Part shown: positions 1-48,710 of the stretch, piece after piece
Numbering within the stretch: position 1 is the first letter of the stretch
Layout: every line of letters starts with the position of its first letter
NCBI GenBank assembly: GCA_014859315.1
Contig: JACUUK010000003.1
Coordinates: 1 to 48,710 of the forward strand
Origin: Candidatus Aminicenantota bacterium
Lineage (GTDB): Bacteria > Acidobacteriota > Aminicenantia > Aminicenantales > Aminicenantaceae
Direction: 5' to 3'
DNA length: 48,710 bases
Notes under the pieces: generated by a model
Seen by the model: the letters and a program-made list of their open reading frames with translations, nothing else
Databases searched by the model: none
What the model was told of the DNA's origin: nothing
Translations under genes and position numbers: made by a program

Positions 1-201
1 CCCTCCATCCTTGCCAAGACCCTCCCACCCTCCACAATGGGCTTCAGATGGAGAGAAACCGTCGCCGCACTTCTCAATTAGGTCAGATGTTTCCCTCATC
101 ACGGAAATAGAGATGATTACTAGAGTTATGTCCAGCTTGACAGTGATTAAATTAAATCTATAGAATAGACAAGTAACAACAAAATATTAAATGGAAAGAC
201 T

Positions 202-1161
202 ATGGATTTAGAAGAAAAAGACTTTTATCAATTAGAAAAAAACATTGTTAAAATCACAGAAGAGATTGAAATTCTTCAAGAAAGTGAGGACCCTGAGAGA
301 AAAGAAAAGATTTCCTCTCTCAAGGAAGAAATAAAGCAAGAATGGAATAAAATCGCACCTCAGCTTACCCCCTTACATATAGTTCAAATCGCAAGGCATC
401 CAAAAAGGCCTTATACATTGGATTACATTGAAAATTTGATAGACGATTTCATGGAAGTTCATGGTGACCGCCGATATGGGGATGACCCGGCTATTGTTGC
501 GGGATTTGGTTTCTATCATGGGCAGACTGCTGCAATTATTGGGCATCAAAAAGGCCGGACTACACGGGAGAGAATTGCACGTAATTTTGGCCAGTCCAAT
601 CCCGAAGGGTATAGAAAAGCTCTTCGAGTGATGAAATTAGCCGAAAAATTTAATTTTCCTATCATCACCTTAATCGATACACCTGGAGCTTATCCTGGGA
701 TAGAAGCAGAAGAGCGTGGCCAAGCAGAAGCAATTGCCTATAATTTGAAAGAAATTTCAAGGTTAAATGTCCCTATGGTTGTTGTGGTTATAGGAGAAGG
801 AGGAAGCGGAGGAGCCCTGGGTATAGGTTTTGGCGATGCGATTTTAATGCTCGAGAATTCTTTCTATTCAGTCATATCTCCAGAAGGATGTGCAGCGATT
901 CTCTGGAAGGACCAAAAAGCAGTTCGTCAATCTGCAGAGAACTTAAAATTTCTGGCAAAAGACCTGTTGGGATTTGGAATCATTGATAAAATCATTCCTG
1001 AACCGCCTGGCGGAGCTCATGTAGATTATCTGCAAACATTCAAAAATGTAGACAAATATTTATATCCCACGTTAAAACAGTCAATGGAGAAGACTCCAGA
1101 AGAACGGAAAAAGCAACGGTATGAAAAAATCAGGAAAATAGGGATTATTGATGAGAGATGA
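202..1161 (+). CDS. accA: Acetyl-CoA carboxylase carboxyltransferase subunit alpha
   Basis: Whole-length similarity by eye: [48 protein letters not shown]. Confidence 0.97.
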
Positions 1162-2423
1162 CTGAAGACACAAAGACAAGAAAAATTGCAGCCATCAAAG
1201 GGACAAAAGACATCCTTCCTCAAGAAGCAAGAAAGTGGCAAAAAGTAGAGACAGTTGCAAGGGAGATTTTTGAACGTTATGGCTACAGGGAAATACGATC
1301 TCCTATTTTCGAAGCAACTGAGCTTTTTAAGAAAGGAACCGGCGAGACCTCTGATATTGTCATTAAGGAGATGTATTCATTCAAGGACAAAGCAGGGCGC
1401 TCTCTAACGCTGAGGCCGGAATATACTCCTTCTGTCGTACGTGCAATCATTGAACACAGACTTTATCTTCAACCACAGCCCTTGAGATTTTATTTTATCG
1501 GTCCAATGTTTCGCTATGACAAGCCCCAAAAAGGTCGGTACCGCCAGTTTCATCAAATTGACATCGAAGTTTTTGACGAAAAGGATCCAGCAATAGATGC
1601 AGAAATTGTTGAGATGGCCGATCACCTGTTGAAGACATTGAAAGTAACAGGAACAGAAACTTTTGTGAATTCTGTGGGATGTAGAAAATGCCGGCCTGCC
1701 TACCATAAGGAATTGCGAAATCACGCTGATAAAGCAAGAAAACTGCTTTGTGTGGAATGCCAGAGAAAGATAGACACAAATCCTTTAAGGATTTTTGACT
1801 GCAAAATTAGCGGGTGCCAGGAGGTTTCACAAAGATTTCCCAAAATAACAGATTTCATTTGCCATGAATGCGAGGAACATTTCCGTAAATTTTGTGCATA
1901 CCTTGATTTGTTCAATATTAAATACAGGTTAGAACCCCGTTTAGTCCGCGGAATAGATTATTACACAAAAACAACATTTGAGGTCATAACCCCTGCACTT
2001 GGCGCTCAGGATGCAATTCTTGGAGGGGGCAGGTATGATGATATGATGAAGGTGTTTGGAGGGCCGGATATGTGTGGCATTGGATTCGCGGTGGGGATGG
2101 AAAGACTCGTTTCTCTTGTGCCTTTTGAGAACGAGGAAACCCAATCCATTTATATAGCTTATTTGGGAGATTTGGCTAAGGAGCTTGCTATGGATGTGGC
2201 AAAGGAATTGCGGCATGAAGGGATAGAGTGTCTTGTTGAATACAGGAAACGTACCTTAAGAAATCTAATGAGCCGTGCAAATAAATTGGGAGCCAAATGG
2301 GTTTTGATTATTGGTGAAGATGAAGTAAAAACCGGCAGATATCAATTGAAAGACATGATGACAGGAGAACAAAAGACTGTTAAAAGAGAACTCATCCTGA
2401 AAACACTCAAGGAGTCATCTTAG
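1158..2423 (+). CDS. hisS: Histidyl-tRNA synthetase (variant with Cys-rich insertion)
   Basis: KGTKDILP start, class II motifs, [22 protein letters not shown]; 4-bp overlap with accA. Confidence 0.97.
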
Positions 2424-2455
2424 AGGACGGTACCTTTCTAAAAAGGAAAAGAAGC

Positions 2456-4219
2456 ATGAAACTCCCGGAGTCATCCACATGGCAGCGGACGCATTATTGC
2501 GGAGCGCTGCGAGTCGAGCATATAGGAAAAGAAGTCGATCTTCTTGGATGGGCTCAGCGGCAAAGGGATATGGGAAACCTTGTTTTCATAGACTTAAGAG
2601 ATAGAGAAGGTGTGGTTCAAGTGGTGATTTCTTCTGATAAAAAGGCTCTTCTTGAGAAAGCAAAAAAGGTCAAGATGGAATATGTCATTGGCATAAAAGG
2701 GGTTGTCAAGGAAAGGGCTGAAAACTTGCGCAACCCCAATCTTCCTACAGGCAGCGTTGAAGTCGAAGCCAAAGAATTGTACATTTTAAATCCCGCAAAG
2801 ACCCCTCCATTTGTTATCACGGATCCTCCCCAGGCAACTGAAGAGCTCAGATTTAAATACAGGTACCTGGATTTAAGGCGGCCGTCTATGCAGCGGAACT
2901 TGAAACTTCGGCATCAAGCTGCGCTCACCATCAGAAATTTTCTGAGCGAACACGGATTCTACGAAATCGAAACTCCTTTTTTGACGAAATCGACTCCTGA
3001 AGGAGCAAGGGATTATCTTGTGCCAAGCCGGGTGTATAAAGGGAGATTTTTTGCTCTTCCACAATCTCCTCAATTATTTAAACAGATTCTGATGATTTCA
3101 GGAATTGACAGGTATTTTCAGATCGTTCGTTGTTTCAGGGACGAAGATTTAAGGGCAGACCGCCAGCCTGAATTTACCCAGGTTGATATAGAAATGAGTT
3201 TCATGGAAAGAAATGTCCTCTTCAATTTGATAGAATCCATGATGGCTTCAGTTTTTACTCTTATTGATGCACAAATCGAGCGTCCTTTTCCCATCTTGAC
3301 TCACGAAGAGAGTTTGGAAAAATATGGAACAGACAAGCCGGATTTGCGGTTCGGCATGGAAATTCATGATTTTTCAAAGTTAGCCCCTCGCCTCGATTCT
3401 GAAGTAATCCAAAAAGCTTTTTCTTCAGGTGGGACTTTGGAAGGCCTTATTGTGGAAAAAGGAGGCAATTTCTCAAGGAGCAGGCTTGATAAGCTGAACC
3501 AAAAGGCAAGGGAGCTTGGGGGGAAAGGGATAATATGGGTGAAAAACTCAGATGGATTCAAATCCTCGCTGAAGTTGCCAGAGAATCAGTTGTCACTCAT
3601 TTGGGAGTTGGGGGGATGCAGTAATGAGGACCTGGTTTTATTGGTGGCAGATGAGAAGCAAATTGCTTTAAAGGTCCTAGGAGGTATTCGGGAAGAGGTT
3701 CGACCCGAATGGGTTAAGACGTCTAATGATTTTCGGTTTGCGTGGATTACAGATTTTCCGCTGTTTGAGTGGAGCACAGAAGAAGGGCGACTTGTTTCTG
3801 TGCATCATCCTTTTACATCGCCTGAGGAAGGAGATCTCGGTTATTTAGAAAGCCAACCTCTTCGGGTCCGTGCCAAAGCATATGATTTAGTTCTTAATGG
3901 TACAGAAATAGGTGGTGGGTCTGTGCGAATCCATGATGTTTCGTTGCAGAAGAAAATATTTAAAATATTGGGCTTGACACATAAAGAAATTGGGGAAAAA
4001 TTTGGCTTCTTCTTAGAAGCGCTGAACTATGGTGTTCCCCCGCATGGTGGGATTGCTTTAGGATTTGACAGAATTGTGATGCTATTGGCTGGAGAGGAAT
4101 CCATCCGGGATGTAATTCCATTCCCCAAAACGACAAGCTCACTCTGTTTACTCACCGGGTCCCCATCTGAAATTGAAGAACGCCAATTGAAAGATTTAGG
4201 CATTAAAATCATTAAATAA
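2456..4219 (+). CDS. aspS: Aspartyl-tRNA synthetase (bacterial type)
   Basis: RYLDLRRP, FRDEDLRADRQPEFTQVDIEMSF, GFDRIVMLLAG. Confidence 0.97.
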   Translation: MKLPESSTWQRTHYCGALRVEHIGKEVDLLGWAQRQRDMGNLVFIDLRDREGVVQVVISSDKKALLEKAKKVKMEYVIGIKGVVKERAENLRNPNLPTGSVEVEAKELYILNPAKTPPFVITDPPQATEELRFKYRYLDLRRPSMQRNLKLRHQAALTIRNFLSEHGFYEIETPFLTKSTPEGARDYLVPSRVYKGRFFALPQSPQLFKQILMISGIDRYFQIVRCFRDEDLRADRQPEFTQVDIEMSFMERNVLFNLIESMMASVFTLIDAQIERPFPILTHEESLEKYGTDKPDLRFGMEIHDFSKLAPRLDSEVIQKAFSSGGTLEGLIVEKGGNFSRSRLDKLNQKARELGGKGIIWVKNSDGFKSSLKLPENQLSLIWELGGCSNEDLVLLVADEKQIALKVLGGIREEVRPEWVKTSNDFRFAWITDFPLFEWSTEEGRLVSVHHPFTSPEEGDLGYLESQPLRVRAKAYDLVLNGTEIGGGSVRIHDVSLQKKIFKILGLTHKEIGEKFGFFLEALNYGVPPHGGIALGFDRIVMLLAGEESIRDVIPFPKTTSSLCLLTGSPSEIEERQLKDLGIKIIK

Positions 4220-4330
4220 ACAGGATTAATAGATAAAGGGGAAGGGTTTTATTTGACGGCAGAAGAAGTCGCCTTCTAAGCCAAAAAAGGAGACTTCCAA
4301 TTTACAATTTTATAAGAAAGGAGGGAAAAT

Positions 4331-5839
4331 ATGTTCCGTAAAAAATTTTTCTGTGTTTGTATTTCGCTCTTGCTTTCCGGATTTATTGCAATCCAGTTTT
4401 CTTCTGCCCAGACATTCGATGCGATTCAGAGCAAAATCCGTACTCACGTGCTCAAAAATGGCATGAAATTTATTGTGCTTGAACGGCAGCAGGCACCTGT
4501 TGTGTCTTTTCATGTATACGCTGATGTAGGCAGTGCCAATGAGTCTTATGGGATAACCGGAATCTCGCATCTTTTAGAGCATATGGCGTTTAAAGGATCA
4601 AAGATTGTTGGAACGACTAATTATGAAGAAGAGGTGAAAGTTCTTGATGAAATGGATGCTCTCTATGAAAACATCAAAAGGGAAGAGGCCAAAATCGCTC
4701 CTGATAAACAAGCATTAGAAAAAATGAATGCTCGATTCGAAGAATTACGCAAAAAAGCAAAGACTTACGTTGTAACCGATGAGTTTGTGGACATGTTGAT
4801 GAAAGAAGGTGATCGGTTTGTGAACGCCTACACCAGTAACGATGCAACCCAGTATATCGACGGCCTTCCTTCCAACAAAGTAGAATTCTGGATGTCCATG
4901 ACTTCCGACCGTTTCATGAATCCAGTGTTTCGAGAGTTCTATAAGGAAAGGGATGTTGTCATGGAAGAACGGAGGCTTGGTGTTGAATCGCGGCCATTAG
5001 GCCGGTTTATCGAGGATTTTTTTGCCGTTGCTTTTAAGGCACATCCATATCACCATGGAGTAGTAGGGCACATGTCAGACCTTCAGTCGATAACGCGGCA
5101 GGATGTAAAAGAGTATTTTAACAAATTTTATGGGCCAAATAATTTGACTGTAGCTATTGTCGGTGATGTCAAAGCTCCGGAGATCTTCAAGATGGCTGAA
5201 CAGTATTTTGGCCGGATTCCTGGAGGTGAAAGGCCAGAGTCTATAAGAACGGTCGAGCCTGAACAATGGGGAGAGCGGCGTGCTACGGTAGAAGCCATGG
5301 CTCAACCATTTCTCATTTTGGGTTTTCATAGGCCGGAAGTACGTCATCCTGACCACTATGCCCTTGAGGCATTGGCTAATATCTTAGGTCAAGGACGTTC
5401 TTCAAGGATATATCAATCTTTAGTGAAAGAAAAAAAGGTCAGCATTGAATGCGGAGCCTTCAATGGATTCCCTGGAGATAAATACCCTAACCTTATCGCT
5501 TTCTATGTTGTTCCAGCAAAAGGGCACACTTCAGACGAGTGCCTCTCTCTTTTAGACGAGGAACTCGAGAAACTGAAAAAAGAAGCTGTAACAGAGAACG
5601 AACTGAAAAAGTACAAAAATATGGCAGTGAAGCGCATGCTTGATCGCATGAAGTCAAACGCAGGGATGGCTGGAATGCTGACTTATGCTGATGCTGTTCT
5701 TGGGGACTGGAGCCTTGCCTTTACCCAGGTTGAGAAAATCCAGGCAGTGCGAGCCGAAGATATCCAGCAGGTGGCTATCAGATATTTAAACAAGAAGAAT
5801 TGCACGATTGGCGAGATTGTTTCCATCAACAATAAATAG
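4331..5839 (+). CDS. M16 family zinc metallopeptidase, secreted, catalytic subunit
   Basis: Signal peptide; HLLEH (HxxEH) zinc motif; coiled-coil-like insertion after the motif. Confidence 0.93.
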   Translation: MFRKKFFCVCISLLLSGFIAIQFSSAQTFDAIQSKIRTHVLKNGMKFIVLERQQAPVVSFHVYADVGSANESYGITGISHLLEHMAFKGSKIVGTTNYEEEVKVLDEMDALYENIKREEAKIAPDKQALEKMNARFEELRKKAKTYVVTDEFVDMLMKEGDRFVNAYTSNDATQYIDGLPSNKVEFWMSMTSDRFMNPVFREFYKERDVVMEERRLGVESRPLGRFIEDFFAVAFKAHPYHHGVVGHMSDLQSITRQDVKEYFNKFYGPNNLTVAIVGDVKAPEIFKMAEQYFGRIPGGERPESIRTVEPEQWGERRATVEAMAQPFLILGFHRPEVRHPDHYALEALANILGQGRSSRIYQSLVKEKKVSIECGAFNGFPGDKYPNLIAFYVVPAKGHTSDECLSLLDEELEKLKKEAVTENELKKYKNMAVKRMLDRMKSNAGMAGMLTYADAVLGDWSLAFTQVEKIQAVRAEDIQQVAIRYLNKKNCTIGEIVSINNK

Positions 5840-5850
5840 GAGGGTGAAGG

Positions 5851-7332
5851 ATGAATACTTTAAATAAAAAAATAACTGCAAGGAAAAAATCAATAGTCTG
5901 TATTTTCGGGCTGGCCATTTGTATAGGCATTATGTGCGGAGTCTTTGTATACGGCCAAAAAAGCCCCAAAGAAACTTTTGTGTTTCCTCCACTCAACCCC
6001 ATCCAAATGCCGAAAGTAGAACAAATGGAACTTCCCAATGGCCTCCAGCTATTTCTTGTGGAAGACCATGAATATCCAACGATCGATATGCATGCTTTGG
6101 TTCGAACAGGCTCTATTTATGAACCAAAGGAAAAGGTTGGGTTGGCTGCCTTAACAGGAAGAGTCTTGCGTACAGGTGGTACAGTGTCCAAAACAGGGGA
6201 TGAAATCGATAAAGAGTTAGAATCAATTGCAGCAAGAATTGAGGTCTTTATAGGGCAGACTTCAGGAAATATCAATGTATCGCTACTGAAAGAGGATTTA
6301 GATCAGGTACTGGGTATACTTGCAGACATATTGATGAACCCGGCTTTCAGGGAAGATAAAATTACTCTTGCAAAAATCATGGAAAAATCATCCATCTCCA
6401 GAAGGAACGATGATATCGGGCAGATAACCCGGAGAGAATTTAGAAAACTAATCTATGGAAAGGACAGTCCATATGCACGTCTTATGGAATATTCGACTAT
6501 CGATGCAGTGACAAGAGAGGACATTGTCAAATTTTATGAGACCTTCTTCCATCCGAACAACACTATTATGGCTGTGTGGGGAGATTTTAACAGCAAAGAA
6601 ATGGCTACTAAATTGGAAAAAACCCTGGGCGCTTGGAAAGGTAAAGATGTAATGCTTCCTCCTATTCCTGAAGTTAAATATGATTATAAATATACTGTGA
6701 ATTTTATTGATAAACCTGATGTTAATCAATCGAATATAATGCTGGGACATATCGGTGGGCTGATGAACGATCCAGATATTCCTGCATTGAGCGTCATGAA
6801 CAGCATCCTTTCCTATGAGCGAATGTTCAAGAAAATACGTACAGATGAAGGCCTTGCTTACAGTGTTTGGGGCGTTTATGGAGCAGAATACCAGTATCCA
6901 GGAATTTTCACTTGCGGGGCTCAAACAAAGTCTGAGTCTACTGTTTATGCCATTGAACTCATGCTCGAGGAACTAAAAAGAATTACACGTGATGAAGTAA
7001 GCGATGAAGAATTGGCGAAGGCAAAAGATGAATATCTCAATGGATATGTGTTTAATTTTGACAGTCGGGCCAAAATCGTAAACAGAATGATGGCTTATGC
7101 CTATTACGGATATCCTCTTGATTTTATGGAAAAAATCAGAAAAGAAGTGGAAAAAGTTACCAAGAAAGATGTGCTTCGTGTAGCTAAGAAATACCTCCAG
7201 CCGGATAAGGTTCAGATACTCGTTGTAGGAAACAAAGAAACGTTTGTCAAGCCGCTTTCGACATTAGGAGAAGTGAATAATATAGATATCAGCATTCCAA
7301 CTCCGGAGAAGACAGCGAATGAAGAAAAGTAA
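5851..7332 (+). CDS. M16 family peptidase-like protein, secreted, lacks HxxEH
   Basis: M16 fold features (FFHPNNTIMAVWGDF, DEGLAYSVWG), no HxxEH in the N-terminal domain. Confidence 0.9.
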   Translation: MNTLNKKITARKKSIVCIFGLAICIGIMCGVFVYGQKSPKETFVFPPLNPIQMPKVEQMELPNGLQLFLVEDHEYPTIDMHALVRTGSIYEPKEKVGLAALTGRVLRTGGTVSKTGDEIDKELESIAARIEVFIGQTSGNINVSLLKEDLDQVLGILADILMNPAFREDKITLAKIMEKSSISRRNDDIGQITRREFRKLIYGKDSPYARLMEYSTIDAVTREDIVKFYETFFHPNNTIMAVWGDFNSKEMATKLEKTLGAWKGKDVMLPPIPEVKYDYKYTVNFIDKPDVNQSNIMLGHIGGLMNDPDIPALSVMNSILSYERMFKKIRTDEGLAYSVWGVYGAEYQYPGIFTCGAQTKSESTVYAIELMLEELKRITRDEVSDEELAKAKDEYLNGYVFNFDSRAKIVNRMMAYAYYGYPLDFMEKIRKEVEKVTKKDVLRVAKKYLQPDKVQILVVGNKETFVKPLSTLGEVNNIDISIPTPEKTANEEK

Positions 7333-7348
7333 ATTGTGAAATGTTAAG

Positions 7349-8161
7349 TTAGGCCACTCTTTCTAATGGGAGAATCAGGCATGTGGGGCCTCCTTCGCCT
7401 TTCACAAACTCAGATAGGTTAATAGCGTGGATTTTGAATCCCTCTTTTATTAAGACTTTAAAAGCAGCTTCATTGGATGCCTCAATAATCAATTCAGAAT
7501 TTCCCAAACAACTGACGTTGCTGCTGATAGATAAAGGACATTCTAATTCAATCCGCTCAAAACCTTTAAAGAAGTCTGAGGGGAAAACGTTCTTGCAGCA
7601 TAGAATTTGTTGCGGGCCGATGAGACTCATGAGGCCGCCCAGATGGAAATGCGGCAGAGGGACGGGAAAAGCCCTGATTTCATAGCCCATCCTTTGTAGA
7701 AGGGCTGAAATTTGCTCCACTCCTTTTTTGTTTGTCCTTTTGGATAGCCCCACAAACGCTACAGAGCCAGCCAGGATGATATCTCCCCCTTCAACAGTGC
7801 CGGGTGGGTGAATTGCTCCTGCGAAAGGTTCGCCAAGTTCCTTTAAATTTTGAGACATCCACTTTTCTTCCCCTCTCCTTGATTCTAAACCCATTCTTAA
7901 TCGAATATATCCTTGAGGAGTACATAAAGCAGAATCTCTGGTAAATACCGAGTTTGGGTGAGATTGAAGTTCACCAACATCGATAACTTCTGCCCCAAAC
8001 CCTCTAATAGTCATCTTGAGTGTGTTATGTTGCTTCTTAGCCTGTTCAACATCTGCCTGTTCTGCGATATTATGGTATTTAGGATTCTCAACGAGAAAGT
8101 ATTCTTTATTTGGGCTGCAGACTATCACGCGAGTTAATCGTTCTGCTTCACTCCTGAGCAT
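7349..8161 (-). CDS. Dimethylarginine dimethylaminohydrolase / amidinotransferase-superfamily protein
   Basis: HPNSVFTRDSAL, EGGDIILAG, HFHLGGLMSLI, C-terminal GGPTCLILPL. Confidence 0.85.
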   Translation of the reverse strand: MLRSEAERLTRVIVCSPNKEYFLVENPKYHNIAEQADVEQAKKQHNTLKMTIRGFGAEVIDVGELQSHPNSVFTRDSALCTPQGYIRLRMGLESRRGEEKWMSQNLKELGEPFAGAIHPPGTVEGGDIILAGSVAFVGLSKRTNKKGVEQISALLQRMGYEIRAFPVPLPHFHLGGLMSLIGPQQILCCKNVFPSDFFKGFERIELECPLSISSNVSCLGNSELIIEASNEAAFKVLIKEGFKIHAINLSEFVKGEGGPTCLILPLERVA

Positions 8162-8191
8162 GGCTTTTATTACCCTTTCATATGTTTTTAT

Positions 8192-9352
8192 CTATATAGG
8201 AGTGACTATCCGTGGGATGTGCTGAGAGATGCGGGTTGTCACTTCATAATTGATAGTGCTGATGAGGCCAGCCAGATAATCCGCAGTGATGGTCTCATTC
8301 CCCTGGCTTCCCAGCAAGACCACTTCGTCTTCTAATTGGACGCCGGGATTATCCGTAATATCCACCATAATCAGGTTCATACACACACGTCCGCGAAGAG
8401 GAGCTCTGCGTCCACGGATTAACACATGACTTTGGTTGCTTAATCTTCTGTCATACCCATCCGAATATCCTATTGGAAGAACAGCCACTCGGGATTCCCT
8501 CGTAGTCTGGTAAGTGCGGCCGTAGCCGATACTGTAATTAGCAGGAACGTGCTTTATCTGACCAACACGTGTTTTCCATGTGAGCACAGGTTGAAGGACG
8601 TCTTCGCCGTTTTTGGTGTGTTTGATTTTATAAGAGACAAAGGTTTCTCGTGAGGGCCATAATCCGTATTGGCTTATACCCAGGCGTACCATATCAAAAT
8701 GTGTTTCAGGGAATAGAAGTGTGGCAGCAGAGCAGGCGGCGTGTTTTTTTATCTTTGGGAAACCAGTGCTCCGAATTTGTGATATCATTTTTTCAAACCG
8801 GTCAATCTGATAATATGCATAGCTGTGATTGGTGGTATCTTCGATGTTAGCAAAGTGTGTGTAAGCTGCCTCCAGAGTTATAAAAGGAGAGTTTTTCAGT
8901 ATCTCTAGGAAATATTTAAGCTCTTGTTCATTGATTCCCAGGCGATATGTCCCTGTTTCTAACTTCAAGTGGATGCGAACCCGTTGGCCCATCTCTTGTG
9001 TCAGGCGTGTTAATTCTTTCAGAGTTTCAAGATTAAATAGCCCTAAGCGAAAATTGTTCTTGATTACTTCGGATAGTCTGTATAAGGCCACTGGTCCCAT
9101 TATCAGAATGTCTTGCAAGAATCCAGACTCTCGCAAGAGAAGAGCTTCATCAAGAGAATGAACACTAAGAGAATCTGCTCCATGCTTTACAGCTAAACCA
9201 GCAATTTCGCATATACCATGTCCATAAGCATTGGCTTTGACAACAGCAGATAGTTCGGAATGGCTTGAAACTCGTTTTTTGAAAAATTCCATGTTTTGCG
9301 CATATGCAGATTCAGAGATTTCTATCCATGTGTTCAGATCTTTATATTCCAT
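8192..9352 (-). CDS. alr: Alanine racemase
   Basis: VVKANAYGHG PLP-lysine motif; GYGRTY, MNLIMVDIT. Confidence 0.95.
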   Translation of the reverse strand: MEYKDLNTWIEISESAYAQNMEFFKKRVSSHSELSAVVKANAYGHGICEIAGLAVKHGADSLSVHSLDEALLLRESGFLQDILIMGPVALYRLSEVIKNNFRLGLFNLETLKELTRLTQEMGQRVRIHLKLETGTYRLGINEQELKYFLEILKNSPFITLEAAYTHFANIEDTTNHSYAYYQIDRFEKMISQIRSTGFPKIKKHAACSAATLLFPETHFDMVRLGISQYGLWPSRETFVSYKIKHTKNGEDVLQPVLTWKTRVGQIKHVPANYSIGYGRTYQTTRESRVAVLPIGYSDGYDRRLSNQSHVLIRGRRAPLRGRVCMNLIMVDITDNPGVQLEDEVVLLGSQGNETITADYLAGLISTINYEVTTRISQHIPRIVTPI

Positions 9353-9482
9353 GTTTATATGCCCAAAATAGGTTTAAAAATATCAATTTTCCAATGTCTT
9401 TGCAAGTAAAGAAGAATATGTTTATAAATTCTTAGAAGGGTTTTAAACCGACTGCTCTTTTTTGTGGCACCCTGCCGGCATT

Positions 9483-14023
<4,541 letters not shown>

Positions 14024-14304
14024 CGATGAATTCCTCCTCGCACCTGGATTTGATTCTTATCCTCCCATAAATTTTATTGCACAAGCACTATAAAGCTTAT
14101 GATAAATAGTGAAAGTATTTTAAATAGATTATACGTAAAAATAAAGAATTCCGTTGCAATAAAATCGTAAAAATTAAGATTTACCTGTTGAAATGAAAAC
14201 ATTTATGTTCCTTTCTTTTATTCGTTATTCGATTTGCCCTACCAATTTTTATCTGTTAGTAGAATTCGATGTGATTTAGTTGGTATTTATTTTAAAGAAA
14301 GATT

Positions 14305-15381
14305 TTATAAATAATCAATCTTCCCTTTTTTCTTGATTTTTTCGAAAACTTCTTTTACCTTTTGATCCTGGTCTTTATGGCAGATAAGAAGAGCATCTTC
14401 TGTGTCTACCACAATTAGGTCTTTGACTCCGACTAAAGCTGTGAGTTTGGATGGATTATGAACGAGACAGTTTTTAGAATCGATAGTTATGGCCTCTGTT
14501 CTAATGGCATTTCCCTGATTGTCTTTTTGCCAGATTTCCGAAAGCGAAGACCAAACGCCGACATCTGACCAGCCGAAATTTCCTTCACACATCAAGACTC
14601 CTTTTGCCTTTTCCATGAGGGCATAGTCGACAGAGATAGAAGGAATCTCGTCGAATATCTTTTCAAGTTTTTTGATGTCATTTTTATTCAAAGCATCGAG
14701 AATTTTTTCCCAGTACATATACATCGTTGGGGCATAATGTTTAAGTTTTTTTGCAAACACTTCGGCTTTCCATATAAACATTCCTGAGTTCCAAAAATAA
14801 TTTCCTGCCTGCAAAAATGATTTTGCATGTTCATAATCGGGTTTTTCCTTGAACCTCTCGACAGAATAGAACTTTTCTCCAGAAAATCTTAGAGGGTTTT
14901 CAGTCAAAAATTGGATATAGCCATAGCCAGTCGAAGGATGTGCTGGGGGAATACCAAACGTTATCAAGTATTCTCCTTGAGATGCGGCAGCCGCGCCAGC
15001 CTCCAGTTTTTTCAGGAAAAGAGACGTGTCTCTAATCAGGTGGTCAGCTGGAAGTGCCGCTACTACGGATTCAGGGTTTTGGAGATAGATTTTAGCTGTT
15101 GCCAGAATAAGAGAAGGAGCAGTGTTTTTCCCTTTTGGCTCGACGAGAAGGTTTTCTTTGGGGAGTTCTGGAAGAAGTTCCTTTATCAGCTTTGTGTGTT
15201 CAGAGTTGGCGATCGTGAAGATATTGCAAGTTGCAATTAGTGGCAAGAGGCGTGAAACAGTTTCTTCAATCATCGTCCTGTTGCTTATGATGGGTAGAAA
15301 CTGCTTGGGTTTTTTTATCCGGCTCAATGGCCAGAAACGGGTGCCTGTCCCTCCTGCCATGATTAATGCAATAATATCCAT
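14305..15381 (-). CDS. manC: Mannose-1-phosphate guanylyltransferase
   Basis: MAGGTGTRFWPLSRIKKPKQFL; AALPADHLI; NFGWSDVGVWSSL. Confidence 0.94.
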   Translation of the reverse strand: MDIIALIMAGGTGTRFWPLSRIKKPKQFLPIISNRTMIEETVSRLLPLIATCNIFTIANSEHTKLIKELLPELPKENLLVEPKGKNTAPSLILATAKIYLQNPESVVAALPADHLIRDTSLFLKKLEAGAAAASQGEYLITFGIPPAHPSTGYGYIQFLTENPLRFSGEKFYSVERFKEKPDYEHAKSFLQAGNYFWNSGMFIWKAEVFAKKLKHYAPTMYMYWEKILDALNKNDIKKLEKIFDEIPSISVDYALMEKAKGVLMCEGNFGWSDVGVWSSLSEIWQKDNQGNAIRTEAITIDSKNCLVHNPSKLTALVGVKDLIVVDTEDALLICHKDQDQKVKEVFEKIKKKGKIDYL

Positions 15382-15396
15382 TGAGACATCTCCTTA

Positions 15397-15616
15397 CCTG
15401 AATTATTCATAAATTATGCCGACACCAATATTTATTTTCCATGATATCTGCCATTTACATTGATTTTTCCTTCAGTATAACATTCAATTCTTTTCCCATG
15501 TGCTTCTTTTCCTTTATGTCGGCATTCTTTACCCTTCGGGCGAGCCGATCTGACGACCACAGCTGCATACCCTGGGCCTCGCATCCGCAGCAACCTCGAC
15601 TCGTGAATAATCCAGG
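15397..15616. mobile_element. MITE-like element with imperfect terminal inverted repeats
   Basis: Left end CCTGAATTATTCA (15397-15409), right end TGAATAATCCAGG (15604-15616) = 12/13 inverted match; flanks CTTA/CTCA; GC-rich right arm; internal 9-bp IR ATGCCGACA/TGTCGGCAT. Confidence 0.55.
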
Positions 15617-15627
15617 CTCATGAATTC

Positions 15628-16422
15628 TTATATCACAAATGATAAAATTAAGGCCACAATACCTGCAATAAAGCAATAAAATGAAAAGACATAAAATTTT
15701 CCTTTCTGTACAAGGTTAGCCAGAAAAACAAGAGCAAAATATCCGAACACCGAAGCGACAAAGGTTCCGGTTAATAACAAACCCCATGGCTGTGAAGCCC
15801 CATCATTTTTTTGGAGCTGGAATAAGCATGCACCAAGTATAGCAGGAATAGAAAGAAGGAAGGAAAAACGAGCAGACTCTCTTCTATTCCAGCCCAAGAG
15901 AAGCGCTCCCCCGATAGTGAATCCAGACCGGGAGAAACCAGGGACAATTGCTAATCCTTGCAGAAATCCGATAAGAAGCGGATGGAGGATAATATTTTTT
16001 GGCCTTTCTTTTGAATTTTTTGTGATGAAAAGGAAAGCCCCGGTAACCATCAATGCTCCTCCTACAGCCTTCAAAGAGTTGAACAAAGATTCGAAGAAAT
16101 CACTGAATGTATAACCTATCAGTGCTGTTGGAATAGATGCCAGAATTAGGGAAAATATGACCTTCAGGTTTGGGTCTGACAGATGTTTTTTAGGATTGAA
16201 ACAAAATCGAAAGAAACTTTGGATTAGGTCAAAAATATCCTTTCGAAGAAAAATAAACAGCGAGCACAGAGTTCCTGCATGAAGCATTGCATCAACAAAC
16301 ACTCGAGGTCCTTGAAGTCTGAAAAGATTCTGGAAAATGACCAGATGTCCTGAACTGCTTACAGGGAGAAATTCTGTCAATCCCTGGATAATTCCTAAAA
16401 TGATGATTTCGAATAGACTCAA
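15628..16422 (-). CDS. uppP: Undecaprenyl-diphosphatase
   Basis: IIQGLTEFLPVSSSGHL and PGFSRSGFTIGGALLLG. Confidence 0.96.
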   Translation of the reverse strand: MSLFEIIILGIIQGLTEFLPVSSSGHLVIFQNLFRLQGPRVFVDAMLHAGTLCSLFIFLRKDIFDLIQSFFRFCFNPKKHLSDPNLKVIFSLILASIPTALIGYTFSDFFESLFNSLKAVGGALMVTGAFLFITKNSKERPKNIILHPLLIGFLQGLAIVPGFSRSGFTIGGALLLGWNRRESARFSFLLSIPAILGACLFQLQKNDGASQPWGLLLTGTFVASVFGYFALVFLANLVQKGKFYVFSFYCFIAGIVALILSFVI

Positions 16423-17789
16423 GAGTTTTCTAACCCCTGGATAACCTTCTCGATTGTCTTTTCGACATCTTTTCGTATTGCGTCTAAATCATCCTTGGTA
16501 TCCGCTTCAAAGCGTAACACTAGAACTTCCTGTGTGTTGGATGCCCGTACTAAAGCCCAACCTTTCGGATAGAGAGCGCGGACGCCATCTATATCAATTA
16601 CCTGGTGTTTTTTGGAAAGTTCATCTTTCACCTGTTCTACGATTTTAAATTTCACTTCATCTGACGCATAAATCCTGATTTCAGGAGTGCTGTAGGTCTT
16701 GGGGAGGTCAGAGAACATCTGAGAGATTTTTTGATTGCTTCTGGAAAGGATTTCAAGCAAGCGAGCAGAGGAATAAATGGCGTCATCAAAGCCAAACCAC
16801 TTGTCTGCAAAAAAGATATGGCCGCTCATTTCTCCAGCGAGGATTGCATTTTCGTCTTGGATCTTTTTTTTGATTAAGGAATGACCTGCCTTCCACATGA
16901 TTGGCCTGCCTCCTAACCTTTCGATTTCTTCATAAAGCACCTTAGAAGCTTTGACTTCCGAAATAATAGTAGCTCCAGGATAAGAAGGAAGAAGTTCGCG
17001 GCAAAAAAGAATCATAAGTTTATCTCCCCAGATTATATCGCCCATATCATCGATTACGCCTATTCGGTCTCCATCCCCGTCATAAGCAATTCCGCAATCT
17101 GCCTGTGATTCTTTGACAGTCCTTATGATATCTTTAAGAGCTTCAGGAAGTGTTGGGTCAGGATGATGGTTAGGAAAATGACCGTCCATCTCACAATAAA
17201 GTTCAATGACATCGCAGCCCAGCTTTTTAAATATTGGAACAGCTATGACCCCGGCTGTGCCATTTCCAGCATCAACAACAATTTTTAGTTTCCTTTGGAG
17301 GGAGATGTTTTTTAGCACATATTCCTTATATTCTGGAATGATATTATATGATTGGATTGAGGCGCCATCCTTTTTTGCGAAGTCGTTGCTTTGTATGATC
17401 TTATATATCTGCTGTATGGATTCTCCAAAGAGAGTTTCTTTGCCAACCATCATTTTAAAGCCATTGTATTCAGGTGGGTTGTGTGAGCCAGTGATCATCA
17501 CGCCGGCCGAAATGTTTTTGGTATATATGGCAAAATAGAGAATTGGTGTTGGGATAGTCCCTAAATCGATTATACTGCATCCTGTCGAACGAATCCCTTT
17601 TATAAGCGCTTCGGAAAAAGCAGGAGAGCTGAGTCGGCAATCTTTGCCGATTGCAACCTCCTTACACGCGTTTCTTCGAAAATAAGTGCCAATGCCTTTC
17701 CCTAATATTTCGACTGTTCCCGGTGTTAAATCTCTATCTACAATTCCCCTTATATCATATTGCCTGAAGATTTCCTGTTTGAGTTTCAC
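16419..17789 (-). CDS. manB: Phosphomannomutase/phosphoglucomutase
   Basis: FRQYDIRGIVD; MITGSHNPPEYNGFK; YDGDGDRIGVID; GEMSGHIFF. Confidence 0.93.
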   Translation of the reverse strand: MKLKQEIFRQYDIRGIVDRDLTPGTVEILGKGIGTYFRRNACKEVAIGKDCRLSSPAFSEALIKGIRSTGCSIIDLGTIPTPILYFAIYTKNISAGVMITGSHNPPEYNGFKMMVGKETLFGESIQQIYKIIQSNDFAKKDGASIQSYNIIPEYKEYVLKNISLQRKLKIVVDAGNGTAGVIAVPIFKKLGCDVIELYCEMDGHFPNHHPDPTLPEALKDIIRTVKESQADCGIAYDGDGDRIGVIDDMGDIIWGDKLMILFCRELLPSYPGATIISEVKASKVLYEEIERLGGRPIMWKAGHSLIKKKIQDENAILAGEMSGHIFFADKWFGFDDAIYSSARLLEILSRSNQKISQMFSDLPKTYSTPEIRIYASDEVKFKIVEQVKDELSKKHQVIDIDGVRALYPKGWALVRASNTQEVLVLRFEADTKDDLDAIRKDVEKTIEKVIQGLENS

Positions 17790-17839
17790 TTAAATCCTCC
17801 CTCTTGAGATTAAAATATAATCTATGCCGGTTTAAAATT

Positions 17840-18403
17840 TTATTTTAATGTAATTCCTTTTAGATTTTTTGCAGTGTTCTTGATTGATTCCCATTTATCC
17901 TGGGCTTCAAGGATGAATTCGATGAATTCCCGGACTGCTCCTTTTCCCCCTGGATTTGTGCATATGAAGTGACTGTGTTTTTTTATCTCATGGTGGGCAT
18001 CCGCGACAGCTCCTGCAAATCCCACAGATTGGATAACTTCCAAATCTCCTAAATCATCACCTATATAGGCGATTTCTTCTAATTTCAGTGTGTGTTTCTG
18101 TAAGATTTCGAGTAAAACTGTCTTTTTATCAAGAATTCCCTGGTATAATTCAACGATTTTTAACAATTGGGCACGTTTTTCCAGTGATTTAGAAGTTTTT
18201 CCAGTGATGATTCCTGTTTTTAATCCTGCAAGCCGAGCAAGCAGGATACCCATTCCATCTCTGACATTATAAGACTTTAGCTCTTTCCCGTCAGGAAGAA
18301 CAAGGATTGCCCCATCAGTAAGGGTTCCATCTACATCCATAAGAATCATTTTGATTTTTTGTGCTCTTTTTGTTGGTTCCATTAAAACATCTCCGTTCTC
18401 CAT
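17840..18403 (-). CDS. kdsC: 3-deoxy-D-manno-octulosonate 8-phosphate phosphatase
   Basis: MILMDVDGTLTDG HAD motif; YIGDDLGD; KDO gene context. Start may be an internal Met (MEPTKRAQ). Confidence 0.93.
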   Translation of the reverse strand: MENGDVLMEPTKRAQKIKMILMDVDGTLTDGAILVLPDGKELKSYNVRDGMGILLARLAGLKTGIITGKTSKSLEKRAQLLKIVELYQGILDKKTVLLEILQKHTLKLEEIAYIGDDLGDLEVIQSVGFAGAVADAHHEIKKHSHFICTNPGGKGAVREFIEFILEAQDKWESIKNTAKNLKGITLK

Positions 18404-19353
18404 AAATCATGAAGGTGTATTATGCCTTCGATTTTCTTGTCCTTGTTTGTGATAACAAGAGACGTAATTTTATGCTCTTCCATGATGTTAAGGGCCTTAG
18501 TGGCTAAATCTTCCTTTTCTACGGTGATGGGATTAGGAGTCATGCAATCTTGCGCTGATTTGTACATCAAACTTTCCCCGAATTTTTGGAGCATCCTTCT
18601 TAGATCCCCATCTGTTATAACCCCAACGATTTTTTCTTGTTTGTTGACAACACAGGTCATCCCCAATTTTTTCCTCGACATTTCCTTTAACACATGATTC
18701 ATTGGAGTATCGAGAGAGACACAGGGTATTTGCTGGCCTTTGTGCATGAGGTTTTTTATTTTTAAAAGTTTTTTCCCTATTTGGCCTTTTGGATGGACAA
18801 ATGCAAAATCTTCTTCGTTAAAACCTTTTTCTTTCATAAGTGCAATTGCCAAAGCGTCGCCAAGAGCTAAGGCAGCAGTTGAACTGGCAGTAGGAATTAA
18901 TCCGCTTGATTCAGCTTCTTTTTCGACTTTAGCATCTAAAACAATATCGCTATACTTAGCGATTTTAGAATTTTTATTACCAGTGATGCAGATGAGCTTT
19001 ATTCCAATCCGTTTTATAAAATCGAGAAGGCCTACAATTTCTTTTGTCTCGCCGCTGTAGGATATGGCAAGAAGAATATCGTTTTTGATAATCATCCCCA
19101 GATCTCCATGGCCGGCTTCTGCAGGATGGATAAACATGGCAGGAGTGCCGCAGCTTGCTAATGTTGCTGCTATTTTGCGGCCAACAAGGCCTGATTTTCC
19201 CATGCCAGTTACAATCACCCGGGACTTTGCATTAGATAGCAATTCAACGGCCTGGACAAAACTTTCATCCAGATGCAATGACAGATCGTTTACTGCTTTT
19301 GCTTCGATTTCTAAAACTTGTTTTCCGATTTGGATAATTCTATCTTTTCTCAT
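18382..19353 (-). CDS. kdsD: Arabinose-5-phosphate isomerase (SIS + CBS)
   Basis: VTGMGKSGLVGRKIAATLASCGTPAMFIHPAEAGHGDLGM; two CBS repeats. Confidence 0.95.
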   Translation of the reverse strand: MRKDRIIQIGKQVLEIEAKAVNDLSLHLDESFVQAVELLSNAKSRVIVTGMGKSGLVGRKIAATLASCGTPAMFIHPAEAGHGDLGMIIKNDILLAISYSGETKEIVGLLDFIKRIGIKLICITGNKNSKIAKYSDIVLDAKVEKEAESSGLIPTASSTAALALGDALAIALMKEKGFNEEDFAFVHPKGQIGKKLLKIKNLMHKGQQIPCVSLDTPMNHVLKEMSRKKLGMTCVVNKQEKIVGVITDGDLRRMLQKFGESLMYKSAQDCMTPNPITVEKEDLATKALNIMEEHKITSLVITNKDKKIEGIIHLHDLWRTEMF

Positions 19354-19369
19354 GTTGAGATATTATACC

Positions 19370-20230
19370 TCAATCTAAAGAATTATTCCTGCTTAATGCA
19401 GATTTTAATTGACAGAGCGATGAGAGTAAAACATGTAACTCATTTAAATACAACGAGTTATGTTTATCTGACAGAGCTTGTGGAGGATTGTCATGTATTT
19501 CAAGGAAGACTCCATCAGCGCCGACACTGACTCCGGCTTTAGCTATATAAGGGATGAATTCTGCATCCCCTCCAGAAGAAGCTCCTTGTCCTCCAGGCTT
19601 TTGAACACTGTGAGAGGCATCGATTACAACAGGAAAACCCAACCTCTTCATGATTGGAATTGAGCGAATATCAAAAACTAAATTATTATAACCAAAAAAA
19701 GTGCCTCTTTCCGTGATGATGATATTATCATTTTTCTGGCTGAGAATTTTATCTATAACATTTTTCATGTCATAGGGGGATAAAAATTGGCCTTTTTTGA
19801 TGTTCAAAGGCTTCTGTGTTTGAGCTGCTGCCAAGATTAAATCTGTTTGCCGGCACAGGAAAGCAGGAATTTGAATAACATCTAAAACCTCTGCGGCTTT
19901 TTCGACTTGAGCGGTTTCGTGGACATCAGATAGGATTGGGACTCCAAGTTCCTTTTTGATGTGATTGAGGATATCAAGGCCTTTTTCAAGCCCTGGACCT
20001 CTGAAGGAAGAGATTGAAGACCTGTTTGCTTTGTCATAAGAGGCTTTAAAGATAAAAGGGATTTTAAGATGGTCGCAGATTTTTTTAATTTCCCGGGCTA
20101 AAAAGAATGTATGTTTATGGGTTTCAATAACACAGGGGCCCCCTATCAAGAAAAAGGAGTTAGGCCCTCCGATTTTAACGTTATTAATGAGTTTTATTTC
20201 TTTTGCAACGGTAGTCATAGCTAACTCCAA
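19370..20230 (-). CDS. kdsA: 3-deoxy-8-phosphooctulonate synthase
   Basis: IGGPCVIE; FKASYDKANRSS; DASHSVQKPG. Confidence 0.95.
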   Translation of the reverse strand: MELAMTTVAKEIKLINNVKIGGPNSFFLIGGPCVIETHKHTFFLAREIKKICDHLKIPFIFKASYDKANRSSISSFRGPGLEKGLDILNHIKKELGVPILSDVHETAQVEKAAEVLDVIQIPAFLCRQTDLILAAAQTQKPLNIKKGQFLSPYDMKNVIDKILSQKNDNIIITERGTFFGYNNLVFDIRSIPIMKRLGFPVVIDASHSVQKPGGQGASSGGDAEFIPYIAKAGVSVGADGVFLEIHDNPPQALSDKHNSLYLNELHVLLSSLCQLKSALSRNNSLD

Positions 20231-20238
20231 TAAAATCT

Positions 20239-20961
20239 TTAATTTGACACTGTCTTTAAAATATCTTCGACCTTGAGTATATCCTGTGGGGAGTCCACGC
20301 TCAAGGTCTTAAAAGGAGTTTCGACCACTTTTATCTTGTATCCGTTCTCAAGAATTCTAAGCTGTTCCAATTTTTCTGTTTTTTCAAGCCTGGATTCAGG
20401 TAGTTGGCCAAATTTAAGAAGAAAATCCCTTTGATAACCATAGATTCCGATGTGCTGTAAGAAGTAGTCTGTGGGCTGGAATGGAAGAGGAGACCTGGAA
20501 AAATACAGGGCAAAATCGTTTTTATCTGTCACAACTTTAACGATATTTTTATCATCAATAAGGGTGAAGTCTTTTATCTTGGTTGCCAGAGTCGCCACAG
20601 CTATGTTTTCATCTTGCAAGGCTATAATTAAATCGTCGATCATTTGCCCTTGAAGAAGAGGTTCGTCCCCTTGGATATTGATTATTATTGGACACTGGAT
20701 TTTCTCTGCAATTTCAGCTACTCGTTCTGTACCGGAATTATGTTGGGATGATGTCATCCAGACATCGGCACCGAATGCCTGGGCAGCATGAAAAATTTTT
20801 TCATCGTCTGTAGCTATTATGATTTGCTCACAAAGGGTCGCTTTTTTTGCCTGCTCATAGACTCTTTGTATCATGGGCTTGCCGTGGATAAGAGCGAGAG
20901 GCTTTCCAGGGAACCTTTGAGAGCTATGTCTTGCAGGGATAACACCAGTGGCAAGGTTCAC
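20239..20961 (-). CDS. kdsB: CMP-KDO synthetase (3-deoxy-manno-octulosonate cytidylyltransferase)
   Basis: IPARHSSQRFPGKPLALIHGKPMIQRVYEQA; NIQGDEPLL. Confidence 0.95.
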   Translation of the reverse strand: MNLATGVIPARHSSQRFPGKPLALIHGKPMIQRVYEQAKKATLCEQIIIATDDEKIFHAAQAFGADVWMTSSQHNSGTERVAEIAEKIQCPIIINIQGDEPLLQGQMIDDLIIALQDENIAVATLATKIKDFTLIDDKNIVKVVTDKNDFALYFSRSPLPFQPTDYFLQHIGIYGYQRDFLLKFGQLPESRLEKTEKLEQLRILENGYKIKVVETPFKTLSVDSPQDILKVEDILKTVSN

Positions 20962-21374
20962 GATTCATTTCCTAAGTCTGCTTTATCTTTTTTAATGTTA
21001 AGTTTTTCGGGCGTGATAGAGATAGCACCATTGGTTGTCTGGCAGCTTGCCTCAAGATAAGCCCCTTCTTCTACAATTAATTTCGGAGTGGCAATTGTTC
21101 CAATCACTCTGCCGCTGGAGGTTATTTCGACTCTTTCAGAGGCAATAATGTTCCCTTTGACTTCGCCACTGATAACTATGTTGGCAACCTTTATGTCTGC
21201 ATCGACTTTTCCGCTGTCTCCAACAACAAGCGTTGAATCAGAATCAATTTTTCCTTTGAAACGTCCATCAATCCTGAAAGACCCTTTAAAATTCAAATCG
21301 CCTTTCATCTCTGTGTTTTCATCAAAAAAACCAGTGATTTTATCTTCATCTATACCTCTTTTTTTGTCTTTCAT
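20958..21374 (-). CDS. Bactofilin (polymer-forming cytoskeletal protein)
   Basis: DLNFKGSFRIDGRFKGKIDSDSTLVVGDSGKVDADIKVANIVISGEVKGNI: DUF583 right-handed repeat signature. Confidence 0.93.
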   Translation of the reverse strand: MKDKKRGIDEDKITGFFDENTEMKGDLNFKGSFRIDGRFKGKIDSDSTLVVGDSGKVDADIKVANIVISGEVKGNIIASERVEITSSGRVIGTIATPKLIVEEGAYLEASCQTTNGAISITPEKLNIKKDKADLGNES

Positions 21375-22219
21375 TGGCTGACTCCTTTAATTTTTTCATA
21401 GATTTGATTTAGCTCATCTAATGAAAAATAATAGATTTTTACAATCCCCCTGTTTTGATTGCCGGAGATAGAAACTTTTGTGCCTAAAGCTTTAAGGAAT
21501 TCTTCCTGGAGAGCAAGTAAATCTGGGTCAATTGGTTCAGCTTCTTTTGTTTTAGGCATTGCCTTGATTTTATTTACTCTTTTTTCCACGTCTCGAACAG
21601 ACAGGTTATTTTTATGAATCAATCGAGCAAGAGCGATCTGTTGTTCAGAATCTTCAATAGGAATCAATGCTCTTGCATGGCCCATCGAAATTTTGTCGTC
21701 TGCAAGAAAATCCTGGACATCCTTAGGGAGCTTTAATAGGCGTAAATAATTTGCCACGGATGCCCTGTCCTTTCCTACCCTATCCGCAATTTCTTGTTGT
21801 GTGTAATTAAGCTCTTTAGTCATTCTTTGATAGGCAAGAGCAATTTCTAAAGGATTCAAGTCTTCTCTTTGAAGGTTTTCAATAAGAGAAATCTCAAGAT
21901 ATCTGTCTTTAGAAAGAGAGCGAATGAGAGCCGGGATTTTTTTGAGCCCGATTTTTTGGGCAGCACGCCACCGTCGTTCGCCTAAAATGATCTTGTAATA
22001 GCCTCCTTCAGCAGTAACAACGATCGGCTGGAGCACCCCGGATTCTTGAATAGAACGAGCAAGCTCGTCAATCGAATCAGATTTAAAGTTTAATCTCGGT
22101 TGAAGAGGATTAGGCTTGATTTTTTCAATGTCGAGTTCAATATACCTCTCTTCCTTTAAGATTCCATAGTCTTCTGGCAAAAAAGCTTGTAAGCCTTTTC
22201 CCAATGCTTTCTTTTTCAT
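21371..22219 (-). CDS. parB: Chromosome partitioning protein ParB
   Basis: KPNPLQPR; GERRWRAAQKIG; LIENLQREDLNPLEIA; HTH region. Confidence 0.96.
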   Translation of the reverse strand: MKKKALGKGLQAFLPEDYGILKEERYIELDIEKIKPNPLQPRLNFKSDSIDELARSIQESGVLQPIVVTAEGGYYKIILGERRWRAAQKIGLKKIPALIRSLSKDRYLEISLIENLQREDLNPLEIALAYQRMTKELNYTQQEIADRVGKDRASVANYLRLLKLPKDVQDFLADDKISMGHARALIPIEDSEQQIALARLIHKNNLSVRDVEKRVNKIKAMPKTKEAEPIDPDLLALQEEFLKALGTKVSISGNQNRGIVKIYYFSLDELNQIYEKIKGVSQ

Positions 22220-22998
22220 TTCTTTAGTATCTCCTCGGCTAAATTTAGGTAGGATTCTGCTCCTTTTGATTTGATATCATACAGGAGAATGGGTTTACCA
22301 AAACTGGGAGCTTCAGCAAGTTTTACAGTTCGAGGAATAATCACTTCATAGGTTATTTTATTTAAGGATTGGCGAATTTCTGCAGCAACCTGCTTAGAGA
22401 GGTTTGTTCGCTCATCAAACATTGTCAAAAGGATTCCCTCGATAGCAAGGGAAGGATTCAAGCATCTTCGAACTTCATCAAGCGTGCGAAACAAGTCAGG
22501 AATTCCTTCCATACAAAAAAACTCGGTCTGAATGGGAATCAAAACAGAATCGGCAGCAGTAAGGGCATTGATTGTTAGAAATCCGAGTGAGGGCGGGCAA
22601 TCGATGAGAATGAAGTGGTAAAATTTATTTATTTTTTCTAATGCGAACCGCAATCTTTTTTCTCTTTGTTCCTGGTTGAAGATTTCTGCTTCAAAGCCGG
22701 TTAACTCAGGAGAACAAGGACATAGATAGAGGTTGTCAAGTTCAGTGGGCTTGATAAAGTCCATCAAGTAGCTTCCGTTCATGAGAGAGGGGTAGACCCC
22801 CATTTTTTCTTCTTTTGGCTGCCCGAGACCAATAGTGGCCATCCCTTGAGGGTCAAAATCGATAATGAGAACTCTTCTTCCTTTTATTGCTAAGGATGCG
22901 GAGAGATTAATAGCTGTTGTGGTTTTCCCAACGCCTCCTTTTTGGTTTGCAATCGCAATAATTCTATTCATGGCCTTTAGATGTTTCACGTGAAACAT
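22216..22998 (-). CDS. parA: Chromosome partitioning ATPase ParA/Soj; real start may be Met10 (22971)
   Basis: [15 protein letters not shown] deviant Walker A; DFDPQG; DCPPSL. First codons lie in parS. Confidence 0.96.
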
Positions 22999-24841
22999 TT
23001 GATGGATATCTGCGCGTTTTTTTTACAAGCTTCAGATAAATGTGTATATTCATGATTGCTGCGGGGGTGATGCCCGGAATTTTCTTGGCCTCTCCGATGG
23101 TTTTAGGAGCCGTCTTCTCTAATTTTTCTCTCGCTTCTCTTGTCAAGCCTGGTATTTTTTTAAAGTCCATGTAATCTGGGATTTTTTCTCGATCCATTTT
23201 TATGATTTGAGTGATTTCTTTTGACTGCCTCTTGAGGTATCCTTCATATTTAACTTCAGATTCAATATGTCGCATCTCTTCATCGGTTAAATCTATATCT
23301 AATTTTTTATATTCTACCACATTTTTGAATGTTACTTCAGGTTTTTTTAAAAGTTCTTTTAAAGATATTTTATTTCGGTTTTCTGTCACAATTTTTTCTT
23401 TATCAAGAAATGTGAGAGTTTTCTTTATCTTTTCCTGTTTTTTCAGAAAAGCTTTATAGTCTTTTTCCTGAATAAGCCCAAACTTGTAGCCGTATTTCAT
23501 GAGTCTTTTATCAGCATTATCTATACGGAGGTGAAGCCTGTATTCCGCTCGGGCAGTGAATAGGCGGTAAGGTTCTTCAATGCCCTTTGCAATAAGGTCG
23601 TCAATCAAAACACCAATATAAGCTTCATCCCTGCGAAGATAAAAAAGTTCTTTGCATTTTATTTTTAATGCAGCATTGATTCCTGCCATTAATCCTTGAG
23701 CAGCGGCTTCTTCGTAGCCTGAAGTTCCATTAATCTGGCCAGCGAGATAGAGGTTTGGGACAGCTTTTGTTTCCAGGGTTGGCAAAAGCTGAGTAGGGAT
23801 TACAGCATCATATTCTATTCCATAGGCAGGCCTCAAAATTTTTGCCTCTTCAAGGCCTGGAATGCTTTTCAGGATTTTTTTTTGGACATCATATGGCAGA
23901 CTGGAAGACAGCCCATTCACGTAGATTTCGGATGTTTCCAAACCTTCGGGTTCAAGAAAAAACTGGTGTCGTGAATGATGTGGAAACTTAACAACTTTGT
24001 CTTCAATGGAGGGGCAGTAACGGGGACCAATGCCTGTTATTTTTCCGCTATAAAGAGGAGACTGATCTAAATTTTTCATGATAACTTCATGGGTTCTGTC
24101 ATTTGTGTAACCAATATAACAGACGATTTTATTTTTTAAGGGCTTTTTTGTCCGGAATGAAAATGGCACTGGTTTTTCATCTCCTGGCTGAGGCATAAAT
24201 TGACTCCAATCGATACTGTCTTTGTGAATTCTCATGGGAGTCCCTGTTTTAAGACGGAAGGTATTAAACCCCAATTCTTTTAAATTTTCGCTCAATTCTA
24301 TGGATGCTGGTTCATTAGCACGGCCCGCAGAGTAGCTGTGAAGTCCGATGTGGATAGTGCCGTTTAAAAATGTCCCAGGCGTCAGGATTACTGCCTTTGC
24401 GAATAAACGATTCCCTTCAAGGGTTTTTACTCCGCAAGCTTTCTTGTTTTTCATAAGTATTTGTGTGGCAATCCCTTGAAAAAGAGTTAAGCGAGGCAAC
24501 TGCTCTAGCCAGGATTTCATTTTTAACCTGTATAGAGCTTTGTCAGATTGTGCTCTTGGCGCCTGAACCGCTCCGCCCCTGCTTCGGTTAAGAAGCCGAA
24601 ATTGGATTCCTGTTTCGTCTGCCAGAAGGCCCATTATGCCACCTAAGGCATCAATTTCCCGCACGAGGTGACCTTTGGCGAGCCCTCCAATTGCGGGATT
24701 GCATGACATTTGAGCGATCGTTTCAAGATGAATTGTAATTAGGCAGGTGTTAAGTCCCATCATACTTGCTGCGTATGCAGCTTCACAGCCTGCATGGCCA
24801 GCACCAACGACTATAATATCGTATTCATCTCCAGAAATCAT
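22964..24841 (-). CDS. mnmG: tRNA uridine-5-carboxymethylaminomethyl modification enzyme MnmG/GidA
   Basis: [45 protein letters not shown]; 3' end overlaps parA. Confidence 0.97.
22982..22997. promoter_or_regulatory. parS centromere-like site
   Basis: Perfect 16-bp palindrome TGTTTCACGTGAAACA, matching the known ParB-binding consensus. Confidence 0.95.
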
Positions 24842-24849
24842 CGTTTTTC

Positions 24850-26217
24850 CTATTTTCCCACGCAGAATCGGCTGAAAATCTCATTCAATATGTCCTCAGT
24901 CCGGATTTCACCCGTGAGCTGGCCTATAAGAGGAATTGTTTTGCGGAACTCCTCTGCGGCAATTTCTTCTGGGTGACCATCTTTATATAAACGAAGTCCC
25001 TCCTCCAGGCAAGAAAGAATTTCGTCAAGGAGAAGCTTTTGCCTTAAGTGAAGAATGATTTCTTCACCAAATTCTTTTTTAGGGACAAAAATAGAATGAA
25101 TCATCTCTGTGAGTTTATTAAGATTTGTGCCTTTAAGTGCCGATATTTCTAAAAAGGGAAGATTTTTATCCATATTTGTAAGCTTTGAGACGTCTATTTT
25201 TTTTCGGAGGTCAATTTTGTTGAAGAGGAGAAGTTTTCTTTTATTAGGGAAAGAGTGGACCAACTGGAGATCTTCAGTGCTTTCTTTTTTTGACGCATCA
25301 AACAGAATAAGAAGGCCATCGGCAGATACAGCCTGCTGTTTTCCTCTTTTTATGCCTTCTTTATCTACTGGATGGGTGGCATTCTCGAAACCCGCTGTGT
25401 CAATTAAAGTGAAGAGAGAATCTTTTATTTTAATCCTTTCATGAAGATAATCTCTGGTTGTGCCTGGGTAAGAGGTAACAATCGCACGCTCTTTTCCACA
25501 AAGAGAGTTAAACAGAGTTGATTTTCCTGTATTTGCCCTGCCCAAGATAGCTAAAGTTATTCCTTCAGATAATGTTTTTCCAAGATTGTAACTTTCAATG
25601 AGAGATTTTAATGTGCGAGTAATATTAGTGATCGTCTTTGTGATTTTTTGAGGGGATATTTTCAAGTCTTCCTCAGGGAATTCAATGTTGGCTTCTATTT
25701 GGCACAAGAGATTTATCATTTGGTTCCGGAGAGAGTTGATAGTCTGAGACAGCTTCCCTTCCAATTGCTTATATGAGATTTTTGCCTGCTTAAACGAAGC
25801 TGCCTGAATAATATCATTAATAGCTTCAGCTTGAAGTATATCGATACGGCCATTCAGATAGGCCCTGAGAGTGAATTCTCCTGGCCTGGCATGCCTGGCT
25901 CCAGCTTTAATGCCCAGTCGTATGATTTCCTCAAGGATAAGAGGGCTTCCATGGCATGAAATCTCCACGACGTCTTCACGCGTGTATGTGCGGGGAGCAG
26001 GGAAAAATGTCAAATATGCCTCTTCAAAGAAATCTTTATCTTCGAAATGATACAAATTTCCTAAGATAGGGCGGCTCGGAAGGATTTTCGCCTTGTGTTT
26101 TTTTGGTTTAAATATTTTTTTTGAGATAGAAAGAGATTTTTTCCCGCTAAGGCGGACTACACCCAATCCCCCATAACCAAGAGGGGTGGAAACAGCAATA
26201 ATAGTGTCTTCAAACAT
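24850..26217 (-). CDS. mnmE: tRNA modification GTPase MnmE/TrmE
   Basis: [41 protein letters not shown]-terminal FCVGK. Confidence 0.97.
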
Positions 26218-26239
26218 TGTTTATTTAAATTAATAATAA

Positions 26240-26267
26240 GACGTAAGTCGTAAAACGTAAAGCATAA
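26240..26267. repeat. Heptameric tandem repeat tract (GACGTAA GTCGTAA AACGTAA AGCATAA)
   Basis: Four successive 7-mers sharing the GTAA/ATAA core, intergenic upstream of mnmE. Confidence 0.55.
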
Positions 26268-26375
26268 ATAGAGAAATACTGCTTCTACTGTTGCTATTAC
26301 GTTTAAGAATTGTGTGTAAGAAGCGTAATATGAATACAATGAATTCAGGCATAAAGCAATAGAAAATGTGGGTTG

Positions 26376-27008
26376 CTACTCTACTTCGGCTTTCTCTGGA
26401 TGAATCTTGACTCTTTTTAAAAACCCTTCGCCAATACTTGTTGTAGTGATTCCAGGAATTTGGTTCACAGCAATATGAATAATTCGCCTTTCATAAGGGT
26501 TAAAATAATCAAGAATCTCATTCTTTCCGGACTCCAGGACTTCACGAGCTATCTGCTGGGCTTGTTCTATAAGCTGCCGTTCTTTCCGCTTTTTGAAAAA
26601 ATCGCAATCGGTTTGGACTTTTTGCGGAGAAACTTTATTAAGGAGGTGCTGAATAGCAAGCAACAGGGCACCATCCTTGTGAAGAAGAAGGGACTTGTCT
26701 TTTCCTTCGAAAATGATATAAAGCATGTCATTTTTTTTTGTTATATAATAATCAATCTCAAATGGGGAAAGGGAAAGAAGTTTCTCCAGGAACTGGACAG
26801 CAGGATATTCATCTGAAGGCATTTTTGGCCAGGTGCGTATTACAATCTCTTTGGTTCTGATTCCAAAAAGTTTGGTTTTTTCAGCGACAATCTCGTAATT
26901 AAACTGGGTGCGGGGCATTTTTAGGATATGCTCTGCATGGCTGATAACATCTTCAAGGTTTCTTCCTTTGAATTCTTGAGTTCGACTATTTTTTTCGTCT
27001 TTTTGCAT
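26376..27008 (-). CDS. jag: Jag/KhpB-like RNA-binding protein (KH + R3H)
   Basis: Position after yidC; KPNPYERRIIH-like R3H (NPYERRIIHIAV) and KH-like central region. Confidence 0.88.
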   Translation of the reverse strand: MQKDEKNSRTQEFKGRNLEDVISHAEHILKMPRTQFNYEIVAEKTKLFGIRTKEIVIRTWPKMPSDEYPAVQFLEKLLSLSPFEIDYYITKKNDMLYIIFEGKDKSLLLHKDGALLLAIQHLLNKVSPQKVQTDCDFFKKRKERQLIEQAQQIAREVLESGKNEILDYFNPYERRIIHIAVNQIPGITTTSIGEGFLKRVKIHPEKAEVE

Positions 27009-28620
27009 GTGCCTCTCTCTTTTTTTTATGCGCCAGATGATTCATGATGTATTGTTGTCCGACTTGAAGTACATTATTTGTTAACCAATAGAGGATAAGA
27101 CCGCTTTGAAAATTCATAAAGAAAATAGTCATCACAACGGGCATTATGAGCATCATTTTTTGTTGAGCAGGATCAGCAGATGTAGGGGTCATTTTTTGGC
27201 TAATAAACTGGGTGATGCCCATGAGAACAGGGGTGATGTAGAATGGGTCTTTTACAGAAAGGTCTTTGATCCAGAATAAAAAAGGACTGTGTCTGAACTC
27301 AATAGAAATGGCGAGCATGCGGAAAAATCCCCAAAATATAGGGATTTGAATTAGCAAAGGCAAACAACCGCCGGCGGGATTAATACCCTGTCCTTTATAA
27401 AGCGCCATAATTTCTTCGTTCATCTTACGCCGTTGGGCAATATCCTTTTTGGCTTTTTTGTATTTGGCTCTAATCGCTTTAATCTTTGGCTGAAGTTCTT
27501 GCATTTTAGCCATAGAGCGGGTGCTGCTGTAGGTAAGGGGGAAAAAGATAATTTTTATTATGAAAGTCAGGATGATGATACTAAATCCCCAGTTAGGGGT
27601 GATTTTATGTATTGATTTGATGGATCTAAGAAGGATTTCTGCAATCCATCCAAAAAACCCAAAGCGTATAAGCTTCTTTGCGTCAGATCCAAATTGAGTC
27701 AAACCATCTAAGTCCTTAGGCCCTATATAGACTTTTTGAGGAAAATTGACGGAAAGGAAAAAACAGGGGGTTTGATTGATTTCCTCTCTTATGAAAACTG
27801 CGCTTGATTTTTCTGGAGAAGTAAGAAAAAGCGCTGTAAAGTAGTTGTCTTCATAGGCGGCCCACTTAACAAAATTAAAAGCACTTTGTTCTGGCTTGAA
27901 TTTATTCTCACTTTGCCGAAATACCTTCTTTCCCGCTAAAACTGAGATGCCTTGACCTCCGCCGAATCTCTGTTTTTGCTCTGTTTGAGATAGGTTGCCT
28001 AAGCTTGGGCCCCAAAGGAGGTAGGGCTCGATTTTCTGACCATTTTTCCAGACGTTGATTTGAATATCAAAATTGTAGGTTTCGCCATTGAAAACGAATA
28101 TCTTCTCAATTTTTGTGCCATTTTTACTGGCGAACTGAAACCGCAACTCTCCAGTTTGTCCTTCCTTAAGCTCTAATCGGTAGGCTGAGACCTGATAGAG
28201 AGAAGTATTGGCTAACTTATCAAAGTAGGGATCATCTGTGGCTATTGAGAAAGGGTATTTATTTAGTTCTGTAGAAGCAAAGGAAACAATTTCCAAATCT
28301 TCCCCATTATCGCCCTTATGTTGTTTTAGTTTCCAGCTTTTAAGGACAGCTCCTTCATTGCTCCATATTGCTTTATAGAGAGGAGTTTCGATAAAAACAT
28401 CTTCTTTCAACTGGGTAGAGATAGATTGAAAATCATCTTCTTTTAAATGTGATTCCAACGATGGTTCTTGTGTGGGTTCTTGTTTCTGAAATTCTCTCTC
28501 TAACGCAGATACTATCTCCTCGGAAGATTCTGGCAAAGGTTCATGTTTAACAAATAAAACCTGATAGAGAAATAACACTAAAAAAGATAAAAAAATAGCT
28601 AATAATAATCTTTTTTCCAT
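26986..28620 (-). CDS. yidC: Membrane protein insertase YidC (with large periplasmic domain)
   Basis: MEKRLLLAIFLSFLVLFLYQ; STRSMAKMQELQPKIKAIRAKYK; LPLLIQIPIFWGFFRML. Confidence 0.97.
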   Translation of the reverse strand: MEKRLLLAIFLSFLVLFLYQVLFVKHEPLPESSEEIVSALEREFQKQEPTQEPSLESHLKEDDFQSISTQLKEDVFIETPLYKAIWSNEGAVLKSWKLKQHKGDNGEDLEIVSFASTELNKYPFSIATDDPYFDKLANTSLYQVSAYRLELKEGQTGELRFQFASKNGTKIEKIFVFNGETYNFDIQINVWKNGQKIEPYLLWGPSLGNLSQTEQKQRFGGGQGISVLAGKKVFRQSENKFKPEQSAFNFVKWAAYEDNYFTALFLTSPEKSSAVFIREEINQTPCFFLSVNFPQKVYIGPKDLDGLTQFGSDAKKLIRFGFFGWIAEILLRSIKSIHKITPNWGFSIIILTFIIKIIFFPLTYSSTRSMAKMQELQPKIKAIRAKYKKAKKDIAQRRKMNEEIMALYKGQGINPAGGCLPLLIQIPIFWGFFRMLAISIEFRHSPFLFWIKDLSVKDPFYITPVLMGITQFISQKMTPTSADPAQQKMMLIMPVVMTIFFMNFQSGLILYWLTNNVLQVGQQYIMNHLAHKKKREAHAKRRKK

Positions 28621-28630
28621 TTAAAGATCC

Positions 28631-28840
28631 TTAAGGAACAGAATCGACTCCTCCAGAATGAAACGGGTGGCATTTAAGGAGCCTTTTTGTCCCTAATAAA
28701 ATTCCTTTTAGAAATCCGTATTTTTTTACGGCTTCGTATGTATATTCTGAGCATGGCGGATAGAAGCGACAGTGATTTCCAAGAAGAGGGGATACAATAG
28801 TCTTATAGCACCGGATAAAAAATAGAGTGATGTTTTTCAT
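28631..28840 (-). CDS. yidD: Membrane protein insertion efficiency factor YidD
   Basis: FFIRCYKTIVSPLLGNHCRFYPPCSEYTYEAVKKYG. Confidence 0.96.
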   Translation of the reverse strand: MKNITLFFIRCYKTIVSPLLGNHCRFYPPCSEYTYEAVKKYGFLKGILLGTKRLLKCHPFHSGGVDSVP

Positions 28841-28845
28841 GAGAA

Positions 28846-29193
28846 TTAACAGCTTTGTCTAAGGGATTTTAAAGCCTTTAGAAATTCTTCTTGAAGTTCG
28901 GGCCATGCCGCCTCTTGTATTTCTTTTTTTGGGATAATAATGAGATCTAACGATTCGTCCATCAGCGTTTTGTTCATTCGAAATAACGTTCTAATCCATC
29001 TTTTGATTTTATTTCTTTTCACAGCATTTCCAATTTTTTTACTAACAACGACAGCCATTCTTGAAAAATTTAAATCATTGGAAATATGGACGATGGTAAA
29101 ATATTTACCCCTATATCGCGTCCCTTTTTTATAAATTACTAAAAATTCCTTTTTTTTTCTTATCCTCTCTCGAGGACAAAGGGAATCAGACAT
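28846..29193 (-). CDS. rnpA: Ribonuclease P protein component
   Basis: RIRKKKEFLVIYKKG; VVSKKIGNAVKRNKIKRWIRTLFR. Confidence 0.96.
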   Translation of the reverse strand: MSDSLCPRERIRKKKEFLVIYKKGTRYRGKYFTIVHISNDLNFSRMAVVVSKKIGNAVKRNKIKRWIRTLFRMNKTLMDESLDLIIIPKKEIQEAAWPELQEEFLKALKSLRQSC

Positions 29194-29327
29194 TAAACAG
29201 CGAGTTTTTTTCTGCCTTTTTGTCTTCTGTTTTTAATGATCTGTTGACCGCCCTTGGTTCTCATTCGGACCAAGAAACCGTGGTTTTTATTTCTTTTTCT
29301 TTTATTGGGTTGATATGTTCTTTTCAT
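29193..29327 (-). CDS. rpmH: 50S ribosomal protein L34 (absent from the supplied ORF track because of its length)
   Basis: Own translation: [44 protein letters not shown]; 1-bp overlap with rnpA start. Confidence 0.98.
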
Positions 29328-29361
29328 TTTTTTCTGTCTTCAATTTAACGTTTGATAGACT

Positions 29362-29390
29362 ATGTTAATAAACATAAGCATATCTGTCAA
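29362..29390 (-). promoter_or_regulatory. Sigma70-type promoter for rpmH
   Basis: TTGACA (29385-29390) - 17 bp - TAACAT (29362-29367) on minus strand, ~35 bp before rpmH ATG. Confidence 0.6.
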
Positions 29391-29425
29391 GCACAGACAT
29401 ATGTTTTTCTTTGATTGTAATATAA

Positions 29426-29460
29426 GTAAGGAGTAAGGAGTAAGGTGTGAGGAGCGAAGA
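29426..29460. repeat. Heptameric tandem repeat (GTAAGGA GTAAGGA GTAAGGT GTGAGGA GCGAAGA)
   Basis: Five consecutive 7-mers, first two identical, then degenerating. Confidence 0.75.
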
Positions 29461-29591
29461 GGAAGCAGGATTAATGCCTCCCAGGCAAAGAAGTTAATCT
29501 CAATGTACCTTTTGCTATCTATCTCAACGATAGTATTTTCAACTATAATTATTAAAAATTAAGGAGACAATGTGTCACTAAGGTATTATGG

Positions 29592-29621
29592 TTGACTCTT
29601 GTAAGTAATGTAGAGTATAAT
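29592..29621 (+). promoter_or_regulatory. Sigma70-type promoter for carD-like gene, predicted near-leaderless transcript
   Basis: TTGACT (29592-29597) - 18 bp - TATAAT (29616-29621); ATG begins at 29632. Confidence 0.65.
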
Positions 29622-29631
29622 ATAAACAAAA

Positions 29632-30150
29632 ATGGAAAGATTTAAGATTGGAGATAAGATCATTTATCCCAATCAAGGCTTTGGAATCATCGAAGACATT
29701 CAGATTGAAAATTACTATGGCCAGGAATTCAAAGTCTATCACATAAGAATCATTGCGAATGATACATTAGTTCTCATCCCCTCTTCAAGCTTACAGGAAA
29801 TTGGCATACGCAAACCTATTTCTGAGAATTCAATAAATGATGTATTTGAGTTGATGAAGAATGGAGAAGTTGATGTAACTATGAACTGGAAGGGAAGGTA
29901 TAAAGAACATGTGGATCTCATGAAAACAGGCCAGATTCAAGATCTCGCAATTGTTTTGAAAAGCCTATATTATCTTAATAAAATAAAACCCTTATCATTC
30001 CGTGAGAAAAACATGATGGAAAAGGCAAAGGAACTTTTTGTGACAGAACTCTCTGAGGTTTCATCTCTTTCTTCTGAGGAAATAGAAAAAAAACTCTTTG
30101 ATCATTTATCTTGCTGTTTTAAAGAGGGAACTTCCAATATCGATTCCTGA
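29632..30150 (+). CDS. carD: CarD-family transcriptional regulator
   Basis: MERFKIGDKIIYPNQGFGIIEDIQ RNAP-interacting domain and helical C-terminus. Confidence 0.92.
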   Translation: MERFKIGDKIIYPNQGFGIIEDIQIENYYGQEFKVYHIRIIANDTLVLIPSSSLQEIGIRKPISENSINDVFELMKNGEVDVTMNWKGRYKEHVDLMKTGQIQDLAIVLKSLYYLNKIKPLSFREKNMMEKAKELFVTELSEVSSLSSEEIEKKLFDHLSCCFKEGTSNIDS

Positions 30151-30161
30151 TTTTCGAAAAA

Positions 30162-31421
30162 ATGCTACTTCCTGCTATCCTCCTTTTTTTCTTATTCCTT
30201 TTGCTGAGTGCTTTTTTTTCATCCTCAGAAACAGCTTTTATAGCTTCTAACCCTTACAAATTAGAGTCCTTAGATAAAAAAGGCTCCCGGGCAGCACGCC
30301 TAATAAGAAAGATGATGGGTGATGTGAATAATCTTTTAGCCACAATTCTCGTAGGGAATACATTAGTTAATACAGCTGCAGCTTCTGTGGCCACTTTCAT
30401 ATTTGTTTCTTTTATCCCAGATAAAAACAAAGCTGTGCTACTGGCTACTGTAATGACAACTTCCTTGATTCTTATCTTTTCTGAGATTACACCAAAAACC
30501 TATGCAACCCAGAACCCAATAAAACTTGCATTGATTTTTGCCAGGCCAGTAAGGTTTTTTATCGTTATTTTTTATCCCCTAGTCCAATTGTTTACTTCAT
30601 TTTCGCGCCTGTTTTTTCAATCTTCTTCAAAGAAGATGAAGGACTTACCACAGAGGCTGGATCAAGAAGAAATAAAAATTCTGCTCAGTGCTGGAATAAA
30701 AGGGATGTCGGCTCTTCGAGCGCGAATGATATCTGGAGTCCTGGAGATCGGGTCTCGGTCGATTAGAGAGATTATGATTCCACGCCCAAAAGTTAAAGCT
30801 ATTGAAGCTGGAGCGACTTTGCAGGAAATCTTGGATTTAATTCGAAACGAAGGATTCTCACGCTTTCCTGTTTATAGAGGCCGGTTGGATAATATTGAAG
30901 GCACGATTCATGCAAAAGATATAATTTCTTATCTTGTTGATAATAAAGAAATTGACATTACTTCTGTGATGCGCAAGCCGCTTTTTATTCCGGAGTCTGC
31001 CTCTTTAGAAAAAGCTCTAAGGCAGATGCAGGAGACCAAAACTCACCTTGCCTTTGTTGTGGATGAGTTTGGAAATGTTGAAGGGATTGTCACTATAGAG
31101 GATATCATTGAAGAAATCGTAGGAGAAATAACAGATGAATATGATGCTGTTGCTGAAGAATTAATCATTCAAAAGGAAAAAAACAAATATCTGGTTAAAG
31201 GGAATGCATCTATTAAGGAAGTGAACCAGAGAATTCCTTTAAGCATACCTGCAAAGGGTGAATATACTACAATTGCAGGATTTTTACTTGCACAACTGGG
31301 TAGAATTCCTAACGAGGGAGATGTTTTGACATATAGAAATTATCGTTTTATAGTTGAAAAAATGAACAAGCGACAGATAAGCTTGTTGCGAATAGAGAAA
31401 CAAACCCAGGATAAAAAGTAA
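30162..31421 (+). CDS. CNNM/CorC-type (DUF21 + CBS pair + transporter-associated) membrane protein
   Basis: SSSETAFIA; IREIMIPRPKVKAIE; DEFGNVEGIVTIEDIIEEIVGEI. Confidence 0.94.
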   Translation: MLLPAILLFFLFLLLSAFFSSSETAFIASNPYKLESLDKKGSRAARLIRKMMGDVNNLLATILVGNTLVNTAAASVATFIFVSFIPDKNKAVLLATVMTTSLILIFSEITPKTYATQNPIKLALIFARPVRFFIVIFYPLVQLFTSFSRLFFQSSSKKMKDLPQRLDQEEIKILLSAGIKGMSALRARMISGVLEIGSRSIREIMIPRPKVKAIEAGATLQEILDLIRNEGFSRFPVYRGRLDNIEGTIHAKDIISYLVDNKEIDITSVMRKPLFIPESASLEKALRQMQETKTHLAFVVDEFGNVEGIVTIEDIIEEIVGEITDEYDAVAEELIIQKEKNKYLVKGNASIKEVNQRIPLSIPAKGEYTTIAGFLLAQLGRIPNEGDVLTYRNYRFIVEKMNKRQISLLRIEKQTQDKK

Positions 31422-31425
31422 GCGC

Positions 31426-31875
31426 ATGAAAATAATCGCGAAAAATAAGAAGGCTTTTTTCAATTATGATATTTTAGAAACATATGAAGCTGGAATCTCC
31501 TTGATGGGAAGCGAAGTGAAATCTATCCGGGAAGGACGTGTAAGCTTGAAGGAAAGTTATGCGGAAATTAAGCATGGGGAAGCCTTTATTATCAATTGTC
31601 ATATTAGCCCTTATGAAGCGGCAAATAGATTCAACCATGACCCGTTGCGGGTGAAAAAGCTTTTGCTTCATCGCCGAGAGATTAAACGACTCATTGGGAA
31701 AATCAAGGAAAAAGGATTAACACTTATACCAACAAAAGTCCTCATAAATGATAAAGGCAAAGTTAAAATTGAGGTTTCTTTAGCAAAAGGGAAAAGAGCT
31801 TACCAGAAAAAAGAAGCAATTCGTGAAAGAGACATCAAAAGAGAAATGCAGGCAGAGCTTAAAAAATGGCGGTAA
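31426..31875 (+). CDS. smpB: SsrA-binding protein
   Basis: NKKAFFNYDILETYEAGISLMGSEVKSIREGRVSLKESYAEI. Confidence 0.97.
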   Translation: MKIIAKNKKAFFNYDILETYEAGISLMGSEVKSIREGRVSLKESYAEIKHGEAFIINCHISPYEAANRFNHDPLRVKKLLLHRREIKRLIGKIKEKGLTLIPTKVLINDKGKVKIEVSLAKGKRAYQKKEAIRERDIKREMQAELKKWR

Positions 31876-32246
31876 ATTCTTAATTGTATATGTTGGCCCT
31901 GGGAATCGGGCTTTAATCTCCAGGCTTTCTGTTCCATTTTGAACAAGAATATTCAAGAAGCTAGCATAAGCAGGTGAACGACAGAGTCCTGTTACTGCGA
32001 TTGTGGATTATTACAGATGTATATTTATGAAGAAATCTATTTTGTGCTAATCTTAAGCGCTTTCTCAGGGCATGCCCAGGAACAAAAGAGCTTCGCGGAC
32101 CGAGCAAAGTCAGAAGAAATATAACTGAAAGAGTCACAATAAAAAAAATACGGAAACTGAATTTAAACTCAGAATTTATATTTTTTGTAAAAAGGGACAA
32201 CACTTGATTGGTTTCTTTGCTCTCAGGTTATGAAGGCGACGAAGTT

Positions 32247-32262
32247 TTATAACATGTTATAA
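32247..32262. repeat. Perfect 16-bp palindrome TTATAACATGTTATAA
   Basis: Read directly; followed by GGTAAG-AC-CTTACC stem (32263-32276) overlapping the pdxA stop. Confidence 0.8.
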
Positions 32263-32271
32263 GGTAAGACC

Positions 32272-33243
32272 TTACCCCATAAAATCCCAGGCAAGATGGA
32301 TTGCTTCAATCATGCTTTGTGGATTTGCAATTCCTTTTCCTGCAATATCGAAGGCGGTCCCATGGTCTGGTGATGTGCGGATAAAAGGAAGCCCTAATGT
32401 CACATTGACTCCCTGGTCGAAAACTTCAAGCTTGAATGGAATTAGCCCTTGATCGTGGTAGAGCGCGATAACTATTATATCTGGCTGGTTTAAGGCAATT
32501 CTGAATACAGTATCAGGAGGGAAGGGGCCGCTAATAGAGAGGCCTTTTTTTTGTGCTGTTTGGATAGCCGGAAGGATTTCGTTTGTTTCTTCTGAGCCAA
32601 GAAGTCCTTCTTCTCCTGCATGGGGGTTAAGGCCGGAGACAAAGAAACGATATTTTTTTTTACCAACTTTCTGGATGTTTTCATTCAAAGTCAAAAAGAA
32701 TTCTTCCAACGCCTTTCTTTTTATTATTTTTATGGCATTCATTAAAGATACATGATGCGAAAAAAGGACTACTTTAAGCTTTTTTGACCAGAAACTCATG
32801 ATGGCATTAGGGTAAGTTTGGTTGAGGTACTCTGTGTGCCCAGCCCATTTTATTCCAGCTAAGGACCAAGAAAGTTTGGATATGGGTGCAGTGACTATTG
32901 CATGAATGGTTCCCTTTTGAGCTTCTTTGACAGCTTTTTCAAAATAAAGGAAGGATGCTTGTCCATTTTCCTTATGAGGAGCTCCAACCGGTATTCCTTG
33001 TAAGGGAGCTGCTACATCATAGAAAGATATAGAGTGTGAAGGATATTTTTTTGCTTGGTGGAAGGGATGTATATCAAAATTTAAGCCCAATGTTTCACTT
33101 GTTTTATTGAACAATTGAAGAGAACCGAAAATAACATAATGAGCATTCGGGAGGGAAGAAAGTCGTGAAAGGGCTTTTAGAGTGATTTCGGGCCCAATTC
33201 CTCCTGGATCCCCAAGAGAAATCCCGATCTTGGGAGTTGTCAT
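32272..33243 (-). CDS. pdxA: 4-hydroxythreonine-4-phosphate dehydrogenase
   Basis: GISLGDPGGIGPEI; GHTEYL; ALYHDQGLIPFK; TSPDHGTAFDIAG. Confidence 0.96.
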   Translation of the reverse strand: MTTPKIGISLGDPGGIGPEITLKALSRLSSLPNAHYVIFGSLQLFNKTSETLGLNFDIHPFHQAKKYPSHSISFYDVAAPLQGIPVGAPHKENGQASFLYFEKAVKEAQKGTIHAIVTAPISKLSWSLAGIKWAGHTEYLNQTYPNAIMSFWSKKLKVVLFSHHVSLMNAIKIIKRKALEEFFLTLNENIQKVGKKKYRFFVSGLNPHAGEEGLLGSEETNEILPAIQTAQKKGLSISGPFPPDTVFRIALNQPDIIVIALYHDQGLIPFKLEVFDQGVNVTLGLPFIRTSPDHGTAFDIAGKGIANPQSMIEAIHLAWDFMG

Positions 33244-33596
33244 TTCTTCTTTTCTGATGTTGATTTTTTTTCTGATTGACCCTTTGTACTTTTCTTTATT
33301 TCCTTCTTGTCCTCGAGCTTGTAGATGTACTTGATGCTTCTCTTATAAACCAGGAGGTTTGGATTGTCAGCCCTATTTAGTTTGATGCAATTTCTGTCAT
33401 ACCATTCTATTTGTCCTTCGATTGTTTCTCCATCGTTGAAAACAATAATCATAGGAGTCTTTTTGTTCATTTGTTTGAGGTAATAATAATTTTCGGCAAA
33501 GGTATCGTAGGAAGGATGTATTTTTTTCCTTTGTGTTTCACGGGTCATTTTCTCTTTGATCTCAGAGAAGTTAGGACGGATAAGTTTCCTGTTCAT
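33240..33596 (-). CDS. Divergent Hfq/Sm-like RNA-binding protein
   Basis: PMIIVFNDGETIEGQIEWYDRNCIKLNRADNPNLLVYKRSIKYIYK resembles the Sm1/Sm2 motifs of Hfq (G-x-x-x-x-G-x-I-x-x-(F/Y)-D; VYKH-like VYKR). Confidence 0.75.
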   Translation of the reverse strand: MNRKLIRPNFSEIKEKMTRETQRKKIHPSYDTFAENYYYLKQMNKKTPMIIVFNDGETIEGQIEWYDRNCIKLNRADNPNLLVYKRSIKYIYKLEDKKEIKKSTKGQSEKKSTSEKKK

Positions 33597-33771
33597 AACG
33601 TTGGTCTCCTTGTTTTTGCTTGAGAAAAACTATTATAATTTAAAAATATATTAGCACTCTTTTCATGATTTTTCAACAAATATACTGAATTTCTTTAATG
33701 GTCCTTTTGAAACCGGGTATATCGTCCAAGAATTTTGTGGATTGTTGCTATTTTTCGCAGGATTATATGAG

Positions 33772-35031
33772 TCAGATGACCATGCCTTCGAAATATTCAA
33801 AGGTCCTGTTAAGGGAAAGGTGCTTCAAGCCCACCCGGCCGATATCGTATGGAAGATTGATAGTCTCTATGTTATGGCCGGCATTAATCAGCTCGGCCAC
33901 AATGCGGGCTGAAAAAGGTGCGTGCATCAAGCCATGTCCGCTAAATCCTGCCGCATGGATGAGGTTGTGAATGTTAAGATCATAGCCAAATAGCGGGTTG
34001 TGGTCGGGAGTAGTGTCATAGAATCCAGTTGTAACCGCCACGAGTCTTCCCATGTCCTGAACAGCTGGCAAAAACTGGGTTATCTCTTTGCGCACGGCCG
34101 AACCATATTCATTGAAACCAAGCCCGAAGCCAGGTTCGATATCGTCTTGGTTATCGAGCGTGGGGGTAGCCGGTTTAGCGTGTTGCAGCCAGCCCATCAT
34201 AATCTGCTGGTTTTCAGGCCGGCAGTAAGCGCCATACGGTGTTACGATCATCGGGAGTGACGGAAAATCCGCCATTTTTAGCCCCCAGTCACTATCCTTC
34301 TTCAGGCCATCCAAAAAGTACAGATACCGGCGCTCTGCTGTAATAGGCAGGTCTATTCCTCCAAATAGCCGTGAAATCCCCGGTGCCCAGACGTTCGCTG
34401 TGTTTAGAAAAACGTCAGCCTCAATCCTTCGGCCCGAATTAAGGATGACGGCGATAGCCTTAGAACCGGAAATTTCAGCTTTAACAACCGGGTCGTTCTG
34501 AATGATTTCGACTCCGAGTTTTCTTGCTGCCTGTGAGCAGTCCTGATAGATGATGTTCGGGAATAGAAAGCCGTCTTTGGGACACCAGGTTCCACCGACA
34601 ATACCAATGGTGTCAATATAAGGGAAGTGTTCGCTTAATGCCGCTTCGTCAAGCCATTCCACTTCTTTGAGGCCTGCTTTCTGTTGCATGGTAACTTGCC
34701 GCTTTACTGCTTCGACGTCGGCCATGTAATTTTTCAAAAATAAATAGCCGTTCTGGCGAATTGGAGATTGGCTATTTTCTATAATATCTGTCCAGTGTTT
34801 GAAAAAATTGATGGAATATAGCATTCCCTGGACTGTGCACAATGTTTCGAACTGAGCTCGGATGCATGCTGCTGAACGTGAGCTTGCGCCACTTCCCAGA
34901 TGGCGTGCTTCAACCAGAATCACCTTTGCTCCCATTCTGGCCAATTCCCAGGCCGAAAGTACGCCAGTCACACCACCTCCGATGATGACTATGTTTTTGT
35001 AGGAAGCATTGGCGACAGGTGCTGTTGTCAT
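33772..35031 (-). CDS. FAD-dependent oxidoreductase (DAO/sarcosine-oxidase beta type)
   Basis: NIVIIGGGVTGVLSAWELARMGAKVILVEA Rossmann motif; HAAGFSGHGLMHAP. Confidence 0.9.
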   Translation of the reverse strand: MTTAPVANASYKNIVIIGGGVTGVLSAWELARMGAKVILVEARHLGSGASSRSAACIRAQFETLCTVQGMLYSINFFKHWTDIIENSQSPIRQNGYLFLKNYMADVEAVKRQVTMQQKAGLKEVEWLDEAALSEHFPYIDTIGIVGGTWCPKDGFLFPNIIYQDCSQAARKLGVEIIQNDPVVKAEISGSKAIAVILNSGRRIEADVFLNTANVWAPGISRLFGGIDLPITAERRYLYFLDGLKKDSDWGLKMADFPSLPMIVTPYGAYCRPENQQIMMGWLQHAKPATPTLDNQDDIEPGFGLGFNEYGSAVRKEITQFLPAVQDMGRLVAVTTGFYDTTPDHNPLFGYDLNIHNLIHAAGFSGHGLMHAPFSARIVAELINAGHNIETINLPYDIGRVGLKHLSLNRTFEYFEGMVI

Positions 35032-35275
35032 CGTTTCTCCTCCATATAAGTGTTTAGTTTTAGTTAATAGAGTCTTTTTAAATTATTGAATGGATCATTG
35101 TTGCAGCTTAGCAATTTTAGAAAAACAAGAAATCCATGTCAATGAAAAATAAGAATAAACCATAAATTTTAAAGTTTTTCACAAGCTCAAACCAAGCTAT
35201 CTATGATAGATATTTTGTGATGTAAGATGTTTGAAAATTGACATCTTCGGTGCAATGTAATAATTAAAAGAAAGT

Positions 35276-35866
35276 ATGATGTGGTATATCATTGTTGGGT
35301 GCCTTTTTTCTTATTTTGTAGGGTCTATTCCTTTTTCATATATTATCGCTAGATTGGTTAAAGGAATTGATATTCGTGTGGTAGGTGAAGGGAATGTCGG
35401 AGCCAGAAATGTCTGGCATGTTATAGGCAAAAAATACGGCGCACTTGCCGGAGCACTTGATGTTGGCAAAGGATTGGCGGCCTATTTTATTGGTTCTTTT
35501 CTGGGCTTAGGACCTGTCTGGATCTGGCTTTGCGGTGTCTGCGTTGTTTTAGGGCACGGCTTTCCCCTTTTTCTTAAAGGCCGTGGAGGCAAAGGAGCTG
35601 CTTGTGCCATGGGTTTCTGTATGGGAATGCAGCCTCTTGTCATAATTATAAGCAGCATAATCATTGGCCTCGTCTATCTCCCAACTCGGAACTTTCACCT
35701 GGCATTAGGAACTGGCATGGGAAGCATTCCTCTTCTCTGGCGGTTTCTAATGAATAAATCATGGGAAGAGTTTGTGATTGTAACTTCTTTTCTGCTTCTA
35801 TTAGGCTTGAAAAGATTGATAGATGAGCCGTATATGAGGAAAATAAAGCAAATATCAGGGTGGTAG
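35276..35866 (+). CDS. plsY: Glycerol-3-phosphate acyltransferase PlsY
   Basis: YFVGSIPFSYIIARLVKGIDIR; GNVGARNVWHVIGKKYG; LGHGFPLFLKGRGGKGAA. Confidence 0.92.
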   Translation: MMWYIIVGCLFSYFVGSIPFSYIIARLVKGIDIRVVGEGNVGARNVWHVIGKKYGALAGALDVGKGLAAYFIGSFLGLGPVWIWLCGVCVVLGHGFPLFLKGRGGKGAACAMGFCMGMQPLVIIISSIIIGLVYLPTRNFHLALGTGMGSIPLLWRFLMNKSWEEFVIVTSFLLLLGLKRLIDEPYMRKIKQISGW

Positions 35867-35872
35867 GAAACA

Positions 35873-37009
35873 GTGGAATTCCTGCAAGTTTTAATTACTT
35901 TTTTGCTTGTTCTTCTTTTTATGAACATGCTCCTCAACCTGAGAATGCTTGATGACCAAGAGACGGTTGAGAATAAGACTGAGAATAAGACTGATTTGCC
36001 GCTTATATCGGTTCTACTCCCAGTGAGAAACGAAGAGAAAAACATTCATAATTGTATTCTGTCTCTTCTCGAGCAAAATTATCCTTATCTGGAAATCATT
36101 ATTCTCGATGATGATTCCACTGATAACACATTCCAAATTGCTAAGCAGCTTGCCCAGAAATCAAAAAAACTGAAAGTTGTAAAAGGAAAAGACCTTCCAA
36201 AGGATTGGAATGGAAAAAACTGGGCCTGCCACCAGCTTTCCCAATTAGCCAGAGGTGAATGGTTCCTTTTCACAGATGCTGACACGGTCCATAAAGAAAG
36301 CTCGATTTCTAAAGCTTTTTCCGTTGCCCAGAAAAATGATTCTGTATTCCTTACTTTTCTTCCTGGATTAACGATGAAAACCTGGTCTGAAAAACTTCTA
36401 CTTCCGATTATGCATTTTGCTTTTACTGTTCTTATCCCTTTCAATCTTATAAATTACTCAGGGCACTCGCGAGTTCCTGTTGGGATTGGACCATTTATGT
36501 TCATCAAGAAAAAATCTTTTTTAACTTGTGGAGGTTATAAAGCCATAAAGAATGAAATTGTTGATGATATGGCTTTGGCTAAAGCTGTCCATAAAAACAA
36601 TGGGAAAATTACTGTCATCAATGGGTCACCATTTATGAATGTCAGGTTTTATACAAAGTTACAAGAAATATGGAAAGGATTTTCAAAAAATTCATATCCA
36701 GCCATTAGCTCTTCCCCTCATTTTCTTATTTTTGTCATTATCTTCTGCTATTTTCTGTTTGTCTATCCCTATATTTCTCTTTGGGGCGCATTTGAATCCA
36801 ATGAAGGCCTGACTCATCCTTTGCTCCAAGTTTGCATTATATCCTTCATGAAAATATTTCTGGCCTTGAAATTCGAGACAAGTTTGTTCTATGGACTTCT
36901 CCACCCTTTTTCTGTAATATTATGGCTTTTGATACTTCTGAATTCCTTCCGCCTCTCAGTTTTCAAGAAAAAATTTGAATGGAAGGAAAGACTGTATCCC
37001 ATCGAATAA
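35873..37009 (+). CDS. Family 2 glycosyltransferase, membrane-associated (GTG start)
   Basis: ISVLLPVRNEEKNIHNCILSLLEQNYPYLEIIILDDDSTDNT; FTDADTVH; C-terminal TM helices. Confidence 0.9.
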   Translation: MEFLQVLITFLLVLLFMNMLLNLRMLDDQETVENKTENKTDLPLISVLLPVRNEEKNIHNCILSLLEQNYPYLEIIILDDDSTDNTFQIAKQLAQKSKKLKVVKGKDLPKDWNGKNWACHQLSQLARGEWFLFTDADTVHKESSISKAFSVAQKNDSVFLTFLPGLTMKTWSEKLLLPIMHFAFTVLIPFNLINYSGHSRVPVGIGPFMFIKKKSFLTCGGYKAIKNEIVDDMALAKAVHKNNGKITVINGSPFMNVRFYTKLQEIWKGFSKNSYPAISSSPHFLIFVIIFCYFLFVYPYISLWGAFESNEGLTHPLLQVCIISFMKIFLALKFETSLFYGLLHPFSVILWLLILLNSFRLSVFKKKFEWKERLYPIE

Positions 37010-37110
37010 CCAATGACACCAAATAATCGCTGGAAGCTGTCAATATTTTAATGCCTGGTTCGAGCAAAAAGTATTTGTTAATGGAAATGAGATTGTATAT
37101 ATCCCCAGAA

Positions 37111-37773
37111 TTATTGAGCTAAAAAAGGTTTTAAAGCGCGCAGCCAATTTAAAGCAAGCTCCCTGTAGCCTTCTCTTGAAGGATGAACTGCGGGCAGCAG
37201 TTTGGGAGAATCAGCAAAAATTGTATGGTTATCCACGAGAGGAATGTTTTCTTCCATGCAGATCTTTTTTATTAATGGGTTGATTTCTTCAGTAACACGG
37301 GATGCAGAATTCTTGTTAAAAGGGAAACTTACGTTATCAGGAATAGGAGGAATTGTTGCAAGGAGAATTTGGCTCTCTTTTCCAGATCGTGCCGTAAGTG
37401 TCCTTAAAATAGAAATAATATTTTTCATGTTCATGTAGAATTGAAGAGATTCTGTTTTATCGTGGTCTATGCGGACATCGTTTGTTCCAAGCTGAAGAAG
37501 AATAAAATCAGGGTGTTCGTTGGATAATGTTTCTTTATTTTTGTTTAAAAAATTAAGATACTCCCCCGAGGTATTTCCGCTTATGCCATAATTAAGAACT
37601 CTTGCTTTTATCCCTTCACGTTTTAACGTCTTTTGAAGATAGCTTGGATAAATAGATTCAGTGATGCTGTCTCCTGCGCAGAGGATAATTAATCCATTTG
37701 AAGAGGGTTTGCAGGAAAATAGTAAAGGGACAAGAAGAAGTGCAAAAAGGTAGGTGCTTTTTAGAGAATTCAT
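37111..37773 (-). CDS. SGNH/GDSL hydrolase, predicted lipoprotein
   Basis: Lipobox LLFSC; CAGDSITES; QLGTNDVRID; HPSREGYRELA. Confidence 0.9.
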   Translation of the reverse strand: MNSLKSTYLFALLLVPLLFSCKPSSNGLIILCAGDSITESIYPSYLQKTLKREGIKARVLNYGISGNTSGEYLNFLNKNKETLSNEHPDFILLQLGTNDVRIDHDKTESLQFYMNMKNIISILRTLTARSGKESQILLATIPPIPDNVSFPFNKNSASRVTEEINPLIKKICMEENIPLVDNHTIFADSPKLLPAVHPSREGYRELALNWLRALKPFLAQ

Positions 37774-37847
37774 ATTAGATTATATATTTTATCTAAGAGG
37801 AAAAATAAAGCAAATATGATTGATTTGAAGTTATATTGAAGTTGTTT

Positions 37848-39953
37848 TTAAATCCGCCACCAGTAAGAAAATTTTATGAAATAGTACCTGCCTTCTCCTC
37901 GGAATATGCCTGAATCATCTTTTTCCTGGTTGTCATCGACTCCCAGATAAAATACAGTTCCAGGCCTAAGTTCATAACTTAGGAGAATACTGTTGTAGAG
38001 TTTTTTATAATAGTCATTGTAATCAGTAATCAAGCGCAGGGATAATGTTCGTGAAATTTGGTAGCTTATGCGCTGACTGATAATATTGATGGAATAAACT
38101 CTTTCTCCGCCCTTGCTTTCGCTGAATTCGTTGTTGTTGAAGTTATAAAACAGGCGAAAATTCGTGAGTGGTTTGATTGTCAATCGGAATCCTACGGAGG
38201 TTTTGTATCCCAGGTATGGATTTTCATCATAGTAAATTCCGTCTCCAAAAGAAAGAGAGAGATTTGCACTTAACCAGGAAAATGGCTCTGAACCGAAATG
38301 CATGCGGAATGAATTTTTGTGAAAATTTATCCCATTATACCTTTCCATTTCGGAACTAAATCCCCATCCGAGGTAGGATTGTCGCCAGCCGCTTATAAAA
38401 CAAGAAAGCTCATATTCTTCATCGGTTAAGGTATTATTAAAGTCATAGATTCTTTTGTATTCCAAAGAAGGCCGGACAGAAATCACCCATTGATTTTGAG
38501 GAAGGAATGTATATCCGATGCGAGTATTGAATGATTGGATATCTTTGCGGCGAAAAAAGCCAGTAGATGCCTCAAATTCTTCGGGAATTCTTGTGTAATC
38601 GGCAGAAAATGAGATATGCCGGGATGCATGGCTGAAGTTTAACTTTGCTGCAGGAGCTAAGCTGGTTTTTTTATCTCCGAGTTTAGTTTGAGAGCCTATG
38701 ATTTGGAATGTGAACCTGTTGTAGCTTTTGATTTTGAAATGTCCGTCTATCCCTGCGACTCTGTTATAGTCTTGCTGAGTCCCGTTCAAGGAATTTCCCA
38801 TTTCTTTATCTGTGAAAATCAGGCCTATATGAGACTCTGGATAGAGGTCTTGTTTTAATCGAAAAATATTAATGAATGCCCTTCTTCCGGAAAAATCTTC
38901 GGAAGAATCCTCGGAGAAGTCCTCTGATGATAACTCAATTTCTGTGGAGTTTTCATCATAAGCACTTAAGAAGCCAACAGTCGTTTTTCCAACCTTTCCG
39001 GACAGTTTAATCCCCAATTGAGGGTCGACAATTTTTCGCGTATACACCAACTCCATTGGAGTATCGAAAAAATCTTTTCCTTCCAAAAAGAAAGGCCTTT
39101 TTTCTGGATAGCGTAGAGCATATCTTTGGTTTACGTCGATTTGTGGCATGTCGGCTTCAATCTGACTGAAATCCGGATTAAACGTGATGTCTGCACTTAG
39201 ATTTGAAGTGATGCCATATTTGAGGTTTAAGGCTGGTTCTGGATTAAATTTTTCTTGAGGCTCTTTTCGCCCTGTTATGACAGGCATAATCTCAAAATTT
39301 TTGCCTTTTTCTATGATGCCGTCTACTTGTAATATTCCAGTTTGAATCAGAAAGCCGTTTACATCTCGAGAACGGGGATACCAATAGATCTCTTCGTTTT
39401 TCCGCCGGATTTTTCTTTGAATCTGGAATCCCCAAGTTTGAGGACGACTGTTAGGGAATCTAAGGCTTTTAAATGGGATTGCAAGCTCTATTGTGTATCC
39501 ATTCTCATCAATATGACCACCGGACAGGAAAAATGTGTCCCAGTTCTTATCAACTCGTTCAAACCCACCGCCCCTGTGTTGCCTTTGACTCTCTGAGTAA
39601 ATCCCGTCGCTTTGGACCCCATGTGGGTTCACCTGGAAGACAAAAGCTCTTTTTTTGTCGTTGAAAGTATCGATGTAAATTGTCACTTCATCGTCACCAT
39701 ATACTTTATCCCGTTGAGAAAGAGATGCGCGGATTGCATTTGGGCTTGAATCAAAGCATTGGACTGCAATGTATAGATTTTTTTTATCGAACCCCACATA
39801 AGCCACAGTCTTTTCGGAGGGAAGAACTCCCTCTTGAGGTTCGTACTGCGTGAAGCTTTCAAGAACAGCCCCTTCTAACCAAATCGGATTTTCCAATTTG
39901 CCATCAATTTTCGGCGAAGTTGAGAATTCTGGAACTTTTATATGATATTCCAA
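37848..39953 (-). CDS. CBM9-like / DUF5916-type outer-membrane beta-barrel protein; N-terminus interrupted (see finding)
   Basis: IDGKLENPIWLEGAVLESFTQYEPQEG...; VNPHGVQSDGIYSE; RRPFFLEGKDFFDTP-type core; barrel-like C-terminus. The track start is TTG, with no good signal peptide after it. Confidence 0.85.
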   Translation of the reverse strand: MEYHIKVPEFSTSPKIDGKLENPIWLEGAVLESFTQYEPQEGVLPSEKTVAYVGFDKKNLYIAVQCFDSSPNAIRASLSQRDKVYGDDEVTIYIDTFNDKKRAFVFQVNPHGVQSDGIYSESQRQHRGGGFERVDKNWDTFFLSGGHIDENGYTIELAIPFKSLRFPNSRPQTWGFQIQRKIRRKNEEIYWYPRSRDVNGFLIQTGILQVDGIIEKGKNFEIMPVITGRKEPQEKFNPEPALNLKYGITSNLSADITFNPDFSQIEADMPQIDVNQRYALRYPEKRPFFLEGKDFFDTPMELVYTRKIVDPQLGIKLSGKVGKTTVGFLSAYDENSTEIELSSEDFSEDSSEDFSGRRAFINIFRLKQDLYPESHIGLIFTDKEMGNSLNGTQQDYNRVAGIDGHFKIKSYNRFTFQIIGSQTKLGDKKTSLAPAAKLNFSHASRHISFSADYTRIPEEFEASTGFFRRKDIQSFNTRIGYTFLPQNQWVISVRPSLEYKRIYDFNNTLTDEEYELSCFISGWRQSYLGWGFSSEMERYNGINFHKNSFRMHFGSEPFSWLSANLSLSFGDGIYYDENPYLGYKTSVGFRLTIKPLTNFRLFYNFNNNEFSESKGGERVYSINIISQRISYQISRTLSLRLITDYNDYYKKLYNSILLSYELRPGTVFYLGVDDNQEKDDSGIFRGEGRYYFIKFSYWWRI

Positions 39954-40034
39954 ATTATTTTTTTCTTTGGAAAATGATGGGATAACAAGAATAAGTAAAA
40001 AAAGATAGATTTATAGCTTTTTTATGCGTTTCAT
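39954..40034 (-). other. In-frame upstream segment encoding a signal peptide interrupted by TAA (MKRIKKL*IYLFLLILVIPSFSKEKNN)
   Basis: ATG at 40032-40034, TAA at 40011-40013, same frame as the 37848-39953 ORF (27 codons). Confidence 0.85.
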
Positions 40035-40076
40035 TTGTAAAACCTGCTTTGTTCTTTGTTGTCTCTCTATGAAGGA

Positions 40077-41645
40077 TTAATTTCCTAATATATTAGAGAT
40101 TGTGACATTTTTTTCCTTTAGTGTTATACCTAATGCCTGACTCAATCGGGCTAAAGATAGATTATAATCGATAATCGCTCTTAGCTCCGTAGTTTGAGCA
40201 TTTGCAAGGTCTCTCTGGTACTGAAGCACAAGATAATTTGTTGAAAGCCCGACTTTAAATTTTTCTTCCTCGGCGTTTAATTTTGTTTCGGCCAGTTCCC
40301 TTGCTGCTTTATAAGCTTGGACCCGTTTATAGTTTGTCTGAACGGCTCTTACAGAGTTCTTAATCTCCAAAAAGATCTGCTGTTCCTGATTCTTTAGCTT
40401 GAGTATAGATTGCTCTAAATTGACTCTTGCCTGGGCATAGGAGGCACGAGATAGAACAGAATTTATTGGGACAGAAAGAGTTAGCCCAACTGACCAATTC
40501 TTGTATCTGAAATTAAAGGCATCACTTAAGGCATCTGAAGATCCTCCCGGAACTTTTCCGATCACAATTCCTGTTAAAGGATTGTTATTGAGATATATTA
40601 TTTGATCCCCTGAAATGCCTGGGCTCCAGTAGGATGCTTGAAGGCTTAAATCAGGGAGGAGTTGATTCTTGGCATAACTTAAGTTGATTTCTTTATTTTT
40701 CAAATCAATTCTTGTGGATTGCAAATCGGGCCTGTTTTCCATGGCAATAACAAGAGCATCCTCAAGACTCACCTCTTTTTTTTCATAAGCGGGTTGGTCT
40801 TTGGGAAGGATTTGGGCTAAATCGACTTCCTGAAATTCTCCCTGTAGGTTCATAATCGTTTTTAATCTATCTTCATTGTTCTTCACAAGGGCTTCTGCTT
40901 CAAGAATATCTGCTTCCCTTGTAGCTACTTCTGCCTGGGCGTTTAAGATTTCGATAGGAGCCATGGTCCCGATTTCTACGGCTTTCTTGTTTTTCTCTAA
41001 CAGATTCTTGGCTAATTCTAAGGACTGCTGTCTAACTTTGAGATTTTCGATGCTATAGACCAAATTCCAGTAAGATTCTTCTACGCTGTAGATGGTGTCT
41101 TGAAGAGATTTCTTGAAATTATTTTCTGAAATATCCTTGTTGTTCTTTGCCACGATTATTTCTTTACGGCTGATATTGTATCCAAAATTTTTCAATAAAG
41201 GTTGTGAAAAATTCAAGCGCAGAGTGCTTCCATAGCGGGGGTTGATTGTCTGAAAACTTCTATTTGTATCGTTTTTATAAGAGTCAAGAGAAACAACAAA
41301 ACTGCCGCCTGTGGGGATGAGCTGTGTGATTTGAGCTGAATAGTCGTTATACATCGAAGTAATATTCTCTGCAGCTTCGATCCAGGAATAGGAAGCAGAG
41401 TTTGTATCTCTTTTGTTATAGCTAATAGAAAATTGAGGCATGAATTTTTCTTTGGTAAGAGAAATGGAAATTCCTGCAAGTTCAGGGTTTAAAATTTCCA
41501 CAGCAATGCCAAGGTTGTTTTCCAATGCTTTCTGAATACATTCATCAAGGGAAAGTGAAAATGCCTTTTCGTTTTGTTGAGCGTGCATCATAGTAGTCAG
41601 GCCGAAAATCATTATAATAAGAAATCTGATTGTTTTTTTAACCAT
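40077..41645 (-). CDS. TolC-family outer membrane efflux protein
   Basis: Signal peptide; repeated OEP helices (SLDECIQKALENNLGI; SLEDALVIAMENRPDL). Confidence 0.93.
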   Translation of the reverse strand: MVKKTIRFLIIMIFGLTTMMHAQQNEKAFSLSLDECIQKALENNLGIAVEILNPELAGISISLTKEKFMPQFSISYNKRDTNSASYSWIEAAENITSMYNDYSAQITQLIPTGGSFVVSLDSYKNDTNRSFQTINPRYGSTLRLNFSQPLLKNFGYNISRKEIIVAKNNKDISENNFKKSLQDTIYSVEESYWNLVYSIENLKVRQQSLELAKNLLEKNKKAVEIGTMAPIEILNAQAEVATREADILEAEALVKNNEDRLKTIMNLQGEFQEVDLAQILPKDQPAYEKKEVSLEDALVIAMENRPDLQSTRIDLKNKEINLSYAKNQLLPDLSLQASYWSPGISGDQIIYLNNNPLTGIVIGKVPGGSSDALSDAFNFRYKNWSVGLTLSVPINSVLSRASYAQARVNLEQSILKLKNQEQQIFLEIKNSVRAVQTNYKRVQAYKAARELAETKLNAEEEKFKVGLSTNYLVLQYQRDLANAQTTELRAIIDYNLSLARLSQALGITLKEKNVTISNILGN

Positions 41646-41683
41646 TGTGTCCTCCTTAGTTCAATAATGTGTATATAATTTTT

Positions 41684-42901
41684 TTATTCGTAACGCAATG
41701 CTTCAATTGGATCTAATTTTGAGGCCTTTCGTGCTGGGTAAAAGCCAAAAAACACTCCTACTGACCCAGAAAAAAGAAAAGCTAAGGCCACAGAACCAAG
41801 AGTAACAATTGTTTGCCATCCAGCGAAATGAGATATTAATTTGGAGGCGAAAATTCCTACTGCAATACCGATTAATCCTCCTAATACGCTTAAGACTATA
41901 GCTTCAGTCAAGAATTGACGAAGAATATCTTTTTCGCGTGCTCCAACAGACATTCTGATTCCGATTTCACGAATTCGCTCAGTCACAGAGACCAACATGA
42001 TATTCATAATCCCGATTCCCCCCACAAGCAAAGAGACAGATGCTATTCCTCCAAGAAGATAAGTCAAAATTCGGCTGGATTCTGCTGCTCCTTCGGCAAT
42101 CTCAGACATATTCCTTATGTTGAAATCGTCCTCTGCTTCTGGAGCAATCCTATGCCTGATTCTAAGAAGTTCTTCGATTTGTTCTTTGGCATTGAGTGTC
42201 TTTACTGCAGAGACAGCAGAAACATCTATAGATTGAACATGAGTGATGCCAAGTATTCTTTTCTGTGCTGTTGTGTATGGTATGACAATCACATCGTCGC
42301 GGTTGAACCATCCTCCTGATTCTCCCTTTGACTCCAAGACTCCAATCACACGAAATGGAATTTTTTTAATTCTTATGACTTGTCCGATGGGGTATTCTCC
42401 TTCAAAGAGGTTATCCTTTACTTCACTGCCCAAAACACACACTTTAGCAGCCATTTTTACTAAGTTTTCATCAAAGAAAACGCCCTCTTCTACAGGCCAG
42501 TTTCTGATTTCCGGGTAATAGGCGCCAACGCCCTGAATAGAGGTATTCCAGTTTTTATTCTGATACACTGTTTGGACTCTTCCTGAAACAGAAGGAGAGA
42601 CATATTTGACAGCATCACATTTTTCTAAGATAGCTTTTGCATCTTCGGGATTAAGCGTGTTAAATGTTCCTGAGCCACCGTGTCGGCCACGAACAGACAT
42701 ACTACCTGGACGGACAAAAAGCAGGTTTGTTCCCATTGAGTTAAACCTGTCTTCGACTGCCTTTTTTGCTCCTTGGCCGATACTTATCATTGAAATTACG
42801 GCTCCCACACCGATGATGATCCCAAGTGCAGTTAGAAAAGAGCGCATTTTATTACGGCTTAACGCCCTTAAAGCAACTCTAATGGTGTTTAATATTTTCA
42901 T
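41684..42901 (-). CDS. MacB-type ABC transporter permease
   Basis: ALRALSRNKMRSFLTALGIIIGVGAVI; MacB_PCD + FtsX domains; GFYPARKASKLDPIEALRYE. Confidence 0.94.
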   Translation of the reverse strand: MKILNTIRVALRALSRNKMRSFLTALGIIIGVGAVISMISIGQGAKKAVEDRFNSMGTNLLFVRPGSMSVRGRHGGSGTFNTLNPEDAKAILEKCDAVKYVSPSVSGRVQTVYQNKNWNTSIQGVGAYYPEIRNWPVEEGVFFDENLVKMAAKVCVLGSEVKDNLFEGEYPIGQVIRIKKIPFRVIGVLESKGESGGWFNRDDVIVIPYTTAQKRILGITHVQSIDVSAVSAVKTLNAKEQIEELLRIRHRIAPEAEDDFNIRNMSEIAEGAAESSRILTYLLGGIASVSLLVGGIGIMNIMLVSVTERIREIGIRMSVGAREKDILRQFLTEAIVLSVLGGLIGIAVGIFASKLISHFAGWQTIVTLGSVALAFLFSGSVGVFFGFYPARKASKLDPIEALRYE

Positions 42902-42919
42902 TTTTACTCCTCCTCTCTA

Positions 42920-43639
42920 TCACAATAATGGACGTTCTTCAGCGGCTTCTTGTTTCACAATAAGCCCATCTCTGATGTATATTTTTTTGTGAGCAATATT
43001 AGCAATATCTGGATCGTGTGTAACTAAAATCATTGTGATATTTTTATCTTTGTTTAATGCCTGGAAAAGGTAAATGATTTCTGCTCCAGTTTTTGTGTCC
43101 AGGTTTCCTGTGGGCTCATCCGCCAAAATAAGAGAAGGATTATTAACTAAAGCCCTCGCAATTGCTACTCTTTGTTGTTCACCACCTGACAGTTGATTTG
43201 TGTTATGAAGTTCACGTCCATTAAGGCCCACCATTGAAAGAGCTTCCATGGCTTTGTCCCTTGCCTTTTTTGAAGGAACATTCGAGTACAGAAGAGGGAG
43301 TTCCGTATTTTCTAAAGCTGTGGTTCGGGAAAGGAGGTTAAAGCTCTGGAAAACAAAGCCGATTTTCTTATTGCGTATCCGGGCTAATCTGCTTTTTTCA
43401 AGAGAAGAGACTTCCACCCCTTCCAAAATGTATTTTCCACTTGTTGGCTTATCCAGGCAGCCGATGATGTTCATTAATGTCGACTTTCCAGAACCTGAAG
43501 GCCCCATGATAGCAACTAAATCCCCCTGTTGAATTTGTAAAGAAATACCGCGGAGTGCTCGAACTTCTGTCTCGCCAACCTGGTACGTCCTTGCTATGTT
43601 TTCTAATTTAATGAGATTGTTATTTTCCATTGTTCGCAT
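42920..43639 (-). CDS. MacB/LolD-type ABC transporter ATP-binding protein
   Basis: GPSGSGKST Walker [16 protein letters not shown] signature; [10 protein letters not shown]. Confidence 0.96.
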
Positions 43640-43680
43640 TTTCCTTTTCTAAGAGTGGTTTTTATTAGATATACCTTGCT

Positions 43681-45030
43681 TCATCGCCTAATTGACATGA
43701 ATCCTGCTCCTGGACGAGGGCCTGATGAACTGTTCTGACTCTTCCCAGTGGATTCACCAAGGATGACTTCCTGGCCTTCCTTCAAGTCTCCCCAAATTAC
43801 TTCTGTATAACTGTTATCAGTCACCCCAGTTTTTATTGTCACAGGTTGAAGTTTTCCTTTTTCATCCTCTATCCATACAAGAGAAAAAGCCCGTTTTCCT
43901 TTTCCCTGCATCATAAATGAACTTTGGCCGGAAGATTGGCGGTTTTCTGTCGCTAGCCTTTGTGGTCTATTGCTGTCTGGGCTTCCTTCTTGTGACATTC
44001 TTGTGGATTGCCGGCCTTCGCCCTGGCTGGCCCTCATTTGTTGGAACAGGGTTTTCATCTCTTCAGGAGAAAGAGAAGGGGTAAATCTGAGGGCTGCATT
44101 AGGAACGCGTAACACATTTTTTGCTTCGCCACTGATAATAGAGACCATGGCTGTCATCCCAGGACGCAACTTCATTTCAGGATTTACGACGTCAACAATC
44201 GTTGTGTAAGTCACAACATTTTGAATCACTTCAGGAGAGTATCTAACCTGTGAAACTTTCCCTGTGAAGAGTTCATCTGGGAAAGCATCAACGGTAAATC
44301 GGACTTTTTGGCCTTCCTTTACTCTTCCAATATCGGCCTCATCCACACTGCATTCAACTTGCATTTTGCTCAAATCGTTTGCGATTTGAAAGAGCACTGG
44401 AGCTTGAAAGCTGGCAGCTACTGTTTGTCCCACGTTGAAGTTACGGTTAATCACCATTCCGTCTATAGGGGATTTAATGATTGTATATGTAAGGTCGACT
44501 TTGCTGGAGTCCAGTTGAGACTTTGCTTGTTCCAGTCTGGCTTCAGCTGATTGAAGATCTGCCAACGAACTATAATATTGAACTTCTGCAGTTTCTTTTT
44601 CTTCGTATGAAATTAAGTCCTTTTCAAAAAGGTTTAAGGCACGATCATATTTCCTTTTTGTGTTCGCAAGTGTTAACTTCGCCTTCTCAAGGGCGGCTTT
44701 AGAGCTTCGATAGTTTGCTTCATTCTGATTTACTTTGGTTAGAAAGAGTGATTGGTCGAGCTCGGCAAGAACCTGGCCTTTTTTAACATGAGAATTAAAG
44801 TCAACATAAAGATTAGAAACCCTGCCCGAGACCTGGCTTCCCACATCCACGATAGTTACCGGGTTAAGAGTTCCAGATGTCACAACGATAGCCTCGATGT
44901 CACCTTTTTTTAATGCTTCTTTTTTATATGCCTTGCCAGTATTATTCTTTTTGTTAAAAAAGGTGATGCTGAAGATAATACCTACAATTACAATAAAGAT
45001 GAAAGCACCGATGATGATTTTCTTTTTCAT
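43681..45030 (-). CDS. MacA/HlyD-family periplasmic adaptor
   Basis: VTSGTLNPVTIVDVGSQVSGRVSNLYVDFNSHVKKGQVLAELD; lipoyl/barrel-sandwich arrangement. Confidence 0.94.
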   Translation of the reverse strand: MKKKIIIGAFIFIVIVGIIFSITFFNKKNNTGKAYKKEALKKGDIEAIVVTSGTLNPVTIVDVGSQVSGRVSNLYVDFNSHVKKGQVLAELDQSLFLTKVNQNEANYRSSKAALEKAKLTLANTKRKYDRALNLFEKDLISYEEKETAEVQYYSSLADLQSAEARLEQAKSQLDSSKVDLTYTIIKSPIDGMVINRNFNVGQTVAASFQAPVLFQIANDLSKMQVECSVDEADIGRVKEGQKVRFTVDAFPDELFTGKVSQVRYSPEVIQNVVTYTTIVDVVNPEMKLRPGMTAMVSIISGEAKNVLRVPNAALRFTPSLSPEEMKTLFQQMRASQGEGRQSTRMSQEGSPDSNRPQRLATENRQSSGQSSFMMQGKGKRAFSLVWIEDEKGKLQPVTIKTGVTDNSYTEVIWGDLKEGQEVILGESTGKSQNSSSGPRPGAGFMSIRR

Positions 45031-45467
45031 TTTTCTTCTCCTTTAGTGTTTCTATTTTTACCGGAGCCATTTTTTCTGTCTCCCCTTTCTCTTTTCATCT
45101 GAGAGAGATGATGTTCAATCATGGCTTCGAATTTAACTTTTTGTTCTTCAGTGAGAACAAAGTTGATTTCTTTTTTCAACTGCATTCGGATGGATGAAAG
45201 CTGTTCATGGATTTGCTTTCTCAAGGACTTCAGCCGTTCGTCGTTGTTTTTGAAGATTTCTCTGATGTCGTCTTCTTGTTCTGAAGAAAGATTTAATTCT
45301 TTAGCCATTGTTTCCAAGGTTGGGAAACGGGCTGGGCTTTTTCTTCTTTCTTTTCGCTCTATTTTCTGGGACAAATATTGTTTCTCTAATAGTACACCTC
45401 CAACTATCCCAGCAGAGAAGACAACGATAAAAGAAAACACTATCCAGAATTTATAATGATTTTTCAT
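45027..45467 (-). CDS. Membrane-anchored Spy/CpxP/heavy-metal-resistance-like protein
   Basis: N-terminal TM; ELNLSSEQEDDIREIFKNNDERLKSLRKQIHEQLSSIR...LTEEQKVKFEAM. Confidence 0.8.
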   Translation of the reverse strand: MKNHYKFWIVFSFIVVFSAGIVGGVLLEKQYLSQKIERKERRKSPARFPTLETMAKELNLSSEQEDDIREIFKNNDERLKSLRKQIHEQLSSIRMQLKKEINFVLTEEQKVKFEAMIEHHLSQMKRERGDRKNGSGKNRNTKGEEK

Positions 45468-45958
45468 GGGAAATATCTCCTTACGCTGGCATCCCTATCC
45501 AATGCAGTAAAGATAAGACGCATGTTTTTGTTTTCCACCCCTTGTTCATCTAATAATTCCTGAGATTCCTGAAAAGGGTTGCTATTCTGTAAGAGAAGAA
45601 GTTCTGACTGGCTCAGTTCCTTTTTTTGGAGTGGGGAGAGCAGAATGAATGAAGTGAGAAACATTGTTACTATGAGCATTGAAATGGGAATGGCTTTTAT
45701 GCTCCAATGCTTCCACAAAAGCCAAGGGGCATTCATTTTTTGTTCCTTGATTTTTGTATGGAGGCGGCCCCAAAAATAAGGTAAAGGTTCAGGGAAACTA
45801 GTTTCTCTTAAAGTCTCGAGAATAGAAGCGTATTCTTTTTGTTTTTTTTCACAAGAAGAACACTCTTCAAGATGTTTATCGAGGTCATTTTTTTCTTTAG
45901 GATTCAAACCTCCATCAAAGAATTGAAGGAGAAGCCTTTCAGCTTTTCTGCATTTCAT
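45464..45958 (-). CDS. Anti-sigma factor, zinc-finger (zf-HC2) type, single TM
   Basis: C-x(n)-HLEECSSC; TM IPISMLIVTMFLTSFILL; 4-bp overlap with sigma gene. Confidence 0.88.
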   Translation of the reverse strand: MKCRKAERLLLQFFDGGLNPKEKNDLDKHLEECSSCEKKQKEYASILETLRETSFPEPLPYFWGRLHTKIKEQKMNAPWLLWKHWSIKAIPISMLIVTMFLTSFILLSPLQKKELSQSELLLLQNSNPFQESQELLDEQGVENKNMRLIFTALDRDASVRRYFP

Positions 45959-46524
45959 AATTCTCCTCCTCTCAGGATGGTCAATGATGCTATTTTTTTT
46001 CTAAGCATTTTCCGCGCCCTGTGGAGACGAGAGTCCACAGTCCCAGGAGAGATGTTTAGAATGTCTACAATCTCTCCATAAGAAAATCCTTGGATATCTC
46101 TTAAAGAGAGAATGATTTTGTATTTTCCCGGAAGAGTTTGCAGAGCTTTATGAACCAATTTTTTTCGTTCGTTTTCTATTTGTCTTTTTTCTCTTAGGAT
46201 CATTTCATCTTCTTCATTGGAAGCAATGGCCTGAGTATCTTCGAGTGAAATGAGTTTTATTTTTTTTGTTTTCCTAAAATAATCTTTAACATGGTTCACG
46301 GTAATCTGGTAGAGCCAGGTTCCAAGGCTTGATTTGAATTTGAATTTGCGGAGAGCCATATACGCCTTTAGGAACACTTCTTGGGCTATATCATCTGCAT
46401 TCGTGCGATCTTGTGTAATACTGAACGCCAATTGAAACACCTTCCTTTGATATTTTTTGACGAGAGCCTCAAACGCCTCGTCATTGCCTTGCTGGCTTAA
46501 CCGAATAAGCTCTTTCTCTTCCAT
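45955..46524 (-). CDS. ECF RNA polymerase sigma factor
   Basis: Region 2 (DIAQEVFLKAYMALRKFKFKSSLGTWLYQITVNHVKDYFRK), region 4 (LRDIQGFSYGEIVDILNISPGTVDSRLHRARKMLRKKI). Confidence 0.96.
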   Translation of the reverse strand: MEEKELIRLSQQGNDEAFEALVKKYQRKVFQLAFSITQDRTNADDIAQEVFLKAYMALRKFKFKSSLGTWLYQITVNHVKDYFRKTKKIKLISLEDTQAIASNEEDEMILREKRQIENERKKLVHKALQTLPGKYKIILSLRDIQGFSYGEIVDILNISPGTVDSRLHRARKMLRKKIASLTILRGGEL

Positions 46525-46557
46525 GTAACATCAATTCATCTCTCCTCCGAACATTAT

Positions 46558-46585
46558 TTAGACGGAGAAGAGAAAGGAATCTTCC
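46558..46585 (-). promoter_or_regulatory. Candidate ECF-type autoregulatory promoter of the sigma operon
   Basis: Minus strand: GGAAGAT (46579-46585) - 16 bp - TCTAA (46558-46562, within CGTCTAAAT). Confidence 0.5.
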
Positions 46586-46666
46586 ATTTAATTCTGTAAA
46601 CGCAAAGTTTGTCCATTCTGATTCATTTTAAGGGAAAATTCCTTTTCATTAAAGATATATTTCTTA

Positions 46667-47044
46667 TTAATCTCCTTTTTTTACGGCGGTCCATTCCACA
46701 ATCCGACCAGGGCCGAATTGGGCTTCACCCGTCATTTTCTCCCCATCTACTGTTCCTTTATAGGTAGTCGTCATTTCTCCTCTTGGGGTGCTTCGTGTTA
46801 CAGACCATTCAACTTTATTTTCTTTTACAGTCCCTTCCCCAGTAATCTCATCACCCCTTGGGCCTTTCATGGTGACTGCTAAGTCTTCTCCTTCCTGGAG
46901 GAAGTGAACTTTCCAGGTCATTTCGCCGCGTGGAGTCTCGATTGTGAGCTCCCAGTCGCCTGTTACATTGACTTCCTGGGCGTTTAAGGCAATAACCAGG
47001 CAAGCGAAAATCAAGATGAGTAAAGCGGTTCTTATGTTTCTCAT
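46667..47044 (-). CDS. Small secreted protein, predicted beta-rich, uncharacterised
   Basis: Signal peptide (IRTALLILIFACLVIALNAQ); repeated TPRGEM / GPRGDE / TPRGEM motifs; RBS GGAGG. Confidence 0.8.
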   Translation of the reverse strand: MRNIRTALLILIFACLVIALNAQEVNVTGDWELTIETPRGEMTWKVHFLQEGEDLAVTMKGPRGDEITGEGTVKENKVEWSVTRSTPRGEMTTTYKGTVDGEKMTGEAQFGPGRIVEWTAVKKGD

Positions 47045-47082
47045 GTGTGCCTCCTAAAATAAATTTATTTTTAATCATTTTT

Positions 47083-47111
47083 TTAGACGTCAATAATGAA
47101 TTTTTTCTTCC
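47083..47111 (-). promoter_or_regulatory. Candidate ECF-type promoter of the small secreted-protein gene
   Basis: Minus strand: GGAAGAA (47105-47111) - 17 bp - TCTAA (47083-47087, within CGTCTAAAA). Confidence 0.5.
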
Positions 47112-47184
47112 ATATTGCGTGGGTCGTGATAAGAAAATATTTTTTTTGATGTCTCAATACATGCTTTGCCCACACAATATGGAA
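47108..47184. repeat. 16-bp inverted repeat (1 mismatch), 45-bp spacer
   Basis: TTCCATATTGCGTGGG (47108-47123) / CCCACACAATATGGAA (47169-47184). Confidence 0.85.
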
Positions 47185-47238
47185 TAGAAACATTATGTGA
47201 TATTTTGGCCGTCTTTTACGTCTTCTATATAGACTGCA

Positions 47239-47985
47239 ATGAGCGCATCATCCAAAAAAAATCCTTTCACGGGAGCGGGCAGACGAGGGCATAGAAGGAG
47301 GCTTAGAGAAAAGTTTTTAAAAGGGGGTATTGAGGCGTTTTTGGACTACGAAATTATTGAACTGCTTCTAACGTTAGGGACGCCACGCCAGGATTGCAAG
47401 ACACAAGCAAAAGAGGCACTAAAAAGGTTTAAGACGCTTCGCGGAGTTTTAGAAGCAGAATTCAATGAGCTTCAAGAAATAAATGGAATCGGCCCCCACA
47501 ATGTCTTTGGCATCAAGTTTGTTCAGGAAGTCTCGCGACGGTTCTTGAAAGACAAAATGATAAGCCAGCCTTTATGCCATTCTTCCAAAGATGTTTTTGA
47601 TTACCTTTATCACGTGCTCAGGGATTCGAAAAAGGAGAAATTTAAGGTTCTTTTTTTGAATGCAAAAAACAGGATTCTTGAAGAAAGAACTCTTTTTGAA
47701 GGCACAGTAGATTCCAGTGTCGTTTATCCCAGAGAAATCATGGAAAAGGCCTTAAAGCATGGAGCTTCCTCTCTAATCTTTGTACACAATCACCCTTCTG
47801 GTGACCCGATGCCTTCTGAGAGTGACAAAGATATCACAAAGGAACTGATTTTTGCAGCACATATTATGCAGATAAAAGTATTGGATCACATCATAATCGG
47901 GAACAATTGCTATTTTAGCTTTGCAGATAAGGGGTTGATTGATGACTATGAGTCGATTTTTTATAATTTCAAGAAAGGGATATAA
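47239..47985 (+). CDS. radC: RadC-family JAMM/MPN+ protein
   Basis: HhH-like GIGPHNVFGIKF; VHNHPSGDPMPSESD metal motif. Confidence 0.95.
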   Translation: MSASSKKNPFTGAGRRGHRRRLREKFLKGGIEAFLDYEIIELLLTLGTPRQDCKTQAKEALKRFKTLRGVLEAEFNELQEINGIGPHNVFGIKFVQEVSRRFLKDKMISQPLCHSSKDVFDYLYHVLRDSKKEKFKVLFLNAKNRILEERTLFEGTVDSSVVYPREIMEKALKHGASSLIFVHNHPSGDPMPSESDKDITKELIFAAHIMQIKVLDHIIIGNNCYFSFADKGLIDDYESIFYNFKKGI

Positions 47986-48051
47986 GCCAATAAATTGATA
48001 TTGTTTGTAAAATATTACCATCGAGGGTAAACTTTCGCTAAGGAGGTTAAT

Positions 48052-48710
48052 ATGGACAGTGATAGAGAGATTGCACAAAGAGTGAAACCCAAGTCTATCT
48101 TAGAGATAGCAGAGAAAATAGGAATACCGCCGCAAAATCTTGAGATATATGGGAATAATAAAGCTAAGGTCATCCCTTCATGGATTCAAAGCAACAAGAA
48201 TTCAATAGGAAAGCTGATTATGGTGACAGCAATGAGCCCAACTCCAGCAGGAGAAGGAAAGACTACGACATCTATTGGCCTGGCCGATGCTCTGAACCGA
48301 ACAGGACGAAAAGCTGTAGCAGCTTTAAGAGAGCCATCACTTGGGCCAGTATTTGGAATGAAAGGCGGGGCAACAGGAGGAGGGTATGCTCAAATCGTCC
48401 CCAGTGAAGAAATAAACCTTCATTTTACAGGAGATATTCATGCTGTTACTTCTGCCCATAACCTTCTGGCTGCCATGGTGGACAATAGACTTCATTTTGA
48501 TGGAGCCTGCGGCCTCCTGGATTGCCGCCGTATATCATGGAAACGTGTGATTGATATGGATGACCGTATATTACGGGATGTTGTTGTGGGGATAGGCGGG
48601 CCGCTTCGTGGGATTGCTCGTGAAACTGGCTTTGATATAACTGCCGCCTCTGAAGTCATGGCGATTTTATGTTTGGCGACAGACATGAAAGATTTGAAGG
48701 AGAGATGCGG
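48052..48710 (+). CDS. fhs: Formate-tetrahydrofolate ligase, 5' part (runs off window end)
   Basis: Own translation: [26 protein letters not shown]...[84 protein letters not shown]. Confidence 0.95.

Follow-up and report, generated by a model that had tools for sequence, protein, structure and literature searches.

The closest described systems are ECF sigma factors, for which autoregulation is in itself of a known kind. E. coli sigma-E (RpoE) is a two-domain ECF factor with an adjoining membrane-type anti-sigma factor, autoregulation and envelope genes in its regulon, and its promoters have the form GGAACTT / TCTGA. Bacillus SigW and other ECF factors with zinc-finger (ASDI) anti-sigma factors have a zf-HC2 anti-sigma gene directly after the sigma gene, and SigW-type factors use a CGT-type -10 element. 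A system of another sort that bears on the present locus is the transposase mRNA of IS10/Tn10, which is protected from read-through transcription by a fold-back structure that forms only in upstream-started RNA and covers the translation start region. Most ASDI anti-sigma factors are membrane-bound, and about half of those have a zinc motif (PMC7406223). In the literature searched, we found no ECF studies on Candidatus Aminicenantes and no system like the promoter hairpin considered below; as far as we found, the regulon, its promoter code in Aminicenantes and the promoter-overlapping hairpin are undescribed there. For this uncultivated group, they would supply a promoter code and a regulon whose members can be tested.

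The window is the whole stretch of DNA that was analysed, 48,710 nt from a Candidatus Aminicenantota bacterium, and its relevant features lie in a cluster on the minus strand (Table 1). The sigma factor contains sigma2 and sigma4 domains only (PF04542 and PF08281), the domain make-up of an ECF (group IV sigma-70) factor, and scores 113.8 bits against the TIGR02937 cut-off of 42.9. Its alignment to RpoE (1or7) covers the full length, and it shares with RpoE the two-domain structure, the adjoining membrane-type anti-sigma factor, a probable autoregulation and a regulon with envelope genes. It differs from RpoE in falling short of the equivalog TIGR02939 (131.1 bits versus a cut-off of 236.15), and in the segment that reads the -35 element, which is GTVDSR here versus GTVRSR in RpoE and SigH. 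As with SigW, a zf-HC2 anti-sigma gene directly follows the sigma gene, overlapping it by 4 nt in an order that is kept in relatives, and the -10 element is of the CGT type; the regulon differs from that of SigW, however, and the sigma factor scores below the SigW equivalog cut-off. The operon also differs from that of RpoE in that it includes MacAB-TolC genes and one for a Spy-like protein. Nearly all related loci of sufficient length have the genes arranged as sigma, anti-sigma, Spy, MacA, MacB, TolC. In three genomes (L210, L211, L218) TolC directly follows the Spy-like gene, and the sigma operon is without MacA and MacB. The cluster also encodes a 701-aa protein that is DUF5916-like, judging from sequence resemblance.

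Table 1. Positions of the sigma operon, the 125-aa gene and their promoter and hairpin elements in the window.
Feature	Position	Strand	Basis or remark
Sigma promoter motif GGAAGATTCCTTTCTCTTCTCCGTCTAA	46558-46585	minus	Ends 33 nt before sigma ATG (46524)
-35 element GGAAGAT, sigma promoter	46579-46585	minus	At most 2 mismatches in 14 fixed bases at 76/79 orthologous loci
-10 element CGTCTAA, sigma promoter	46558-46564	minus	CGTC and both final A invariant in 77 aligned sigma promoters
Promoter motif of 125-aa gene GGAAGAAAAAATTCATTATTGACGTCTAA	47083-47111	minus	Ends 38 nt before ATG (47044)
-35 element GGAAGAA, 125-aa gene promoter	47105-47111	minus	Pattern match and conservation
-10 element CGTCTAA, 125-aa gene promoter	47083-47089	minus	Pattern match and conservation
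Inverted repeat, 5' arm TCTCTTCTCCG	46563-46573	minus	Overlaps -10 box; covariation across relatives
Inverted repeat, 3' arm CGGAGGAGAGA	46539-46549	minus	In expected 5' leader; GGAGG 19 nt before sigma ATG
125-aa exported protein, predicted 8-stranded beta barrel after signal helix	46667-47044	minus	Putative regulon member
ECF sigma factor, 189 aa	45955-46524	minus	Pfam Sigma70_r2 and r4_2; TIGR02937 above cut-off
Anti-sigma factor, zf-HC2 zinc finger and one hydrophobic segment	45464-45958	minus	Pfam PF13490; conserved gene order
Spy/LTXXQ-like periplasmic protein	45027-45467	minus	Weak below-cut-off matches; conserved position
HlyD/MacA-like membrane fusion protein	43681-45030	minus	Pfam PF16576
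MacB-like ABC ATPase and permease genes	41684-43639	minus	ORFs 42920-43639 and 41684-42901; named from sequence; syntenic in relatives
TolC-like outer membrane efflux protein	40077-41645	minus	Pfam assigns the homologue at G000:C195 to OEP; that copy has a motif of its own

The pattern GGAAGAW-N14-20-CGTCTAA has exactly two matches in the window, one ahead of the sigma gene and one ahead of the 125-aa gene, where none is expected (0 in 100 shuffles). This bears out the first-pass annotation, which had picked out both strings on the minus strand; it was also right that the other CGTCTAA strings of the window, of which there are three (3720, 5552 and 16481), all fall in coding regions. Its spacer of 16-17 bp holds if the count runs from GGAAG to CGTC, whereas 14 and 15 nt separate GGAAGAW from CGTCTAA. 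The likeness to RpoE-type promoters that it proposed is one of kind only, the -35 element being GGAAGA(W) rather than GGAACTT and the -10 element CGTCTAA rather than TCTGA. Both window sites have AT in front of GGAAGA, a feature that relatives do not keep. When the window was scanned with position weights, no third site scored above 9, not even in the region upstream of the gene at 12755-14023. This gene encodes a 422-aa exported protein of an unnamed family, relatives of which have the motif upstream in four other genomes (G003, G009, G011, G024).

Two of the checks that the first-pass annotation had called for, a genome-wide scan and a search for conservation in relatives (Candidatus Aminicenantes, Acidobacteriota), came out in favour of its proposal. 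The genome itself (2.06 Mb) has five exact matches, of which four are in promoter position upstream of genes: besides the window pair, there is one 52 nt ahead of a gene for an exported Vps10/BNR protein and one 164 nt ahead of a second TolC. The fifth lies antisense inside a coding region. Across the order, there are 235 exact matches versus 9 for a control in which the pattern is read backwards in the same genomes, and the motif is found in 88 of the 94 genomes. In other orders of the class (48 genomes), the count is at chance level, with 2 motif and 3 control matches. A looser search with GGAA-N16-18-CGTCTA gave no enrichment (13 matches versus 17 controls); specificity requires GGAAGAW plus the final AA. 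Alignment of 151 sites gives the GGAAGAW / CGTCTAA form with A/T-rich spacer bases, and some paralogues have the -10 variants CGTCAAA or AGTCTAA. A chance resemblance between two AT-rich intergenic stretches, for which only the low complexity of the second spacer speaks, has next to no probability given the shuffles and the counts for the order, and was already refuted by conservation.

Sufficient upstream DNA was available for 79 distinct sigma loci. The motif is perfect at 64 of these and has at most two mismatches at 76, and it lies 27-40 nt before the ATG. The three exceptions come from one genus (G015, G026, G034; L061, L062, L063), and here the sigma gene has lost both its own promoter and the hairpin. 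In these genomes the sigma gene sits behind the 125-aa gene, whose motif is retained. For the 125-aa family, 38 of 101 loci have a perfect motif and 70 have at most one mismatch. The motif is also present at 125-aa genes that are unlinked to the sigma gene, as in G066 (sigma on C5, 125-aa gene on C12) and G068 (C5 and C7), and this retention far from sigma points to a promoter that travels with the gene rather than with the neighbourhood. Several genomes of one genus have an exact motif copy within the sigma coding region (G066:C5:527990, G075:C181:42436, G080:C1:10521, G081:C312:6248, G083:C108:1190), which may be a coincidence or an internal promoter. Two records titled Verrucomicrobia and Clostridiales (L243, L246) contain an Aminicenantes locus and are probably mislabelled assemblies.

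These counts support the earlier proposal that the sigma factor regulates itself and that the 125-aa secreted protein belongs to its regulon, and we consider both very probable. An autoregulated bipartite promoter of the GGAA..CGTC type, a further mark of ECF factors, is seen here from sequence and conservation only. We infer the recognition by this particular sigma factor, the start sites and the stress signal, and the assignment of the motif to the sigma factor encoded here rather than to a paralogue rests on conservation. The genome does have further ECF genes, any of which might read the motif instead, and one at G000:C115 has GGAACTT with CGTCTA, hence the -10 box is shared. Its -35 element differs, however, and GGAAGAW is tied to the present sigma gene at 76 of 79 loci and falls to chance level elsewhere in the class; we therefore regard recognition by another ECF factor as very unlikely. 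At this other site (G000:C115:3315-3342; L008/L290), GGAACTT-N-TCGTCTA abuts the ECF gene, leaving no space for a leader, and a second ECF gene lies divergent beside it.

The genes behind the other exact sites mostly encode exported proteins, nearly all with signal sequences. They include TolC, HlyD-type lipoproteins, Vps10/BNR proteins, M16/M28/M14 peptidases and sulfatases, as well as DUF5916/CBM9 proteins, O-methyltransferases with signal sequences and an unnamed outer-membrane-like family. Judged by this content, the regulon would be an envelope and efflux response. In the mechanism that we propose, envelope stress would cause the adjoining zinc-finger anti-sigma factor to release the sigma factor, and the freed sigma factor would then transcribe the operon that encodes it (sigma, anti-sigma, Spy-like, MacA, MacB, TolC) and the dispersed set of genes for exported proteins, that of the 125-aa barrel protein among them. 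This protein has no Pfam match above cut-off and no NCBIfam match. Its AlphaFold model (pLDDT 88) consists of a signal helix and eight strands, and Foldseek gives only weak similarity, to small barrels like those of fatty-acid-binding proteins and to the barrel domain of a quinohemoprotein dehydrogenase; ligand binding would be a guess. The regulon would thereby tie an uncharacterised family of secreted barrels to envelope and efflux stress. In many genomes the 125-aa domain recurs, with weak similarity, within open frames for proteins of about 550 aa.

The sigma promoters have a second property, missed in the first-pass annotation, which is that the end of the spacer and the CGTC of the -10 box are complementary to the leader just past the expected start site. 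We assessed covariation of the two arms by comparing the pairing of 5' and 3' arms from one sequence with that of arms exchanged between species (5000 permutations). This arm-swap test was used in place of a column-based count on a MAFFT alignment because the 3' arm shifts by one base between lineages. Own arms average -14 kcal/mol over 47 nt versus -10 for swapped arms, and none of the 5000 permutations is as good; z ranges from -8.7 to -11.3 depending on the redundancy cut-off, in a permutation that is uncorrected for relatedness. A set of 23 very divergent sigma sequences gives z of -7.3. At the promoters of the 125-aa genes, which serve as a control, z is about 0, and the remaining regulon promoters have a small signal as well (z of -2.9). 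At least five arm pairs form in 53 of 57 sequences, and positions -10 to -4 each have several types of Watson-Crick pair, a diversity that cannot be explained by one inherited change.

An inverted repeat of this kind might instead be a DNA operator, at which a regulator would bind as a dimer over the -10 box and start site, with the arms covarying as its specificity drifts. A palindrome centred near the start site is typical of a classical repressor site, paired changes are expected of a dimer site, and the excess of G-U pairs over A-C mismatches, 23 to 13, is not significant (p 0.13). The distance between the arms, however, mostly varies from 7 to 17 nt, single-base bulges are common, and the arm sequences differ strongly among relatives within one genus. 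In addition, in 35 of 50 cases the sense strand gives a better fold than the complementary strand (p 0.007). The bulges, the variable loop and the better folding of the sense strand favour RNA over an operator, which we consider improbable. We also rejected two other roles for the hairpin, namely a terminator, since it has no U tract, and an RNA thermometer, since it is too stable.

RNA made from the sigma gene's own promoter would start inside the loop and so would lack the 5' arm, whereas RNA entering from upstream, for instance from the 125-aa gene, would fold the complete hairpin. Because the structure would thus be foldable only in read-through RNA, we tentatively propose that it insulates a positive feedback loop. 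Keeping read-through RNA out of the autoregulatory loop is the most likely role, although our confidence in it is low. In the same tentative sense, transcripts from the sigma promoter might be the only ones that are freely translated, with the promoter forming one half of the hairpin as a feedback insulator throughout the order. The same bases would then serve both promoter and RNA structure, and this would be a simple means of insulating positive feedback. We liken this arrangement to the IS10 fold-back, with which the hairpin would share folding in read-through RNA alone, its 5' arm overlapping the -10 box and the start site being a predicted one. It differs in that the 5' arm holds the promoter's own -10 box, and in the distance of GGAGG from the start codon.

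The gene arrangement is partly consistent with insulation. In half of the loci tested, the 125-aa gene, itself a probable regulon member, precedes the sigma gene on the same strand, and in the window we found no terminator-like site between the two. The hairpin is weak in none of 36 loci with the 125-aa gene upstream versus 7 of 36 without it, but all seven weak loci belong to one genus and the trend is suggestive only. Other observations count against insulation, among them the small pairing signal at the remaining regulon promoters. The hairpin is retained in several genomes in which the upstream gene is divergent. Throughout the order, the GGAGG within its arm stands 18-20 nt ahead of the sigma start codon, versus 5-8 nt at the 125-aa gene, and this is too far for the usual Shine-Dalgarno spacing. 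The hairpin may alternatively be a processing, stability or translational-control element of a longer mRNA started upstream, the internal ECF promoter being secondary. The strength of the fold, the frequent position of the 125-aa gene directly upstream and the lack of a terminator-like site in the window region around both genes agree with this. On the other hand, the motif is as well conserved at sigma as at any other regulon gene, and the upstream gene is divergent in many genomes, and we think such an element rather unlikely. We make no claim for an overlapping upstream ORF beginning 10 nt before sigma, the peptide of which is not conserved. A start codon shifted in frame relative to sigma is often present about 10 nt before the ATG, and in the window the stretch 46525-46549 has ATGAATTGA after GGAGG.
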